Shown in pieces: positions 1 to 60,947 of a stretch of DNA of 60,947 nt; within the stretch, counting starts at the first letter, position 1, and the number at the start of each line of letters is the position of its first letter. A program made the translations under genes and the position numbers. Under the pieces are notes generated by a model. The model worked only from the letters and a program-made list of their open reading frames with translations, did no database searches and was not told the origin of the DNA. The DNA comes from Lachnospiraceae bacterium (GTDB taxonomy: Bacteria > Bacillota > Clostridia > Lachnospirales > Lachnospiraceae). The stretch spans positions 1 to 60,947 of the forward strand of contig JAGCVY010000104.1 of NCBI GenBank assembly GCA_017962105.1, in the 5' to 3' direction.

Positions 1-2
1 CG

Positions 3-719
3 ACGAACACGCCGACACCTACCCCGACGAACACGCCGACACCTACCCCGACGAACACGCCGACTCCGACTGCGACGAGTACGCCGACACCGACTCCGAC
101 GAACACACCGGCACCGACCGAGACTCCTACACCGACGCCGACAGATTCCCCGCCGGTATTGCGATCAGTGAAGCCTTCTGACACGCCGACCCCAACCCCG
201 ACCGAGACACCTTCGCCGACGCCGACGAACACACCGACGCCGACACCAACAAACACGCCAACGCTTACTCCGACGAATACGCCTACGCCGACCCCGACCG
301 AGACGCCGACACCAACCCCGATGGTGAAAGTGTCGCCGTCGCCCACAGGGACGCCGATCCCTACGCCCACGGAGATACTGCCAACCCCGACAGTAACGAT
401 GACACCGACACCGGGGGTGACGGAAACACCGCCGTCGGAAGTGACACCGACGCCGACGTGTACTGTGTCTCCGACCCCTTCAAGCACGCCGACTCCGACA
501 AACACACCGGCACCGACCCCGACAGGATCGCAGGTGCCTCCGAGAACTCCGACTCCGACAGGAACGCCAACTCCGATGATCACCATACCGCCGCCGGACG
601 GCGATGTGCCGAAGACCGGAGACCCGTTCCGCGGGAGCGGAATTGTCCGCCTGGTGATTGCCGCATTTTCCGCTGTCTGCGGAGCAGTATTTGTCCGGGA
701 GAGACGAAAGAAATATTAA
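3..719 (+). CDS. Thr/Pro-repeat surface protein, C-terminal part (5' end outside window)
   Basis: The frame is already open at the left edge, so the protein is truncated and its N-terminus lies outside the window. Almost everything visible is a low-complexity array of Thr-Pro pairs broken by Asn, Glu or Ser, typical of an extended wall-spanning stalk. It ends with a sortase-like signal: VPKTGD at 606-623, then a Gly/Ser-Gly stretch, a hydrophobic segment and a terminal Arg/Lys tail (RERRKKY). In the LPXTG family this arrangement anchors proteins covalently to peptidoglycan; here Val replaces the usual Leu. The functional domain, if any, is upstream and cannot be judged. The DNA repeats are imperfect 6-18 bp units, so the array may vary in length between strains. 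Confidence 0.8.
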
Positions 720-723
720 CCGT

Positions 724-850
724 GAGAACCCGCAGCCTGCCGAAATCGGAAGAGTGCTGTGTTGCCGCATAGATAAAAACTCTTGTTTCTTTTCCTCGTT
801 TGTGATAGATTGAGCAGGGAGAGAAGAGGTTTGAAAAGCTGCGGGTTCTC
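724..850. repeat. 13-bp perfect inverted repeat flanking a promoter-like region
   Basis: The arms GAGAACCCGCAGC (724-736) and GCTGCGGGTTCTC (838-850) are perfectly complementary and enclose about 100 bases between the surface-protein stop and the start of the next gene. Inside lies a weak promoter candidate, TTGTTT (783-788) and TAGATT (806-811) with a 17-base spacer. The repeat could be the long-range stem of a transcript leader or terminator, or a remnant of a mobile element. No U-tract follows, so a simple intrinsic terminator is unlikely. Confidence 0.5.
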
Positions 851-870
851 CGGATCAATCCGGAGGGACC

Positions 871-1716
871 ATGAAAAAACAGGAAGTTAGAACAGAGAAT
901 CCGATAGGACTGAAATTTTCCGACAACATTGTTTTCGGTGTTTGGTGCAGGAAGAATCCGGAACTGTGTAAACACATTTTGGAAATAGCACTTGAAATCA
1001 AAATCCGGGATATTGTGTTTATTGAGAGTGAACGGTATATTGAACCCGGCATCAATGAGCACGGGATTCGTCTCGATGTTTATGCGGAAGACGACGCGGG
1101 TACCGTATACGATGTAGAGATGCAGACGGTGGATACAGGAAATCTGCCGAGACGCACCAGGTATTATCAGAGCGCGATCGATACAGATTGGCTTATGCCG
1201 TCTCAAGAGTATACAACGCTGAAAAAGACGATTATTCTTTTCATTTGTTGCTTCGATCCGTTCCATATGAATCTGCCCCGTTATCGATTTCGGTATCGTG
1301 CGGAGGAAAACCCTTCCTTGCTGCTGGAAGATGGGACAGAGAGAGTCTTTGTGAATGCGGAATATGTCGGGGAACTCGCAGAAGGCGAGTTCGGGAGTTT
1401 TATCCATTTTGTTTCTACCGGGGAAAGCACCTCGGAATTCACACATCGGATTGTTGAGGCAATGGATGAGCTGAACCGCAGTGACGAAGGGAGAAGTCTT
1501 ATGACACTGGAAATGGCTATGCGGGAAGCGAGCGAATACGCGCGAAAGCAAGGACGTGCAGAAGGACGTGCAGAAGGGCGTGCGCAGCTTGTCCTTGAGA
1601 TGCTGCTTGACGGGGAGATATCCCTTGATGTAGCAAGTAAGCGTCTTGACCTAACGGCGGAAGAGATTCAGGAACGACTTGAGATATATAAAGCTCAGAG
1701 AGGAGGCACAGTATGA
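871..1716 (+). CDS. Rpn-family PD-(D/E)XK nuclease / transposase-like protein
   Basis: The 281-residue product matches the Rpn/PDDEXK transposase-like family that is common in Lachnospiraceae. Its N-terminus reads like the family opening (GLKFSDNIVFGVW), followed by a nuclease core with RLDVYAEDD and then YDVEMQ, which supply the conserved Asp and the Glu-x-Gln pair. The later part holds the usual helical region, a charged stretch with AEGRAEGRAQ repeats and a short helix-turn-helix-like tail. Rpn proteins in Escherichia coli are DNA endonucleases that stimulate recombination independently of RecA; family members are often annotated as transposases without being part of an insertion sequence. 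No terminal repeats of an IS are visible here. The ATGA overlap with the next gene suggests translational coupling. Confidence 0.85.
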   Translation: MKKQEVRTENPIGLKFSDNIVFGVWCRKNPELCKHILEIALEIKIRDIVFIESERYIEPGINEHGIRLDVYAEDDAGTVYDVEMQTVDTGNLPRRTRYYQSAIDTDWLMPSQEYTTLKKTIILFICCFDPFHMNLPRYRFRYRAEENPSLLLEDGTERVFVNAEYVGELAEGEFGSFIHFVSTGESTSEFTHRIVEAMDELNRSDEGRSLMTLEMAMREASEYARKQGRAEGRAEGRAQLVLEMLLDGEISLDVASKRLDLTAEEIQERLEIYKAQRGGTV

Positions 1717-1970
1717 CATACAGAACCAGCGGCACCTGTTCTTCGCAGATATCGTATGATGTTGTGGAGGAAAACGGTGTTGAAGTAGTCCGGAATGTGG
1801 TTTATACCGGAGGATGCAACGGAAATCTTCAGGGAATCGGACGTCTCGTAGAGGGACTTCCGGTGGACGAAGTGATCAGCAGGCTGGAGGGAATCCGGTG
1901 CGGCTATAAGTCCACATCGTGTCCGGATCAGTTGGCGAAAGCGCTGCAGGCGTATAAGGCCGCAAAGTAA
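1713..1970 (+). CDS. TSCPD domain protein (TIGR03905-like)
   Basis: This small 85-residue protein contains the diagnostic TSCPDQLAKAL motif near its C-terminus and a Cys at each of several conserved places (GTCSSQI, GGCNGN, IRCGYK). It resembles the stand-alone TSCPD family TIGR03905; the same domain occurs at the C-terminus of some vitamin B12-dependent ribonucleotide reductases. The spaced Cys residues suggest metal binding, but the biochemical role is not known. It starts inside the stop of the Rpn-like gene (ATGA), so the two are probably translated together. A strong hairpin follows about 65 bases after the stop. Confidence 0.85.
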   Translation: MTYRTSGTCSSQISYDVVEENGVEVVRNVVYTGGCNGNLQGIGRLVEGLPVDEVISRLEGIRCGYKSTSCPDQLAKALQAYKAAK

Positions 1971-2037
1971 GGGTGTCACGGCGGGGGCACAATCCTGTGT
2001 GCCGGCCGGGATACCTATAGCGTTAGGAAAGCGAGGC

Positions 2038-2070
2038 AAATGGCAAATGCTCCGGCATTTGCCATTTTAT
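2038..2070 (+). terminator. Intrinsic terminator or attenuator directly before murG
   Basis: A perfect 13-bp stem (AAATGGCAAATGC at 2038-2050, GCATTTGCCATTT at 2055-2067) closes a TCCG loop and runs into TTTTAT. The hairpin ends only about ten bases before the murG start codon and abuts its GGAG, so it could terminate the upstream transcript or control entry into murG. Confidence 0.8.
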
Positions 2071-2077
2071 CGGAGAC

Positions 2078-3136
2078 ATGAAAACAATTGTACTTACAGG
2101 CGGCGGAACAGCGGGGCATGTCACGCCGAACATCGCATTGATCGACCGGCTTAAGGAGGAGGGGTTTGAAATCTCCTACATCGGTTCGAAAACCGGGATT
2201 GAGAAAGAGCTGATCGAGAACATCGGGATTCCGTACTATGCGATAAGTTCCGGAAAATTACGCAGGTATTTTTCGATGAAGAACTTTACGGATCCGTTCC
2301 GCGTCCTCAAGGGCTGCAGCGAAGCCAAAAAACTGATGAAGCAGCTGAAGCCGGATGTGGTCTTTTCCAAGGGAGGATTTGTGTCGGTGCCGGTTGTCCG
2401 TGCAGCAGGAAAGGCGAAGATACCGACGGTTATCCATGAGTCGGACATGACGCCCGGGCTGGCAAACCGATTGGCTATCCGCTATGCGACGAAGGTGTGC
2501 TGCAATTTCACGGAGACGCTTGAGCATGTGAAGGGCAAGGGACTCCACACGGGAACGCCGATCCGGAAGGAGTTGTTTTCCGGGACGAAGGAAGCGGGAC
2601 TTGCCTATGCGGGCTTTGACGGAAACAAGCCGGTCATTCTGGTTGTCGGCGGAAGCACCGGAGCAGTCCGCGTCAATGAGGCTGTCAGGGCGGCACTTCC
2701 GAAACTGCTGCCGGAGTTCGATATCCTTCATCTGTGCGGCAAGGGGAAAATGGACACTTCCGTAAGCGGGAAGGGCTATGAGCAGCGGGAGTATTGCGAT
2801 AAGGAGATGAAGGATGTCCTTGCCATGGCGGACATCGTGATCTCCCGGGCCGGAGCGAATGCAATCTGTGAATTGCTTGCGCTTCACAAGCCGAATCTGT
2901 TGATCCCGCTCTCTGCGGAGGCCAGCCGCGGAGATCAGCTCCTCAACGCGGCGTCGTTTGAAAAACAGGGCTTCAGCATGGTGATGCAGGAGTCGGAGAT
3001 CACTCCGGAGAGCCTGACCGAAGCCGTGGGAGAACTGTACCGAAACCGCAGCCGGTATATCGAGGCTATGGAGAAAAGTCCTGCGGGGGATGCGACGGAG
3101 ATGATCGTGCAGCTTCTTAAGGAGTTGAGTGAATAA
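2078..3136 (+). CDS. murG: UDP-GlcNAc:undecaprenyl-PP-MurNAc-pentapeptide transferase MurG
   Basis: MurG adds GlcNAc from UDP-GlcNAc to lipid I to make lipid II on the inner face of the membrane, the last cytoplasmic step of peptidoglycan synthesis. The 352-residue length is normal. The N-terminus carries the glycine-rich GGGTAGHVTPN motif, and the C-terminal GT-B domain has VVGGSTGAVRVNEAV and SRAGANAICELLAL, which form the nucleotide-sugar pocket. The ATG is fixed by alignment to the usual family start. The GGAG at 2072-2075 is only two bases from it, an unusually tight spacing, and a terminator-like hairpin sits immediately upstream. The gene stands apart from any dcw cluster, as is common in Clostridia. 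Confidence 0.95.
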   Translation: MKTIVLTGGGTAGHVTPNIALIDRLKEEGFEISYIGSKTGIEKELIENIGIPYYAISSGKLRRYFSMKNFTDPFRVLKGCSEAKKLMKQLKPDVVFSKGGFVSVPVVRAAGKAKIPTVIHESDMTPGLANRLAIRYATKVCCNFTETLEHVKGKGLHTGTPIRKELFSGTKEAGLAYAGFDGNKPVILVVGGSTGAVRVNEAVRAALPKLLPEFDILHLCGKGKMDTSVSGKGYEQREYCDKEMKDVLAMADIVISRAGANAICELLALHKPNLLIPLSAEASRGDQLLNAASFEKQGFSMVMQESEITPESLTEAVGELYRNRSRYIEAMEKSPAGDATEMIVQLLKELSE

Positions 3137-3153
3137 AGGAAAACCGGAAAGGG

Positions 3154-3179
3154 CGCGGAGAAATCCGCGTTCTTTTTTC
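3154..3179 (+). terminator. Intrinsic terminator after murG
   Basis: A CGCGGA/TCCGCG stem (3154-3159 and 3164-3169) with a GAAA tetraloop is followed by TTCTTTTTT. It lies 15-20 bases after the murG stop. Confidence 0.85.
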
Positions 3180-3209
3180 TCTTTCTACGGGACACGGGAG
3201 AACGTTCTC

Positions 3210-3238
3210 TTGTGTCGATCGGAAAATAATGGTATACT
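3210..3238 (+). promoter_or_regulatory. Sigma-A-type promoter for the HIT gene
   Basis: TTGTGT (3210-3215) and TATACT (3233-3238) are separated by 17 bases, downstream of the murG terminator and 65 bases before the HIT start codon. The -10 is preceded by TGG. Confidence 0.7.
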
Positions 3239-3302
3239 TAACAATAGGGTTTCTCTGTGATGGAGACGGCCCGGAAATGTTTTTCACAAGGAGTGTGGAT
3301 CT

Positions 3303-3713
3303 ATGGATAACTGCATTTTCTGCATGATCGCGAACGGACAGATTCCGTCCGCTACGGTATATGAAGACGAGGATTTCCGCGCGGTATTGGACATTGCGCC
3401 GGCACACAAGGGGCATGTGATCCTGCTGCCGAAGGTTCATGCCGACAACCTGTATTCGCTTGACGATGCGGTTGCGGCGAAGGCGCTTCCGATTGTCAAA
3501 AAGATTGCGCTTGCGCTGAAGAAAACCACCGGGTGTGACGGCATCAATGTGCTGCAGAACAACGAGCCGGCAGCCGGACAGTCGGTGTTCCATCTGCACA
3601 TCCATATCATTCCCCGGTTTGACGGCGACGGGATTCTTCCGGTATGGCCGCAGGGGTCCTATGATGAGGGAGAAGCTGCTGAGTGGGCAGCACGGATTGC
3701 ATCGGAGTGTTGA
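3303..3713 (+). CDS. HIT-family nucleotide hydrolase (HinT-like)
   Basis: The 136-residue protein is a histidine-triad hydrolase. It opens with the family signature CIFCMIANGQIPS, has the central KGHVILLPKVH strand, and carries the catalytic triad FHLHIHIIPR near residue 100. HinT-type enzymes hydrolyse nucleoside phosphoramidates such as AMP-lysine. Length and motif order are complete. A good AAGGAG (3288-3293) lies nine bases before the ATG, and the gene has its own promoter. The next gene starts five bases after the stop, so the HIT gene probably leads a transcript that runs on into the membrane protein and deoB. Confidence 0.92.
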   Translation: MDNCIFCMIANGQIPSATVYEDEDFRAVLDIAPAHKGHVILLPKVHADNLYSLDDAVAAKALPIVKKIALALKKTTGCDGINVLQNNEPAAGQSVFHLHIHIIPRFDGDGILPVWPQGSYDEGEAAEWAARIASEC

Positions 3714-3718
3714 GGATA

Positions 3719-6280
3719 ATGAAACTACGATTTCGCATCTTGATCCTGGCGGGGGTCTTCCTCGTATCGCTGATCGTGTTCTTCAGCCGGGTCAACCTGC
3801 ATACCTACAGCAATGAACTCAAAACCGTGTCGGCTTCCCAGGCGACGCTGCCGGTGGTGAGTTTCCGGATCGGGAGCGTTGAGGTCAACCCGACCTTGGG
3901 ATACACCTTTGAGCCGCAGGCACAGCTGCTTCGGGAGAGCGTTACGCCCATCGGAAGCAGCATGGATTTTGATGTGCTGATCCGGGAATACGGGAGTGTT
4001 GTCAAGAGACTTGTCTGTGAGGTGATCGAAACCTCCACGGCGTCGGTTTTGGACACCAAGGAGGTCAAAGCGTTGAAGCGGTTGGACGACGGCAGATTGT
4101 GTGCCAATGTCGTTCTTTCGGGAAATATCGCGCGTGACACCGAGTACTCCTGCAAGCTGACGCTCACTACCGGCGACGGACGGGACATTTTCTACTATAC
4201 GCGTCTGGTTGTGGCTTCCACGGGTAATCTGAAAAGAGAGATGGAGTTCGCGATGAACGTTCACGATTCCCTGTTGGATGAGGATCGGAAGAACAACATC
4301 GAGCAGTATCTGGATACCGAGGACGGAGCGTCGGGCGCGGATTTTTCCCACGTGACCATTGCCGATAATCTCGAGACTGTGAGCTACGGGACGATGAATC
4401 CGAGGCAGGTGGAAGTATCCATCCCGACGATAACGGAATACAACTCCACCTATGTGTGCGCTGTGCTGAAATCCCGGATGCAGATCTTCTCCAACGACGG
4501 AGAAGAGTACTACCGCGTCAGGGAAGAGTTCCGCATGCGGTGCCAGGGTAAAAACGACATCCTGTTCAACTATGACCGCACCATGCAGGCGGAGTTTGAC
4601 GGGACGCTGGTAAGCATTAACCGGGGCCAGATCAAGCTGGGCCTCACGCCGGACACGGAGCTGAATTATAAGCTCAGCAGCAACAACAAGTATCTGGTGT
4701 TTGCATACGACGACAACCTTTGGGAATATGACATGAAGAGAAATGTCATGGTACAGCTCTTCACGTTCGACCGGGAGGGAGGAGACGAGCTTAGGTACCG
4801 CAACGGGCGGCACGATTACCGGATCATTTCCGTGCTGGACAACGGAGATGCGGACTTTGTGTTCTATGGCTACATTTCCCGGGGCCAGTATGAAGGACGC
4901 GTGGGAATCCTGTATTACCGGTTCCACGCGGAGGACGCCCGGATCGAAGAGATGATGTTCGTCCCTGTGGACGTGCCCTATGAGATCCTCAAGGAGGAGT
5001 TCGGGGCGCTGTGCTACATGAACGATTACGACGAGTTTTATTTTACGCTGTACGACACGCTGTACCTGTATCGTACCCTCGTGCATGACTTCACGGTTGT
5101 TGTGGAGCATATGCCGAAGAACAGCGTTCTGTTCGAGGACGAGGGGATCCTGGTGTTCCAGGAGAACTATTCGGCAGCGGAAAATGGGGCGCTCGTCTAT
5201 TATGACCTGGAAAACCGCAAACCCCGCACGGTGAGTGCGCCGGGCGGTGACCGCATCTGCCTTTTGGGGGAGATTGACGGGGAGTTGATCTACGGTTTGG
5301 CCCATACGGCGGATGTGACATTCCACGACAACGGAACGGACCATGTTCCGATGCACCGGATCGTCATTGAAAAACTGGACGGGACGGTCATCAAAACATA
5401 TGACAGCGGCGAGGATCTGTATTCGGCAGCGGAGATTGTCGACAATGCGATCAACATCGAATTGTGCCGCAAGGTGTCGGAAGCCACAGTGATCCGGGAT
5501 GACGGCGGGGAGACGATCCGGCCGATCTATGAATCCTCCGGAAAATACAACATCCTGAAGAGTTCCAAGCCCGTGACGCAGAAGATCACGGTGTCGGGAC
5601 GCTCCACCACGCTGATGCGGCGTGAGTATTACATGAACCTTCCGAGCGGATACAAGCTGGAGGCGGTGCCGAAGAAGGAGACGACGGTGTTTACGGTGCT
5701 TACCGGAAACACATCAGTGCGCGTGGGCAGCTGGATCGATCCGCGGTACTATGTCATCGCCTACGGGCGGATCAAACTGGTGTCGGGGGATCTCGGGGAA
5801 TGCATCCGGACAGCGGATGACGCCGCCGGCGCCGTGTACGACGGCAAGGGCGTGATCCTGTGGAAGCGAGGGATCAAACCGGAGCGCGCCAACACCAGAA
5901 CGGTCGCGCAGCGGTATCAGGACGACACCTGTACGGAGCTTCAGGCGATTTTGCAGATGTTCCTGTCGTACAAGGGATCCGCGAAGGATGCGACCACCTG
6001 TGATATGAACCAAAAGGCGTTCCTCACGTGGCTTACGGACAGTATCCCCGGCAGCGGCGTGGATATCTCCGGCGTTACGCTTTCGGAGGTCCTTCAGTTC
6101 GTTGCGGACGGAAGACCTGTGGCGGCAAGGTACCGGGACACCTGGGTTTTGATCATCGGTTATGAGGCGGATCGTCTCACGGTGGTTTCCCCGTCGCAGA
6201 AGAAAAAGGTGTACATCTCCATCTCGGAGGCAAAAAAGACCATAGAGAAGACGGGAATTTATTACAGTTACATCGACTGA
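3719..6280 (+). CDS. Large membrane-anchored protein with papain-fold-like C-terminal region, function unknown
   Basis: The 853-residue product begins with a signal anchor (RILILAGVFLVSLIVFF), so most of it should be outside the membrane. I chose the ATG at 3719 because GGAG at 3704-3707 precedes it; a longer form from 3683 would overlap the HIT gene. The middle is Tyr- and Asp-rich and beta-strand-like with no family I can name with certainty; the pattern recalls conserved uncharacterised Lachnospiraceae proteins. The last 130 residues resemble a C39-like papain fold: DDTCTELQAILQMFL would be the Cys helix and DTWVLIIGYEADRLTVVSP the later strands. Trp stands where the catalytic His is expected, so this part looks inactive. 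It sits five bases after the HIT gene and twelve before deoB. Confidence 0.75.
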   Translation: MKLRFRILILAGVFLVSLIVFFSRVNLHTYSNELKTVSASQATLPVVSFRIGSVEVNPTLGYTFEPQAQLLRESVTPIGSSMDFDVLIREYGSVVKRLVCEVIETSTASVLDTKEVKALKRLDDGRLCANVVLSGNIARDTEYSCKLTLTTGDGRDIFYYTRLVVASTGNLKREMEFAMNVHDSLLDEDRKNNIEQYLDTEDGASGADFSHVTIADNLETVSYGTMNPRQVEVSIPTITEYNSTYVCAVLKSRMQIFSNDGEEYYRVREEFRMRCQGKNDILFNYDRTMQAEFDGTLVSINRGQIKLGLTPDTELNYKLSSNNKYLVFAYDDNLWEYDMKRNVMVQLFTFDREGGDELRYRNGRHDYRIISVLDNGDADFVFYGYISRGQYEGRVGILYYRFHAEDARIEEMMFVPVDVPYEILKEEFGALCYMNDYDEFYFTLYDTLYLYRTLVHDFTVVVEHMPKNSVLFEDEGILVFQENYSAAENGALVYYDLENRKPRTVSAPGGDRICLLGEIDGELIYGLAHTADVTFHDNGTDHVPMHRIVIEKLDGTVIKTYDSGEDLYSAAEIVDNAINIELCRKVSEATVIRDDGGETIRPIYESSGKYNILKSSKPVTQKITVSGRSTTLMRREYYMNLPSGYKLEAVPKKETTVFTVLTGNTSVRVGSWIDPRYYVIAYGRIKLVSGDLGECIRTADDAAGAVYDGKGVILWKRGIKPERANTRTVAQRYQDDTCTELQAILQMFLSYKGSAKDATTCDMNQKAFLTWLTDSIPGSGVDISGVTLSEVLQFVADGRPVAARYRDTWVLIIGYEADRLTVVSPSQKKKVYISISEAKKTIEKTGIYYSYID

Positions 6281-6292
6281 TAAGGAGGAACT

Positions 6293-7474
6293 ATGACGAG
6301 GGTATTTTTGATCGTATTGGACAGCTGCGGCGTCGGGGAAATGCCGGATGCCGCTGACTTTGGGGATGAGGGAAGCTTTACGCTGCGCAGCGCGGCGGCA
6401 TCGCCGTTCTTCTCGATGCCGAATGCGGAGAAGCTCGGGCTTTTCCACATTGACGGCGTGAGGGGAGTTGTCTGCGGATCCGGGCTTGGGGACGCGGCGA
6501 CGGACAGCTTTGACGGCGTAGTGTGCCGCCTGGCGGAGATCTCGAAGGGCAAGGACACCACCACCGGGCATTGGGAGATCGCGGGGCTTCCCCTTGCAGA
6601 ACCGTTCCCCACATTTCCCGAAGGATTCCCGAAGGAACTGCTGGACGCACTCTCGGCGGAGATCGGGCGGGGAATCCTGTGCAACAAGCCCTACTCCGGC
6701 ACGGAGGTGATCCGGGACTACGGAAAGGAGCATCTCGCAACCGGGGATCTGATCGTGTATACCTCGGCGGACAGCGTGCTGCAGATCGCGGCTCACGACA
6801 GCCTGATCCCGACGGAACAGCTGTACGAGTACTGTGAGATTGCCAGAAGGCTCTGCGTGGGACAGTACGGCGTCGGACGGATCATCGCGCGGCCCTTCAC
6901 CGGCGAGTGGCCCTATACAAGAACGGCACTGCGGCATGATTTTTCCCTTGAGCCCACCGGGGAGACGCTTCTCGATGTGATGAGCCTCGCCGGCTTTGAG
7001 GTGAGGTCTGTCGGCAAGATCGTGGATATCTTCGCGGGACGGGGAATCACAAGTTTTCAAAGAACCACTTGCAATGAAGAGGGAATTGATGTTACACTTG
7101 CAGAGATGCAGGAGGATTTCTCGGGGCTCTGCTTTACCAATCTCGTGGATTTCGACATGAAATACGGTCACCGCAACGATGTGGACGGATATGCCAAGGC
7201 GCTTTCCTATTTCGATACGAAACTGCCGGAACTTCTGGCGGGGCTGCGGGAGGATGACCTTCTGATGATCACGGCGGATCACGGATGCGATCCGGCGACG
7301 GCCTCGACGGACCATTCCAGAGAGTATATCCCGTTGGTGGCGTACGGCCCGAAGATCAAGGGCGGCGTCAATGTCGGGACAAGGATAGGTTTTTCCGATA
7401 TCGGAAAGACCGTTGCGGAGCGCTTTGCGATATCCAACACGCTGGCAGGAGAGCCGATCGAAGAACTGCTGTAA
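6293..7474 (+). CDS. deoB: Phosphopentomutase DeoB
   Basis: DeoB interconverts (deoxy)ribose 1-phosphate and 5-phosphate, linking nucleoside breakdown to the pentose phosphate pool. The 393-residue protein has the alkaline-phosphatase-superfamily start VFLIVLDSCGVGEMPDA with the metal-binding Asp, the KDTTTGHWEI motif with the Thr that takes the phosphate, and the C-terminal ITADHGCDP and TDHSREYIPL metal ligands. Length and motif order are those of the family. AAGGAGG lies just upstream of the ATG. No purine or pyrimidine nucleoside phosphorylase is adjacent, which is somewhat unusual, and its neighbours on both sides are anchored proteins of unknown role. Confidence 0.96.
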   Translation: MTRVFLIVLDSCGVGEMPDAADFGDEGSFTLRSAAASPFFSMPNAEKLGLFHIDGVRGVVCGSGLGDAATDSFDGVVCRLAEISKGKDTTTGHWEIAGLPLAEPFPTFPEGFPKELLDALSAEIGRGILCNKPYSGTEVIRDYGKEHLATGDLIVYTSADSVLQIAAHDSLIPTEQLYEYCEIARRLCVGQYGVGRIIARPFTGEWPYTRTALRHDFSLEPTGETLLDVMSLAGFEVRSVGKIVDIFAGRGITSFQRTTCNEEGIDVTLAEMQEDFSGLCFTNLVDFDMKYGHRNDVDGYAKALSYFDTKLPELLAGLREDDLLMITADHGCDPATASTDHSREYIPLVAYGPKIKGGVNVGTRIGFSDIGKTVAERFAISNTLAGEPIEELL

Positions 7475-7513
7475 CGAGAGAGGGCAGAAAGGAAAAAAGC
7501 GGGAGGATCTGTT

Positions 7514-8203
7514 ATGAATAAACGACTTGACTTTTCAAACAGGACATTGATCATTATCGCGAGCGTAATCGTCGCTGCGGTCATTCTGATCCTGATCATC
7601 CGGCCTACGGAGAGAGAGGGCGATCTGACGCTGAAGAGTTATGACGGCACCACCGAGATCACCATCGAGGAGGTCAGCCGTGAGGCTGCGGACAACAACG
7701 GACGCCATATGGCGCGCTGCAAGGTGAACCGCTCCAAGGATTTCTTCGGGACCCATGTGAAGAAGAACGAGTATTTTGTCGGCTCCATCGATCCCAACGG
7801 GTATTTTATCCCTGCGTCGGAGAAGCGGGAGACCGGATACTATATCCTTCTCAAGAACAATCATTATTTCTGCCTGATCTATGAGAACGGCTACGCTATC
7901 CTGACGGAGTTGACCGCCATTGTCAGGATCGAAGGCGCGATCTACTACATGCCGTTCCCCAGCGACCTCGAACTGGAGTATGACCAGGTCAACGATCTGG
8001 ATTTCGCCACACTGACCGGTGTGGGAAGCTTCGAGGAGCTTGTGGAATACTATAAGCGCCTGAAGGATGACTATTATCTGGTTGATAACGTAAACAAGAC
8101 GATCACGGTGCGTCTTCTCAAGGACGGCGAGCCCTCTGACAAGACGATGGTGATCAGCCTGACCGAGAACGGTATTTCGGTAGGCGTTGAGGAGGAAAAT
8201 TGA
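7514..8203 (+). CDS. Small membrane-anchored protein of unknown function
   Basis: The 229-residue product has one N-terminal transmembrane segment (IIIASVIVAAVILILII, about residues 12-29) after a short basic head, followed by a soluble domain of alternating charged and aromatic residues with no motif I recognise. It should be an extracytoplasmic, membrane-tethered domain. It lies 40 bases after deoB on the same strand and ends shortly before the tRNA-Leu promoter. I cannot suggest a function beyond possible involvement in an envelope process shared with the large anchored protein upstream of deoB. Confidence 0.7.
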   Translation: MNKRLDFSNRTLIIIASVIVAAVILILIIRPTEREGDLTLKSYDGTTEITIEEVSREAADNNGRHMARCKVNRSKDFFGTHVKKNEYFVGSIDPNGYFIPASEKRETGYYILLKNNHYFCLIYENGYAILTELTAIVRIEGAIYYMPFPSDLELEYDQVNDLDFATLTGVGSFEELVEYYKRLKDDYYLVDNVNKTITVRLLKDGEPSDKTMVISLTENGISVGVEEEN

Positions 8204-8228
8204 CGCGGGATTTCTTCCGCGAAAGTGC

Positions 8229-8257
8229 TTGACTTTCCCACAGAGTGATGGTATCAT
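8229..8257 (+). promoter_or_regulatory. Promoter of tRNA-Leu(CAG)
   Basis: TTGACT (8229-8234) and TATCAT (8252-8257) are separated by 17 bases, and the -10 ends 11 bases before the mature 5' end of the tRNA. Confidence 0.75.
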
Positions 8258-8268
8258 AGGCGGTGCTT

Positions 8269-8352
8269 GCAGTTGTGGCGGAATTGGCATACGCGCATGA
8301 TTCAGGTTCATGTCCATGTACTTGGGTGTGGGTTCAAGTCCCATCAACTGCA
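8269..8352 (+). tRNA. tRNA-Leu (anticodon CAG)
   Basis: The acceptor arms GCAGTTG (8269-8275) and CAACTGC (8345-8351) pair perfectly. The anticodon stem CATGA/TCATG holds loop TTCAGGT with CAG at 8303-8305, reading CUG. A long variable arm and a GGTTCAAGTCC T-arm give a class II leucine tRNA. A is the discriminator base at 8352 and CCA is not encoded. It has its own promoter and terminator. Confidence 0.95.
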
Positions 8353-8360
8353 GAAAAACA

Positions 8361-8396
8361 AACGGCCTGCTGAGAAATCAGCGGGCCGTTTTGTTT
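8361..8396. terminator. Terminator after tRNA-Leu(CAG), possibly bidirectional
   Basis: A 13-bp stem (8361-8373 with 8378-8390, one G-T pair) closes a GAAA loop and is followed by TTGTTTT. On the other strand it lies 24 bases after the stop of the minus-strand lipocalin-like gene and could also end that transcript. Confidence 0.85.
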
Positions 8397-8419
8397 TGTG
8401 TCGATCTTACGGAAACCGG

Positions 8420-8896
8420 TTACAGTTTGCGGAGCATCATCATGCCGCCGCCGAAGGGAAGAAGGCCCTCCTCGTTCAATTCCAGCTTATCCCACGGGGA
8501 CTGTACCTCGCCGAACAGCTCGCGATGCTCGTGGCTGTTGTAGAGGAATTCTCCGTTTTCCTCTTTCCATTCTTTTTCCTCCAGGCAGAAGAAGCCGTCC
8601 TTAAACGCCTTGATCTCGCCGCTCTCCACAGCTTTGTCAATCTCCTCCTGAGGGATGCCTGCAGGGGCTTTCATCCAGGTGAGGACCTTGCCGTCCGCAG
8701 TGAACTCCGTGCGGGAGGAGAAACCGGACATCATCTCTTCCGGATCCCCGTCAAGCTCGCCGGCAGCCTTCTTGGCCTCCAACTCAGCAGCAACCTCCTC
8801 CAGTGTGAACATGTCGAATTTGCCTCCCACAACAGAGAGGGCCTTCACGACAACCCATGTGCCGATCAAATCCGCAGAACCGTTCGTCCAAGCCAT
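8420..8896 (-). CDS. Lipocalin-like small protein, function unknown
   Basis: I place the start at 8896 because an AAGGAGG (8908-8914 on the complement) precedes that ATG; the longer open frame runs back through the divergent promoter region and is not credible. The 158-residue product has no signal peptide or membrane segment. It starts LIGTWVVVKA, like many bacterial lipocalin-like or TIGR-type beta-barrel proteins in which the opening Gly-x-Trp is conserved, and it ends with a beta-rich tail containing GGGMMMLRKL. Function is unknown. It is transcribed divergently from the DUF4004/bactofilin operon across 248 bases that hold the operator array. Confidence 0.75.
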   Translation of the reverse strand: MAWTNGSADLIGTWVVVKALSVVGGKFDMFTLEEVAAELEAKKAAGELDGDPEEMMSGFSSRTEFTADGKVLTWMKAPAGIPQEEIDKAVESGEIKAFKDGFFCLEEKEWKEENGEFLYNSHEHRELFGEVQSPWDKLELNEEGLLPFGGGMMMLRKL

Positions 8897-9024
8897 ATTT
8901 GTTACGTCCTCCTTATATTCATAGGTGCCGGCGAAACATTCGGCCGCCGGGACACCCGACAGGTTCAGTATACATAGCAATCCGGGAAAACGCAAGAAAA
9001 ACACGGAACGAGTGGAATTAAGGA

Positions 9025-9113
9025 GTGTTACGAAAAATGTGAAAAAAAGTGCTTGACAGCGTAACAGTGTTACAATATAATGATGGCGTAACAATGTTAC
9101 GGAACAGTGTTAC
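9025..9113 (+). promoter_or_regulatory. Consensus promoter inside an array of GTAAC-N3-GTTAC operators
   Basis: The promoter is a perfect TTGACA (9053-9058), 17 bases, TATAAT (9076-9081). A palindrome GTAACAGTGTTAC (9061-9073) fills the spacer between -35 and -10. A second copy GTAACAATGTTAC (9088-9100) covers the expected start point, and a near-copy GGAACAGTGTTAC (9101-9113) directly abuts it. A half-site GTGTTAC lies at 9025-9031. The layout is that of a strongly repressed promoter. The obvious candidate ligand is the DUF4004 helix-turn-helix protein encoded immediately downstream, which would be autoregulation. Confidence 0.85.
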
Positions 9114-9144
9114 GCAGTGTAATAAAGGGGAAAGGAGGCCTTTT

Positions 9145-9543
9145 ATGGGAGATGAACAGGAATTGATATCAAAGAAGGCACTGTTGGAAAAATACGGAGT
9201 GTCCTACGGATCGTTGTACCGGTGGAAACGGAAAGGCCTGATCCCGGACGAATGGTTCATTCGCAGGGCGACTGTGACGGGGCAGGAGACGTATTTTCCG
9301 AAGGACCTGATCTGTGAGAGGGTGGAGCTGATCCTGTCGGCAAAGGACGACGTGCTGTTGGATGATCTGTCGAGACGTTTGAACGGGGAACTGCGGGATA
9401 ACGCGATGCTCTCGCTGGAGACGCCGTACGGGGTCCGGACCTATCGGGGAGGAGACATCCGGAAGGTCACGATCACGGATGCAGCAGGGAAGGAAATGGA
9501 TGTTACAAAGAGCATAATGAAGTTATTTTACGGGAGGGAATGA
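9145..9543 (+). CDS. DUF4004 (YhbD-like) MerR-type DNA-binding regulator
   Basis: The 132-residue protein starts with a MerR-like winged-helix motif: LISKKALLEKYGVSYGSLYRWKRKGLIPDEWF, followed by the conserved TGQETYFPKD. This is the DUF4004 family typified by Bacillus subtilis YhbD, which is encoded next to the bactofilins YhbE and YhbF. The start at 9145 follows AAAGGAGG at 9131-9138; an in-frame extension from 9049 would translate the promoter. The protein is short and has no effector domain beyond a C-terminal beta segment. Its gene overlaps or abuts the bactofilin gene, and its promoter is packed with palindromes, so it probably controls its own operon. Confidence 0.88.
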   Translation: MGDEQELISKKALLEKYGVSYGSLYRWKRKGLIPDEWFIRRATVTGQETYFPKDLICERVELILSAKDDVLLDDLSRRLNGELRDNAMLSLETPYGVRTYRGGDIRKVTITDAAGKEMDVTKSIMKLFYGRE

Positions 9544-9545
9544 TC

Positions 9546-10268
9546 ATGAGAATAGCAGGAAGCGGCAGCTTGCCGGGTGGAGATTACAATGAGGATATCG
9601 CGATCAGCGGAAGCGGAAAGATTACGGGCAACGCCAGCTGCACCGGATTTTCCATCGCAGGATCGGGCAAGGTTCAGGGAGATCTGGTCTGCAGAGGGAA
9701 GTTTGCTATCGCAGGCAGCGGTAAGGTGGAAGGAAATCTGACGGCGGAGACAGCCGCTGTCAGCGGAAGCGGGGCAATCGGCGGAGCGTCGAATGTGTCA
9801 GGGGATTTCCGGGTGTCCGGCGCGTGCCGTACAGGCGCCGTGAAGTGCGGCAAATTTATCATCTCGGGAGCTGTGAACACCGACGGTGACGTGTCTGCGG
9901 AGGAGGCGACGATCCGCGGGAGCATCGACTGCAGCGGACTGATCAATGCGGAGATCGTGGATGCCGAGATCAGCGGGGACAGCTTCGCGGATTCCATCGG
10001 CGGCGGGACCATCACGATCCGTGACCGGAAGGGGGCGCAGGGCTTTTTCAGCCGCCTTCTGTCCCACAGGGCGAGAAACCGGTTCACCGTTGCCAACAGT
10101 ATTGAAGGAGATGTTATCACTTTGGAAAATGTGACAGCCGACACGGTGATCGGTCGGGATGTCACCATCGGACCGGGCTGCAAGGTTCGTCACGTCGTGT
10201 ACACGAACCACATCGAGATCAGCGCCGAGGCCGATGTCGAATTATATGAGGAGTCAAGCGCATGTTAA
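9546..10268 (+). CDS. Bactofilin-like polymer-forming cytoskeletal protein
   Basis: The 240-residue product is built of short beta repeats of the form I(A/S)GSGK(I/V)xGN, the right-handed beta-helix signature of bactofilins, which polymerise without nucleotide and act as scaffolds near the membrane. Repeats fill residues 1-150; the last part contains another run of turns (VTADTVIGRDVTIGPGCKV). The ATG at 9546 is preferred because GGAGGG (9533-9538) is seven bases upstream; an ATG at 9540 overlaps the DUF4004 stop and would be too close. The pairing with DUF4004 matches the yhbDEF arrangement of Bacillus, here with one bactofilin that may combine the roles of two. Confidence 0.9.
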   Translation: MRIAGSGSLPGGDYNEDIAISGSGKITGNASCTGFSIAGSGKVQGDLVCRGKFAIAGSGKVEGNLTAETAAVSGSGAIGGASNVSGDFRVSGACRTGAVKCGKFIISGAVNTDGDVSAEEATIRGSIDCSGLINAEIVDAEISGDSFADSIGGGTITIRDRKGAQGFFSRLLSHRARNRFTVANSIEGDVITLENVTADTVIGRDVTIGPGCKVRHVVYTNHIEISAEADVELYEESSAC

Positions 10269-10450
10269 TCATAAGAAGTTTTTTCTCAAGGTATGAAGAG
10301 TCGCGGGGACCCGATAAGGAACGGGCCGACTCCGCGGCAGCCGCGGATAAGGCGGCGTCGGAAAATGCCGCAACTCCCCGCAGACAGGGGAAGCGGCGGA
10401 AGGTCAACACCGGCAAACCGACGGTGAAGGATGCCGTGGTTGTAAACTAG
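10262..10450 (+). CDS. Small basic protein translationally coupled to bactofilin
   Basis: The 62-residue frame starts seven bases before the bactofilin stop, with GAGGAG (10249-10254) placed seven bases before its ATG. The N-terminus is hydrophobic-aromatic (MLIIRSFFSRY) and the rest is Ala/Lys/Arg-rich and probably unstructured. I know no family for it. The good ribosome binding site and overlap argue that it is translated; a short amphipathic N-terminus plus a basic tail could bind membrane or the bactofilin polymer, but this is speculation. Confidence 0.5.
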   Translation: MLIIRSFFSRYEESRGPDKERADSAAAADKAASENAATPRRQGKRRKVNTGKPTVKDAVVVN

Positions 10451-10496
10451 GGATCGGGCGGTTGAAAAAAGTGTTTTTAAAGTCTTGAAAAAAAGA

Positions 10497-10528
10497 TTGA
10501 CAACCGCAAACCTTCGTGATAGTATAAT
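10497..10528 (+). promoter_or_regulatory. Promoter elements of tRNA-Leu(AAG)
   Basis: A perfect TTGACA (10497-10502) and a perfect TATAAT (10523-10528) lie 25 bases before the tRNA 5' end but are 20 bases apart, longer than the usual 17. Either the spacing is genuinely relaxed or only the -10 element is used. Confidence 0.55.
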
Positions 10529-10552
10529 CAAGCGTGTTGAAAACAACACTTT

Positions 10553-10635
10553 GCGGACTTGCTGGAATTGGCAGACAGGCATGACTAAGGATCATGTGCG
10601 CTAAGCGCGTTCGGGTTCAAGTCCCGTAGTCCGCA
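10553..10635 (+). tRNA. tRNA-Leu (anticodon AAG)
   Basis: Acceptor arms GCGGACT (10553-10559) and AGTCCGC (10628-10634) pair perfectly, with A as discriminator and no encoded CCA. The anticodon stem CATGA/TCATG carries loop CTAAGGA, giving AAG at 10587-10589. The variable arm GCGC-TAA-GCGC and T-arm CGGG-TTCAAGT-CCCG confirm class II leucine. A at position 34 is unusual for a bacterial tRNA-Leu and would normally be expected to be deaminated to inosine. Confidence 0.93.
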
Positions 10636-10642
10636 AGAATTT

Positions 10643-10677
10643 GGCTCTCGACTTTGGTCGGGAGCCATTTGTTTTTT
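10643..10677 (+). terminator. Terminator after tRNA-Leu(AAG)
   Basis: A 10-bp stem (10643-10652 with 10657-10666, one G-T pair) around TTTG is followed by ATTTGTTTTTT. Its U-tract overlaps the -35 box of the next promoter. Confidence 0.85.
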
Positions 10678-10697
10678 GCGGCGATTCGTGCTATACT
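10669..10697 (+). promoter_or_regulatory. Promoter of the first peptide-binding lipoprotein gene
   Basis: TTGTTT (10669-10674) and TATACT (10692-10697) are 17 bases apart. The leader that follows contains a GGCAGG/CCTGCC hairpin near 10723-10742; I cannot assign it to a known riboswitch. Confidence 0.6.
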
Positions 10698-10785
10698 GCA
10701 AATTGGCGGTGAAAAACCGGGGGCAGGCTAAGACCTGCCTGCCGGCTGGGCCCTGCGCAGAATGGATTAAGAGAGGGGTAAGGGT

Positions 10786-13452
10786 ATGATTTTACGAAAA
10801 TGGACAGCACTTCTTCTGATTGCGGCGATGACGCTCTCTCTTGCCGCCTGCAGTCCGAGCAATCCGGTTCCGGAATCCCCCTCGCCTTCTCCGACGCCGA
10901 CAGAACAGGGACCGGAAGAGCCGTCGCCGACGCCGCTTCCGACGCCGAAGGGCGACATCACGGACCTTTCTCCGGTGAAAGAGGAGGACGGAACGGTATA
11001 CGCCGGATCCGTCAAGGCGGTCCTGCGGCCTGCGGGAACCGGGATCGGGACGGACGTTTACGCCGGAACGGACGGCAAGGATTATACGGATGAAAACACA
11101 TATACATACAATGACTGCGTCGCGGATGCCGGATCGCTCTGCTGGTCGCCGCTGACCTGGAAGACCGCCGACGATTTCCGTATGGTGGAATACCAGTCCA
11201 CGGGACTGTACGGGTTCGAACTGAATTCCGCAAAGGACGGTTGGAGCATCATCTGCGAACTCGCGGCGGCGCTGCCGGAGGATGTCACGGCGGACTATGT
11301 CGGAAGCTACGGGATCGAGGAGGGCGACAAGGCGATGGCCTGGAAGATCGCCCTGAACCCGGACGCAACATGGAACGACGGAACACCGATCAATGCCGAC
11401 ACCTACCTGTACTCCTACCGGGAACTGCTGAACCCGCTTCTGCAGGACGGAAGAGCCGCGGATCTCTTCGGCGAGGACATCGCGATCCATAACGCGGAGG
11501 CGTATTACCTCGCCGGCAAATCCTACTGGGTGCCGAACTACGAGGGAATCCGTCCCTCCACGTCCTGGCATGTGAAGGTGAAAAATGAAGACGGCGCGTA
11601 CACCACCGTGGACGGAAAGCCCATCGCCTTCGGCCTGAAGACCCGTTACGTTGTGATGGACGGCTTCTCGCTGAGCGACTATCACGATGCGGGCTACGTC
11701 TCCGAGGAGACGTGGAAGACCCTGACTGCCATGGCGGATGAGGACGGGTATATCCCGGTCACGGATGAGTCCATCGCGGCGATGCATGCATTTATCGGAA
11801 GTGATATCTGGGGCAATGAGCCGGAAAGCGAACTGGTCAAGTATTTTTCGTATCAGACACAGCACCCCGCAACGGAGTGGGATCAGGTCGGCATCATTAA
11901 GACGGGAGAGTATGAATTTGTCCTGATCACCGAGTTTCCGGTGGCGAACCCGGAGTACACCCTGCCGGATTTCCTGTCCGTGCCGTATCTGGTGAAGCAG
12001 GATCTGTGGGAGAGCTGCAAGAAATATTACAACGCGGACAAGAAGGAAGTCGACAAGGACAGCGAGGAGATCGCCTCCATCGTTGTGAAATACGGCACCG
12101 GCGTTGACACCACCGCGAGTTACGGCCCCTATGTGGTTACCACGTTCAAGGCGGATAAGCCGGTGGTGCTCTCGAGAAATGAGCAGTGGTTCGGGTATGC
12201 CGACGGAAAGCACAAGGGGCAATACCAGACCGATTCCATTGTCATCCAATCCATGAGTAAGCATGACGCGCTGCTCCGGGCGTTCCGCAAGGGCGAGATC
12301 GACAGCGTTACTCTTCAGACCGACGACATGAAGGAGTTCGGTACAAGCCCGTATCTCCGCTACACTCCGCAGCCTTACACGGTGAAGGTTTCCTTCAACT
12401 CGGACCGGGAGGCGTTGGAGGAGCGGGGGACGCAGGTCCTGGCCAACGAGAACTTCCGCCGCGCATTTTCCCTTGCCATCGACCGCGCAAAGTTTACGTC
12501 GATCTTCACCTCGGCGGGAACGCCGGGCTTCGGTCTGCTGAATTCGATGTATGTCTGCGACACCTCCTCCGGGGAGGCGTACCGGGATACGGACGGCGCG
12601 AAGGCCGCGCTGGTGGGACTCTACGGGGTGACCTTCGGCAAGGATGCGGAGTACGCCGATCTTGAGGCGGCCTATGGATCCATCACCGGCTATGACCTCG
12701 AGGCGGCCCGCGAATACATGAAGAAGGCCTACGCCGAGTGCATCGAAGACCGGACCTATGACGGTTCTTCCAAGATCACGATCACAATGTCGGTCTATCG
12801 CGCGGACGAGATTTACGAGCAGATGGTCCTGTTTTTGGAAAATGCCCTGAAGGCCGCATGCGAGACCACCGGATTTGAGGGAAAAGTGTCGCTGAAGGCT
12901 GTGGCGGACACGGACTTCTACAACACCATGTACGCCGGCAAGACCGATATGATCTTCTCCACGGTGGGCGGAGCGGCATCCTCGCCCTATTCCATTCTGT
13001 ACGACTGCTACTGCGACGATTATGCTGGCGGCGGACAACAGCTGGAGTACGGCTTCAACACGGAAAAACTCAACGTTCATATCGTTGTTGACGATGTGGA
13101 CTATGTGGCGTCGCTGCAGCAGTGGGCGCTCTGGACCGACGGGTCCGATCCGGCGGGCCGTGTCATTTCCGTCGACGGAACCCGGGAGCTGGAGCAGTTC
13201 TCCGAGTACGACATTGAGACCCAGGCCACAATTTACGGGTTCCTTGAGAAGATTTATCTCAGCTCCTTCGCGGCGGTTCCGCTTTACTACCGGAACTCTG
13301 CGTCGCTGGTGTCCCAGAAGGGCGATTTCGCGGTCAGCACATACATCGACAGGATTGCCTTCGGCGGGCTCCGGTTCTACACCTACGCTTACACGGACGA
13401 GGAGTGGAAGGAAGCCGCAGGCAAGCTCGAGTACACGGTGAGCACGGACTGA
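10786..13452 (+). CDS. Peptide ABC transporter substrate-binding lipoprotein (SBP_bac_5 family), enlarged
   Basis: A signal peptide with lipobox (TLSLAACS, Cys at about residue 22) is followed by a Pro/Ser/Thr linker and a type II periplasmic-binding domain of the OppA/DppA family. Recognisable parts are the N-terminal WNDGTPINADTYLYSYRELLNP segment and, in the second half, FRRAFSLAIDRAKF and an IDGYNLxxA-like stretch. At 888 residues it is far longer than the usual 530-600. It is a diverged paralogue of the protein at 19988 but has its own promoter and no transporter genes beside it, so it probably feeds the Opp permease encoded 10 kb downstream or another one. Confidence 0.9.
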   Translation: MILRKWTALLLIAAMTLSLAACSPSNPVPESPSPSPTPTEQGPEEPSPTPLPTPKGDITDLSPVKEEDGTVYAGSVKAVLRPAGTGIGTDVYAGTDGKDYTDENTYTYNDCVADAGSLCWSPLTWKTADDFRMVEYQSTGLYGFELNSAKDGWSIICELAAALPEDVTADYVGSYGIEEGDKAMAWKIALNPDATWNDGTPINADTYLYSYRELLNPLLQDGRAADLFGEDIAIHNAEAYYLAGKSYWVPNYEGIRPSTSWHVKVKNEDGAYTTVDGKPIAFGLKTRYVVMDGFSLSDYHDAGYVSEETWKTLTAMADEDGYIPVTDESIAAMHAFIGSDIWGNEPESELVKYFSYQTQHPATEWDQVGIIKTGEYEFVLITEFPVANPEYTLPDFLSVPYLVKQDLWESCKKYYNADKKEVDKDSEEIASIVVKYGTGVDTTASYGPYVVTTFKADKPVVLSRNEQWFGYADGKHKGQYQTDSIVIQSMSKHDALLRAFRKGEIDSVTLQTDDMKEFGTSPYLRYTPQPYTVKVSFNSDREALEERGTQVLANENFRRAFSLAIDRAKFTSIFTSAGTPGFGLLNSMYVCDTSSGEAYRDTDGAKAALVGLYGVTFGKDAEYADLEAAYGSITGYDLEAAREYMKKAYAECIEDRTYDGSSKITITMSVYRADEIYEQMVLFLENALKAACETTGFEGKVSLKAVADTDFYNTMYAGKTDMIFSTVGGAASSPYSILYDCYCDDYAGGGQQLEYGFNTEKLNVHIVVDDVDYVASLQQWALWTDGSDPAGRVISVDGTRELEQFSEYDIETQATIYGFLEKIYLSSFAAVPLYYRNSASLVSQKGDFAVSTYIDRIAFGGLRFYTYAYTDEEWKEAAGKLEYTVSTD

Positions 13453-13523
13453 CGCACGGAAGGATTGAAAAAAAGGCATGGCCGATGGGACGAAAAATGT
13501 CCTGCCTTTCGGTGGAAAATGCC

Positions 13524-13552
13524 TTGATTCTGCAAAGGGATTTTGATATGAT
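13524..13552 (+). promoter_or_regulatory. Promoter of the IMP cyclohydrolase / AICAR transformylase operon
   Basis: TTGATT (13524-13529) and TATGAT (13547-13552) have a 17-base spacer and lie about 70 bases before the first start codon. An imperfect hairpin (AAAGGCA at 13472-13478 with TGCCTTT at 13503-13509, inner GGAC/GTCC) just upstream may end the preceding transcript. Confidence 0.7.
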
Positions 13553-13618
13553 ATTCGTGGACGCGGGAGCCGGATACGGCCCCGCGGACACGAAAGTTTC
13601 TGATCGGAGGGAATCCCC

Positions 13619-14332
13619 ATGAAGTTGCAGTCTTTGAAGGAAGTTTTACAGAACAATGTGTATCCCGGTCGCGGGATTGTGATAGGCAGATCAGCGGATG
13701 GAAAGAGCGCCGTGACTGCCTATTTTATTATGGGACGGAGCGTGAACAGCCGCAACCGTGTGTTCGTGACGGAAGGCGAGGGCATCCGCACCCAGGCGTT
13801 TGATCCGTCGAAGCTGTCGGATCCGAGCCTGATCATCTATGCGCCGGTCCGCGTGCTCGGCAACAAGACCATCGTCACCAACGGCGATCAGACCGACACC
13901 ATCTACGATCTGATGGACAAGCAGCAGACCTTTGAGCAGTCGCTCCGCGGCCGCGAGTTCGAGCCGGATGCACCGAACTATACGCCCCGCATCAGCGGCA
14001 TCATGCATGTGGAAAACGGGAACTACAACTACGCGATGTCGATCCTGAAGAGCGACAACGGGGATCCGGATTCCTGCAACCGTTTCACCTTCGCTTACAC
14101 GAACCCGAAGGCAGGCTTCGGCCGTTTCATCCATACGTACATGGGCGACGGCAACCCGCTTCCGAGCTTCGAGGGCGAGCCGGAGCTTGTGGACATCGAG
14201 GGCGGAATCGATGAGTTCACCGACCTTGTGTGGAACAGCCTGAACGAGGAGAACAAGGTTTCCCTCTTCGTGCGGTTCATCGACATCGAGACCGGAAAGT
14301 ACGAGACGAGGATCGTCAATAAGAACAAGTGA
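13619..14332 (+). CDS. purO: PurO-type IMP cyclohydrolase
   Basis: The 237-residue product matches the IMP_cyclohyd family (PurO of archaea and its bacterial relatives), which closes the ring of FAICAR to give IMP, the last step of purine synthesis. Family features are YPGRGIVIGRSADGKSAVTAYFIMGRS at the start, the internal NGDQTDTIYD and a C-terminal YNYAMSILKSDNGDPDSC. The fold is that of N-terminal nucleophile hydrolases. The partner activity, AICAR transformylase, is encoded 70 bases downstream. So this organism uses two separate proteins where most bacteria use the bifunctional PurH. GGAGG is near the ATG. Confidence 0.9.
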   Translation: MKLQSLKEVLQNNVYPGRGIVIGRSADGKSAVTAYFIMGRSVNSRNRVFVTEGEGIRTQAFDPSKLSDPSLIIYAPVRVLGNKTIVTNGDQTDTIYDLMDKQQTFEQSLRGREFEPDAPNYTPRISGIMHVENGNYNYAMSILKSDNGDPDSCNRFTFAYTNPKAGFGRFIHTYMGDGNPLPSFEGEPELVDIEGGIDEFTDLVWNSLNEENKVSLFVRFIDIETGKYETRIVNKNK

Positions 14333-14402
14333 TCAACGGAAAATGACCGCGCCGCATCCTGCGGGTAAGCGGAAAGTATGAATAGAAAACGAGGCATTGA
14401 AC

Positions 14403-15581
14403 ATGAACGAACTGGAACTCAAGTACGGATGTAACCCCAACCAGAAGCCGTCCCGCATTTTCATGGCGGACGGGAGCGAACTGCCGATCACGGTGCTGAA
14501 CGGCAAGCCCGGTTACATCAATTTTATGGATGCATTTAACGGCTGGCAGCTTGTGAAGGAGCTCAAGAAGGCAACGGGTCTTCCGGCAGCTACCTCCTTC
14601 AAGCACGTTTCGCCCGCGGGCGCTGCGGTCGGCCTTCCCCTTACGGATACCCTCCGCAAGATTTACTGGGTTGACGATCTCGGCGAGCTTACTCCTCTGG
14701 CAAGCGCGTATGCACGCGCAAGAGGCGCGGACCGCATGTCCTCCTTCGGCGATTTCATCGCACTCTCGGATGTCTGCGATGTCTGCACCGCCAACATGAT
14801 CAAGAGAGAGGTGAGCGATGGTATCATCGCTCCCGGCTATGAGCCCGAGGCTTTGGAAATCCTCAAGACCAAGAAGAAGGGCAACTACAACGTTATTCAG
14901 ATCGATGAGAACTACGTTCCTGCAGCTCTTGAGCGCAAGCAGGTGTACGGCATCACCTTCGAGCAGGGCCGCAACGAACTCAACATTAACGATGAGCTCT
15001 TCGCGAACATACCCACGAAGAACAAGGATCTTCCGGAGCTTGCGAAGATTGACCTCATCATCTCCCTGATCACCCTCAAGTACACGCAGTCCAACTCCGT
15101 GTGCTACTGCAAGGGCGGCCAGGCCATCGGTATCGGTGCCGGACAGCAGTCCCGCATCCACTGCACGCGTCTCGCCGGCTCCAAGGCGGACAACTGGTGG
15201 CTGCGCCAGTCGCCGGAGGTCCTTTCGCTTCCGTTCCTCGACACCATCGGCCGCGCCGACCGCGACAACGCCATCGACCTCTACATCGGTGAGGACTACA
15301 TGGACGTTCTTGCGGAGGGCAAATGGCAGAACATCTTCAAGGTGAAGCCCGAGGTATTTACCGCGGAGAAGAAGCGCGCATGGCTTGACAAGAACACCGA
15401 CGTTGCCCTTGGTTCCGACGCGTTCTTCCCCTTTGGCGACAACATCGAGCGCGCGTTCCGAAGCGGTGTGAAGTATGTTGCAGAGCCCGGCGGATCCATC
15501 CGCGACGACCTTGTGATCCAGGCGGCGGACGATCACGACATGGTGATGGCATTCACCGGGATCCGTCTCTTCCACCATTGA
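14403..15581 (+). CDS. purH: AICAR transformylase (stand-alone PurH C-terminal-type enzyme)
   Basis: This enzyme transfers a formyl group from 10-formyl-THF to AICAR. The 392-residue protein has only the transformylase part of Pur[13 protein letters not shown] near the start, the [11 protein letters not shown] motif with the catalytic Lys-His, the [25 protein letters not shown] segment and the terminal [16 protein letters not shown]. The N-terminal MGS-like IMP cyclohydrolase domain is absent and its role is filled by the PurO-type gene just upstream. I use the ATG at 14403 (GAGG at 14391-14394) and not the TTG six bases earlier. The 168 bases after the stop are GC-rich without a clear terminator. 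Confidence 0.93.
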
Positions 15582-15749
15582 TGACGGAAACGATCCGGTT
15601 CCGCGGACGGCGGTAAGCTCAAGCGGAACATGAGAATGAAAAAGAGCCCTCGGGGCTGCTTCCGGGACGCCGGTAAGGCGCACGGGAGCAGTTGCCGGGG
15701 GCTTGTCGATTTTATGGGATTTTCGGAAATGCCTAAGCGGCAAGCGGTG

Positions 15750-16502
15750 TCACCAGCTCAGGATCTTCTTCTCCACCGCCCGAAGCTCCTTGCGGCGTTC
15801 CGCGTAATCCGGGATCTGGGACTCCACCATTTTCCAGAAGGCGGCGCTGTGGTTTAACTCCAGGCGGTGACACAGCTCGTGCACGATGACATAGTCGCTG
15901 AGCCGGTCGGAAAGCATGATGAGCTTCCAGTGGAGGTTGATGTTGCCGATGCTTGAGCAGCTGCCCCAGCGGGTTTTGGTTTCCTTGATGTACAGGGAGC
16001 GGTAGGTGACGCCGATCTTAGCGGCCCACTCGTCCACGCGGCCCCGGAACCAGTCGGCGGCGTATTTGCGGCCCCACCGGCTGACTAAGAGCTTGCAGAC
16101 ATCGGGCGGGAGAGAGGCGCCGCGCAGGCGCAGTTCCATGCCCTGGTACCCTTCCTGCAGGGAGATTGTGTACAGCTTTGCCTCCGGGTTCTCCTCGAGC
16201 CGGATCGTGACCCGGCCGTTGTGCAGCGGGAACAGCGCGCCGTCGAAGTAGTGCGACTCCGGCAGTTCGGAGTCTTCGTTGGCCTTCCGCATGGCCTCTC
16301 GCTTCTCCAAGATCCACGGCATGCGGGCGTTGAGGATCGTGATGATCTCCCCCTGGGAGATGCCGTGGGGCGCGCGGACCACGAGATCATCCGCGGCAGT
16401 CACCTGCAGGGCGACGGTCTTCCGGCTGCTCCGCAACAGCGTGAACGGCAGATCGCCGTATTTCAGCAATTCTTTTTTGACAGGTCTGTGTATTCCGAAC
16501 AT
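15750..16502 (-). CDS. YgjP/SprT-like zinc metallopeptidase (DUF45)
   Basis: The 250-residue protein belongs to the DUF45 (YgjP) family of minigluzincin-like proteases: a beta-rich N-terminal half, RWGSCSSIGNINLHWKLIMLS, and the zinc site VIVHELCHRLELNHSAAFWKMVE, with the HExxH helix and a downstream His and Glu. No signal peptide, so cytoplasmic. The substrate is unknown. I start at 16502 where a GGGGG-rich site precedes the ATG; upstream Mets lack one. It converges with the purine operon and is divergent from the DUF4342-like gene. Confidence 0.88.
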   Translation of the reverse strand: MFGIHRPVKKELLKYGDLPFTLLRSSRKTVALQVTAADDLVVRAPHGISQGEIITILNARMPWILEKREAMRKANEDSELPESHYFDGALFPLHNGRVTIRLEENPEAKLYTISLQEGYQGMELRLRGASLPPDVCKLLVSRWGRKYAADWFRGRVDEWAAKIGVTYRSLYIKETKTRWGSCSSIGNINLHWKLIMLSDRLSDYVIVHELCHRLELNHSAAFWKMVESQIPDYAERRKELRAVEKKILSW

Positions 16503-16667
16503 TTTCCGTGTGTTTCCCCCTTGATTGACTTGCAGAGTGGATTTGCATATAATTATATCGGGAAAAACCCGAAAAGAACAGAACATTTTCCGAAGAAGAA
16601 AAAAGAAAGATGCGAAATATTAATGCGACTTTAATCTTTCTCCCCTTTTTATTTAAGCTTTGGGCGG

Positions 16668-16673
16668 TATGAT
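16668..16673 (+). promoter_or_regulatory. Possible -10 element for the UBA/DUF4342-like gene
   Basis: TATGAT is preceded by GGCGG in the gap between the divergent genes; no good -35 is present at 17 bases. About 100 bases of leader would follow. Confidence 0.35.
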
Positions 16674-16764
16674 GGGCTCATAAACAAGAGAGGCGCACAA
16701 AACGATGCGCAGGACGAAAATACCAAACAAACTTAAATGCCGAAGAGGCGGAAAGGTGATCATT

Positions 16765-17364
16765 ATGGAAAGAAACGAGAAAATTCAGAAGCTTTGCCTG
16801 AAAATGAATGTGACGGAGCAGGAAGCGGATGCGGCTCTCCGCGCCTGCGGTGAGGATATCCTCGATGCGGCGCTGTACCTTGAGGCGCTCGGAAAGGTGA
16901 GAATGCCCAGCGGCGGTTACTACTCCGAGACCCCGAGCATGGAGAGAGGCCCGCAGCAGCAGACCCAGAGACATGCGAGTGAATCCTTCGGAGAGGCGAT
17001 TCGCCGGTTCGGACGCTGGTTCGTAAACGTTGTAAAAAAGGGTATGGACAATTATTTCGAGGTCAGCAAGAACGGTGAGACCAGTTTCCGGGTTCCGTTG
17101 ACGATCTTCGTCATCGCCCTGTTCACCCCGCTGCTTCCGTTCATCATCGCACTGCTTGTGGTCGGACTTTTCTTCGATTACGGATACCATTTTACGGGTC
17201 CGGACCTGAAGGCTGACAACCTCGGCAACGCGGCGGCACAGGGTTGTGCCAACGTAGCGCAGGACATCAAGAAGAGCTTCTCCGGTGCGAACGGTCAGAA
17301 CGGCTGCGCAGGCGAGACCCCTGCTGCAGACAGCTTCGGCGAGGACGGCAAGGACGCGGAGTAA
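16765..17364 (+). CDS. UBA-like / DUF4342-like membrane protein
   Basis: The 199-residue product starts with a UBA-like three-helix region (KIQKLCLKMNVTEQEADAALRACGEDILDAALYLE), like the N-terminus of DUF4342 proteins and elongation factor Ts. A linker leads to a short strand region (NGETSFRVPLTIFVIALF), then one hydrophobic segment (about residues 112-140) as in DUF4342, and a soluble tail rich in Ala, Asn and Gly. DUF4342 has no assigned function. The gene is followed directly by the hairpin pair and a response regulator/histidine kinase on the same strand, so it may be a membrane component of that signalling system. The start follows AAAGGTG. Confidence 0.8.
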   Translation: MERNEKIQKLCLKMNVTEQEADAALRACGEDILDAALYLEALGKVRMPSGGYYSETPSMERGPQQQTQRHASESFGEAIRRFGRWFVNVVKKGMDNYFEVSKNGETSFRVPLTIFVIALFTPLLPFIIALLVVGLFFDYGYHFTGPDLKADNLGNAAAQGCANVAQDIKKSFSGANGQNGCAGETPAADSFGEDGKDAE

Positions 17365-17403
17365 GAGATACGGGAATCCCCTGTGTCTTTCATAAAGAGG
17401 AAA

Positions 17404-17499
17404 ATGAGGCGCTCCACGGTGGTGAGCACAGAGCGCCGGAATGAAGGAAAACAACGGGCGTCCCACGGTGGTGAGCACAGGACGCCCGAAATGTGTTGA
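17404..17499 (+). other. Possible upstream ORF (31 codons) through the hairpin pair
   Basis: An ATG after AGAGGAAA opens a short frame that runs through both hairpins and ends at TGA 17497-17499, on top of the response-regulator ribosome binding site. In two different frames the identical hairpin loop reads as TVVST flanked by Arg, so a peptide-coding reading cannot be excluded, but the covarying stems favour RNA structure. Confidence 0.25.
17408..17487 (+). promoter_or_regulatory. Tandem RNA hairpins with identical 16-base loops
   Basis: Hairpin 1 has stem GGCGCTC (17408-17414)/GAGCGCC (17431-17437); hairpin 2 has stem GGGCGTCC (17456-17463)/GGACGCCC (17480-17487). Both enclose the same loop, CACGGTGGTGAGCACA. 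The stems differ by compensating changes on both sides, which points to a conserved structure displaying a conserved loop sequence. They end 22 bases before the response-regulator start. No terminator-like U-tract follows. Confidence 0.8.
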
Positions 17500-17509
17500 A
17501 GGAGGCAGT

Positions 17510-18193
17510 ATGGCGACGAGAGTACTGATTGTTGAGGATGAGGAGCAGATCGCGAGATTTGTCGAGCTGGAGCTCCGCCATGAGGGGTATGAGACGGACA
17601 AGGCCGTGGACGGCCGGAACGGCCTGACCAAAGCGGAGAGTGGGGAGTACGACATCGTGCTTCTCGATATCATGCTTCCGGAGCTGAACGGACTCGAGGT
17701 GCTTCGGCGTCTGCGCAAGACCTCCGAGGTGCCGGTGATCCTGCTGACGGCCCGGGATTCCGTGATGGACAAGGTGTCCGGACTGGATCTCGGCGCGGAC
17801 GACTATGTGACGAAGCCCTTTGCCATCGAGGAACTGCTGGCGCGCATCCGGGTAGCCCTCAAGAAGAAGGGACCCGCGGTGAAGGACGACGGCGGCAAGC
17901 TGGTGTGGCACGACCTCACGGTTGACCCTGCCGCGTACTCCGCGACCTACGACGGGATTGCCATCGAGCTCTCCAAGAGGGAGTTCGACCTCCTTGCACT
18001 GCTGCTTACCAACCGCAACATAGTTCTGGGGCGGGATACGCTCCTTCAGAAGGTGTGCGGGTACGATTATGTCGGCGAGACCAACGTGATCGACGTGTAC
18101 ATCCGCTATCTGAGGGCAAAGATCGACGAGCGCTTCGGGATCCACATGATCCAGACAGTGCGCGGCGTCGGATATGTGATCAAAGACGAGTGA
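17510..18193 (+). CDS. OmpR/PhoB-type response regulator
   Basis: The 227-residue protein has a receiver domain (IVEDEEQIARFVE with the acidic pair, phosphorylation Asp in IVLLDIMLPELNG, the Thr of LLTARD and the Lys of DYVTKPF) and a winged-helix output domain (ELSKREFDLLALLL, then TVRGVGYVIKDE). The start at 17510 has AAGGAGG four bases upstream; the longer frame would read through the hairpins. The kinase gene follows after 86 bases. The shared transcript is preceded by the two-hairpin leader, a likely point of post-transcriptional control. Confidence 0.95.
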   Translation: MATRVLIVEDEEQIARFVELELRHEGYETDKAVDGRNGLTKAESGEYDIVLLDIMLPELNGLEVLRRLRKTSEVPVILLTARDSVMDKVSGLDLGADDYVTKPFAIEELLARIRVALKKKGPAVKDDGGKLVWHDLTVDPAAYSATYDGIAIELSKREFDLLALLLTNRNIVLGRDTLLQKVCGYDYVGETNVIDVYIRYLRAKIDERFGIHMIQTVRGVGYVIKDE

Positions 18194-18279
18194 CCGGAAC
18201 CCGCCGGAGGCGGGGAGTACGGAATTGTCATAAGAGAAGTTGAGCCGGCTGTTTTGCGACGCCGGCGAGAGGAAAGAGT

Positions 18280-19725
18280 ATGGGAAAGAAGAACAAAGCG
18301 GTCTCTCCCGCGCCCGCGGTATGGCAGGGGGAGGTGCCGATGAACACCGTCCCCGGCTGGGGCGGAATGCCTGCGAACATGCCGCCCGCGGAATGGAACG
18401 GCGGAAATCCCGCGCCGGTGACGCCGGCCGCAACGAGCAAGGCCGCCAAGGAGCCGAAGAAGAGAGAGGGATCCATCGCCGGAAAACTGCACCGGATGGT
18501 GATCTGCCGGATGTTTTTCGGATACTTCTGGCTGAACCTGATCCTGGTGCTGTCCATCTGCTTCGGATACGTCTACTGCGAGATGAAGAATGCGGATGTC
18601 ACGTTAAACCGCGTTAAGGACATCACCTTTAACGGAACCTTTGAAAATCTGATCATCACCGTCCGGGGAAGCGGCGGGACCCTGCGGATGACCCCGGGGA
18701 TCGGATTCCCTGTCACGGTCCAGATTCTGTGCGTTCTGGCCGGATTTGAGCTTTTATCCCTTCTTCGGGTGATCTGCTTTGACCGGTTCCCGATCCGCCG
18801 TCGTCTGAAGCCTCTTCGGCAAATGGCGGAGACCGCCCAGTACATTACCGACACACAGTGGAATGAGGAGAAGCTGCAGAACCTGACCTACGCCATCAGT
18901 CATGTCGACGCGGAGTCGGCGACGGACCATGTCCGCACCAACGACCGCGAGCTGACCGGCATTGAACGTGCCCTCAACGACCTGATCGACCGCATGCGCG
19001 ACGCGGCGAGACAGCAGACCCGCTTCGTGAGCGATGCGTCCCATGAGCTTCGGACCCCGATCGCGGTGATCAAGGGCTACGCGGACATGCTGGACCGCTG
19101 GGGCAAGGAGGACAAGAGCATCCTCGAGGAGGCCATCACCGCCATCCGCAGCGAGTCCGACCATATGAATACCCTTGTGGAACAGCTTTTGTTCCTCGCC
19201 CGCGGCGACGCCGGAAGACAGCAGCTGACGCTGCAGCAGACGTCCCTCACGGCCATCATGAAGGAGGTTTACGAGGAGTCCGTGATGATCGACAAGAATC
19301 ACACCTACGAATTCCTTCAGGATACCGGTGGGGAGGTGATGTGCTACGGCGATGCGGCGATGCTCAAGCAGTCCATCCGTATTCTGGTAGACAACGCCGC
19401 CAAATACACCACCGTGGGCGACACCATCACGCTCCGCGTGGGGTTGAACCCGGAATTCCGGCCGTTCTACTCGGTCCAGGACAACGGCGTCGGCATGAGC
19501 TCCCACGATGTGGAGCATATTTTCGAGCGCTTCTACCGCTCGGACACCGCCCGCAACAGCAAGACCGGCGGAACCGGCCTCGGCCTGGCCATCGCAAAAT
19601 GGATTATCAACCGCCATCACGGCACCATCATGGTGCAGAGCCGGCCGGAGATCGGAACGAGGTTTACGATCTTCCTGCATACGCAGGAACAGAGCTACAA
19701 CGATGCGGTTGTCATCGGGGCCTGA
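18280..19725 (+). CDS. Sensor histidine kinase
   Basis: The 481-residue kinase has an unusual Pro- and Ala-rich cytoplasmic N-terminal tail of about 60 residues, a first membrane segment near residues 75-95, a short extracellular loop, a second segment near 148-168, a HAMP-like linker and HisKA domain with FVSDASHELRTPIAVIKGY (His at residue 255), and an HATPase domain with the N-box LVDNAAKYT, GVGMSSHDVEHIFERFYR and GTGLGLAIAKWI. The short loop suggests membrane or intramembrane sensing. It forms a pair with the response regulator upstream. A strong terminator follows. Confidence 0.94.
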   Translation: MGKKNKAVSPAPAVWQGEVPMNTVPGWGGMPANMPPAEWNGGNPAPVTPAATSKAAKEPKKREGSIAGKLHRMVICRMFFGYFWLNLILVLSICFGYVYCEMKNADVTLNRVKDITFNGTFENLIITVRGSGGTLRMTPGIGFPVTVQILCVLAGFELLSLLRVICFDRFPIRRRLKPLRQMAETAQYITDTQWNEEKLQNLTYAISHVDAESATDHVRTNDRELTGIERALNDLIDRMRDAARQQTRFVSDASHELRTPIAVIKGYADMLDRWGKEDKSILEEAITAIRSESDHMNTLVEQLLFLARGDAGRQQLTLQQTSLTAIMKEVYEESVMIDKNHTYEFLQDTGGEVMCYGDAAMLKQSIRILVDNAAKYTTVGDTITLRVGLNPEFRPFYSVQDNGVGMSSHDVEHIFERFYRSDTARNSKTGGTGLGLAIAKWIINRHHGTIMVQSRPEIGTRFTIFLHTQEQSYNDAVVIGA

Positions 19726-19746
19726 CACAGTTGGATAATGCGTTTG

Positions 19747-19786
19747 GAAAGCGACAGATCGGTGATGAGATTTGTCGCTTTCTTTT
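19747..19786 (+). terminator. Intrinsic terminator of the two-component operon
   Basis: A perfect 10-bp stem, GAAAGCGACA (19747-19756) with TGTCGCTTTC (19773-19782), is followed by TTTT. Confidence 0.85.
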
Positions 19787-19875
19787 ACATTTTCCGTTGA
19801 AAGAACGGAAAATATAATTTCATTTGACAAAATAAACGTCATATTGCGTCAAAGGCGTTTACGCGCCTTAATTTC

Positions 19876-19904
19876 TTTACAAAGATTCCCGTCAGCGGTA
19901 TAAT
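19876..19904 (+). promoter_or_regulatory. Promoter of the opp operon
   Basis: TTTACA (19876-19881) and a perfect TATAAT (19899-19904) with a 17-base spacer, about 84 bases before the start of the binding-protein gene. A short inverted repeat AAGGCG/CGCCTT lies just upstream near 19852-19870. Confidence 0.8.
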
Positions 19905-19987
19905 TAGCGTGTTAGTTTCGTGTATCGTAGCGGGGATGGCGCGTCTTCGCGGCGGTACCCATAGTGGCTAAAGAAAGGAAAACGATT

Positions 19988-22534
19988 ATGAAGTACGCAA
20001 AGAAGATTCTGTCTCTGTTGCTCGTTCTTACCATGGTTCTCTCCATGGCTGCGTGCGGCAAGAACAACACAACTCCGTCTTCGACTCCCACCCCGGGCGG
20101 TGACAGCAACGTCACTCCGGAGCCGGCAGCACCGAAGACCTATACTTACAAAGGATACGCTCAGTCGCTCGGTTCCACCTGGAACCCCCACACCTGGGAG
20201 AACAGCGGTGACAGCGCTATCATGGGATATTTGGAGACTCCTCTCGTAAACCTTACGATCAAGGATTCGGAGAACGCTCAGTATCAGTGGATTTATGAGA
20301 TGGCAACATCCGTTACCGATACCACCAAGGATCATCGCGATGATCTGAAGAAATACGGCTGCGAGATCGTGGAGGGTAAGACAGTTGACACGGTTGAGGA
20401 AGGCTACGTATATGATATCGCGCTTCGCAAGAATGCGAAGTGGGAGGATGGAACTCCGATCAATGCGGATACCTACATCTACTCCATGCAGCAGCTTTTG
20501 AATCCGGATATGAAGAACTACCGCGCCAACACCTACTGGTCCGGTGACTCTGCAATTGCCGGTGCGAAATTGTATTACTACGGCGGTTCGACCTCGGCCC
20601 TTGAAAACCTGCTGGATCCCGATACCGGAGCCTGCGTGTTCGACGGTCTGGATAAGCTTACGAAGGGCACGGACGGCGTTTACACCAATCCCGCGGACGG
20701 CAACAAGGTGTACATTGCCCTTGATCAGCCTCTGACCTGGCTTCAGGATGCTACTCTTAAGGAGATCATGGAGACTCCGGCTTACGATGAGTATCTCGGA
20801 CATGACACCTGGGCTCAGCTCCTTGCGATGATGGATGAGGAAACCGGTCTTGTTCCGCTTACCGATGAGGCTTATCAGCTGTTTGTTCCGATCATCACCT
20901 TCAACCCTCTTTGGGGTGAGACCGAGGCTGATGCTCCGGTATACTGGATGTATGACAAGACCTTCGAGAAGCTTGACTTCTCCGCTGTAGGTCTTTACAA
21001 GGTTGATGACTATACGATCCGTTACGTCAACGAGAAGTTCATCGAGCGCAATTACTTCCTGACTTCCCTTACCAGCAACTGGATCGTCAACGAGAAGCTT
21101 TACGAGGCCAACAAGGAGACCAAGGACGGCCTCGTTACGACGAAGTACGCTACCTCGAAAGAGACCACCTGCTCCTACGGTCCTTACAAGATCGCGTCCC
21201 TTCAGAATGGCAAGCAGATCGTGTTCGTTCAGAATGAGAACTGGTTCGGTTACACCAAGAATGCTGACGGCAGCCTTACCTCTATGACCTCTGCAGAGGA
21301 CTTCCAGGTTGACGGCAAGGATGTACAGCAGTATAAGGCAACCTCCGTTGTCATCGACGTTATGGATGACAGCACGGCGAAGCAGGCGTTCCTCAAGGGT
21401 GACCTCAGCGATTGGCAGCCCACCGCAGAGGAGCTTGTAAACTACTCCACTTCGGATCAGCTTTACAAGATGGATGAGACCTACACCATGAGTTTCTTCT
21501 TCAACACCGACCTCGAGTCGCTGAAGCAGATGGATACCTCCAAGGGTAACCAGAACTCCGTGGTTATGTCCAATATCAAATTCCGTAAGGCTATGTCTTA
21601 CGCGATCAACCGTCAGGAGTTCGTTACCGCAACGGCAGGTTACAAGCCCGCTTACTACATCCTGAACGGTCTGTACTACTACGACGTATACAACAATCCG
21701 GATTCGATCTACCGTGACACCGACGAGGCTATGCAGGCTATCTGCAACCTTTACGGCGTTGAGTACGGCGAGGGCAAAGCATACGCTACCCTGAAGGACG
21801 CTTACAAGTCCATCAATGGTTACAACCTTACCCTTGCAAAGCAGATCTTCACGGAAGCCTGCGACGAGCTCGTTGCAGCCGGCCTTTACAATAAGGGCGA
21901 TGAGATCAAGATCCGTATCGGCTGGGCCAAGGGTGCTCTTCAGACTTCCGATACCGCTCAGGTTAACCTGATCACCAAGGAAGTGAACGCAGCCCTTGAG
22001 GGAACCGGCTTCGGCAAGATCACCTTCGAGGCAGTCGGCAACCTTGCAGATCGTTACAAGAGCGTTACCAACGGTGAGTTCGCGATCGGCTACGGCGCAT
22101 GGGGCGGTGCAGCGTTCTATCCGTTCACCAACTTCCGCGTATACTGCGATCCGGCCTACGTTTCGATTCATGAGGCAGCTTGCTGGGATCCTACGACGGA
22201 GACTCTGACCATCAACGTCAACGGCGTAGACGATACCATGACATGGCAGAAGTGGTCCAACTCGATGGAGAGCGGTAAGTATGCGTCGGCTGATTTCAAG
22301 ACGAAGCTTACGATCCTTGCGGCGATGGAGGAAAACTACCTCGCTAAATACTATCGTATTCCGCTTGCGGTTTCCACCATCTGCGAGATGCTTTCCTTCC
22401 AGGTGAAGTACTATACGGATGAGTACAACATCATGTACGATTTCGGCGGTCTTCGTCTCATGGAGTTCAACTACGATGATGAAGCGTGGAAGAAGGCTGT
22501 AGCAGATCAGGGCGGCGTTCTCAAGTACGAGTAA
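19988..22534 (+). CDS. Oligopeptide ABC transporter substrate-binding lipoprotein (OppA-like), enlarged
   Basis: The 848-residue protein has a signal peptide with lipobox (MVLSMAACGKN), a short Thr/Pro linker and the SBP_bac_5 fold: ALRKNAKWEDGTPINADTYIYSMQQLLNP near the start, KFRKAMSYAINRQEF in the second lobe and a further lobe with INGYNLTLAKQIF. It is about 300 residues longer than classic OppA, like its paralogue at 10786. The start at 19988 is preferred because the frame upstream lacks a signal peptide and AAAGGA precedes this ATG. It is first in the order binding protein-B-C-D-F and is separated from oppB by a strong hairpin, the usual way of making more binding protein than permease. 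Confidence 0.93.
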   Translation: MKYAKKILSLLLVLTMVLSMAACGKNNTTPSSTPTPGGDSNVTPEPAAPKTYTYKGYAQSLGSTWNPHTWENSGDSAIMGYLETPLVNLTIKDSENAQYQWIYEMATSVTDTTKDHRDDLKKYGCEIVEGKTVDTVEEGYVYDIALRKNAKWEDGTPINADTYIYSMQQLLNPDMKNYRANTYWSGDSAIAGAKLYYYGGSTSALENLLDPDTGACVFDGLDKLTKGTDGVYTNPADGNKVYIALDQPLTWLQDATLKEIMETPAYDEYLGHDTWAQLLAMMDEETGLVPLTDEAYQLFVPIITFNPLWGETEADAPVYWMYDKTFEKLDFSAVGLYKVDDYTIRYVNEKFIERNYFLTSLTSNWIVNEKLYEANKETKDGLVTTKYATSKETTCSYGPYKIASLQNGKQIVFVQNENWFGYTKNADGSLTSMTSAEDFQVDGKDVQQYKATSVVIDVMDDSTAKQAFLKGDLSDWQPTAEELVNYSTSDQLYKMDETYTMSFFFNTDLESLKQMDTSKGNQNSVVMSNIKFRKAMSYAINRQEFVTATAGYKPAYYILNGLYYYDVYNNPDSIYRDTDEAMQAICNLYGVEYGEGKAYATLKDAYKSINGYNLTLAKQIFTEACDELVAAGLYNKGDEIKIRIGWAKGALQTSDTAQVNLITKEVNAALEGTGFGKITFEAVGNLADRYKSVTNGEFAIGYGAWGGAAFYPFTNFRVYCDPAYVSIHEAACWDPTTETLTINVNGVDDTMTWQKWSNSMESGKYASADFKTKLTILAAMEENYLAKYYRIPLAVSTICEMLSFQVKYYTDEYNIMYDFGGLRLMEFNYDDEAWKKAVADQGGVLKYE

Positions 22535-22583
22535 TCCGCACCGAAAGCCCGGGATTCGGGCAGCTATAATGCGATGACAGCTG

Positions 22584-22614
22584 CAGGGCGGGAGTGAGTT
22601 CCACTCCCGCCCTG
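22584..22614 (+). terminator. Strong hairpin between the binding-protein gene and oppB
   Basis: A perfect 13-bp stem, CAGGGCGGGAGTG (22584-22596) with CACTCCCGCCCTG (22602-22614), and an AGTTC loop. The following T-run is weak, so it may be a partial terminator or a 3'-end stabiliser. Confidence 0.75.
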
Positions 22615-22620
22615 TTGTGC

Positions 22621-22760
22621 GGTTATTTTTCGCGGGGACATCGCTTATTTTTCGGCGTTTCCTCGAAAAATAACTGCATCTCAGCACTTTTTGCAAAGCA
22701 GGCGTACATTTGCGCTTTTTTGCAAAACATAATGCATTTGCATGTTTTTTATGATATACT
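22621..22760 (+). promoter_or_regulatory. Repeat-rich leader and possible promoter of oppB
   Basis: TTATTTTTCG occurs at 22623-22632 and 22645-22654 and in inverted form at 22664-22673; the last two form a 10-bp stem. TTTGCAAA-type words recur near 22690 and 22719. A TATACT at 22755-22760 is a possible -10 with no good -35. These may be regulator sites for the permease genes. Confidence 0.45.
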
Positions 22761-22799
22761 GTTTTTGATTTCCGATTACAAGGCAAAGGAGTTGCCGGT

Positions 22800-23759
22800 A
22801 TGCTGAAATATGTTATCAAACGTGTTGTTTTGATGTTCGCCACGCTGTTTATTATCGTGACGATCTGTTTCTTTTTGATCAAACTTCTTCCGCAGGATAT
22901 CCCGCAGGAGGCCGCTCAGCAGGAAGCCATGATGGAGAGGTTGAAGGCGCAGGGGTACGACAAGCCGATATACGTTCAGTACTATCGATACCTCAGGAAT
23001 ATTTTCACGCATTGGGACTTCGGTACCTCGTGGAAAATCCAGAAGATGCAGCCTGTGACGGAACTGTTTATCGAGCGTCTGCCGCCGACGGTTCTGATCA
23101 ATCTCTATTCCCTGCTGGTATCGCTCCCGATCGGAATCCTTCTCGGTATCTATGCCGCTATTAAGAAGAACAAGTGGCAGGATCAGGTGATCAGTACTTC
23201 GGTCATGATCTTTGTGTCGGTACCGTCCTATGTGTACGCATTTCTTGTACAGTATTTTCTGTATTTCAAGTGGGGGCTTCTGCCGCCCACGGTATATTCG
23301 CTTGCCGACGCCGGAGGATCCTGGTTCACCTTCCAAATGTTTAAGAGTATGCTTCCGCCCGTGATTGCGCTTGCGTTCGGTTCGGTGGCATCCCTGTGCC
23401 GCTTCACCCGTGCGGAGCTCACGGAAACCCTGACGTCGGACTACATGCTTTTGGCAAGGACCAAAGGTCTGACCCGCGCGCAGGCGACTTCCCGCCACGC
23501 CATGAAGAACGCCATGGTGCCGATCCTTCCGATGATTCTCGGAGGGTTTATCGACATCCTTGCCGGTTCCTTCATCATCGAGCAGATCTTCTCGGTTCCC
23601 GGCGTAGGCCAGCTGTATCTGACATCCATCAATCAGCTGGATTACGATGTGTTCATGATGGATACCGTATTCTACACCTTCGTAGGTCTTCTGGCCGGAA
23701 TCGTGACCGACCTGAGTTACGGCTTCATCGATCCGAGAATTCGAATGGGGGAGAAATGA
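22800..23759 (+). CDS. oppB: Oligopeptide ABC transporter permease OppB
   Basis: The 319-residue inner-membrane protein starts with the OppB/DppB signature (LKYVIKRVVLMFATLFIIVTICFFLIKLLP) and has six predicted membrane segments. The cytoplasmic EAA loop, with DYMLLARTKGLTRAQATSRHAMKNAMVPI, is intact, and the terminal GLLAGIVTDLSYGFIDPRIRMG is typical. It forms the translocation channel with OppC. Length is normal. AAAGGAG (22786-22792) precedes the ATG, and oppC starts one base after the stop. Confidence 0.95.
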   Translation: MLKYVIKRVVLMFATLFIIVTICFFLIKLLPQDIPQEAAQQEAMMERLKAQGYDKPIYVQYYRYLRNIFTHWDFGTSWKIQKMQPVTELFIERLPPTVLINLYSLLVSLPIGILLGIYAAIKKNKWQDQVISTSVMIFVSVPSYVYAFLVQYFLYFKWGLLPPTVYSLADAGGSWFTFQMFKSMLPPVIALAFGSVASLCRFTRAELTETLTSDYMLLARTKGLTRAQATSRHAMKNAMVPILPMILGGFIDILAGSFIIEQIFSVPGVGQLYLTSINQLDYDVFMMDTVFYTFVGLLAGIVTDLSYGFIDPRIRMGEK

Positions 23760-23760
23760 T

Positions 23761-25347
23761 ATGAGTAAAACAGCTGTAAACATCAAATCCATCCCCGCAG
23801 AGAAGTTTGCATTCGTAAATCGCGGAGAGAAACTGACAGACACGAAATTTGTCGATAAGCCGGTGGGCTACCTGAAGGATGCGTGGATCCGTTTCTGCAA
23901 GAACAAGGGCTCCATCGTGGCTGCCGTGATCATTTTGATCATCCTGTTGTTTGCGTTCCTTACCCCGGCGTTCTTCACGAAGTATGACCAGACCTTTATG
24001 GATGTCTACTACGCAAAGAAGGCACCGCGTAACATCTGGCTCCGCGACCATCTCGGGATCTGCAGCGGAACCGTAACCCGCGACTTCAACGAGCGCGGTA
24101 TGCTTGTCCTCATCGGTATCGGGATCGGTGCCGAGGATACACAGGGCACCGGCAAGGTTACCCTTGAGGAGGGTATGGCGAGCTACTACCAGCCGATGAA
24201 AGAGATCGGTGATCCTCAGGAAATCACCGGAATGATCGGCTCCAAGGACAAGACGATCTACACCTGTGAACTGGACACGTATCTGGAGTACGGGTTCCAG
24301 TACCAGAGCATCGAACAGTCGGAATACAAGAAGATCAAGGAATGGGAAGCCCAGACCGGACTGCAGGTCCTGTATCCTCTCGTGGAGGAGAACGAGTGGA
24401 ACCTCGAGCCCACCAACGCGAACTATTGGTATAAGACCAAGAAGGGCACTCCCGTAACCGTAAATGCAAGAGGCAAGGCCAAGGAGATCGCCTACGAGCC
24501 GGGCATGGTCCTCGAGGACAATTACGTGCGCGACGCCGACGGCAACCCGGTGTATTACATGTTCACCGGCGGCGGTGATGTGGATACCGCCCAGTACAAG
24601 GTCCGTGTGCTGTATTACAACTACTACCGGTATGTGAACGGCTTTGAGCCGGAATATCTCTTCGGAACCGACAGCCAGGGCTATGACCTGATGCTTCGTC
24701 TGGCGTCCGGTATCAAGCTGAGTTTTCTTGTGGCTCTTGTTGTGTCGATCATCAACTTCACGATCGGTGCGATCTACGGCGCTATCGAGGGTTATTACGG
24801 CGGAACGACAGACCTTGTGATGGAGAGAATCTCGGATATCCTCGCCAACACGCCGTTCATCGTTGTTGCCACACTGTTCCAGCTGCACTACGCTTCGAAA
24901 CTGGGACCGATCCCCTGTCTTTTGTTCGCCTATGTGACCACCGGCTGGCTCGGTATGGCATACCGCGTGAGAACCCAGTTCTACCGCTTTAAGAACCAGG
25001 AGTACGTTATGGCTGCCAGAACCCTCGGCGCCAGCGACGCCCGCATCATTTGGAAGCACATTTTCCCGAACAGTCTCGGAACGATCATCACCAGCTGCGT
25101 GCTGGTTATCCCGGGCGTTATTTTCTCCGAGAGTATGTTGAGCTTCTTAGGTATCGTGAAACTCGGAACCGAAAAGACAACATCCCTTGGAACCCTCCTT
25201 GCCGATGCAAGCTCCATCTGGATGAATTATCCTCATCTGATGCTCTTCCCGGCACTTGTGATTTCCCTTTTGGAGATCTGCTTCAACCTGTTCGGCAACG
25301 GTCTCCGCGATGCATTCAATCCGTCCCTGAGAGGCGTGGAGGAATAA
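23761..25347 (+). CDS. oppC: Oligopeptide ABC transporter permease OppC with large loop insertion
   Basis: The core is OppC/DppC: an N-terminal tail, membrane segment 1 at about residues 55-75, then FGTDSQGYDLM (from residue 301) and five further segments with the EAA loop EYVMAARTLGASDARIIWKHIFPN and the end LFGNGLRDAFNPSLRG. The family is normally about 300 residues; this protein has 528 because some 180 extra residues lie between segment 1 and the FGTD motif, on the outside of the membrane. The insert is charged and Tyr-rich with no family I recognise. A position facing the binding protein suggests docking to the enlarged lipoproteins. The next gene starts four bases after the stop. Confidence 0.92.
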   Translation: MSKTAVNIKSIPAEKFAFVNRGEKLTDTKFVDKPVGYLKDAWIRFCKNKGSIVAAVIILIILLFAFLTPAFFTKYDQTFMDVYYAKKAPRNIWLRDHLGICSGTVTRDFNERGMLVLIGIGIGAEDTQGTGKVTLEEGMASYYQPMKEIGDPQEITGMIGSKDKTIYTCELDTYLEYGFQYQSIEQSEYKKIKEWEAQTGLQVLYPLVEENEWNLEPTNANYWYKTKKGTPVTVNARGKAKEIAYEPGMVLEDNYVRDADGNPVYYMFTGGGDVDTAQYKVRVLYYNYYRYVNGFEPEYLFGTDSQGYDLMLRLASGIKLSFLVALVVSIINFTIGAIYGAIEGYYGGTTDLVMERISDILANTPFIVVATLFQLHYASKLGPIPCLLFAYVTTGWLGMAYRVRTQFYRFKNQEYVMAARTLGASDARIIWKHIFPNSLGTIITSCVLVIPGVIFSESMLSFLGIVKLGTEKTTSLGTLLADASSIWMNYPHLMLFPALVISLLEICFNLFGNGLRDAFNPSLRGVEE

Positions 25348-25350
25348 TTC

Positions 25351-27519
25351 ATGGCTAACATTTTGGAAGTGAAAAACCTGAAAGTATCCTTCCGTACGAC
25401 GGGAGGAACGCTGAAGGCCGTGCGTGACATCTCGTTCGCTCTCGAGCGAGGCAAGACGCTTGCCATCGTAGGCGAATCCGGCTCCGGAAAGTCCGTTACT
25501 TCCCGGTCGATCCTGGGAATCCTTGCCGGCAACGCCATCGTGGACGGCGGTGAGATTCTTTACGACGGCAAGGACCTTTTGAAGATCTCCGAGGAGGAGA
25601 TGTGTAAAATCCGCGGCGACCGGATCTCCATGGTGTTCCAGGATCCGCTGTCATCCCTGAACCCGATCGTGAAGATCGGACGTCAGATTACCGAGGCAAT
25701 GCTCTTGAAAAACAAGGGTAACCGCCGGCGCGCCCGCAAAGCGTTCAACAACACTCTCGCGGAGCTTCGGAAAAACATGATCGCCGCCAACCCTTCCAGG
25801 GAGACGGAGATCACGGAGATGACGAAGACCTTTGACAAGGCCGCCATCTCCGCGCTGAAGATGGAGACGGCGTACACCACCGCTTACTCCTACGCGGATG
25901 AGGTCCATGAGACTGCCGGCGATATCGTGTTCCTTCTGGAGAAAGACCAGAAGGTCAATATGAAGCTGGAGCTTAAGGAGCTTGCGAAGAAACTGCAGAA
26001 GGTGAAGAACCGGTTCCTTACCCAGGGCCTTGACGGGGAGCTCTCCGGTCTTGTGAGCGAGACCACGGAGCTTCGCAGAGAGTACGTTCAGGCAGGAAGA
26101 AACACGGTTTCCCTGAAGCAGAAGGCGATCGCGCTTCTCACGAAGATCGGGGATTTTACCGGCCGGCTGGAGGCCGAGGAGAAACCGGATTTCCTGAGCG
26201 TGGGATATCATAACTACAAGCATCCCGAGCAGAGCCTGGACGGGATGAGCGTTGAGCAGATCAACGAGAAGACGGTCAAGAGCATGAACGAGGAGTACAT
26301 GAAGCAGTTCCTCACGTATGCGGAATCCGGCTTGAAATATTCCCATGATGCGGCGCTTGCCAAGAAGAAGGAAGTCCTTTCGGAGATGGCTGCTGCCCGC
26401 AAGTTCTACGAGGGCGAATACACGAAGTCCTCCGCCAGATCCTACGGCAAGAAGCTGGCTTCCATGGTGGAGGCGTCCATCGACCCGCTGGAGGTTGTGA
26501 AGGACAGCTATGCATACACCTTCCGCAGCAGTCTGCTGCACGCCATCGACCAGTACTTCTATTTTGTGAAGCATAATCCCAAGGAGGAGGCGCGGTTCGC
26601 GAGACAGACGAAGAAACGCGAGGCGCTGATCGCCAAGGGGAAGACCGTAGACTGGAAAGTTGTTCCCAAGCGTGTGCTCGATCTTGATGAGCTGCATCAG
26701 GAGGTCAGCAAGACCGTTGTCACCATCGATGAGAGATACACCCGCTACGTGGCTGAGGATACGAACGGGAATGCCGCGGAGCGAAGCCGCGAACTGGTGG
26801 AGTGGTTCCGCGGACAGGCGTCGGAAGCCGTGTACCGGGTCAGCAAGAGCATGGCGAAGGAAAAGGCCATCAAGCTGATGAAGGAAGTAGGTATCCCGGA
26901 GCCGCGAATCCGTTTCAACCAGTATCCGTTTGAATTTTCCGGCGGCATGCGGCAGCGTATCGTTATCGCCATCGCACTCGCAGCAGACCCCGACATTCTG
27001 ATCTGTGACGAGCCTACCACCGCGTTGGACGTGACGATCCAGGCGCAGATCCTGGAGCTGATCAACAAACTGAAGGCAGAGCGTCACCTGTCCGTCATCT
27101 TCATCACTCATGACCTCGGCGTCGTCGCCAACATGGCGGACGATATTGCGGTCATGTACGCCGGCAAGATTGTGGAGTACGGCACGGCCGATGATGTGTT
27201 CTACAACCCGCGCCATCCGTACACCTGGGCGCTGTTGTCGTCCATGCCGGATCTGGATACGAAGGAGAAGCTGGACGCGATTCCCGGAACTCCTCCGAAC
27301 ATGATCTATCCGCCGGAGGGCGATGCATTTGCCGCGAGAAACAAATACGCGATGCAGATCGACTACGAGGAGGAGCCGCCGCAGTTTGCGGTTTCCGACA
27401 CGCATTGGGCAGCCACATGGCTCCTGCATCCGGATGCGCCGAAGGTGGAGATCCCGAAGGCGATCTCCGAGCGTATCGAGCGGATGAAGCGCAAGAACGA
27501 GAGTGCGGAACAGGCATGA
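25351..27519 (+). CDS. oppD: Oligopeptide ABC transporter ATPase OppD with ~370-residue insertion
   Basis: ATP-binding subunit powering peptide import. Walker A is GESGSGKS (residues 41-48), the Q-loop is VFQDPLSSLNP (Gln 97), the signature is SGGMRQR (530-536), Walker B is ILICDEPTTALD and the H-loop follows in FITHDLGVVA. The C-terminus has the usual Opp/Dpp peptide-release-type region with GTPPNMIYPPEG. Ordinary OppD has about 60 residues between Q-loop and signature; here there are about 430. The extra part (about 120-500) is helical, Lys/Glu-rich and probably coiled-coil. The usual Cys cluster near the C-terminus that binds an iron-sulfur centre in many OppD proteins is missing. All catalytic motifs remain, so it should be active. 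Confidence 0.93.
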   Translation: MANILEVKNLKVSFRTTGGTLKAVRDISFALERGKTLAIVGESGSGKSVTSRSILGILAGNAIVDGGEILYDGKDLLKISEEEMCKIRGDRISMVFQDPLSSLNPIVKIGRQITEAMLLKNKGNRRRARKAFNNTLAELRKNMIAANPSRETEITEMTKTFDKAAISALKMETAYTTAYSYADEVHETAGDIVFLLEKDQKVNMKLELKELAKKLQKVKNRFLTQGLDGELSGLVSETTELRREYVQAGRNTVSLKQKAIALLTKIGDFTGRLEAEEKPDFLSVGYHNYKHPEQSLDGMSVEQINEKTVKSMNEEYMKQFLTYAESGLKYSHDAALAKKKEVLSEMAAARKFYEGEYTKSSARSYGKKLASMVEASIDPLEVVKDSYAYTFRSSLLHAIDQYFYFVKHNPKEEARFARQTKKREALIAKGKTVDWKVVPKRVLDLDELHQEVSKTVVTIDERYTRYVAEDTNGNAAERSRELVEWFRGQASEAVYRVSKSMAKEKAIKLMKEVGIPEPRIRFNQYPFEFSGGMRQRIVIAIALAADPDILICDEPTTALDVTIQAQILELINKLKAERHLSVIFITHDLGVVANMADDIAVMYAGKIVEYGTADDVFYNPRHPYTWALLSSMPDLDTKEKLDAIPGTPPNMIYPPEGDAFAARNKYAMQIDYEEEPPQFAVSDTHWAATWLLHPDAPKVEIPKAISERIERMKRKNESAEQA

Positions 27520-27565
27520 ATGACGGTTTATACCGATTGATTACGATAGATTCCCGGAGGTAACC

Positions 27566-28768
27566 ATGGGAGACGAGAAGAAGGAAGTCCTGTTGAAGGT
27601 TGACCACCTGACACAGTGCTTTAAGATGGGCAAGGGCGAGCTCAAAGCGGTGGACGATGTCAGCTTTGAGGTTCACAAGGGAGAAGTGTTCGGACTCGTA
27701 GGCGAGTCCGGATGCGGCAAGACGACCACCGGCCGGTCCATCTTGAAAATCTACGATATCACGGGCGGAAGCATCTACTTCAAGGGGCAGCGCATCTGTG
27801 CCGGTACCCGCACCTACAGGGACGCCATCCGCGAGGCCCGCAAGGAGCTGAAGACCTGCACGGACGCGTCACGGCAGGCGGAGCTTGCGAAGATCATCGA
27901 GGACAATAAGGCGGAGATCGAGAAGGCCCGTTACGATCACAAGATGTGTGACAAGGTCTACGCGAAGAAGCTGGTGCAGGAGACGGAGGAGCGTTACGCG
28001 AAGCTGATCGCCGCTGCCAAAACGCCCGAGGAGCAGTCGAAGCTTCGCAAGGAGCTTGCGAAGGAGCGCCGTATCGCCTCCAAGACCCGCTTGATCACCC
28101 AGATTCAGATGATCTTTCAGGACCCGATCGCATCCCTCGACCCTCGTATGACCGTTCGCGAGATCATTGCGGAGGGTATGATCATCAACGGGATCCGCGA
28201 TCAGAAGTATATTGACGAAAAGGTTTATGAGATCCTGGAGAAGGTCGGCCTCGTCCGCGAGCACGCCGGCCGGTATCCCCACGAATTTTCCGGCGGACAG
28301 CGCCAGCGTATCGGTATCGCAAGAAGCGTTGTGATGCGTCCGGAGATGATCATCGCCGACGAGCCGGTTTCGGCGTTGGACGTTTCCGTGCAGGCGCAGG
28401 TGATCAACCTTTTGAACGATCTCCGCGAGGAGCTGGATCTCACCATCATGTTCATCGCCCACGACCTGTCGGTTGTGAAGTATTTCTCGGACCGCATCGG
28501 CGTTATGTACTTCGGGAAGATGGTGGAGATGACCACCTCGGACGAGCTGTTTGCCCATCCGCTGCACCCGTACACCAAGTCGCTTCTGTCGGCCATTCCG
28601 CTTCCGGATCCGCGGTCGGAGAAGAAGCGTACGCGTATCGTTTACAACGCCCTTGCGGAGCATGATTACTCGGAGGACAAGCCGTCCCTTCGGGAGATTG
28701 TTCCGGGTCACTTTGTGCACTGCAACAACGCCGAGGAGGCGAAATACCGCGAGGAGTTGGGACTCTGA
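27566..28768 (+). CDS. oppF: Oligopeptide ABC transporter ATPase OppF with coiled-coil insertion
   Basis: Second ATPase of the importer. Walker A is GESGCGKT (46-53), the Q-loop is MIFQDPIASLDP (from 182), the signature is SGGQRQR (from 242), Walker B is MIIADEPVSALD and the H-loop is FIAHDLSVVKYF. The C-terminus has the Opp-type extension (HPYTKSLLSAIP). The stretch between Walker A and the Q-loop is about 95 residues longer than in the family and is a charged helix-forming segment (roughly 80-180). This insertion is at a different place from that of OppD. GGAGG precedes the ATG. Confidence 0.93.
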   Translation: MGDEKKEVLLKVDHLTQCFKMGKGELKAVDDVSFEVHKGEVFGLVGESGCGKTTTGRSILKIYDITGGSIYFKGQRICAGTRTYRDAIREARKELKTCTDASRQAELAKIIEDNKAEIEKARYDHKMCDKVYAKKLVQETEERYAKLIAAAKTPEEQSKLRKELAKERRIASKTRLITQIQMIFQDPIASLDPRMTVREIIAEGMIINGIRDQKYIDEKVYEILEKVGLVREHAGRYPHEFSGGQRQRIGIARSVVMRPEMIIADEPVSALDVSVQAQVINLLNDLREELDLTIMFIAHDLSVVKYFSDRIGVMYFGKMVEMTTSDELFAHPLHPYTKSLLSAIPLPDPRSEKKRTRIVYNALAEHDYSEDKPSLREIVPGHFVHCNNAEEAKYREELGL

Positions 28769-28836
28769 GCGGGACATTTTCCGACAGATCGGACAGAAAA
28801 AGATACAGATAAAGGACACAGGGGGATTGCTGCCGG

Positions 28837-29247
28837 ATGGGATCGGGTCGCGCAAAATTGATTAAGTACGGCGTTACGACCGTGCTGGCCGGCGTGGTGA
28901 CGTTTTTCCTTGTGAAAGCCCGTTACCCCGGGGCCGACGCACCGGCAGCCGACCGGTACCGCGCCCTGTGCGACGCCTTTTCGATCCCGGCTGTCCTGCT
29001 GATCGCCTTCGGAGCCCTTCTCTGGGTTTCCGGGGAAGGCGCCTTCACGGGAATCAGCTGGGCCGCGAGAAACGCCATCCTTCTGCTGATCCCCGGCAAA
29101 GCCCTCGAGCGCGAGACCTATGCGGAGTACCGCGCCCGCAAGAAGGAGGGCAAGGCCTCCGGCTACGGGTTCCTCTTCATCGTGGGACTGATCTTTTTCG
29201 CGATCTCGATGGTCTTTTTGATTCTGTACAACAACGCAGGAAAGTAA
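28837..29247 (+). CDS. DUF3899 membrane protein
   Basis: The 136-residue protein has three predicted membrane segments and the DUF3899 pattern: DAFSIPAVLLIAFGALLWVSGEGAFTGISWAARN, a cytoplasmic basic stretch with YAEYRARKKEGKASGYGF and a final segment FIVGLIFFAISMVFLILYN. The family is found in Firmicutes and has no known function. It lies 68 bases after oppF and three bases before the DMT transporter gene, and may share their transcript. Confidence 0.85.
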   Translation: MGSGRAKLIKYGVTTVLAGVVTFFLVKARYPGADAPAADRYRALCDAFSIPAVLLIAFGALLWVSGEGAFTGISWAARNAILLLIPGKALERETYAEYRARKKEGKASGYGFLFIVGLIFFAISMVFLILYNNAGK

Positions 29248-29250
29248 CGA

Positions 29251-30240
29251 ATGATTTGGATATCATGTGTGCTCCTCTACGGAGTGTTGAAGGGAGCACG
29301 GGAGATTTTTAAGAAGAAAGCGATGAAACGAAGCACGGTAATCGAGGTATTGGTCCTCTACACCGTGCTTTCGCTCGTTATCGTGATTTTTACCACCGCC
29401 ACGGAGATCGCCGTCGGGACGAAGAGCGTATCCGAGTATCTCTTCGGACTCCGGCCCGGCCAGTACGGAGCCATCGCCGTCAAATCCTTCGTCATTTTCG
29501 TGGCATGGATCTGCGGCTTCCGTGCGCTGCGGAGGATGCCCGTGAGCCTGTACGGCATTCTCGACATGGCAAGGGTTGTCTTCTCGGCGGGGCTGGGGAT
29601 CCTGGTGCTCGGAGAGAGGCCGTCCCTTCTGCAGGGCGCGGGTATCGCCCTTGTCTGCATCGGCTTGCTTCTCCTGCGGTTTGTAAAGGAAGAGCCCGAG
29701 GAGGACCGGGAGAAGAAATCTTCTTCGGAAAATGATGCGGCACCCGCCGAAACAACACAGGCCGCCGTTCCGGACTCCGGGCAGGACGGGACGAAGGCGA
29801 AGCGGAAACACCGCATGGGATTTTATGTGCTGCTGGCCATGGTGTCGTGCTTTCTGAACGCCGTGAGCGGCAATATGGACAAGGTGCTGATGCGGGAGGA
29901 AAACCTCTCCAGCGGACAGCTGCAGCTTTGGTATATGTTGTTCCTGGTGGCATTTTACGTTATCTATGTGCTGGTCCGCCGCATCCGCCTAAACGTGAGG
30001 GGAATGCTGAAGAATCCGTGGATCTGGGGCCTGAGCATTCTGTTCGTCATTGCAGACCGGGCTTTGTTCATCGCCAACGGGTATGCGGACAGCCGCGTGA
30101 TCGTGATGACGGTCCTGAAGCAGGCATGCACGATCGTCACGATCCTCGGGGGATGGCTGGTATTCCGCGAGAAGAAGATCGGCCAGAAGCTGCTGTGCGC
30201 TCTGGTGGTGATCGCCGGTATCGTGCTGTCGGTGTGCTGA
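29251..30240 (+). CDS. EamA/DMT-family transporter
   Basis: The 329-residue protein has about ten hydrophobic segments in two EamA-like halves, as in drug/metabolite transporters. The first half contains the ALRRMPVSLYGILDMARVVFSAGLGILVLGERPSL stretch, where the conserved GE occurs, and the second half ends with GGWLVFREKKIGQKLL. The halves are joined by an unusually long, acidic and Ser-rich cytoplasmic linker (about residues 148-190). The substrate cannot be told. It starts three bases after DUF3899, indicating an operon. Confidence 0.87.
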   Translation: MIWISCVLLYGVLKGAREIFKKKAMKRSTVIEVLVLYTVLSLVIVIFTTATEIAVGTKSVSEYLFGLRPGQYGAIAVKSFVIFVAWICGFRALRRMPVSLYGILDMARVVFSAGLGILVLGERPSLLQGAGIALVCIGLLLLRFVKEEPEEDREKKSSSENDAAPAETTQAAVPDSGQDGTKAKRKHRMGFYVLLAMVSCFLNAVSGNMDKVLMREENLSSGQLQLWYMLFLVAFYVIYVLVRRIRLNVRGMLKNPWIWGLSILFVIADRALFIANGYADSRVIVMTVLKQACTIVTILGGWLVFREKKIGQKLLCALVVIAGIVLSVC

Positions 30241-30290
30241 TGGGGACAGCGGGGCGTTTCCGCAGGGAGGAAGACCGAAAAACGCCGGAT

Positions 30291-30319
30291 TTGACCTTGC
30301 GCCGGTTTTGTGGTATGAT
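30291..30319 (+). promoter_or_regulatory. Promoter of the PrsA-like lipoprotein gene (extended -10)
   Basis: TTGACC (30291-30296) and TATGAT (30314-30319) with a 17-base spacer; TGTGG precedes the -10. About 95 bases of leader follow. Confidence 0.8.
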
Positions 30320-30337
30320 ACATTGCGTTGCAGGAGC

Positions 30338-30401
30338 GCCTGTATGAAGTGGGGCGTAAGGGCGCATTATTTTACGTAGTATACAGGCACGGGATCGTGC
30401 C
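30338..30401 (+). promoter_or_regulatory. Leader with two overlapping alternative stems
   Basis: GCCTGTAT (30338-30345) can pair with ATACAGGC (30381-30388), and GGCACG (30386-30391) can pair with CGTGCC (30396-30401). The two stems share GGC at 30386-30388 and cannot form fully together, the layout expected of a switch; no known riboswitch is recognised. Confidence 0.4.
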
Positions 30402-30419
30402 GAAGCGAGGGTTTAACAC

Positions 30420-31532
30420 ATGAAGACATGGAAGAAAACCGTTGTCTGCATCTTCTGTATCCTGGCGATGACAGCCGGTGTGTTTACGGGCTGTACAAAG
30501 AAGAACATGACGGACGCCGAGTATGAGGAGATCGCGAAGAACACAGCGAAGGACAACGCGAAGAAAGTGGTGATGAAGATCACCAAGGGCGATAAGAGCT
30601 ACGATATCACGCTGGATATGCTGACGTATTTCCTGATGTTCCAGGAGTCGGAAGGACTGTCCTACTATCAGAGCAACAAGGATATGTTCGCGTCCCTGTA
30701 CGGTACGATGGATTTCTGGTCGATCCCCGTCAACGAGACGACCAAGATGAGGGACTCTTATAAGAACGCCGCTTACAACGCCGCGGTCAATACGCTGCTG
30801 CTGTACTTTGAGGCCAGTGAGGCAGGCATGACCCTTACCGACAACAGAAAGAGCGCCGTTGAGATGCAGACCACGCTCTTCCTGGGCAAATACTCTCCGG
30901 CAGAGAAAGCCCGCGCCGGCTGTACCGAGGAGGTCATCCGGGCCAATTACGAGCGGGTGTTCCTCGCCGAGCAGTTCCTGGATTTAGCGTCTTCGGCGGT
31001 GGAGATCGATACCGAAGCGGTGAAGGCAAGCGTGAACAAGGAGGATTACCGCTCGACGGACACCACATACATCTATCTCTCCAAGGACACGGAGAACGAG
31101 ACTTACAATCAGTACGCCGGATCCGTGGAGGATCGTGAGAAGCTTATGACAACCCTGTTTGAGGAGGCGAAGAACGGAAAGAGTCTGGAGGATATCCAAA
31201 AGGAGCATGCGGATATCCTGACCCTCGGTACCCGCGGATTCCAGAAAGGAAACGCTACCTCCATCGAGCCGGATTACATTGAGAATGCCGAGGCAATGAA
31301 GGTTGGGGAGTGCCGTCTGCTGGATTACAACTACGGTATCTACATTGTCCGCCTTGACGATAACACAAAGTATTACGGCTATGACGACGCGGTTCAGGCC
31401 GCGCTCGAGGAAGCGCAGAACAAGGGTGTTTCCGATGTCTATTCGGGCATTATCGAAAAATACAACATTGAGACGACCGATGCCTGGAACGATATCGAAA
31501 TGGGAACGATCCTGAACGCCCCGAAGAAGTGA
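30420..31532 (+). CDS. PrsA/SurA-like foldase lipoprotein
   Basis: The 370-residue protein has a signal peptide with lipobox (TAGVFTGCTKKN). The rest is helical in its first part (SurA-N-like, with ITLDMLTYFLMFQ and YNAAVNTLLLYFEA) and contains a parvulin-like stretch in its second part, including YIYLSKDTENETY, FEEAKNGKSLEDIQKEHA, GTRGFQKGN and MKVGECRLLDYNYGIYIVRLDD. The order helix-rich arm, isomerase domain, helical tail is that of extracytoplasmic PrsA-type chaperones. The isomerase part is diverged, so activity as a prolyl isomerase is uncertain. It has its own promoter and terminator. Confidence 0.78.
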   Translation: MKTWKKTVVCIFCILAMTAGVFTGCTKKNMTDAEYEEIAKNTAKDNAKKVVMKITKGDKSYDITLDMLTYFLMFQESEGLSYYQSNKDMFASLYGTMDFWSIPVNETTKMRDSYKNAAYNAAVNTLLLYFEASEAGMTLTDNRKSAVEMQTTLFLGKYSPAEKARAGCTEEVIRANYERVFLAEQFLDLASSAVEIDTEAVKASVNKEDYRSTDTTYIYLSKDTENETYNQYAGSVEDREKLMTTLFEEAKNGKSLEDIQKEHADILTLGTRGFQKGNATSIEPDYIENAEAMKVGECRLLDYNYGIYIVRLDDNTKYYGYDDAVQAALEEAQNKGVSDVYSGIIEKYNIETTDAWNDIEMGTILNAPKK

Positions 31533-31558
31533 TCTGCCGGATAAAAATGAAATGAAAA

Positions 31559-31610
31559 AACTGCCGTTGTCAACGGGATACCCCGAAAGACAGCGGCAGT
31601 TGTTTTTTTG
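31559..31610. terminator. Terminator between convergent genes
   Basis: A 13-bp stem (31559-31571 with 31589-31601) is followed by TGTTTTTTTG on the plus strand; A-runs before it make it bidirectional, serving also the minus-strand MoxR gene. Confidence 0.85.
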
Positions 31611-31654
31611 TTTTGTCAGACGTTTCCTGCCGCGGGCATATGCCCGCCGGGCGA

Positions 31655-32593
31655 TCAGTTCCAGCTCTCGGTGGGAACCGGAACCTTAGCAAGGATGTCC
31701 TTCATGATCGGCAGGGTCTGGGAAGCGCTGTGGGAAGCTCCACGGCCGATGCACAGGCGGTGTGCCAGAACCGGGCAGGCCAAATGGACGATGTCCTCCG
31801 GGGTTACGTAGCTGCGGCCCTGAATAAAGGCGTAAGCCTTGGCAACATTCTGCAGGGCAAGGGATGCACGAGGAGAAGCGCCGATGGGAACCTTCGGGTT
31901 GCTTCTGGTCGCGGCAACGATGTCGAGAATGTACTTCTGGAGGATCGGGTGAATGGTCACCTTGATGTAGGCCTGCTGCATCGCCACGATATCCTCCTGG
32001 GTGTAAACCGGCTGGAGGGTGTCGAGCGGGTTGTCGGTCTTGAAGCGGTTAAGGATGTTCATCTCCTCTTCCTGCGTCGGGTAACCCATGGGAAGACGCA
32101 TCAGGAAACGGTCCAGCTGAGCTTCGGGAAGCGGGAACGTACCGGCGGTCTCAATGGGATTTTCCGTCGCGATTACGAAGAACGGTGCAGCCAGCGAGTA
32201 GGTGACGCCGTCGATGGTGACCTGTTTCTCCTCCATACACTCGAGGAGCGCGGACTGCGTACGAGGCGTCGCACGGTTCAGCTCGTCGGCCAGCAGGATG
32301 TTGGTGAACACCGGGCCGTAGCGGAGCACGAAGTCGTCCTTCTTGCGGTTGAAGTAGTTGATACCCGTAATGTCGGAAGGCAGCAGGTCCGGCGTGAACT
32401 GGATACGGGCAAACGCGCCGGAAATCGAAGCTGCAAGAGCTTTCGCCAGCGTCGTCTTGCCGGTGCCGGGAACATCCTCGATGAGAACGTGGCCGCCCAC
32501 CAAAAGGGCTGCGAAAAGCTCGTCGATGACATCGTCCTTGCCGATGATGACTTTCTGAATGTTGTTCTTGAGCGCGGTTAACGGTTTGCTCAT
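31655..32593 (-). CDS. MoxR-family AAA+ ATPase
   Basis: The 312-residue protein has Walker A GTGKTT in VLIEDVPGTGKTTLAKALAA, the MoxR motif RIQFTPDLLPSDITG, Walker B ILLADELNRATPRTQSALLECMEE and sensor 1 FFVIATENPIE, followed by the EAQLDRFLMRLPMGYP motif and the lid domain. MoxR ATPases act as chaperones that help assemble or activate metal or membrane complexes. They usually sit beside DUF58 and VWA-domain genes; none is next to this one. It is the last gene of a minus-strand group after a LysR regulator. A good GGAGG lies before the ATG. Confidence 0.95.
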   Translation of the reverse strand: MSKPLTALKNNIQKVIIGKDDVIDELFAALLVGGHVLIEDVPGTGKTTLAKALAASISGAFARIQFTPDLLPSDITGINYFNRKKDDFVLRYGPVFTNILLADELNRATPRTQSALLECMEEKQVTIDGVTYSLAAPFFVIATENPIETAGTFPLPEAQLDRFLMRLPMGYPTQEEEMNILNRFKTDNPLDTLQPVYTQEDIVAMQQAYIKVTIHPILQKYILDIVAATRSNPKVPIGASPRASLALQNVAKAYAFIQGRSYVTPEDIVHLACPVLAHRLCIGRGASHSASQTLPIMKDILAKVPVPTESWN

Positions 32594-32676
32594 AGGGATA
32601 CCTCCTGGTCGTGTAATAAACTATATCTCGATGCCGGGGACCCGGCGAAAGTTCATGGTTTGCAGACGGCTGTAAT

Positions 32677-33576
32677 TCAGCCCTCGGTCAGCATTGTCTT
32701 GAGCGCTTCTGCGGCGGGTGCGAGGGGCCGCTTCTCGTCGTAGGCGAGCAGAAGCTGGCGGGCCGGCAGAGGCTCGGCGAGAAGCAGTTCCTGCAGTTCC
32801 GCGGAGTCTACCCGGCAGTAGTCCGGAACGCAGGCGATCCCGAGGCCGATGCGCGCAAGGTCAAGCAGGAGGTCGTTACTGTTCAGCTCGATCGAGGGCG
32901 CGAGGTCTAAGGAGTGCTGTTGGAACTGCTCGTGCAAAAACTCGCTGGTAGCGGAGCGCTTGCTCAACATCATCAGCGGAAAATGCAGAAGCTCCGCGAG
33001 GGACAGCGGGATCCGCTTCCCCGACGCTTCCCGGAACGCTGCCGGGAAGGAATCCGGATTGCCGACGAAGACGTCGTGGAAGGTCTTTACGTTGATGACC
33101 TTCTTGTCACCGCCTAACGCGGCGTTGGGCGAGTTCGTGATGATCAGGTCCACGTCGCCGGCGTCCAGCATCCGCGCACACTGCGGAGAGGTTCCGTTGA
33201 TGATATTGATGTGGACATCCGGGAGCTGTTCATGGAGCTTTTTAAAGTACGGCACAAGGACGTAACGGCAGATCGTGTCGCTGGCGCCGATGCGCAGCTG
33301 CGAGGAGAGCCTGCCGGAGTTTAACACCTGCTGCTCGCCCCGGAGGATCAGAAGGATCGCCGGCTCGATGTGCTTGAAGAGCATCTCGCCTTCCTTCGTT
33401 AGAGTGACCTTTTTGGTCTTGCGCACGAAGAGGGTCTGCCCGAGCCGCCGCTCTAAGGACCGGATGGACTGGCTCACCGCAGACTGCGAGATGAACAGCT
33501 TCGTACCGGCCTCGGAGAAGCTCCGCGAGGTGGCAACGTAGTAAAATACCTTGTACAATTCGTAACTGATATCCAT
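32677..33576 (-). CDS. LysR-family transcriptional regulator
   Basis: The 299-residue protein has the LysR N-terminal winged helix (YYVATSRSFSEAGTKLFISQSAVSQSIRSLERRLGQTLF) with helix-turn-helix near residues 18-38, and the periplasmic-binding-like effector domain thereafter. The effector is unknown. It lies 25 bases after the MraY-like gene and 83 before the MoxR gene on the same strand. The usual divergent target gene is absent, so regulation of the two neighbours or of distant genes is possible. Confidence 0.94.
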   Translation of the reverse strand: MDISYELYKVFYYVATSRSFSEAGTKLFISQSAVSQSIRSLERRLGQTLFVRKTKKVTLTKEGEMLFKHIEPAILLILRGEQQVLNSGRLSSQLRIGASDTICRYVLVPYFKKLHEQLPDVHINIINGTSPQCARMLDAGDVDLIITNSPNAALGGDKKVINVKTFHDVFVGNPDSFPAAFREASGKRIPLSLAELLHFPLMMLSKRSATSEFLHEQFQQHSLDLAPSIELNSNDLLLDLARIGLGIACVPDYCRVDSAELQELLLAEPLPARQLLLAYDEKRPLAPAAEALKTMLTEG

Positions 33577-33601
33577 AGGTTATCCTTTGCCGGGAATTCC
33601 T

Positions 33602-34597
33602 TTATTTGCAGGACCACAGGGCGGTCACCGTCACGATGAGGATCAATGCCTGAATGATCGCAAAGCGCAAAACCGTCTGCGTGTCGGACCAGCCCTTGTT
33701 CTTACGGGCGTGGTCGTGCAGCGGGGTGCGCGTATTTTTCAAAATATGGATCTTCACGGAGCGGAGCAGGGCAAGCTTGAGAAGTCCGAGACCGCCGTCG
33801 AGAAGGAAGATAAGGCAGAACGGGATGTACAAAAGCACATAGCCGCTTCGCAGCGCGATCATGGCCAGAAACAGCCCGAGGGCTCTGGAACCGGCGTCTC
33901 CCATCAGCATGGAGCTCGGCGAGGCGTTGAACCACAGGTACGGAAGAAGCACGCAGATCATACCGATGGCAAGTTCTTCCGTGGAGGCGCTGCAGAACGA
34001 CAATCCGCCGCATACGGCAAATCCGGTCAGCGCCAGGATGGAGAGCGTGGTACACAGCCCGTCCACACCGTCCGTGCAGTTCACCACATTGATGGAAGCC
34101 CAGACAAGGGCCGCCGCCAGAATGATGTACAACCACACGGGAAGCGTGATGCATTTTTCGTTAAATGCTGCGAAAAGGGAGTGAAGCCGCAGCTCGCTTC
34201 CGTAAAAGTACCATGCGGTAAAACCGGCGCCCACGGAGATGGCGAGATCGAGAAGACCTTTCTTCAGTCCGCCCCAGGGGGTGGAGCCGGCGTCATCCAG
34301 AAAACCGGTGAGCATGGAAGCGAGGATCAAAACCAGCAGAATGGCCGCTTCCCAATCGATCTGTACAAACAAAAAGGTTGCGATCACGAAGGCGAGAATG
34401 AACAGGATCCCGACGCCCCTTGCCTTACCTTTGGATTTCTCGCCGTTTACGGCGAATGCGCGTCCCTGATCCTGCGGCATCTTGTTGCGGAACACCAGCA
34501 GAAAGAGAAGGGAAAACCCGCCGCACGAAGCGTAATAGAGAAACTCCCACAGGTGACTATGGGTATGTGCCGTGGTTTCCAGCAATTGTCGAATCAT
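33602..34597 (-). CDS. MraY/WecA-family phosphoglycosyl transferase (MraY-like)
   Basis: The 331-residue protein has about ten membrane segments and the motifs of the polyprenyl-phosphate sugar-phosphate transferase family: GFLDDAG in the first acidic loop, NVVNCTDGVDGLCTTLS, the catalytic-type MGDAGSRALGLFLAM and the HxH-like PLHDHARKNKGWSDTQTV near the end. The last motif and the KGWS context favour MraY, which moves phospho-MurNAc-pentapeptide to undecaprenyl phosphate to give lipid I. The N-terminal part is shorter than in standard MraY, so it may be a paralogue with another sugar. Start at 34597 has GGAGG seven bases upstream. Confidence 0.85.
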   Translation of the reverse strand: MIRQLLETTAHTHSHLWEFLYYASCGGFSLLFLLVFRNKMPQDQGRAFAVNGEKSKGKARGVGILFILAFVIATFLFVQIDWEAAILLVLILASMLTGFLDDAGSTPWGGLKKGLLDLAISVGAGFTAWYFYGSELRLHSLFAAFNEKCITLPVWLYIILAAALVWASINVVNCTDGVDGLCTTLSILALTGFAVCGGLSFCSASTEELAIGMICVLLPYLWFNASPSSMLMGDAGSRALGLFLAMIALRSGYVLLYIPFCLIFLLDGGLGLLKLALLRSVKIHILKNTRTPLHDHARKNKGWSDTQTVLRFAIIQALILIVTVTALWSCK

Positions 34598-34637
34598 GAA
34601 ACCGCCTCCGGGATTCATCGAATTTATGAGTATTACA

Positions 34638-34666
34638 AGTATACCACAGGATGCGCGGGAAAACAA
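34638..34666 (-). promoter_or_regulatory. Minus-strand promoter of the MraY-like gene
   Basis: On the minus strand TTGTTT (34666-34661) and TATACT (34643-34638) are 17 bases apart, with TGTGG before the -10. Confidence 0.75.
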
Positions 34667-34801
34667 TAAGCACTGCTTATAAAGTGGATGATGGATATTC
34701 ATTTTTATTATGTTTTTTGCAGTGATACAATGCATTTAAGCAAGCGGACTGTACCCTCGGGGAGGATACAGCCGGAAATCACAGTAACATGGAGGCGGAA
34801 A

Positions 34802-37800
34802 ATGGGTCTTGTCAGAAGAATCTATGTGGAGAAGAAGGCGCCTTTTGCAGTGCGTGCAAAGGAGCTTGCGGGAGAGATCAAGGAGTATCTCGGCCTGAAG
34901 ACGATCACGAACGTGCGCGTGTTCGTGCGCTACGATGTGGAAAATATCAGCGAGGAGACATATAAGAAGGCGTTGGGCACCGTATTTTCCGAGCCGCCCA
35001 TCGACGATGTCTACGAGGAGGTGCTGCCGGCAGCGGCGACGGACCACGTGTTCTCGGTAGAGTACCTGCCCGGACAGTTCGACCAGAGAGCCGACTCCGC
35101 AGAGCAGTGCGTGAAGCTTCTCAACGACGCGGAGGAGCCGATCATCCGGAGCGCCACGACCTACGTGCTCACTGGCGAGATGACCGAGGAGGAGTTCGCG
35201 GGGATCCGTGCGTACTGCATCAACCCCGTTGACTCGAGAGAGACCGACGAGACGAAGCCCGAGACCCTCGTGCAGAATTTTGCGGTTCCCGAGGATGTGA
35301 AGATCTTCGAGGGCTTTCGCGAGATGGATGAGAGCACGCTCAAGGAACTGTACGATTCCCTGAGCCTTGCCATGACATTCCGCGATTTCCTGTTCATTCA
35401 GGACTATTTCAAAAACGAAGAGAAGCGCGATCCGTCCGTGACGGAGATCCGCGTTTTGGATACCTACTGGTCGGATCACTGCCGCCACACCACGTTCCAG
35501 ACCGAGCTCACGAACGTGACCATCGACGACGGCGATTACAGCGAGCCCATCAAGGCCGCATTTGAATCCTACAAGGCGGAGCGCGAGGTTCTCTACAAGG
35601 GCCGCGACGACAAATTCATCTGCCTTATGGACGTTGCCCTCCTTGCCATGAAGAAGCTCCGCGCCGAGGGCAAGCTGGAGGACATGGAGGTTTCCGACGA
35701 GATCAACGCCTGCTCCGTGGTGGTGCCGGTTGAGATTACGAAGGACGGAAAGACCGAGACGGAAGAGTGGCTCGTGTTCTTCAAGAACGAGACTCACAAC
35801 CATCCCACCGAGATCGAGCCTTTCGGTGGCGCTGCCACCTGCCTCGGCGGTGCGATCCGCGATCCGCTCTCGGGCCGCGGCTATGTGTATCAGGCGATGC
35901 GTGTGACCGGTGCGGCGGATCCGACCGCCTCCCTGAAGGCTACCCTGCCGGGCAAGCTTCCCCAGAGAAAGCTCACCACCGGCGCTGCCAAGGGATACAG
36001 CTCCTACGGAAACCAGATCGGTCTTGCCACGGGCCTTGTGGATGAGATCTATCATCCGAACTATGTTGCAAAGCGTATGGAGATCGGTGCGGTTATGGGC
36101 GCTGCTCCCCGTGCAAATGTGAAAAGAGAAAACAGTGATCCCGGCGACGTCATCATTCTGATGGGCGGACGCACCGGCCGCGACGGCTGCGGCGGCGCTA
36201 CGGGATCTTCCAAGAAGCATACCACCGAGTCCATCCACACCTGCGGTGCCGAGGTTCAGAAGGGTAACGCCCCTACCGAAAGAAAGCTCCAGAGACTGTT
36301 CCGTCGTCCCGAGGTCAGCAGCCTCATCAAGAAGTGCAACGACTTCGGTGCGGGCGGCGTTTCCGTGGCGATCGGCGAGCTGGCTCCCGGCCTTCGCGTC
36401 GACCTCGACAAGGTTCCGAAGAAGTACGCCGGTCTTGACGGCACCGAGCTTGCCATCTCCGAGTCCCAGGAGCGTATGGCGATCGTTGTGGATCCTAAGG
36501 ATGTACCGGCGATGCTTGCATTTGCCGACGAGGAGAATCTCGAGGCCGTGACGGTTGCGGAGGTTACCGCAGAGCCCAGACTCGTGCTCGTGTGGAGAGG
36601 CAAGGAGATCGTCAACATCTCCCGCGCGTTCCTCGACACCAACGGCGCTCATCAGGAGACCACGGCTGAGGTTACGGTACCGTCGAAGAAGGATTCCTAT
36701 TTTACGAACGACAGTAAGTATACGGCTCACGCCACCGACAAGATCGGCGGTTACGGCACTGCTTCGAATACGGCGGAGGGCCGCAAGGCAGCATGGCTCT
36801 CGATGCTTGCCGACCTCAATGTCTGCTCCAAGAAGGGCCTTGTGGAGATGTTCGACTCCTCCATCGGCGCTGCGACGGTGACCATGCCTTACGGCGGCGT
36901 TTACCAGGCAACTCCTACCCAGACCATGATCGCGAAGCTTCCGGTGCTCGAGGGCACCAGCGACACGGTGACGATGATGAGCTACGGCTTCGATCCGTAC
37001 CTCTCGTCCTGGAGCCCGTTCCACGGTTCCGCATACGCGGTGATCAGCTCCGTAGCGAAGATCGTGGCGGCCGGCGGCGATTTCCGCAAGATCCGCTTCA
37101 CCTTCCAGGAGTATTTCCGCAGACTCGGCAACGACCCGAAGCGCTGGGGTGAGCCTCTGGCGGCACTGCTCGGTGCATACGATGCGCAGACGAAACTCGG
37201 TCTTCCTTCCATCGGCGGCAAGGACTCCATGTCCGGCTCCTTCAATGAGATCGACGTTCCTCCGACCCTCGTTTCCTTCGCTGTGGACATTGCGAAGCTC
37301 TCGGATGTTGTGACCGACGAGTTCAAGAAGGCCGGCAGCCGCGTGGTTGTCTTTGATATGGCTAAGGACGCTTATGACCTTCCGGATTACGACAAGGCCA
37401 TGGCGATGTACGATACGATCCACGAGCTCGCGGGCAAGGGCGCATTCCTTTCGATGTACGCCCTCGGCAAGAACGGTATCGCGGAGGCGATGAGCAAGAT
37501 GGCCTTCGGTAACGGTCTCGGTTTCAAGCTCTGTGGCAAGGTTTCCTACGAGGAGGCCATGGCTCCGGCATACGGCAGCATCTTAGCCGAAATCTCCGAG
37601 GACAAGCTTGCGATGCTCGATGCGGCAGGCATTTCCTACCGCAAGGTCGGCAAGGTGACCGGCGACGGCAACATCGTATGGAAAATGGGCAGTGCCTGCT
37701 GTGAGGATGAGAAGAAGGCAGAGTGCGGTCAGGCCGACGCGATGGTTCTTCCGCTTGCAGACGCTCTGGCAGCATACACCGGAACCCTGGAGCAGGTGTT

Positions 37801-38698
37801 CCCGACCCGCTCGAACGTGGCTGACGCCATTGAGCCCACGGAGGTTCCGAAGCCTCTCTTCGACGCAAAGACAATCTATGTAGCGAAAAATAAAGTAGCG
37901 GTTCCGAAGGTATTTATCCCCGTATTCCCGGGCACGAACTGCGAGTACGACTCCATGCTTGCATGGCAGCGCGCCGGCGCAGAGGTCAACACGGTTGTAT
38001 TCCGCAACATGACCGGGTCCGCGATCCAGGATTCCGTGGAAGCTTTTGTGAAGGCCATCGATGATGCACAGATCCTGATGTTCCCCGGCGGATTTTCCGC
38101 AGGTGACGAGCCCGACGGCTCCGGCAAATTTATCGCCACCGCCTTCCGCAACCCTCGCATCAGCGACGCGGTAAACCGTCTCCTCAAGGAGCGCGACGGT
38201 CTGGCTCTCGGTATCTGCAACGGTTTCCAGGCCCTCATCAAGCTCGGCCTTGTGCCGTACGGCGAGATCCGCCCGCAGACCGCGGACAGCCCGACCCTTG
38301 CGATGAACAACATCGGCCGCCATATCAGCAAGAGCGTGTACACCAAGGTTGTTACCAACAAGAGCCCTTGGCTTCAGAAGGCAACTCTCGGCGGTGTGTA
38401 CAGCATTCCGGCCAGCCACGGTGAGGGCCGCTTCGTCGCCAACGACGAGTGGCTTAAGAAACTCTACGACAACGGCCAGATTGCGACGCAGTACGTCGAT
38501 GAGAACGGCAACCCGACCATGGTGGAGCAGTTCAACCCGAACGGTTCCTACTGGGCGATCGAGGGTATCACCTCTCCGGACGGCCGTGTCCTCGGCAAGA
38601 TGGCGCACAGCGAGCGCCGCGGTGAAGGCGTCGCCAAGAACATCTTCGGCGAGCAGAACCAGCTGATCTTCGAGAGCGGCGTTGCATACTTCAAGTGA
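34802..38698 (+). CDS. purL: Phosphoribosylformylglycinamidine synthase PurL (single-chain)
   Basis: PurL converts FGAR, glutamine and ATP to FGAM in purine synthesis. The 1298-residue protein fuses the PurS-like N-terminus, two PurM-like halves and a C-terminal glutamine amidotransferase. Visible motifs are YWSDHCRHTTFQTEL, FKNETHNHPTEIEPFGGAATCLGGAIRD and GGKDSMSGSF in the synthase, and VFPGTNCEYDSM, FPGGFSAGDEP, ALGICNGFQALI with the nucleophile Cys, and SHGEGRFVA in the amidotransferase. The sequence matches the Clostridia/Streptococcus type (TIGR01857), which differs from proteobacterial PurL. I start at 34802 (GGAGG at 34791-34795); an extended frame upstream lacks family similarity. 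No other pur genes are adjacent. Confidence 0.96.
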   Translation: MGLVRRIYVEKKAPFAVRAKELAGEIKEYLGLKTITNVRVFVRYDVENISEETYKKALGTVFSEPPIDDVYEEVLPAAATDHVFSVEYLPGQFDQRADSAEQCVKLLNDAEEPIIRSATTYVLTGEMTEEEFAGIRAYCINPVDSRETDETKPETLVQNFAVPEDVKIFEGFREMDESTLKELYDSLSLAMTFRDFLFIQDYFKNEEKRDPSVTEIRVLDTYWSDHCRHTTFQTELTNVTIDDGDYSEPIKAAFESYKAEREVLYKGRDDKFICLMDVALLAMKKLRAEGKLEDMEVSDEINACSVVVPVEITKDGKTETEEWLVFFKNETHNHPTEIEPFGGAATCLGGAIRDPLSGRGYVYQAMRVTGAADPTASLKATLPGKLPQRKLTTGAAKGYSSYGNQIGLATGLVDEIYHPNYVAKRMEIGAVMGAAPRANVKRENSDPGDVIILMGGRTGRDGCGGATGSSKKHTTESIHTCGAEVQKGNAPTERKLQRLFRRPEVSSLIKKCNDFGAGGVSVAIGELAPGLRVDLDKVPKKYAGLDGTELAISESQERMAIVVDPKDVPAMLAFADEENLEAVTVAEVTAEPRLVLVWRGKEIVNISRAFLDTNGAHQETTAEVTVPSKKDSYFTNDSKYTAHATDKIGGYGTASNTAEGRKAAWLSMLADLNVCSKKGLVEMFDSSIGAATVTMPYGGVYQATPTQTMIAKLPVLEGTSDTVTMMSYGFDPYLSSWSPFHGSAYAVISSVAKIVAAGGDFRKIRFTFQEYFRRLGNDPKRWGEPLAALLGAYDAQTKLGLPSIGGKDSMSGSFNEIDVPPTLVSFAVDIAKLSDVVTDEFKKAGSRVVVFDMAKDAYDLPDYDKAMAMYDTIHELAGKGAFLSMYALGKNGIAEAMSKMAFGNGLGFKLCGKVSYEEAMAPAYGSILAEISEDKLAMLDAAGISYRKVGKVTGDGNIVWKMGSACCEDEKKAECGQADAMVLPLADALAAYTGTLEQVFPTRSNVADAIEPTEVPKPLFDAKTIYVAKNKVAVPKVFIPVFPGTNCEYDSMLAWQRAGAEVNTVVFRNMTGSAIQDSVEAFVKAIDDAQILMFPGGFSAGDEPDGSGKFIATAFRNPRISDAVNRLLKERDGLALGICNGFQALIKLGLVPYGEIRPQTADSPTLAMNNIGRHISKSVYTKVVTNKSPWLQKATLGGVYSIPASHGEGRFVANDEWLKKLYDNGQIATQYVDENGNPTMVEQFNPNGSYWAIEGITSPDGRVLGKMAHSERRGEGVAKNIFGEQNQLIFESGVAYFK

Positions 38699-38710
38699 TC
38701 AAATATGAAC

Positions 38711-38750
38711 AAGAGCGGCCCTGCTTCAAAAAGCAGGGCCGCTCTTTCTT
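38711..38750 (+). terminator. Strong terminator after purL
   Basis: A perfect 16-bp stem (38711-38726 with 38731-38746), a CAAA loop and TTCTTT. Confidence 0.92.
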
Positions 38751-38786
38751 TAAGAATGGATTTTGCAGCTAAATACAATTTTCTAT

Positions 38787-40499
38787 TTATCGGAACTTTA
38801 GCTCCGCCCGGAATTCTTCCTCTGTACTGGAGAGTTTCAGTGAAAATCCGTTCAATGCCGCAGCATGCTCGGCGATGGACAGTCCCAGTCCGGTGCCGTC
38901 CGGGTTGCTCCGGGCTTCCTCCCCGCGCACGAATGGCGTCGTTAGACTCCCCACATCGACCTTTCCCTTCACCGTGTTGGTGACTGCCAGCCTTCTGTCG
39001 TCCATATCAACCCTGATAACGCCGCTCTCCGGAGTGTATTTTACGGCGTTGGAAATGAGGTTCTCGACAATGCTCTCAAGGGTAATCCGGTCTGCCTTGA
39101 TCGTTGCGCTGCCTTCCACACAGTATGTGATCCCCTTCTGTTCAAGCATAGGCTCATACTTCTTCAGGGACTCCGCTGCGATTGGATCGACTGCGATCAT
39201 CTCTGCCTTTCCGATGCCGCGTTCCTCCATCGTGTTGAGGTACAGCGTGCGGTTGATGATGGAATCGGTAAAACCGACATTCGCCAGGATTGCGTCGAGG
39301 TAACGGTCCGTTTCCTCCTTGGTCAGATCCACCTCTTTGATATTTTCTGCATAACCGCCGATGGCCATGAGCGGCGTTTTGATGTCATGGGCCAGATGGT
39401 TGGTCAGATCCCTCTGGTAATCCTCCATGGCATATTTCGCCTTGTCCATCACGATCCTGCGCCAGCAGATCAGGGCTGTCAGGAGATACACTGCAAGACA
39501 TATCGGAATGACGATCTTCCGGTCATACTTTACAACCTCCGCGGTATTACAATCCACGATATTGTACAGGCAGACGCAATACTGTTCCTGATCGAAATAG
39601 AAGTAGAATACGCGGCGTGCGCGGATGATCCCGCCCTCAGTACTGACCCGGCTGCCGCCGGTGAGATAATACTGGCCGTCCTCCGGGATATCTTCCCTGT
39701 ATACCTTCTCCGTCAGTTCCGGATCCTCGCCGAAGAAATTAAAAAGGATGTACACGCGGGGGTATCCGTTCGGATCGAACTCAACATACTCATAGCTCTC
39801 ATCGGTTACCGTGATATCAAACGGTACAGTGTCTGCCGTAGCAGCCTCAAAAGGGTCGTTTGTCACGGCATCCATATCCTTCAGATACATTGTTCCCCTG
39901 CCCGGAACAAACGTGCTCTCCTCACGGTTTATGTAGGCGCTCTCCATCGTGAGTTCAGTATAATAGACCGAATCCTTCCCGGGCGTTCTTCCCATGAGTT
40001 CCCTGTAATCATCGAACAGCCGCTTAAGCCCCGGGATGGTATCCGATTCCTCGCAGATAAAGTTTCCTCCCTCCGACGCATCGTCACCGAACTTGAAATA
40101 CGCCTGCAAAGTGCATCGGCTCAAAACGACCGGATTACCATCCTTGTCCCACGCGAACGCAAAGGCATGACATCCATCCTCATCATTTGTTAACGACGGT
40201 TCGCTGTTTTTTTCATCAAACAGCGGCAACCTTATCCGGAATTGTGCATATCTGGTAAGTATGCATCGAAGATCAACCGGTGAAAACTTATATTGCGGGT
40301 TCCGCTCCGGTGCGAGCAGGCTCCGCACGCTGCTTTCCGTATAGTCCAACGCTTCCAGGCAGCGATTTTCCATAATCCTGATCCTGTAATACCGGAATCC
40401 GAAGGCAAATGCCGCGCACAGCGCCGTTGCGACCGCAAAGGACACGATCAGCGTCCGCAGGGCAGTCCTCCGTCTTCTTTTTATTATTTTCCGTATCAT
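38787..40499 (-). CDS. Sensor histidine kinase with extracytoplasmic domain
   Basis: The 570-residue kinase has a basic N-terminus, a membrane segment (about 14-33), a sensor domain of about 300 residues outside the membrane, a second segment (about 325-345) and cytoplasmic HisKA (NHLAHDIKTPLMAIGGYAEN, His 371) and HATPase domains (NLISNAVKYT, a GTGLGLSIAEHAA G-box). No HAMP is obvious. The sensor domain is acidic and aromatic-rich without a family I recognise. It follows its response regulator by twelve bases in an operon. The stimulus is unknown. Confidence 0.93.
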   Translation of the reverse strand: MIRKIIKRRRRTALRTLIVSFAVATALCAAFAFGFRYYRIRIMENRCLEALDYTESSVRSLLAPERNPQYKFSPVDLRCILTRYAQFRIRLPLFDEKNSEPSLTNDEDGCHAFAFAWDKDGNPVVLSRCTLQAYFKFGDDASEGGNFICEESDTIPGLKRLFDDYRELMGRTPGKDSVYYTELTMESAYINREESTFVPGRGTMYLKDMDAVTNDPFEAATADTVPFDITVTDESYEYVEFDPNGYPRVYILFNFFGEDPELTEKVYREDIPEDGQYYLTGGSRVSTEGGIIRARRVFYFYFDQEQYCVCLYNIVDCNTAEVVKYDRKIVIPICLAVYLLTALICWRRIVMDKAKYAMEDYQRDLTNHLAHDIKTPLMAIGGYAENIKEVDLTKEETDRYLDAILANVGFTDSIINRTLYLNTMEERGIGKAEMIAVDPIAAESLKKYEPMLEQKGITYCVEGSATIKADRITLESIVENLISNAVKYTPESGVIRVDMDDRRLAVTNTVKGKVDVGSLTTPFVRGEEARSNPDGTGLGLSIAEHAAALNGFSLKLSSTEEEFRAELKFR

Positions 40500-40511
40500 T
40501 GTTTGTTCTCC

Positions 40512-41180
40512 TTATGACTCCGTCAGCCGGTAACCTCTCCCGATGACGGTATGGATCTGACTGCCGGCGTCCCCCAGCTTCTTTCGCAGACGCTTCACGG
40601 TGTTGTCCACAACACGGTCCACGCCGAAGAAATCCTGTTCCCACGCACTGTTCAGAAGCATATCCCGGCTCACGACCCACCCCTGGTGTTTCATGAGATA
40701 GCTGAGAACGGCAAATTCCTTCGGTGTCAGTTCCACCTCCGCTCCGTCGACGCAGCAGACCAGTTTATAGGTATCCAAAGTGATGGCTCCGCATGATATC
40801 ACGCTGTCCGAGATTCCCTCGCTGCGCTTGATCATGGCCGAGCATTTGGCGTAAAGAGCCGAAAGGAGAAAGGGCTTTACGATATAGTCGTCACAGCCGA
40901 GCTCATAGCCGTGAAGAATATCCTCCTCAAGACCTCTGGCAGTCAGGAAGATCACCGGGATATCACTGCGGCGTCGTATGCTCCGGCATACGGAAAATCC
41001 ATCCGCCCCGGGAAGCATAATATCAAGAAGCACCAGGGAATACCCTTCCAGTCCGCCATCGACCACGGCAAGAGCGTCCGCGCCGTTGCTTACAACGACA
41101 ATCTCCGCTCCCTTGCTTTCAAAGTATCGTTTGGTCACTTCACAGATCTGAAGGTCATCCTCAATCAGCAATATCCTCAT
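40512..41180 (-). CDS. OmpR-type response regulator
   Basis: The 222-residue protein has a receiver domain (LLIEDDLQICEVTKRYF, phospho-acceptor in LVLLDIMLPGADG, LTAR, DYIVKPF) and a winged-helix output domain (VELTPKEFAVLSYL, VVDNTVKRLRKKLGDAGSQIHTVIGRGYRL). I start at MRILLIEDD (41180), preceded by AAAGGAG on the minus strand; the frame upstream is low quality. The kinase gene starts after twelve bases. Transcription probably begins at a promoter near 41286-41315, leaving a leader of about 100 bases. Confidence 0.94.
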   Translation of the reverse strand: MRILLIEDDLQICEVTKRYFESKGAEIVVVSNGADALAVVDGGLEGYSLVLLDIMLPGADGFSVCRSIRRRSDIPVIFLTARGLEEDILHGYELGCDDYIVKPFLLSALYAKCSAMIKRSEGISDSVISCGAITLDTYKLVCCVDGAEVELTPKEFAVLSYLMKHQGWVVSRDMLLNSAWEQDFFGVDRVVDNTVKRLRKKLGDAGSQIHTVIGRGYRLTES

Positions 41181-41285
41181 GTTCCGAACCGCTCCTTTGC
41201 TCTTTGTGCGTATCGTATCACCCTGATGTGTCATTTCGATAACATTTGTCGATGATTTTCGTAACAGAACAGTCATATTTCTCCT

Positions 41286-41315
41286 ATTATACCCCCGGCG
41301 GCATCGTTTGAACAA
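41286..41315 (-). promoter_or_regulatory. Minus-strand promoter of the second two-component operon
   Basis: On the minus strand TTGTTC (41315-41310) and a perfect TATAAT (41291-41286) are 18 bases apart. Confidence 0.65.
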
Positions 41316-41364
41316 TATGTTTCGTTTGTTGTCGGTCCGACTGTAAAAACCGGAGGTTTTGTGG

Positions 41365-41370
41365 TAAACT
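41365..41370 (+). promoter_or_regulatory. Extended -10 for the phosphotransferase gene
   Basis: TAAACT is preceded by TTTTGTGG, matching the TGTGGTA pattern seen before several other -10 boxes in the window; the -35 is weak (TGTAAA). Confidence 0.45.
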
Positions 41371-41441
41371 GAGCCTCGAAAGCTGTGCTGTGGGGGATAT
41401 GGGCAGCAAGAAAAAAGTAACAGCAGAACGAGGATGGAACA

Positions 41442-42698
41442 ATGAACGACAAGATACACAAACTGATGAAGCACTGCGGGCTCGGCGAGTTCACGGCGGA
41501 GATCACGCCCGTGACCGGCGGATTAATGCACCGTATGTTCAAGGTGCGCACGGAAAGCGGCACCTACGCCGTGAAGTGCCTAAACCCGGAGATCATGAAG
41601 CGCCCGGCTGCGAGGGAGAACTACGCGACGGCGGAGGCGCTGGAGGAGCGGCTCGAGGAAGCCCGCATTCCCATGGTGGCGGCGATGACCATTAAGGGTC
41701 GGAAAATGCAGGAGCTCGACGGGGAGTTTTTCTACATTTTCCGCTGGCAGAAGGGTCGGATCACCGACGCGGGCACGGTGACAGCAGAGCAGTGCCGAAA
41801 GGCGGGAGAGCTTCTCGGAAAGATTCACGCCATCGACTCGAAAACCGCGGAGCCGGAAGCGCCGGAGCTGAGCGGGATTGATTTTGCGAAATATGCGCGG
41901 ATGGCTCGGGAGGCGGGAAGCCCGGTGGCGGAACTTCTAGCGGAGAATACGAAGTTGCTTGAAAATGCGCAGAAGCGGCTCAACGAGGCTCGGGAGGCGC
42001 TTCCTTCGATCGTGAGCATCTGCGACGATGATATGGACCCGAAAAATGTGATGTGGTTCCGGGGAAAGCCCTTTGTCATCGATTTGGAGTGCCTTGCGTA
42101 CGGCAACCCGGCGGGGGTGTTTGTCGACCTTGCGCTGCAGTGGGCCGGCATGGTGAACGGAGCGTACCGGAGGGAGAATCTGGAGGCATTTTACGAGGGA
42201 TACCGGAGCGCATATGACAACGGTTTTCTTGCGTACGACACGCTGTACGGGATTGCGTACACGTGGGTCGAGTGGCTTGAATACAACATCCGCCGCGCCC
42301 TCGGTTTGGAAGGAAGCGGCGGGGACGAGCGGCAGCTCGGCGAGTGGGAAGTGCGCAATACCGTCGCGCGGATCAGGGCGCTCGGCGACGTTGAGGAAGA
42401 GATCTGCGGAACGCTTCGGGAGCTGCGAGTCCGGGAGATGGAGAGCGTTTTTGACAGGGCAACTGCTCTTATGAAGGAAGCCGAGAATATCGAAGCGAAG
42501 ACAACGCGTGCCGCAAAGAAACTGCGGCAGGAGCTTCAGTCGTTAATCGACAAGTTGGAGTCATATTACGAAAATCCCTTATGGAAAGCGGATTTCGAGG
42601 CCGATGAGGAGGGCAAATTCCCTGCCGGGATGAAGCGCGGCGTGCTCTCCGAGGACGGTGTGTATAACCTGTTGGAGCAGTATGGAGAGCTGGATTGA
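41442..42698 (+). CDS. APH-like phosphotransferase fused to a DUF4298 domain
   Basis: Residues 1-310 form an aminoglycoside-phosphotransferase/choline-kinase-like kinase fold: GGLMHRMFKVRTESGTYAVKCLN (ATP-binding lobe), then DDDMDPKNVMWF, the HxDxxxxN catalytic loop with Asp 197 and Asn 202 kept but Asp in the place of the usual His (195), and the metal-binding IDLECLAYGNPAGVFVDLAL. Residues of about 325-418 match DUF4298: a coiled-coil followed by ENPLWKADFEADEEG, KRGVLSEDGVYNLLEQ. DUF4298 normally occurs as a separate small protein. The substrate is unknown; it need not be an antibiotic. The gene sits just upstream of the MutS-like pair on the same strand. Confidence 0.85.
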   Translation: MNDKIHKLMKHCGLGEFTAEITPVTGGLMHRMFKVRTESGTYAVKCLNPEIMKRPAARENYATAEALEERLEEARIPMVAAMTIKGRKMQELDGEFFYIFRWQKGRITDAGTVTAEQCRKAGELLGKIHAIDSKTAEPEAPELSGIDFAKYARMAREAGSPVAELLAENTKLLENAQKRLNEAREALPSIVSICDDDMDPKNVMWFRGKPFVIDLECLAYGNPAGVFVDLALQWAGMVNGAYRRENLEAFYEGYRSAYDNGFLAYDTLYGIAYTWVEWLEYNIRRALGLEGSGGDERQLGEWEVRNTVARIRALGDVEEEICGTLRELRVREMESVFDRATALMKEAENIEAKTTRAAKKLRQELQSLIDKLESYYENPLWKADFEADEEGKFPAGMKRGVLSEDGVYNLLEQYGELD

Positions 42699-42706
42699 GA
42701 TTTCGG

Positions 42707-42735
42707 TTTTCAGCAACCTTCGGATGTGGTAAAAT
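42707..42735 (+). promoter_or_regulatory. Promoter candidate of the MutS-like pair
   Basis: TTTTCA (42707-42712) and TAAAAT (42730-42735) have a 17-base spacer, with ATGTGG before the -10. Confidence 0.5.
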
Positions 42736-42798
42736 ACGGGTAATTGTTCATGAATACCCGCCGCCCAAACGGCGACAGGGCAGAAGGGTTTAGCATAA

Positions 42799-44409
42799 AT
42801 GAAACTGACTGAAAAGAAAACGGAAACCCCGATTACTGCGGTTGAACTTGCGGATCCGGCGCCTGAGTATTTAGGTGCTATGGATGCCTCGAGGGAGTTC
42901 AGCGTCCTGAATCTCTACCGGCAGGATTTTGCCGCGAAGGAGATCGAGAACGAGGCGTTCTATCTGGATCTGAATCTGTTTCCGGTGATCGACAAGATGA
43001 CGATGCCGTGGGGAAAGGCGGTCCGAAAGCTGTACATGTTCCTGCCCAAAACCCCCGAGGAGACTGCGTTCCGGCGCGGGGTGAACGCGGATGTCAACAA
43101 GGAGCCGGTATACCGGGCCCTGCTGACGCTGATGGAGAGACTCGCCCATGTCCGGGAGATGCGGGAGGAGAAGGAGAAAACTTCGAACCGCTTGCAGAGG
43201 GCAGTCTGGAAGCTCCGGGAAGCCGGCGCTTATTGCAGCGCCTATGAGGAGCTGGCCGAAGCCCTTTCACGGGTAGAGCTTGTGTCGGACGGCATGAAGG
43301 AGTTTTTGCGCAGCCTTACGGAGATCCTCACGGACGGCGGTTTTCGGCAAATGAAGAAGGAGACGGAGGAGCTTCTCTCCGAGATCCACGGGATCCGCTT
43401 CGTTGTGACCTACGAGAAGGACCGCGTATCCGTGGAGCCCGTAGACGGACAAACGGCTGCGGAGGGGGAAGCCTCCTACGAGGAGTGGCTGGCGCGGTTT
43501 GACGGCGGAGCAGGCGCCGGGATGCCGAATCCGTTTGTGACGGATTCGACCCTCACGGAGCTTGAGGCCGCGTGCCTTGAGATGTTGAAAAGCAAGAAAC
43601 CGGAGTTTTTCCGCGCGCTTCAGGTGGCAGCGGACCATGAGACGGAATACGAGCGCCCCGTGCTGGCGCGGTTTGAGCGGGAGATCCCGTTCTACCTTGC
43701 CTTCCGCGGCTTCCGGATGGAGATGGAGCGGGCAGGCTTTGCCTTCGCAACGCCCACCGCGGATGAGGGGAAGCCCATGGAAGCGAGGGGGCTGTACGAT
43801 GTGGCCCTCGCCCTTATGTCGTACCCGGAGGGGCGCCCCGTGATCTCCAACGATTTTTACTACGGCGAAGGGGAGCGGTTCTTCGTGCTCACCGGCCCGA
43901 ACCAGGGCGGCAAGACAACATTTGCCAGAAGCCTCGGGCAGCTGGTGTTCTTTGCCATGATGGGCCTCGACGTGCCGGCGAAGTCCGCCAATGTGCCCTT
44001 CTTCGCCGGGATCCAGACACATTTTTCGGTGGAGGAGAGCGTGGAGACCGGCCGGGGAAAGCTCATGGAGGAGCTGGTGCGGCTTCAGCCGATGATGGAG
44101 GACTGGCGGAAAGGGTCCTTCGTGGTCATCAACGAGCTGTTTACCACCGCCGCGAATTACGATGCGCAGATCATGGGTAAGCGGGTCCTTGCCCATTTCC
44201 TTTCCCTTGGCTGCAAGGGCATCTACGTGACGCACCTCACGGAGCTTGCGGATGAGTCGGAGGGCATTGTGAGCCTTCGCGCCATGCTGGATGAGCACGG
44301 CGTCCAGACCTTTGAGATCCGCAGGGGCAGCGCGGAGGATACCGCCTGCGCCGCGAACCAGGTGAACAAATACCGGCTGACGTATGAGCAGCTGAAGGAG
44401 CGCTTATGA
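42799..44409 (+). CDS. MutS-like ATPase, first of a tandem pair
   Basis: The 536-residue protein keeps only the lever/clamp-like helical region and the ATPase domain of MutS and lacks the mismatch-recognition domain. The ATPase has Walker A GPNQGGKT (366-373), the region after it YFAMMGLDVPAKSANVPFF-like, and Walker B FVVINELFTTAA, in which Asn 445 replaces the usual Asp before the catalytic-type Glu 446, then a THLTELADE His-switch-like segment. Such proteins may act in recombination or RNA/DNA processing, not classical repair. The stop overlaps the start of the second MutS-like gene by four bases (ATGA), suggesting the two form a heterodimer. Confidence 0.88.
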   Translation: MKLTEKKTETPITAVELADPAPEYLGAMDASREFSVLNLYRQDFAAKEIENEAFYLDLNLFPVIDKMTMPWGKAVRKLYMFLPKTPEETAFRRGVNADVNKEPVYRALLTLMERLAHVREMREEKEKTSNRLQRAVWKLREAGAYCSAYEELAEALSRVELVSDGMKEFLRSLTEILTDGGFRQMKKETEELLSEIHGIRFVVTYEKDRVSVEPVDGQTAAEGEASYEEWLARFDGGAGAGMPNPFVTDSTLTELEAACLEMLKSKKPEFFRALQVAADHETEYERPVLARFEREIPFYLAFRGFRMEMERAGFAFATPTADEGKPMEARGLYDVALALMSYPEGRPVISNDFYYGEGERFFVLTGPNQGGKTTFARSLGQLVFFAMMGLDVPAKSANVPFFAGIQTHFSVEESVETGRGKLMEELVRLQPMMEDWRKGSFVVINELFTTAANYDAQIMGKRVLAHFLSLGCKGIYVTHLTELADESEGIVSLRAMLDEHGVQTFEIRRGSAEDTACAANQVNKYRLTYEQLKERL

Positions 44410-46037
44410 AAGTCTGCCTGTTGTATGAAAACCGTGAGAGGGCGGAAAATGAGCCCTACTACGATACCAAAAGCATCATTCAGGACCTGGGCCTGCCGGT
44501 CCTGTTCTCCGCCGCCTCGAAGGAGCTCACCTACGAAAACGGGGAACTCAAGCAGGTGGAGGCGGCTGACCTTTTTGTCTCGGAAACCTTCCGAAACGTG
44601 ATGATGACGCCGCTGTTGACCGCGGAGGAGATCGCGTTCCGGCAGGAGGTTGCGAAGGACTTTCTGGCAGCGCCGAAATTCGCCCGCGAGCTGTACCGCA
44701 TAAGTACGGAGACGGTCACAAAGTGGAACGAGCTCGGCAGAGGCGTCCGTGACCGCATCCGGCAGGGAAATCCCGTGATGCGTCTCACGACGGAGATCCG
44801 TGTGCTTCGGCTCTTCACGGATTCGCTCTCCGAGATCCGTGCCCTTTTGAAAAAACAGGAAAATCTTACTTCCCGGGGGCTTCAGGCGTTCCGAAAGGAG
44901 TTCTTCGAAGCATTTTCCGAGGAATTGGAAAAGGACGTCCGCAAGGTTTTGGAGGACACCTCCTTCTACATGGCAGGGCTCGACACCAAAAAGGAAGAGG
45001 TGCAGAACACCGTGGTGAAACCGCGGATCGTGTTTGAATGCGGCCTGGAGGACGGTCTCAAGTTCAGCTCGGTAAAGCTTCTCGCCGTCGGATCGGAGGA
45101 CGTAAAATACATCCGGCCCGGCAGCGCGGGAGACAAGCTTCGGAAGTTTATGAGTGCCATGACGAAGGACGGCGTTTCCACCACGGAGGACGGGAGGCTT
45201 CGGGAGGATACACAGAAGCTTCATCTCGCCGTTGTGAGCTACCTCATGAAGCGTCAGAAGGGATGGATGGACGGCTTCCAGACGTTCTTTGACCAGCTGC
45301 GCCTGCAGTCGGCGTTTTACCTCGGCACGGTCCAGCTGACGGAGCACATGGAGCGGCTCAAACTGGGATGGTGCCTCCCGAAGGTATGTGACCGGAGAGA
45401 TCTTTCATTCACGGACCTCAAGGAACTGTCCATGGCGCTGGCGCAGCGAGTGGATGTCATCGGCAATACCTGCGAGCTGCGCGGCAAGGACGTACTGATC
45501 GTCACCGGCGCGAACCAGGGCGGCAAATCCACCTTCCTCCGCAGCGTCTCCCTTGCCCAGCTGATGCTGCAGTCCGGTCTGCCGGTGGCGGCGAAGGCGT
45601 TTGAGAGCGGGATTTTCCCGCGGATCTTTGTGCATTTTACGAGGCGAGAGGACAGTGCCATGAACAGCGGGCGTCTCGACGAGGAGCTGCAGCGCATGAA
45701 CGGGATCGTGGAGCACATCGGCGACGGGTCGCTGGTGATCCTCAACGAGTCCTTTGCGACCACCACGGAGAAGGACGGTTCGGTCATAGCGTACGATATC
45801 ATCCGCGCCCTGTCGGAGGCGGGGGTACGGATCCTCACGGTCACGCATCTCCTGTCCTTTGCGAAGCGCGTCTACGAGGAGACGAAGGACGCGCCGGATT
45901 CGCCGGTGGAATTCTTCTCCGCGGAGCGTCTGGCGGACGGCACGAGGACGTTCCACATGATCCGGAGCGAGCCGGAGCTCACCAGCTTCGGCCTGGATCT
46001 CTATGATGCAGTCGTGGGAAAGCAGGGGAAAGCCTGA
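44406..46037 (+). CDS. MutS-like ATPase, second of a tandem pair
   Basis: The 543-residue protein has a divergent helical N-terminal half and a MutS-type ATPase: Walker A GANQGGKS (368-375), SLAQLMLQSGLPVAAKAFESGIF after it, the FTRREDSAMNSGRLDEEL signature-like region, and Walker B LVILNESFATTT, again with Asn (447) before Glu (448), then TVTHLLSFAKR. It is only distantly similar to its neighbour, so the pair is an old duplication and not a recent tandem copy. No mismatch-binding Phe-x-Glu domain is present. Translational overlap with the preceding gene and matching Walker B changes argue for one hetero-oligomeric ATPase. Confidence 0.88.
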   Translation: MKVCLLYENRERAENEPYYDTKSIIQDLGLPVLFSAASKELTYENGELKQVEAADLFVSETFRNVMMTPLLTAEEIAFRQEVAKDFLAAPKFARELYRISTETVTKWNELGRGVRDRIRQGNPVMRLTTEIRVLRLFTDSLSEIRALLKKQENLTSRGLQAFRKEFFEAFSEELEKDVRKVLEDTSFYMAGLDTKKEEVQNTVVKPRIVFECGLEDGLKFSSVKLLAVGSEDVKYIRPGSAGDKLRKFMSAMTKDGVSTTEDGRLREDTQKLHLAVVSYLMKRQKGWMDGFQTFFDQLRLQSAFYLGTVQLTEHMERLKLGWCLPKVCDRRDLSFTDLKELSMALAQRVDVIGNTCELRGKDVLIVTGANQGGKSTFLRSVSLAQLMLQSGLPVAAKAFESGIFPRIFVHFTRREDSAMNSGRLDEELQRMNGIVEHIGDGSLVILNESFATTTEKDGSVIAYDIIRALSEAGVRILTVTHLLSFAKRVYEETKDAPDSPVEFFSAERLADGTRTFHMIRSEPELTSFGLDLYDAVVGKQGKA

Positions 46038-46038
46038 T

Positions 46039-46965
46039 ATGGACAGAAACAAAAAACAAGGGATCCTCTTCATCATCGGGGCAGGTTTCTGCTTTGCCCT
46101 GATGACGTTTTTTGTCCGCAAATCAGGGGACCTTCCCACCATCCAGAAAGCGTTCTTCCGCAATGTCGTCGCGGTGTTTGTGGCTTTTGTGCTGCTTCTT
46201 CGGAGCAACCAGGGGTTCCGCATTCAGAAGGGAAGCGTCCCGGGACTTTTGGCCCGCAGCTTCTTCGGAACCTGCGGGATCCTCTGCAATTTCTACGCGG
46301 CGGATCATCTGAACATCGCGGACGCGAGCATGCTCAACAAGCTCTCGCCGTTTTTTGCCATTGCGGTGTCGTACATCATCTTAAAAGAGAAAGCCAACGC
46401 CGTGGAGTGGCTTTCGGTGGTGCTTGCCCTGGTGGGCGCCGCATTTGTCGTAAAGCCCACCGCGGGAGTCACATCCCTGCACGGGCTTGTGGGCGTTGCC
46501 GGAGGACTGGCGGCGGGGCTTGGGTACACCTTCATCCGGTACCTCGGAAAGCGCGGGGAGCGCGGTCCGGTGATCGTACTGTGGTTCTCGCTGTTCTCCT
46601 GTCTGGTGACGGCACCTGCACTGATCTTTGACTACCACCCCATGAGCGGGCAGCAGCTCCTGTTCCTGCTGCTGACAGGCCTCTCCGCCAGCGGAGGCCA
46701 GCTGTGCATCACGAAGGCGTACACGAAGGCGGCAGCCAAGGAGATTTCCGTGTTCGACTACTCCCAGGTCATCTTCGCGGCGATCCTCGGGTGGATTTTC
46801 CTCTCCCAGCTGCCGGATGTGTACAGCTGGATCGGGTACGTGATCATCATCGGGACCGCCATCGCAAAATGGCGCTACATGCTGTGGCGCGACCGCACCG
46901 GGGAAGCTGACAACCATGCTGCGGAAACTGACGGCCATGCTGCGGAAGTTGACACGGAACAATAA
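46039..46965 (+). CDS. EamA/DMT-family transporter
   Basis: The 308-residue protein has about ten membrane segments in two EamA repeats: AGFCFALMTFFVRKSGDLPTIQKAFFRN at the start, ADASMLNKLSPFFAIAVSYIILKEKANAVEWLSVVLALVGAAFVV in the first repeat and a second repeat with DYSQVIFAAILGWIFL. It ends in a short polar tail with two near-identical copies of (E)TDGHAAE. I start at 46039, two bases after the MutS-like stop. The substrate is unknown; the family includes S-adenosylmethionine and amino-acid exporters. Confidence 0.9.
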   Translation: MDRNKKQGILFIIGAGFCFALMTFFVRKSGDLPTIQKAFFRNVVAVFVAFVLLLRSNQGFRIQKGSVPGLLARSFFGTCGILCNFYAADHLNIADASMLNKLSPFFAIAVSYIILKEKANAVEWLSVVLALVGAAFVVKPTAGVTSLHGLVGVAGGLAAGLGYTFIRYLGKRGERGPVIVLWFSLFSCLVTAPALIFDYHPMSGQQLLFLLLTGLSASGGQLCITKAYTKAAAKEISVFDYSQVIFAAILGWIFLSQLPDVYSWIGYVIIIGTAIAKWRYMLWRDRTGEADNHAAETDGHAAEVDTEQ

Positions 46966-46977
46966 TTGTTCTATGAT
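46949..46977 (+). promoter_or_regulatory. Promoter inside the end of the DMT gene
   Basis: A perfect TTGACA (46949-46954), 17 bases, TATGAT (46972-46977). The -35 and spacer lie in coding sequence. It drives the lipoprotein and SIMPL genes. Confidence 0.8.
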
Positions 46978-47043
46978 ACGAAATACAGTTCGTATACAGA
47001 GGAAAAAGGAGAGGTGTATCGAAAGATACATCGGGGAAGAACG

Positions 47044-48558
47044 ATGAAGAAACGGTTGCTTAGCATTGTACTGAGTCTTGTGCTGGTCCTTTGCCTGACC
47101 GCCTGTGAGGGAAAGGACGGGGACACCGAGGACCGGGAGGGAAGGACGACGGTGACGCCCAAGGCGGGGGATGAGGTTACGCCGACGACGGAGCCTACAG
47201 GGGAACCCACCGGAGAGGTAACGCCGGCTCCGACGGATGAGCCGACACCGGTACCCACCGACGAGCCGACGCCGACACAGGAGCCGACACCCACGGATGA
47301 GCCGACACCCACGCAGGAGCCCGCACCGACAAACACACCGACGCCCGCGCAGACCATGCCGGTGCCGGACGTGGTGGAGGGACCTCCGTATGTCATCGCC
47401 AGAGGCAGCGGGTGCGAACGCTATTCGGAGAAGTACACCGGAGAAGGTCCCGCGTTTCGCTGCGGCCTTGATTATCTGTACCTCACGGAGGGAGGCCTTG
47501 ACAAACTTGCGGCGGCCATCCGTGCGGAAAATCTGGAGACCTACAAAAACAACGACAAGGTCCGCAAGTCCGTAGCGGAGACCTTCGAGGAGATGACGGA
47601 GACCTTCAGCACGCAGTGGTGGATGACCAGTGAGATCACGATGTACCGGAACGATTCGAAGGTGTTTGCTTACACCAGAACCACCGACATGTATCTCGGC
47701 GGAGCACACGGCACTTGGTCCCGCAGGGGATATAATTACGACACAGACTCCGGAGAGCTGCTGGATATCACGGATCTCATCACGGATATGAAGGCCTTCA
47801 CGGAGGATATTGTTAAACTCCTTACACCTCTTGCCGAGGAGTACGGCTTCAACTCCGACTGGCAGACAAAGGTCCGCGAGGGAATCGCGAACAACGAGTT
47901 CGGCTGGGTGGCAGCCGACGAGGGATTGGAGGTCTGGTTCAACACCGGATATCTTGCCGCATATGCAGCGGGAGAGATTTGCGTCGGATACGGGATCGAG
48001 TTTTATCCGGACCGGTTTGTTGCGGACATGGTGGGAGCCTACGGCGATTACGAGATGAAACCGAGGTACCCGGAGGGTGAGATCGGCAGCCAGGACGGAT
48101 GGGTATACCACCGCTCCGAGCGGTACGGAGAGATTTTCCGTGATCTTGTCGACGCCCTGGGCGTCATGTCCTGGGAGGACGTTGCAGCCTACCTTAAGGA
48201 CAAGGACGTGGAATTCGAAGGACTCGGAGACAAGGAAGCGGATGAAGTGGAGTCCAACGCCTATGTTATTTTCTATGACAAGGAATCGGGCGATCGCTTC
48301 TATGTCGATTTCTGGCCGGAGGACAAGAACAACTACCAAAGCACACAGCGGGTATACAATATCACCGTCACCTATCCCGACAGGAAGAATTTCCTGCTCA
48401 TCTATCTGAATGACGATGAGGAGGTGACATACGGTATCGTCGACTGTTCCTTCGAGAAGGACGGCGGTTCCCGCGACCGCGCGATCGTGCACGACGGCGA
48501 TAATGCGCTGGATGTAATGCTTGTTACGATGGAGAATTATTACAGTGATCTCAAGTAA
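47044..48558 (+). CDS. Lipoprotein with Pro/Thr linker and DUF3298-like domain
   Basis: The 504-residue protein has a signal peptide with lipobox (VLCLTACEG), a Thr/Pro/Glu linker of about 100 residues (PTDEPTPTQEP-type repeats) and a globular part. The section AYTRTTDMYLGGAHGTWSRRGYNYDTDSGELLDITDLI resembles DUF3298/RsiV-like domains, where the GGAH motif and a following Tyr/Asp-rich strand are conserved. Such domains occur in sigma-factor regulators and in surface lipoproteins of unknown ligand. The start at 47044 follows GGGGAAG. The next gene, SIMPL, begins 11 bases after the stop and probably shares the transcript. Confidence 0.78.
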   Translation: MKKRLLSIVLSLVLVLCLTACEGKDGDTEDREGRTTVTPKAGDEVTPTTEPTGEPTGEVTPAPTDEPTPVPTDEPTPTQEPTPTDEPTPTQEPAPTNTPTPAQTMPVPDVVEGPPYVIARGSGCERYSEKYTGEGPAFRCGLDYLYLTEGGLDKLAAAIRAENLETYKNNDKVRKSVAETFEEMTETFSTQWWMTSEITMYRNDSKVFAYTRTTDMYLGGAHGTWSRRGYNYDTDSGELLDITDLITDMKAFTEDIVKLLTPLAEEYGFNSDWQTKVREGIANNEFGWVAADEGLEVWFNTGYLAAYAAGEICVGYGIEFYPDRFVADMVGAYGDYEMKPRYPEGEIGSQDGWVYHRSERYGEIFRDLVDALGVMSWEDVAAYLKDKDVEFEGLGDKEADEVESNAYVIFYDKESGDRFYVDFWPEDKNNYQSTQRVYNITVTYPDRKNFLLIYLNDDEEVTYGIVDCSFEKDGGSRDRAIVHDGDNALDVMLVTMENYYSDLK

Positions 48559-48569
48559 GGGAGGGGACT

Positions 48570-49244
48570 ATGGAAAGACCGTCAACCATTCGGGTGACCG
48601 GCAAGGGAATGCTTCGGCTTAAGCCGGATGTCACACGCATCACCATCACCCTCACGGGATGCTACAAGGACTATGCGGAGTCCCTTAAGCACTCCTCGGA
48701 GGACACGGAGAGTCTTGCGGGAGTACTTGCGGGACAGGACTTCGCAAGGGAGGATCTGAAGACCTTAAGCTTCAGCGTACAGAGCCGCTCGGAGAGCTAT
48801 CAGACGAAAAATCACGAGTGGAAGGAGCGCTTTGTGGGGTATGAATTCCGCCACGTGATGAAGGTGGATTTTCCGACGGACAATGACCGCCTCGGAAGGA
48901 TTTTGTACGCCCTCGCCCACGCGGAGGTCAATCCCGAGTTCCGCCTGAGTTACACGGTGAAGGATCCCGAGGCGTCGAAAAATGCCCTGATCGCCGCCGC
49001 AGTTGCGGATGCCAGAACGAAGGCCACGGTGCTTGCGGGAGCCTCTGGGGTGAAGCTCGGGGAGATCCGGCACATCGATTACTCCATGGTGTCCCTTGAC
49101 TTCGAGGTGCGCCCGATGAACGATATGATGGTGAGAGCCTATGCGGCCAAAGCAGAGTACGCAGGCGGCTCCTACGACATGGACATCGAGCCCGACGATA
49201 TCGAGGTCACGGACACGGTGACCATCATCTGGACCATCGTCTGA
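48570..49244 (+). CDS. SIMPL (DUF541) domain protein
   Basis: The 224-residue protein matches the SIMPL/DUF541 family: IRVTGKGMLRLKPDVTRITITL at the start, a helical middle with DAEESLK-like segments, VDFPTDNDRLGRILYALAHA and AAVADARTKATVLAGASGVKLGEIRHIDY. Family members elsewhere are periplasmic or membrane-linked (BP26 of Brucella, mouse SIMPL) and form ring-like oligomers. This copy has no signal peptide and should be cytoplasmic. Function here is unknown. Confidence 0.88.
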   Translation: MERPSTIRVTGKGMLRLKPDVTRITITLTGCYKDYAESLKHSSEDTESLAGVLAGQDFAREDLKTLSFSVQSRSESYQTKNHEWKERFVGYEFRHVMKVDFPTDNDRLGRILYALAHAEVNPEFRLSYTVKDPEASKNALIAAAVADARTKATVLAGASGVKLGEIRHIDYSMVSLDFEVRPMNDMMVRAYAAKAEYAGGSYDMDIEPDDIEVTDTVTIIWTIV

Positions 49245-49270
49245 TCAAAACGATAAATCAGGAAAACAGA

Positions 49271-49309
49271 AGGGAGCGCCGGCCGGCATGGTCAGCGCTC
49301 CCTGTTTTT
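49271..49309. terminator. Terminator between convergent genes (SIMPL and GH5)
   Basis: The stem AGGGAGCGC (49271-49279)/GCGCTCCCT (49295-49303) is followed by GTTTTTG; the reverse strand has a weaker tract. Confidence 0.8.
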
Positions 49310-49336
49310 GTGTTGTCTCATTCGGAATTGTCTCGC

Positions 49337-50377
49337 CTACTCGTGCCGGATCAGCGCAAGCAGACGGTCCCGCGCCCCGTCCATGAAGGCGTCGTCGATG
49401 CCGAAGTCCATCTTGCGGTAGGACCATGCGGCGGAGCCGATGCCGTGGCGCTTCATGGCCTTGTGAAAGGCCTCGTACCAGAGAAGCGTCTCCTCGGGGT
49501 CCACCAAGTTGATGACGCCGTACTCGCCGCAGTAAAGCGGCACGTTCCGCTCCTCCGCCACGGCGATGGCGTCGGCGAACAGCGTCTCAAAGTAGGTTTC
49601 ATCCGGGACGGCGTCCGGGTCGAAGCGGTCAAAGGATGCGGAAAATGCAGACCCTAACTGCGCCACGCTCCCCTTCGCGTACTCCGCGTAGGTCTGCTTG
49701 AACGGGCAGCGGAAGTCGTGGTCCATGGAGGAGATCCAGTACGCACCCTGATGGGTGAACAAAAGCGGTTCATAGCAGTGGAAGTTGTACACGATGTGAG
49801 CATCCGCGGGCGGTGCGATGTCGCGGACGGCCTCCACGCTGTTGTTCCAGTAGCCGCCGATCAGGATCGTGATGGTCGGGGCGATCCTGCGGATGCGGGC
49901 GATACAGGTCTGGGAGATGCGGTTCCATGCGTCGCAGTATGCCTGATCCGTGACCTCGTTCAGAAGCTCGAAGGCAAGGCAGTCGTCGAACTCGCCGTAG
50001 CGCTCCGCGAAGGTCTCCCAGATGCGGTAGAAGAATTCCTGCAGCTGCTCGTTCTCAAAGAACCCGTTCTCGTGTACCGCGGGGTCAAAGGAGAAGCCGA
50101 TGGTGCGATGCAGGTCCAAGATCATGTTGAGGCCGTTTCGGCGGCACTCGCCGATTGCAAAATCGAGGTAGCGGAAGCCGTTCTCGCGGAAAATGCCGCC
50201 CTCGTCCATAATGAGGTCATAGTCCACCGGAATGCGGACGTGGTCCAATCCCCATTCCTTCACTTTTTGAAAATCCTCGGGCTGGATGAATGAGTCATAG
50301 TGGCTTATGGTGTGCTCGCACTGCGAGAGCCAGCCTCCGAAGTTGATACCGTGTTCCCAACCGGGCCAAGTTTTCAT
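49337..50377 (-). CDS. Glycoside hydrolase family 5-like enzyme, cytoplasmic
   Basis: The 346-residue protein has the GH5 (beta/alpha)8 features: HGINFGGWLSQCEH, DHVRIPVDYDLIM, the acid/base Glu in FELLNEVTD, the conserved NFHCYEPLLFTHQGAYW strand and the nucleophile Glu in LYCGEYGVI. The catalytic pair is intact. There is no signal peptide, so it acts inside the cell, probably on an imported short beta-glucan or glucoside. It follows ispE by 43 bases on the same strand, an unexpected pairing; it may only share the transcript. Confidence 0.9.
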   Translation of the reverse strand: MKTWPGWEHGINFGGWLSQCEHTISHYDSFIQPEDFQKVKEWGLDHVRIPVDYDLIMDEGGIFRENGFRYLDFAIGECRRNGLNMILDLHRTIGFSFDPAVHENGFFENEQLQEFFYRIWETFAERYGEFDDCLAFELLNEVTDQAYCDAWNRISQTCIARIRRIAPTITILIGGYWNNSVEAVRDIAPPADAHIVYNFHCYEPLLFTHQGAYWISSMDHDFRCPFKQTYAEYAKGSVAQLGSAFSASFDRFDPDAVPDETYFETLFADAIAVAEERNVPLYCGEYGVINLVDPEETLLWYEAFHKAMKRHGIGSAAWSYRKMDFGIDDAFMDGARDRLLALIRHE

Positions 50378-50420
50378 AAAATGTTTCTCCGATCATTGCG
50401 CGATTTGTTGTAAAAGTAAG

Positions 50421-51284
50421 CTACGGCTGTACCGGCTGCACCAGATAGGTCTCACTGCCGTAAGGGCCCACCCGGAAGTGGGTGTAGGCGAAGGCCGCCG
50501 CATCCCTCGTGGGGAAGATACCGTAGACCGTGGGGCCGGAGCCGCTCATCATGACGCCGTCGGCGCCTAAGGACTGCATCTGCGATTTGATGATCGCGAT
50601 TTCCGGACAGTGGGCCAGGGTGACGGTCTCCAAAACGTTGCCGAGCTTGGAAACCATGCCGACGTAGCTGCCGCGGCGGATGGCTTCGATCATGCCGTCC
50701 ACATCGGGGTGCTCGAGGTGGTCCATATCCAGGTTTTTGTACACAAATCCCGTGGAGACGCCTGCCGGGGGCTTCACCAGAAGAAGCCAGCAGTTCGGTA
50801 TCGCGGGGATCGGGGTGATGATCTCGCCGATCCCTTCGGCGATGGCGGTTCCGCCGGAGATGCAGTAGGGGATGTCCGCGCCGAGGGTCACACCGAGTTG
50901 GCGAAGCTCATCGTCGGAAAGACCGAGCTCGAAGAGGCGGTTTACTCCCCGGAGCGTCGCCGCTGCGTCGGAGCTTCCGCCGGCAAGGCCTGCGGACATG
51001 GGAATTGTCTTGTCAAGTTCAATGCGCACGCCGCCTTGGATGGAATACTTCTCAAACAGAAGAGCGGCAGCATCATACACCAGGTTTCCGGGGCCGGCGG
51101 GCAGCGGAGCCGTACCGACCGAAAGGGTGATGCCCTCATTTTCCGTCTTATAAAGTTTCAGGGTGTCGTGAAGGTTGACGGACTGCATGATCATCCTTAC
51201 GTCGTGGTAGCCGTTCTCGCGGACGCCGGTGACGTCAAGCGCAAGATTGATCTTCGCATAAGCATATTCGGTAGTGGATTTCAT
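50421..51284 (-). CDS. ispE: 4-diphosphocytidyl-2-C-methyl-D-erythritol kinase IspE
   Basis: IspE phosphorylates the 2-OH of CDP-methylerythritol in the MEP isoprenoid pathway, which supplies undecaprenyl phosphate for wall synthesis. The 287-residue protein is a GHMP kinase: AYAKINLALDVTGVRENGYHDVRMIMQSV at the start, the ATP loop PMSAGLAGGSSDAAATLRGVNRLF, and the C-terminal MMSGSGPTVYGIF. Length is normal. A minus-strand promoter lies about 100 bases upstream. Confidence 0.95.
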   Translation of the reverse strand: MKSTTEYAYAKINLALDVTGVRENGYHDVRMIMQSVNLHDTLKLYKTENEGITLSVGTAPLPAGPGNLVYDAAALLFEKYSIQGGVRIELDKTIPMSAGLAGGSSDAAATLRGVNRLFELGLSDDELRQLGVTLGADIPYCISGGTAIAEGIGEIITPIPAIPNCWLLLVKPPAGVSTGFVYKNLDMDHLEHPDVDGMIEAIRRGSYVGMVSKLGNVLETVTLAHCPEIAIIKSQMQSLGADGVMMSGSGPTVYGIFPTRDAAAFAYTHFRVGPYGSETYLVQPVQP

Positions 51285-51373
51285 CGTGAACTCCTTCCTG
51301 TCCGGGGGACGGGTCCGGCCGGACTGTGTCTAACGGAAAATCCGCTTGGAAAACAGGACGTTGTGTTTCTTAC

Positions 51374-51402
51374 AGTATAAGTTGATGAAGCGGAAAATGC
51401 AA
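51374..51402 (-). promoter_or_regulatory. Minus-strand promoter of ispE
   Basis: On the minus strand TTGCAT (51402-51397) and TATACT (51379-51374) are 17 bases apart. Confidence 0.75.
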
Positions 51403-51445
51403 GGCAAGGAAACACAGGAAAGATGGATTATTCGATGTTTTCCTT

Positions 51446-51473
51446 TTGCATACTCGGGATTCTGTGGTATAAT
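51446..51473 (+). promoter_or_regulatory. Promoter of ddl
   Basis: TTGCAT (51446-51451) and a perfect TATAAT (51468-51473) with a 16-base spacer and TGTGG before the -10. Confidence 0.75.
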
Positions 51474-51557
51474 ACGCGTGATACGCGGAGCTGAACCTCC
51501 GCGAGGAGAGAGTCCGGGAACGGCGGGATCCGTGACCGGGCGGAATCGGAGGACAGA

Positions 51558-52610
51558 ATGAAGAAGACAGTTGCAATTCTTTTCGGCGGACAGTCATCGG
51601 AGCACGACGTATCCTGTGTATCCGGCGCGACGGTCATCCGGAATTTGGATACGGAGCGGTACGATGCGATCCTGATCGGGATCACGAAGGACGGGCGCTG
51701 GCTTGCCGTGGATTCCTTAAAGGAAGTGGAGAACGGAAGCTGGAAGAACGGAAAGACCACGGCGATCATCTCGCCGGACCGGAGCCGCAAGGGCGTTCTC
51801 ATCGTGGACGGGGACAAGGTCACCTTCAAGCCGGTGGATGTCATTTTCCCGGTGCTTCACGGCCTGTACGGCGAGGATGGAACGGTTCAGGGTCTGTTCA
51901 CGCTTGCGGGGATCCCGTACGTGGGCTGCGGCGTGCTGTGCTCCGCGGTTTCCATGGATAAGCTTTACACGAAGATCGTGGTGGATACCCTCCGCATCCG
52001 CCAGGCGAAATATGTTGCGGTGTTCGGCCACGAGCTGGCGGATATGGACGCGTGCGTAGCCCGGGTGGAGGATCAACTTCCGTATCCGGTGTTCGTCAAG
52101 CCCTCCAACGCCGGTTCCTCGAAGGGCGTCAACAAGGCCCACAACCGCACGGAGCTTGTGTACGCGCTCAAGGAGGCATCATATCACGACCGCAAGATCC
52201 TCGTTGAGGAGACCATTGTGGGCCGCGAGATCGAGTGCGCCGTGCTGGGCGACGGCGTGACGGTGGACGCCAGCGGCGTCGGTGAAATCCTTGCCGCAGA
52301 CGAGTTCTACAGCTATGACGCGAAATACAACAACGCGGACTCCCGCACGGACATCTCTCCGGAGCTTCCCGAGGGCAAGGAGGACGAGTTCCGGGAGTGC
52401 GCGCGAAGCATTTTCCGTGCGCTGGACGGCTTCGGACTCGCCCGCGTGGACTTCTTCCTCGAGAACGGCACCAACGAGGTGGTCTTCAATGAGATCAACA
52501 CGATGCCCGGATTTACCTCCATCAGCATGTATCCGATGCTTTGGGGCGCCAAGGGGATCGAGAAGACGCCGTTGATCACGAAGCTGATCGAGCTGGCGAT
52601 GCAGCGGTGA
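51558..52610 (+). CDS. ddl: D-alanine--D-alanine ligase
   Basis: Ddl makes the D-Ala-D-Ala dipeptide for peptidoglycan precursors. The 350-residue protein has the ATP-grasp family motifs: ILFGGQSSEHDVSCVSG at the start, HGLYGEDGTVQGLFTLAGIPYVGCGV, KPSNAGSSKGVNKA, EETIVGREIECAVLGD and the metal-binding FNEINTMPGFTSISMYPML. The Lys/Tyr region (YSYDAKYNN) near the omega loop fits a D-Ala-type and not a D-lactate ligase. The DUF1934 gene starts four bases after the stop. Confidence 0.95.
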   Translation: MKKTVAILFGGQSSEHDVSCVSGATVIRNLDTERYDAILIGITKDGRWLAVDSLKEVENGSWKNGKTTAIISPDRSRKGVLIVDGDKVTFKPVDVIFPVLHGLYGEDGTVQGLFTLAGIPYVGCGVLCSAVSMDKLYTKIVVDTLRIRQAKYVAVFGHELADMDACVARVEDQLPYPVFVKPSNAGSSKGVNKAHNRTELVYALKEASYHDRKILVEETIVGREIECAVLGDGVTVDASGVGEILAADEFYSYDAKYNNADSRTDISPELPEGKEDEFRECARSIFRALDGFGLARVDFFLENGTNEVVFNEINTMPGFTSISMYPMLWGAKGIEKTPLITKLIELAMQR

Positions 52611-52614
52611 CGCC

Positions 52615-53031
52615 ATGGATGTTCTTTTGAAGATAACCGGGATTGCCCGCTCGGACACCGAGGATGTGACCGAGTCGCTGGTCCGCGGGTCGTACTACTG
52701 CAAGGACGGCGACATCTACATCTTCTACGAGGGCGTTGACGAGGAGACGCCGCAGCTGATCACGCGCCACCGCATCGTCATCCGCGGCAACACTGCGGAG
52801 ATCCAGCGGACGGGCGCGATCCAGTCCAAAATGATCATCGTGCCGGGCGAGCTGAACCAGTGCAACTACGCTACGCCCTACGGTGTTTTACAGCTCGACT
52901 TTTACGGGATCGCCGTGGAGGCCGAGGCAGATGAGACGGGAGTGCGGATCCGCTTAAACTACGAGATCCGGATTTCCGACGTTCCCGTTTCGGAAAATGA
53001 ACTGCTGATCGAGACAAGTGCAGAAGAATAA
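52615..53031 (+). CDS. DUF1934 beta-barrel protein (YwiB-like)
   Basis: The 138-residue product matches DUF1934: VLLKITGIARSD, YIFYEGVDEET with the following HRIVIRGNTAEIQRTGAIQSKMIIVPG, and a C-terminal YEIRISDVPVSENELLIET. The family adopts a lipocalin-like barrel and has no known function. It is tightly coupled to ddl (four-base gap). Confidence 0.88.
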   Translation: MDVLLKITGIARSDTEDVTESLVRGSYYCKDGDIYIFYEGVDEETPQLITRHRIVIRGNTAEIQRTGAIQSKMIIVPGELNQCNYATPYGVLQLDFYGIAVEAEADETGVRIRLNYEIRISDVPVSENELLIETSAEE

Positions 53032-53066
53032 AAAAACCGCCGGTTCCGTTTGGAGCCGGCGATTTG
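53031..53066. terminator. Bidirectional terminator between DUF1934 and the small membrane protein gene
   Basis: A 10-bp stem, CGCCGGTTCC (53038-53047) with GGAGCCGGCG (53052-53061), one G-T pair. Read on the minus strand it runs into TTTTTTT, so it mainly serves the minus-strand gene. Confidence 0.8.
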
Positions 53067-53099
53067 CGTTTCCTGTTTGTTTTGGTTCGGCGTTTCGGA

Positions 53100-53579
53100 T
53101 CATTTGCCGCGAAGTCTTGCGAGAAGACCGCGCTTCTTCGGAGCCTCATCCTTCTGGAGATTACCGCGGAGACCGCGTACTTCCATGATGTAGATGCCGC
53201 TGATCATGGCCTTGCATTCCTTCTTGACGGGGATCAGATCGAAGATCTTCTCATCGCACATCAGCGAAAGGATCTGCGGACCGATCTTCGCCTTGACTAC
53301 CGGCACCTTCGCACGGCGGGCGTACTTCGGAGTCTGCTCCAAAACGATGGCAGGGAAACCGGCGTCCTTCATCGGCAGGCGTTTCTTGTCGATGACCAGC
53401 ATGGAAGCGGGCTTGGCAGCGGCTTTCATCTCCGCCATGGCGGCGTCGTTCTTCGCCTGCAGCTTGCGGCCGACGATGGAGAGAACGATGAACAGAATAA
53501 TGATAACAGCGGCGATGATCGCCAGGGTAATCCACAGCCACTTCAGTGACAGTAGAGGAAGGTAAATCGTAGGAATCAT
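53100..53579 (-). CDS. Small single-span membrane protein, function unknown
   Basis: The 159-residue protein has one membrane segment near the N-terminus (LWITLAIIAAVIIILFIVLSIVG), a cytoplasmic domain with a compact, strand-like middle (MLVIDKKRLPMKDAGFP) and a basic tail (KKRGLLARLRGK). I know no family with a function. The start at 53579 is chosen because AGGTACC lies upstream and the upstream frame has no signal. It is transcribed opposite to DUF1934 and 178 bases after the acyltransferase. Confidence 0.7.
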   Translation of the reverse strand: MIPTIYLPLLSLKWLWITLAIIAAVIIILFIVLSIVGRKLQAKNDAAMAEMKAAAKPASMLVIDKKRLPMKDAGFPAIVLEQTPKYARRAKVPVVKAKIGPQILSLMCDEKIFDLIPVKKECKAMISGIYIMEVRGLRGNLQKDEAPKKRGLLARLRGK

Positions 53580-53757
53580 TTCGGTACCTGCTTTCTGTAT
53601 ATTTGCTGCCGCACTTTCTACGGCGGGATTGTGATGTCTTGCCCACACAGCGTGACCATTGTATCACGGAAGCAAGGGGAAATCAACGGAATTGTGTCCC
53701 CGTCGGAAGTTTCTTTCCGGGGCAGCCGTCTGCGTCCGCTCCGGGAGCTTCCCGGTA

Positions 53758-54519
53758 TCAGCCTTCCGCTTTCGGCTCCGGGCATTCCACGCCGTGTGCC
53801 GCCAGCATTTCCACAATGCGCGCGCGGACGACGTTCGGAAGCTCGACCTTCTCCTCGCGGGACAGTCCCTCCGTCGGGATCGGCTCGCCGATGATGACGG
53901 TGACGCGGGAAGCGCGGATCTTCGGATAGTGCTTTTCCAAAAGATCGTCGGTGCCGATCATGGCAACCGGGACCACAGGGCAGCCGGTGCGCTCGGAAAT
54001 CTTGAGGCTGCCGGCCTTGAAGGGCATTACACCCTCGCCGCGGTTTCTCGTGCCCTCCGGCATGATGAACATGGAGAAGCCTTCCTTGACATCCGCGATG
54101 GCGGACTGAATGGTCTTAAGACCCTCTTTCGGATCCTTGCGGTTTAAGAACTTGCAGTTGAGGATACGCATCCACCAGCTTAAGAACGGAACGTGGCGGA
54201 TCTCATATTTCGAGATGAAACCGGTGCTGTGAAACTTCGGGATCGCCATATACGCAGCGAGAATGTCGTACATGCTGCGGTGGTTGCCCGCGAAGAGCAC
54301 CGCGGTGTCCTTCGGGATATTTTCCTTTCCCTCCACCTTGAGCTTTCCGCCGGAGATCACGAAAATCGGGAGAAACGCCATCGCATACGCGAAGGGCTGT
54401 CCGATCTTCGATGCGGCTTTCTTCGAGATCAGCCGCAGGATCAAAAGGAAAATGCACATCGGCAGCGTGATGAGCGAGCCGAAACAAATATATAACAATA
54501 CGAAAAATGTCCGAATCAT
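53758..54519 (-). CDS. 1-acyl-sn-glycerol-3-phosphate acyltransferase (PlsC family)
   Basis: The 253-residue protein has an N-terminal hydrophobic segment (RTFFVLLYICFGSLITLPMCIFLLILRLI) and the PlsC/LPAT motifs: NHRSMYDILAAYMAI (block I His and Asp), FISKYEIRHVPFLSWW, PEGTRNRGEGVMPFKAG and the VVPVAMIGTDD block IV. It acylates lysophosphatidic acid at the sn-2 position in the membrane. The start at 54519 follows GAAGGAC; the upstream extension is basic and improbable. Confidence 0.88.
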   Translation of the reverse strand: MIRTFFVLLYICFGSLITLPMCIFLLILRLISKKAASKIGQPFAYAMAFLPIFVISGGKLKVEGKENIPKDTAVLFAGNHRSMYDILAAYMAIPKFHSTGFISKYEIRHVPFLSWWMRILNCKFLNRKDPKEGLKTIQSAIADVKEGFSMFIMPEGTRNRGEGVMPFKAGSLKISERTGCPVVPVAMIGTDDLLEKHYPKIRASRVTVIIGEPIPTEGLSREEKVELPNVVRARIVEMLAAHGVECPEPKAEG

Positions 54520-54668
54520 GGCTTTTGTCCTTCTGTCATCTTGCGTTTTGTCTTGGTTTCGCAGCTTGCGCAGCCGGCGTTTCCGGGCCGTCGGGACGGG
54601 GTCTGAAAACCGACTTTTCAACTGACTCCACAATTGTAATCGAACAGCACGGGTTTGTCAATGCGGGC

Positions 54669-54704
54669 TTGCACAGCAAGCCGGATCTGTGGTAAGATTA
54701 CCAC
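54669..54704 (+). promoter_or_regulatory. Promoter with palindromic -10 for the DUF951 gene
   Basis: TTGCAC (54669-54674) and TAAGAT (54693-54698) have an 18-base spacer. The -10 lies inside a perfect palindrome, GTGGTAA-GA-TTACCAC (54689-54704), which could be an operator. Confidence 0.6.
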
Positions 54705-54791
54705 GCGGGAGCGGGTACGGCTTCCGGCATTTGTTAAGAGGAAACAAGCGGTGTTTTCCATCTGCATTTACGATAAGGAACGGTAATTACA

Positions 54792-55109
54792 ATGGATATA
54801 CGACTCGGCGACGTGTTGCGAATGAAAAAGGGACATCCCTGCGGGGGCAACGAGTGGCTCGTGCTCCGCGTCGGGATGGATTTCCGGCTGCAGTGTAAAA
54901 AATGCGACCGCATGATCATGATACCAAGAAAACTTGCGGAGAAAAATCTGCGCCAGCTCACCCGGGACGGCGTGACCCTCAAGCCCGCGGACCTTGCGGT
55001 GAAGCGGACGGAGGAAGTCCTTCCGGAAGCGGACCTTGCCACAGTGGATCCGCAGCAGGATACCCGGCCGGGCACAGCTGAGGCAGATTCGCGGGATACA
55101 CAAGCCTGA
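54792..55109 (+). CDS. DUF951 protein with C-terminal extension
   Basis: The first 65 residues match DUF951: MDIRLGDVLRMKKGHPCGGNEW, LRVGMDFRLQCKKCDRMIMIPRKLAEKNL. The Cys and paired CxxC suggest a zinc site. The family is normally about 65 residues and sits near rpsF-ssb-rpsR in Firmicutes, as here. This copy has some 40 extra residues that are acidic and Thr-rich and look disordered. The function is unknown; the neighbourhood hints at a role in translation or DNA replication. Confidence 0.9.
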   Translation: MDIRLGDVLRMKKGHPCGGNEWLVLRVGMDFRLQCKKCDRMIMIPRKLAEKNLRQLTRDGVTLKPADLAVKRTEEVLPEADLATVDPQQDTRPGTAEADSRDTQA

Positions 55110-55200
55110 AGCATCGCGGAATCCGGTACTTCGGCAGGGAATCATCCTGCCGAACCCAAGCCTGCGGGAGCGGAAAGCCCCACGGAATATAAAAACTCAG

Positions 55201-55278
55201 GGCGGGAGTGAACAATTGTCGGAGCGAGCGATTCGAAGCTCGCTCGCGAGACAATTCGTCTCACTTCCGCCGTTTTGT
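55201..55278 (+). terminator. Long nested hairpin after DUF951
   Basis: Outer stem GGCGGGAGTGA (55201-55211)/TCACTTCCGCC (55261-55271), middle AATTGTC/GACAATT and inner GAGCGAGC (55222-55229)/GCTCGCTC (55238-55245). GTTTTGTT follows. It is a plausible intrinsic terminator but is more elaborate than the others in the window. Confidence 0.7.
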
Positions 55279-55336
55279 TCCCCGAGTGGGACATTCCGTC
55301 CCCGGCGGCTGAACAGAAAACAGGACAATTCCGTCC
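55248..55336 (+). repeat. Three short hairpins with AATTC-type loops upstream of rpsF
   Basis: GAGAC-AATTC-GTCTC (55248-55262), GGGAC-ATTCC-GTCCC (55288-55302) and GGAC-AATTCC-GTCC (55323-55336) share a (G)GAC-(A)ATTC(C)-GTC(C) plan with differing outer pairs. The first overlaps the nested hairpin. The gap of 389 bases between DUF951 and rpsF otherwise contains only the rpsF promoter and leader. Confidence 0.6.
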
Positions 55337-55388
55337 ACGACGTCAGTTTAGTACAATTTCGGGGGGCTGAATTTGTGCAAAATAGCGC

Positions 55389-55417
55389 TTGCAATTCGCG
55401 GAGAGCTATGATACAAT
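55389..55417 (+). promoter_or_regulatory. Promoter of the rpsF-ssb-rpsR operon
   Basis: TTGCAA (55389-55394) and TACAAT (55412-55417) with a 17-base spacer, about 82 bases before the rpsF start. The leader can form a hairpin CCTTGC/GCAAGG near 55446-55468; in other bacteria the rpsF leader is a binding site for the S6-S18 pair, but I cannot identify that motif with certainty. Confidence 0.75.
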
Positions 55418-55498
55418 GCAAATCCGTGATATGTTACACGTTTTTCCTTGCTCTTGCCTCGTGCAAGGGCCAGAGACCAAAAGGAGGTGCACGCAACT

Positions 55499-55789
55499 AT
55501 GAAGAAGTACGAATTAGCGTTAGTTGTGAATGCGAGAATCGAAGACGAAGCCAGAGAAGAAGTTCTTGGCAAGGCGAAGGCTCTCATTGAGAGATTCGGC
55601 GGCGTCGTTACGGAAGTGATCGACGGCGGCAAGAAGCGTCTGGCGTATGAAATCCAGAAGATGAACGAGGGTTTCTACTACTTCATTCAATTCGAAGCAG
55701 AGACCACGGCTCCGGCCGAGATCGAGCATCGCGTTCGTATTATGGACAACGTTCTTCGGTATCTTTGCGTTAGTCGTGAAGAGGAGTAA
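55499..55789 (+). CDS. rpsF: 30S ribosomal protein S6
   Basis: The 96-residue protein has the S6 pattern: MKKYELALVVNARI, FGGVVTEVIDGGKKRLAYEIQKMNEGFYYFIQFEAE and IMDNVLRYLCVSRE. S6 binds 16S rRNA with S18. I start at 55499, with AAAAGGAGG upstream; the frame before it is leader. The ssb gene follows after 14 bases. Confidence 0.96.
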   Translation: MKKYELALVVNARIEDEAREEVLGKAKALIERFGGVVTEVIDGGKKRLAYEIQKMNEGFYYFIQFEAETTAPAEIEHRVRIMDNVLRYLCVSREEE

Positions 55790-55803
55790 GGAGGAAATCC
55801 TTA

Positions 55804-56232
55804 ATGAACAAGATAATTTTGATGGGCCGTCTCACCAGAGACCCCGAGATGAGAAGTTCCGGTTCGACACAGATCTGTCGTTACTCGCTTGCTGTGGATC
55901 GCAGATTCCGCAGAGAGGGTGAGCCGGAAGCAGATTTCTTTAACTGCACGGCGTTCGGTAAGAGCGCAGAATTTGCTGACAAATATTTCCGCCAGGGCAC
56001 CAAGATCCTGATCAGCGGACGTATGCAGCAGGATAATTACACCAACAAGGATGGACAGAAGGTCTATTCCTGGCAGGTGATCGTTGACGATCAGGAGTTT
56101 GCGGAGAGCAAGAACGCAGCTGGTGCGTCGGCGGGCGGTTCCTCGTCCCAGCCGAAGCCGGATGCAGCGAGCGCAGGCAACGGTTTTGTTGACATCAAGG
56201 ACGGCATCGAGGAAGATTTGCCGTTTATCTGA
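55804..56232 (+). CDS. ssb: Single-stranded DNA-binding protein
   Basis: The 142-residue protein has the OB-fold of SSB (MNKIILMGRLTRDPEMRSSGSTQICRYSLAVDRRF, FFNCTAFGKSAEFADKYFRQGTKILISGRMQ), a Ser/Ala-rich linker and the acidic tip EEDLPFI, the site for partner proteins. It lies between rpsF and rpsR in the usual Firmicutes order and shares their transcript. Confidence 0.97.
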   Translation: MNKIILMGRLTRDPEMRSSGSTQICRYSLAVDRRFRREGEPEADFFNCTAFGKSAEFADKYFRQGTKILISGRMQQDNYTNKDGQKVYSWQVIVDDQEFAESKNAAGASAGGSSSQPKPDAASAGNGFVDIKDGIEEDLPFI

Positions 56233-56326
56233 TAAGAGGACCGCAGAAGCGGTTTCCTAAGTCGGGCCGGAAGGTCTGACAAGTCTGTCGGGATCAGCCC
56301 GACGTAATCGAACAGGAGGTAACACC

Positions 56327-56599
56327 ATGGCTTTTAATAAATCCGACAAGGGCGAGCGCAGCGAAGCTCCGAGAAAGAGACCCATCCGCAGAAAGAAGAA
56401 GGTTTGCGCTTTCTGCACGGAGCCTTACGATGAGTTCACCGTATACAGAGATGTAAAGTCCCTCTCGAGATTCATCTCCGAGAGAGGAAAGATTCTTCCC
56501 AGAAGAATCACCGGTACCTGCGCAAAGCATCAGCGTCTTCTCACCACTTCCGTGAAGAGAGCACGCCACATTGCACTTCTGCCTTACACGGTAGAGTAA
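56327..56599 (+). CDS. rpsR: 30S ribosomal protein S18
   Basis: The 90-residue protein has the S18 core ([63 protein letters not shown]-like). CAFC and CAKH give the zinc-type Cys/His set found in many S18 proteins. A GTCGGG/CCCGAC hairpin lies in the gap before it (about 56287-56304). GGAGGTAAC precedes the ATG. Confidence 0.97.
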
Positions 56600-56672
56600 T
56601 CTGCGGTACAATCACAAAGAACTACGGAGACCGGCCCGGATGCGGAAACGCGTTCGTGTCGGTTTCTTTTAT

Positions 56673-56701
56673 TTGCTATTGCGGCGTTTTTGTGGTACTA
56701 T
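56673..56701 (+). promoter_or_regulatory. Promoter of gdpP
   Basis: TTGCTA (56673-56678) and TACTAT (56696-56701) with a 17-base spacer and TGTGG before the -10. Confidence 0.65.
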
Positions 56702-56807
56702 AACTCTGAATAGGCGGATGCGCCGCGGCGCGTTCGGGGGACACGGCCGGAGACACCGGGACTCCGGAGGGAAAGGCCTTGACGGAAACAAAGTCGAAAG
56801 GACTACT

Positions 56808-58862
56808 ATGAAAAAGAGTGCAAGCGGAAAATTGATCACATATTTGCTGTGGCCGTTGATCCTCACCGGCTGGTGGCTGATCGCGGATGTGGCGCTTTTG
56901 TTTGTGAGCCGGAAGGCTGCGACGATCGGGATCACTGCAACGGTGCTGTATTTCATTGCGGCGCTGCTGATGCTTTTGGTCCGGAGAAAGCGTATCCTGC
57001 GGGATTACATCGCATTTTCCGCCGGCTACGACGACGTGGAGAGCAAGCTCCTGACGGAGATGGACATCCCCTACGCCGTGCTTGACGGTGAGAGCGAGGT
57101 TCTGTGGTGCAACAAGACATTTTCCATCGTGTGCGGAAAGAAGGGCATCGGAATGAACTTCCGTGACCTGCTCCCGGAGGTGAAAGCGTACACGCTTCCC
57201 AAGCACGAGTCCGAGGAGCGGACGTACCGCACGCGGATCAACGGGAAAATGTATAAGATCGTGATGCGGTCCCAGGAGACGCCGGAGTTCGACGCGCAGC
57301 TGAAGCGGATTTCCCGCGGTGCGGGGGTCAAGCTGTCGAGAACGGTATCCGCATTTCTGTACGATGAGACCGAGCTGACGGCGCTTCGGCAGGAAAACTA
57401 CGACAGCCGGCTGGTGTTCGGCCTTCTGTACATCGATAACTACGACGAGGTGCTGGACAGCTACGAGGAAGTGAAGCGGTCGCTTCTCACGGCTCTCATC
57501 GACCGGAAGATCACCACCTACATGCACGGCATCGACGCCGTCATCCGCAAGCTTGAGAAGGACAAATATTTCTTCATCTTCCAGAATCGGCATCTGTCCT
57601 GGCTTCAGGAGGATAAATTCTCGATCCTGTACGATGTCCGCTCCGTCAATATCGGCGGTCCGGGTGAGGTCGGCCTAACCATCAGTATCGGTCTGGGCGT
57701 CAACGCCAAGAGCTACGAGGAGGGATACGAGAGCGCCCGCGCGGCCATGGACCTTGCCCTCGGACGAGGCGGCGACCAGGCGGTGGTCCGCGACGGCGAG
57801 ATGATCACCTACTTCGGCGGTAAGAGCGAGTCCATCGAGAAGAATACAAGAGTGCGTGCCCGCGTTAAGGCCCACGCTCTCAAGGAGCTCGTGGAGTCGA
57901 AGGAAAATGTCTTCATCATGGGCCACACGAACCCCGATGTGGACGCCATCGGCGCGGCAATCGGCGTGTACCGCATTGTCAAGCACTGCAACAAAAACGC
58001 GTATATCGTGCTGAATGAAGTCGGCAACGCGGTGCGTCCGACGGTCAGCAATTTCCTGAACAATCCGGAGTACGAATCCACGATGTTTATCAGCGGTTTC
58101 CGCGCGAGGGAGCTGGCGAAGGAGGATGACCTTCTGGTTATCGTCGACGTGAACCGTCCCAGCTACACGGAGTGCCCGGAGCTGTACGACAGGATCAAAC
58201 AGGTCATTGTTTTGGACCACCACCGCAAGACCACGGACTCGGTGGACGATGCCGCGCTGTCCTACGTGGAGCCCTATGCATCCTCGGCGTGTGAGCTTGT
58301 GGCGGAGATCCTCCAGTACATCGGCGAGGGACTGAAGCTTCGTCCCATCGAGGCGGAAGCCATGTACGCGGGTATCATGATCGATACCAACAACTTCTTA
58401 ACGAAGACCGGCGTGCGCACCTTCGAGGCGGCGGCGTACCTTCGGAGAAACGGTGCGGAGGTTACCCGGATCCGCAAGGCGTTCCGCTCCGACAAGAAGG
58501 AGTACATGGCAAGGGCGAAGGCCATCGCTGGGATGGAGATGTACTTAAACGATTATGCATTTGCCGAATGCTCCGGCGAAGGGCTGGAGTCGCCCAACGT
58601 GCTGGGCGCGCAGGTGGCGAACGAACTGATGGAGATCGACGGCGTGAAGGCGTCGTTTGTGTTCACGATGTTCCAGAATCAGGTGTATATCAGCGCCCGT
58701 TCCATCGACGAGCTGAACGTTCAGGTCGTGATGGAGAAATTCGGCGGCGGCGGTCACATGACGGTGGCCGGTGCACAGCTCTCCGGCGTCACCATCGCGG
58801 AGGCGAAGCAGCAGGTCAAGGACGTGCTGCGCGGGATGCTGCAGGGCGGGGAACTGAAGTGA
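56808..58862 (+). CDS. gdpP: Cyclic-di-AMP phosphodiesterase GdpP (GGDEF-DHH-DHHA1)
   Basis: GdpP hydrolyses cyclic di-AMP and so affects wall and potassium homeostasis. The 684-residue protein has two membrane segments (about 14-60), a PAS-like domain, a degenerate GGDEF domain with SIGLGVN and no GGDEF motif, a DHH domain (MGHTNPDVDAIGAAIG, IVDVNRPSYT, VLDHHRKTTDS) and DHHA1 (EKFGGGGHMTVAGAQL). The catalytic metal ligands appear intact. The start at 56808 follows AAAGG; the frame upstream is leader. rplI and dnaB follow, the usual order in Firmicutes. Confidence 0.95.
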   Translation: MKKSASGKLITYLLWPLILTGWWLIADVALLFVSRKAATIGITATVLYFIAALLMLLVRRKRILRDYIAFSAGYDDVESKLLTEMDIPYAVLDGESEVLWCNKTFSIVCGKKGIGMNFRDLLPEVKAYTLPKHESEERTYRTRINGKMYKIVMRSQETPEFDAQLKRISRGAGVKLSRTVSAFLYDETELTALRQENYDSRLVFGLLYIDNYDEVLDSYEEVKRSLLTALIDRKITTYMHGIDAVIRKLEKDKYFFIFQNRHLSWLQEDKFSILYDVRSVNIGGPGEVGLTISIGLGVNAKSYEEGYESARAAMDLALGRGGDQAVVRDGEMITYFGGKSESIEKNTRVRARVKAHALKELVESKENVFIMGHTNPDVDAIGAAIGVYRIVKHCNKNAYIVLNEVGNAVRPTVSNFLNNPEYESTMFISGFRARELAKEDDLLVIVDVNRPSYTECPELYDRIKQVIVLDHHRKTTDSVDDAALSYVEPYASSACELVAEILQYIGEGLKLRPIEAEAMYAGIMIDTNNFLTKTGVRTFEAAAYLRRNGAEVTRIRKAFRSDKKEYMARAKAIAGMEMYLNDYAFAECSGEGLESPNVLGAQVANELMEIDGVKASFVFTMFQNQVYISARSIDELNVQVVMEKFGGGGHMTVAGAQLSGVTIAEAKQQVKDVLRGMLQGGELK

Positions 58863-58934
58863 TGCATAGCCTTCGGTGAGAGCCGGTTGGTCGAACAGAG
58901 ACAGAAAGAAAGGAAAGCAGGGAGGAATACATAG

Positions 58935-59384
58935 ATGGATGTCATACTGTTACAGGATGTAAAAGCATTGGGCAAGAAGGGACAGGTCGTGAAGGCCAGT
59001 GACGGCTACGCGAGAAATTTCCTGTTCCCCAAGAAACTCGGGGTGGAGGCTACGCCGAAGAACCTCAACGATCTGAAGCTGCAGAAGGCGGCGGAGGCGA
59101 AGCATGAGCAGGAGGTGCTGGAGGCAGCACAGGCGCTCGCGGCGCAGTTTGAGGGCAAGTCGGTCACCGTTCCCATCAAGATCGGAGAGAACGGAAGAGT
59201 GTTCGGCTCGGTTTCCGTGAAGGAAATCAGCGAGGCGATCAAGGATCAGCTCGGCATGGAGATCGACAAGAAGAAGATCACCCTGCCGATCACTATCAAA
59301 AACGAGGGAATCGTGCATGCAGCCATCCGTCTTCATCCCCAGGTGAGTGCGGAGCTTGAGGTTAAGGTTGAGGGCGTTCGCTAG
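58935..59384 (+). CDS. rplI: 50S ribosomal protein L9
   Basis: The 149-residue protein has the N-terminal L9 domain (MDVILLQDVKALGKKGQVVKASDGYARNFLFPKKLGVEAT), the long connecting helix and the C-terminal domain (VRVFGSVSVKEIS, IVHAAIRLHPQVSAELEVKVEG-like). Length is normal. dnaB starts eleven bases after the stop. Confidence 0.96.
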   Translation: MDVILLQDVKALGKKGQVVKASDGYARNFLFPKKLGVEATPKNLNDLKLQKAAEAKHEQEVLEAAQALAAQFEGKSVTVPIKIGENGRVFGSVSVKEISEAIKDQLGMEIDKKKITLPITIKNEGIVHAAIRLHPQVSAELEVKVEGVR

Positions 59385-59395
59385 GAGAAGAAGAT

Positions 59396-60748
59396 ATGGA
59401 TGAAACAGTCAGCCGGAAGGGTATGCCCCACAACCTCGAGGCGGAACGGTCGGTTATCGGATCCATGCTGTTGGACAAGGAAGCGATCGGAGTCGTCACG
59501 GGGATGATCACCGGGGAAGATTTTTACGATACCACGCTCGGCATCTACTTTGATGTTCTCGTCGAGATGAACCAGCAGGGTCTGGAGACCGACGAGGTGA
59601 CCGTGCAGGAGCGCATTCGTGCGCGCCACGTGCCGGAGGCGCAGTGCTCGACGGAATATATCCTCGAGCTGATGAACGGGGTGCCCACATCCGCCAACAC
59701 CGCGGACTATGCGGGCATCGTTCGCGACAAATCCCGCCTCCGCAAATTCATCCGCTTAAGCGACACCCTTGCCGGCGACTGCTACAAGGATGAAGAGCCG
59801 GTGGAGGAGGTCTTTAACCGCGCCGAGGCGAAGATGTTCCAGCTGTTCCAGGAGGGACAGGCTTCCGAGGCAAGCCCGATCAGCAGCATCGTCGTGGACG
59901 CGCTCAACATGATCGAGAAGGCCGCGAAGAGCGGAGGACAGACCACCGGTATACCCACCGGATTTTTCGACCTTGACTACCGCACGGCCGGACTGCAGCC
60001 TTCGGATCTTGTTCTGATCGCAGCGCGTCCGTCCATGGGTAAGACCGCATTCGCGTTGAACCTTGCGGAAAATATCGCTGTCCGCAAGCACGTTCCCACT
60101 GCGATCTTCAGCCTTGAGATGAGCAAGGTGCAGCTGGTCAACCGTATTCTTTCCCTGGACTCGGGCGTGAACCTTCAGAAGATCCGTACCGGTAAGCTGG
60201 AGGACCACGAGTGGGAGGATATGATGATGGCTGCCCGCCGCGTCGGCGAGTCGCCGCTGTATATCTTTGACACCCCGGCGGTCTCGGTGCAGGAGGTACG
60301 TTCAAAGTGCAGAAAGCTTCAGCTGGAACACCAGATCCAGCTGGTTATGATCGACTACCTGCAGTTGATGGAATCAAAAGGCGGTAAGAAGAATGAATCC
60401 CGCCAGAACGAGGTCTCGGAGATCAGCCGTTCGTTAAAAGCCCTGGCCCGTGAGCTGAACTGCCCGGTCATCGCGCTGTCGCAGCTTTCCCGTCAGCCGG
60501 ACACCCGTGAGGACAAGCGTCCCGTGCTCTCCGACCTGCGTGAATCCGGCGCCATCGAGCAGGATGCCGACGTTGTAATGTTCCTCTATCGTGACGAGTA
60601 CTACACGAAGGAAAAATGTAAAGAGCCCGGCATCACCGAGGTTATCATCGGCAAGCAGCGTAACGGTTCCACCGGAACGGTCAAACTCGCATGGATCGGT
60701 GAGCAGACGAAGTTCGCCAACCTAGAGAGCGGACACGGCGGCAATTGA
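59396..60748 (+). CDS. dnaB: Replicative DNA helicase DnaB
   Basis: The 450-residue replicative helicase has the N-terminal primase-interaction domain (PHNLEAERSVIGSMLLDKEAI), Walker A ARPSMGKTAF (G215 onwards), the IFSLEMSKVQLVNRILS and LVMIDYLQLM Walker B motifs and the C-terminal DLRESGAIEQDADVVMFLYRDEYY and QRNGSTGTVKLAW, which includes the arginine-finger region. It is the last gene of the cluster and is followed by strong hairpins. Confidence 0.97.
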   Translation: MDETVSRKGMPHNLEAERSVIGSMLLDKEAIGVVTGMITGEDFYDTTLGIYFDVLVEMNQQGLETDEVTVQERIRARHVPEAQCSTEYILELMNGVPTSANTADYAGIVRDKSRLRKFIRLSDTLAGDCYKDEEPVEEVFNRAEAKMFQLFQEGQASEASPISSIVVDALNMIEKAAKSGGQTTGIPTGFFDLDYRTAGLQPSDLVLIAARPSMGKTAFALNLAENIAVRKHVPTAIFSLEMSKVQLVNRILSLDSGVNLQKIRTGKLEDHEWEDMMMAARRVGESPLYIFDTPAVSVQEVRSKCRKLQLEHQIQLVMIDYLQLMESKGGKKNESRQNEVSEISRSLKALARELNCPVIALSQLSRQPDTREDKRPVLSDLRESGAIEQDADVVMFLYRDEYYTKEKCKEPGITEVIIGKQRNGSTGTVKLAWIGEQTKFANLESGHGGN

Positions 60749-60783
60749 TCCGGACTACGGAAAATGATTTGCAGAAATGAAAA

Positions 60784-60810
60784 AAGGGAACTGCTTTTGG
60801 CAGTTCCCTT
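60784..60810 (-). terminator. Hairpin with minus-strand U-tract
   Basis: The stem AAGGGAACTGC (60784-60794)/GCAGTTCCCTT (60800-60810) is followed by TTTTTT only on the minus strand, so it would end a leftward transcript entering from the right. Confidence 0.7.
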
Positions 60811-60822
60811 CAGAGTGAAGAC

Positions 60823-60870
60823 AAACGCGATTTTGAAAACACTTCAAAATCGCGTTTACTTTTTCTTTTT
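60823..60870 (+). terminator. Strong terminator after dnaB
   Basis: A perfect 15-bp stem, 60823-60837 with 60843-60857, loop AACAC, followed by ACTTTTTCTTTTT. Confidence 0.92.
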
Positions 60871-60901
60871 CGGATTATTTCGAGATAGATGCAGAAAAAT
60901 G

Positions 60902-60947
60902 GAAGCATACGGGCTATCAGTAGCCCCATGCTTCCTTCATTTTCGCC
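60902..60947 (-). CDS. Possible end of a minus-strand gene at the window edge
   Basis: On the minus strand a frame open at the right edge ends AKMKEAWGY then TGA (60919-60917). The stop lies inside a hairpin (GGAAGCAT/ATGCTTCC arms around 60901-60935) and is followed by a minus-strand terminator at 60784-60810, which supports a leftward gene ending here. Too little is visible to name it. Confidence 0.3.

Follow-up and report, generated by a model that had tools for sequence, protein, structure and literature searches.

The MS2 operator and lambda boxB are hairpins whose capping loop is read by a protein, and REP/BIME repeats are palindromic, intergenic, dispersed and multicopy elements which may occur in tandem. 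The loops of the guanidine-II (mini-ykkC) riboswitch read ACGR, and its two hairpins dimerize through them. This riboswitch is reported to comprise two small stem-loops of similar sequence (PMC5486947). ANTAR sites combine 3-bp stems with hexanucleotide loops having conserved positions 1 and 4; they are located near a terminator, and proteins with an ANTAR domain recognize them (PMC3369931). The locus described here is located in a window of 60,947 nucleotides (the whole stretch of DNA analyzed) from a Lachnospiraceae bacterium, and resembles each of these systems in some respects. It shares two tandem hairpins, conserved loop bases and a link with a two-component regulator with the EutV-type ANTAR dual-hairpin antiterminator (PMC3369931), and the pair of small, similar stem-loops with guanidine-II. 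As in the protein-binding operators, a stem carries a conserved capping loop; as in the REP/BIME repeats, the units are palindromic, intergenic and in some cases tandem.

The differences are equally clear. The loops comprise 16 nt and the stems 6-11 contiguous pairs, as opposed to the hexanucleotide loops on short stems given for ANTAR sites in PMC3369931; no intrinsic terminator was detected on the + strand at positions 16600-18000 of the window, and the regulator encoded there carries a Trans_reg_C and not an ANTAR output domain. An ANTAR site was ruled out on these three grounds. The locus is distinguished from guanidine-II by the lack of any match with the Rfam model, by the 16-nt loop, and by the fact that although two hairpins are present in the window, seven of the ten genomes harboring the motif have a single unit. 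Unlike the MS2 operator and lambda boxB, the motif occurs in tandem copies, its sequence is unrelated to theirs and its partner is putative. Lastly, while REPs are dispersed and multicopy, only one locus per genome was found here, which rules out the REP-like repeat proposed as an alternative in an earlier note on this DNA.

Hairpin 1 (17408..17437, + strand) consists of a 7-bp stem, GGCGCTC (17408-17414) paired with GAGCGCC (17431-17437), closed by the 16-nt loop CACGGTGGTGAGCACA (17415-17430), and hairpin 2 (17455..17488, + strand) consists of a 9-bp stem, CGGGCGTCC (17455-17463) paired with GGACGCCCG (17480-17488), closed by an identical 16-nt loop (17464-17479). Both features are based on the sequence, on folding and on the scores of a covariance model (R1), which was built with both of them and gives 53.1 bits to hairpin 1 and 60.0 bits to hairpin 2. 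Direct reading of the sequence therefore bears out the two tandem hairpins with identical loops and different, fully paired stems described in the earlier note, and its 7-bp stem is right; the stem of hairpin 2 is one pair longer than was stated there, and the loop starts are 49 bases apart. Three matches to the loop with up to three mismatches, two of them exact, occur in the window versus 0.36 expected, and this number was reached in none of 100 shuffles. In the genome from which the window originates (2.59 Mb, 105 contigs), these two are the only exact copies of the loop, four other matches carrying two mismatches. The 161-nt region folds with z = -2.38 (3 of 200 shuffles were equally good), and the hairpins folded singly have energies of -14.0 kcal/mol (hairpin 1, z = -2.20) and -19.7 kcal/mol (hairpin 2, z = -2.70). 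Folding is thus by itself modest evidence, and the case rests on the comparison between species.

In a set consisting of this genome and 60 relatives, the loop was found with at most one mismatch in 11 genomes, all belonging to the same genus. The occurrences of the loop or its complement number 15, namely 14 hairpins and one site (L015, in genome G018) located elsewhere in the genome, without any pairing stem at its flanks. In the other 10 genomes, all of them motif-bearing, the loop lies directly before the response-regulator orthologue. Three copies are present in G010, two each in G000 and G014, and one each in G005, G009, G019, G013, G002, G003, and G007; the spacings between the loop starts of tandem copies are 49, 50, 49, and 51 bases. 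Each unit is composed of a variable stem kept for pairing and a loop of 16 nt, CACGGUGGUGAGCACA, which hardly varies. Thirteen of the 14 copies have the exact loop, and 15 of its 16 columns are invariant, the exception being the G009 copy, in which a C3A change accompanies the loss of the closing C-G pair. In the regulator gene of the same ten genomes, only 5 of 46 fourfold sites do not vary (when the comparison is limited to the eight genomes with the full gene, 11 of 75, the sequence being incomplete in G003 because of a contig end and in G007 because of a run of N). The mean pairwise identity at these sites is 0.53, and over 423 nt no invariant run exceeds 8 nt.

The stem arms show mean pairwise identities of 0.58 and 0.55, and the outer flanks 0.41 and 0.29. 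The arms are thus little more conserved in sequence than the fourfold sites while their pairing is retained, which means that they drift, and the loop is nearly frozen. The stems comprise 6-11 contiguous pairs over the copies, with the closing pair lost in G009 and one internal mismatch in G019. Examples of compensation can be read directly: G005 and copy b of G014 each depart from copy b of G000 at just one of the nine pairs, where G-C has been exchanged for A-T, and the first copies of G000, G014, and G010 share a common 5' flank, GAGGAAAATG, and show several compensated stem-pair differences. In an alignment (A1) of 13 of the 14 copies, from which G007 was left out, its stem being equal to that of G003, 96.6% of 117 cells are paired (0 of 500 shuffles as high), double changes occur at 8 of 9 pairs (2 of 500), double-change cells number 30 versus 9.0 in the shuffles, and the covariation score is 0.766 versus 0.253 (0 of 500). 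When the partner arm is slid by 1-3 columns, pairing falls to 34-39%. One of the five measures, the number of further pair types in A1, is not above chance (15 versus 13.3; 106 of 500 shuffles as high).

Phylogeny was taken into account with a null in which the substitutions obtained by parsimony stayed on their branches and were assigned anew to randomly chosen stem columns. The input was the regulator-proximal copy of each of the 10 genomes, the four distal copies being left out, on a regulator tree which is partly unresolved. In this test, 88 of 90 cells are paired, versus a null mean of 62.0 and maximum of 76 (0 of 5000 replicates as high), the covariation was likewise reached in 0 of 5000 replicates, and the double-change pairs in 9 of 5000; one parsimony reconstruction yielded 12 compensatory branch events, the substitutions totaling 32. 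The compensatory changes therefore exceed both chance (the shuffles on A1) and phylogeny (the tree-aware null). The covarying stems noted between the two hairpins of the window hold across species, and so does the structured RNA presenting a conserved loop that was proposed on that basis: 14 copies in 10 species, 13 exact loops, compensated stems and a rejected tree-aware null. The comparative case for a cis-acting structured RNA element with a conserved loop before the regulator appears to be well supported.

The genus set of 22 genomes includes, apart from the 10 carriers, eight genomes in which the regulator has an orthologue (70-80% identity) and the motif is missing, and four (G006, G011, G020, and G021) in which neither a clear orthologue (best matches 47% or less) nor a strong hairpin is present. 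In the regulator tree, rooted at the midpoint, a branch with a support of 95/91 separates the ten carriers from the rest; of the eight non-carriers, six lie closest to them, and G017 and G015 are placed further out. Since eight relatives outside this clade have the orthologue and not the motif, the latter is a lineage-specific gain or loss, confined to one clade. Homologous loci devoid of loop and pairing, which the earlier note had named as evidence against its proposal, thus exist in these eight relatives, whereas within the clade both are kept. The eight named carrier records are all assemblies called Lachnospiraceae or Lachnoclostridium, and three titles mention the omasum, reticulum or rumen. 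Other hairpins are present at the same place in some of these genomes. In G018, G008, and G016 (L177, L178, and L180), the gap before the regulator contains a terminator-like hairpin, GGCCGGG...CCCGGCC TCTTTC, in which the stem is kept and the loop varies, the reverse of the motif. In G019 (L172) and G002 (L174), the motif is followed by a second hairpin without the conserved loop, such as GGGCGTC CGAAGGAGAC GACGCCC in G002; these may possibly be decayed or unrelated copies.

Searching this genome and its relatives with a covariance model, as the earlier note had suggested, gave the same 14 copies, at one locus per genome and before the orthologous regulator. Model R1 was made from 13 distinct hairpins, and hence from copies which it then scores highly (51.6-60 bits in the 22 genus genomes); the next best score is 22.3 bits. 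The 150 first-look candidates scored in each of the 22 genomes, several of which are incomplete (59-100%), gave no second locus in the genus. In the samples used for the wider searches, which were run with stricter filters than the genus search, R1 gave strong matches only in this genome and G002 among 397 family genomes (two others scored 25.0 and 24.1 bits), in this genome only among 392 order genomes, and in this genome and two others (30.5 and 26.1 bits, both sites being crossed by long open frames) among 398 phylum genomes. No credible copy was found outside the genus in these samples. The exact 18-mer occurs in 20 stretches of a genome contig collection, eight from this genus with 6-11 contiguous stem pairs and 12 from other organisms with 1-5 pairs, and the 17-mer in four stretches of viral contigs with 0-5 stem pairs. 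No such loop was seen by eye in the 300 bases upstream of 11 regulator homologues from other genera.

The 25.0-bit family-level match (L101:1500-1540) is an isolated hairpin from another genus of the family, with a motif-like loop, CACGGTGCAGAGGGCACAG, downstream of a gene which, judging by eye on the basis of the translation, is pyrE-like. It was rejected as a relative: the inner GUGC/GCAC stretches pair and z = -5.23, yet the site is exact only in G388 among 41 genomes of its genus (G388 plus a sample), and similar sites in five other genomes of that genus carry 2 mismatches and no comparable stem by eye. The weaker family-level match, at 24.1 bits, is L102. A hairpin of G012, located at the same place but without the motif and faintly like L101, was judged to be due to chance, and is absent from the matches of R1 with E values up to 10 in a run without filters. 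At the gathering thresholds, Rfam models matched only tRNA in the window, and at E values up to 10 the region gave one match (E = 7.9), with an unrelated plant-virus element, which agrees with the earlier note, whose author knew of no Rfam family with this loop. The openly accessible full texts searched gave neither a description of the loop as an RNA element nor a mention of DUF4342; one loop string matched in PMC11049214, which judging by its title deals with neuroglobin and cytochrome c.

The hairpins lie on the + strand between two co-directional genes 145 nt apart. Upstream is the gene of a DUF4342 protein (16705..17364; PF14242, 26.3 bits versus a cut-off of 25, with hydrophobic stretches judged by eye), the product of which gave no match in an NCBIfam search. 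Downstream are an OmpR-type response regulator of 227 aa with Response_reg and Trans_reg_C domains according to Pfam (17510..18193), and a sensor histidine kinase, also assigned by Pfam (18280..19725). The mechanical list of open reading frames extends the regulator upstream through hairpin 2 (17441-17509), and its orthologues align from the start codon at 17510. The regulator's Shine-Dalgarno sequence AGGAGG (17500..17505), read directly, occurs 11 nt past hairpin 2, just where the earlier note had placed the hairpins in relation to the ribosome-binding site. That note had also located them before a two-component operon: the regulator and kinase do follow, and since DUF4342 precedes in the same direction, the element is intercistronic, or lies in a leader starting inside DUF4342, and is not plainly at the head of the operon. 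The DUF4342-regulator gap ranges from 76 to 243 nt across the ten carrier genomes; in G005 and G013 the stem starts, by direct reading, about 24 and 16 nt past the DUF4342 stop, so that there is no room for a promoter between the two. A simple scan of positions 16600-18000 of the window gave no promoter-like site.

Inside the loop, folding predicts pairs between GUG and CAC, which would enclose a GUGAG pentaloop and leave an internal loop, CACG/A; the pentaloop might be regarded as GNRA-like, which is our own reading. These inner bases never vary among the copies, so that covariation cannot test their pairing. Stem wobbles in the 14 copies amount to five G-U versus two A-C when the + strand is read, a bias which lends weak support to a + strand RNA. 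No expression platform or switch structure was visible, either in the + strand terminator scan or in the accessibility of the Shine-Dalgarno sequence, the hiding of which is inconsistent (mean unpaired 0.19-0.83 in the ten carriers versus 0.15-0.88 in the eight non-carriers). A coding repeat or upstream peptide was discarded: tandem spacings vary from 49 to 51 bases, and the copies have different open frames across the loop, none being common to all.

The fact that a nearly invariant loop is carried by an interchangeable stem in a varying number of units suggests a recognition element for a trans-acting factor, and the position before the Shine-Dalgarno sequence suggests that the translation or stability of the regulator-kinase part may be controlled. 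On balance, and with moderate confidence, we therefore lean toward a lineage-specific cis-acting RNA whose loop would bind a putative factor, probably a protein, tuning the expression of the regulator and kinase. The two hairpins would then be tandem copies of one element in a DUF4342-response regulator-histidine kinase mRNA, the one, two or three units of each clade genome all lying between DUF4342 and the ribosome-binding site of the regulator. The loop would be the recognition surface, most likely for an RNA-binding protein acting on this operon only; an autogenous or dedicated factor seems likelier than a global one, because the search of the genus gave no second locus. Such a factor, bound shortly before the Shine-Dalgarno sequence, might set the translation and/or stability of the regulator-kinase part relative to DUF4342, and extra copies might raise avidity. 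It counts against this reading that eight relatives keep these genes without the motif, and that the operon can therefore do without it.

Other explanations have to be set against this protein-bound element. Pairing of a trans-encoded small RNA with the loop is unlikely. Exposed conserved loops are usual landing sites of such RNAs, and a seed of some 7-10 nt would suffice, but at up to one mismatch the 61 genomes contain only the 15 occurrences given above, and no near-full-length complement was found in the genus. The 13-mer complement GTGCTCACCACCG is exact elsewhere only twice in the 22 genus genomes (L133 and L139), both times inside long open frames, and within the operon, complements of 7 or 8 nt were never found at the same position in more than two of the ten genomes. 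The loop might also serve as a ribosome standby site or an extended Shine-Dalgarno-like sequence, since its segment GGUGGUGA resembles GGAGGUGA and could hold the 30S subunit near the start site, before which the element does lie. Its pairing with the 16S 3' end (not taken from this genome) reaches -11.4 kcal/mol, a value matched by 3.5% of 2000 shuffled loops and by 6.0% of the 16-mers of the regulator/kinase region and thus only marginal versus chance; such a site would not need 15 fixed bases out of 16, and the start of the proximal loop is anywhere from 46 to 99 nt from the ATG. We consider this somewhat less probable than a small RNA, and give the same low weight to an aptamer for a small molecule or ion, comparable to the small ligand-binding hairpins with similar loops of guanidine-II. 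An aptamer would fit a self-contained unit with tandem copies, a nearly invariant loop and a place before a regulatory gene; against it stand the single copies, the lack of any terminator or sequestering switch, and the Rfam result.

The opposite strand has to be considered as well, because the minus strand folds slightly better (-14.7 and -20.4 kcal/mol for hairpins 1 and 2) and a terminator scan flags both hairpins on it, with T-containing tails (5 such patterns in the region versus 1.8 expected); both facts speak weakly against a + strand RNA. That the motif is a minus-strand terminator, or a stabilizer of the 3' end of the DUF4342 mRNA, with an incidental loop, is nevertheless very improbable: both neighboring genes are on the + strand, T-rich tails are not conserved (by direct reading, G002 is an example without one), and terminators generally keep the stem and vary the loop, as in the G018, G008, and G016 hairpins, which is the opposite of the motif. 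The least probable of these alternatives is a site acting as DNA, either a cruciform or the binding site of a regulator, such as the response regulator encoded downstream. Autoregulation is common among such regulators, and the nearly regular tandem spacing would suit it, but compensatory stem changes are not expected of a double-stranded DNA site, and six relatives whose regulators are 75-80% identical have no motif.

The hairpins are probably a new RNA control element, in the light of these comparisons. An almost frozen 16-nt loop, drifting yet paired stems and a unit count changing between close species constitute a natural experiment in RNA recognition. Comparing copies in this way can reveal regulatory RNAs which are lineage-specific, very small and narrowly distributed, and the element predicts a binding factor for a two-component operon, which could be obtained with one bait RNA.

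Two of the proteins, DUF4342 and the kinase, both of which have hydrophobic stretches, differ between carriers and non-carriers. The Gly/Asn/Ala/Asp fraction in the last 60 residues of DUF4342 is 0.52-0.72 in all ten carriers versus 0.27-0.38 in all eight non-carriers, and a longer N-terminal stretch of the kinase, rich in Pro/Gly/Trp/Met, is present in 9/9 readable carriers (the shortest in G002 and G019) and absent in 7/7 readable non-carriers, the kinase of G003 being off its contig and that of G015 giving only a fragment. Since each could go back to a single event on a single branch, these tails are a correlate of the motif clade, and may provide a lead as opposed to evidence of interaction. 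The low-complexity tails presumably face the cytosol. A more speculative version of the protein-bound element, which we judge to be quite improbable, would be an RNA-protein system private to the operon, where either the DUF4342 protein or the kinase, tethered at the membrane, binds the loops of its own mRNA and the sensor system meters its synthesis by the number of hairpins, from one to three depending on the species. After the kinase, the window carries oligopeptide-type ABC transporter genes (19964-25347), encoding an SBP_bac_5 protein and two Opp-like permeases, and related SBP and permease genes also follow the kinase in G014, G019 and, in a more divergent form, G010.
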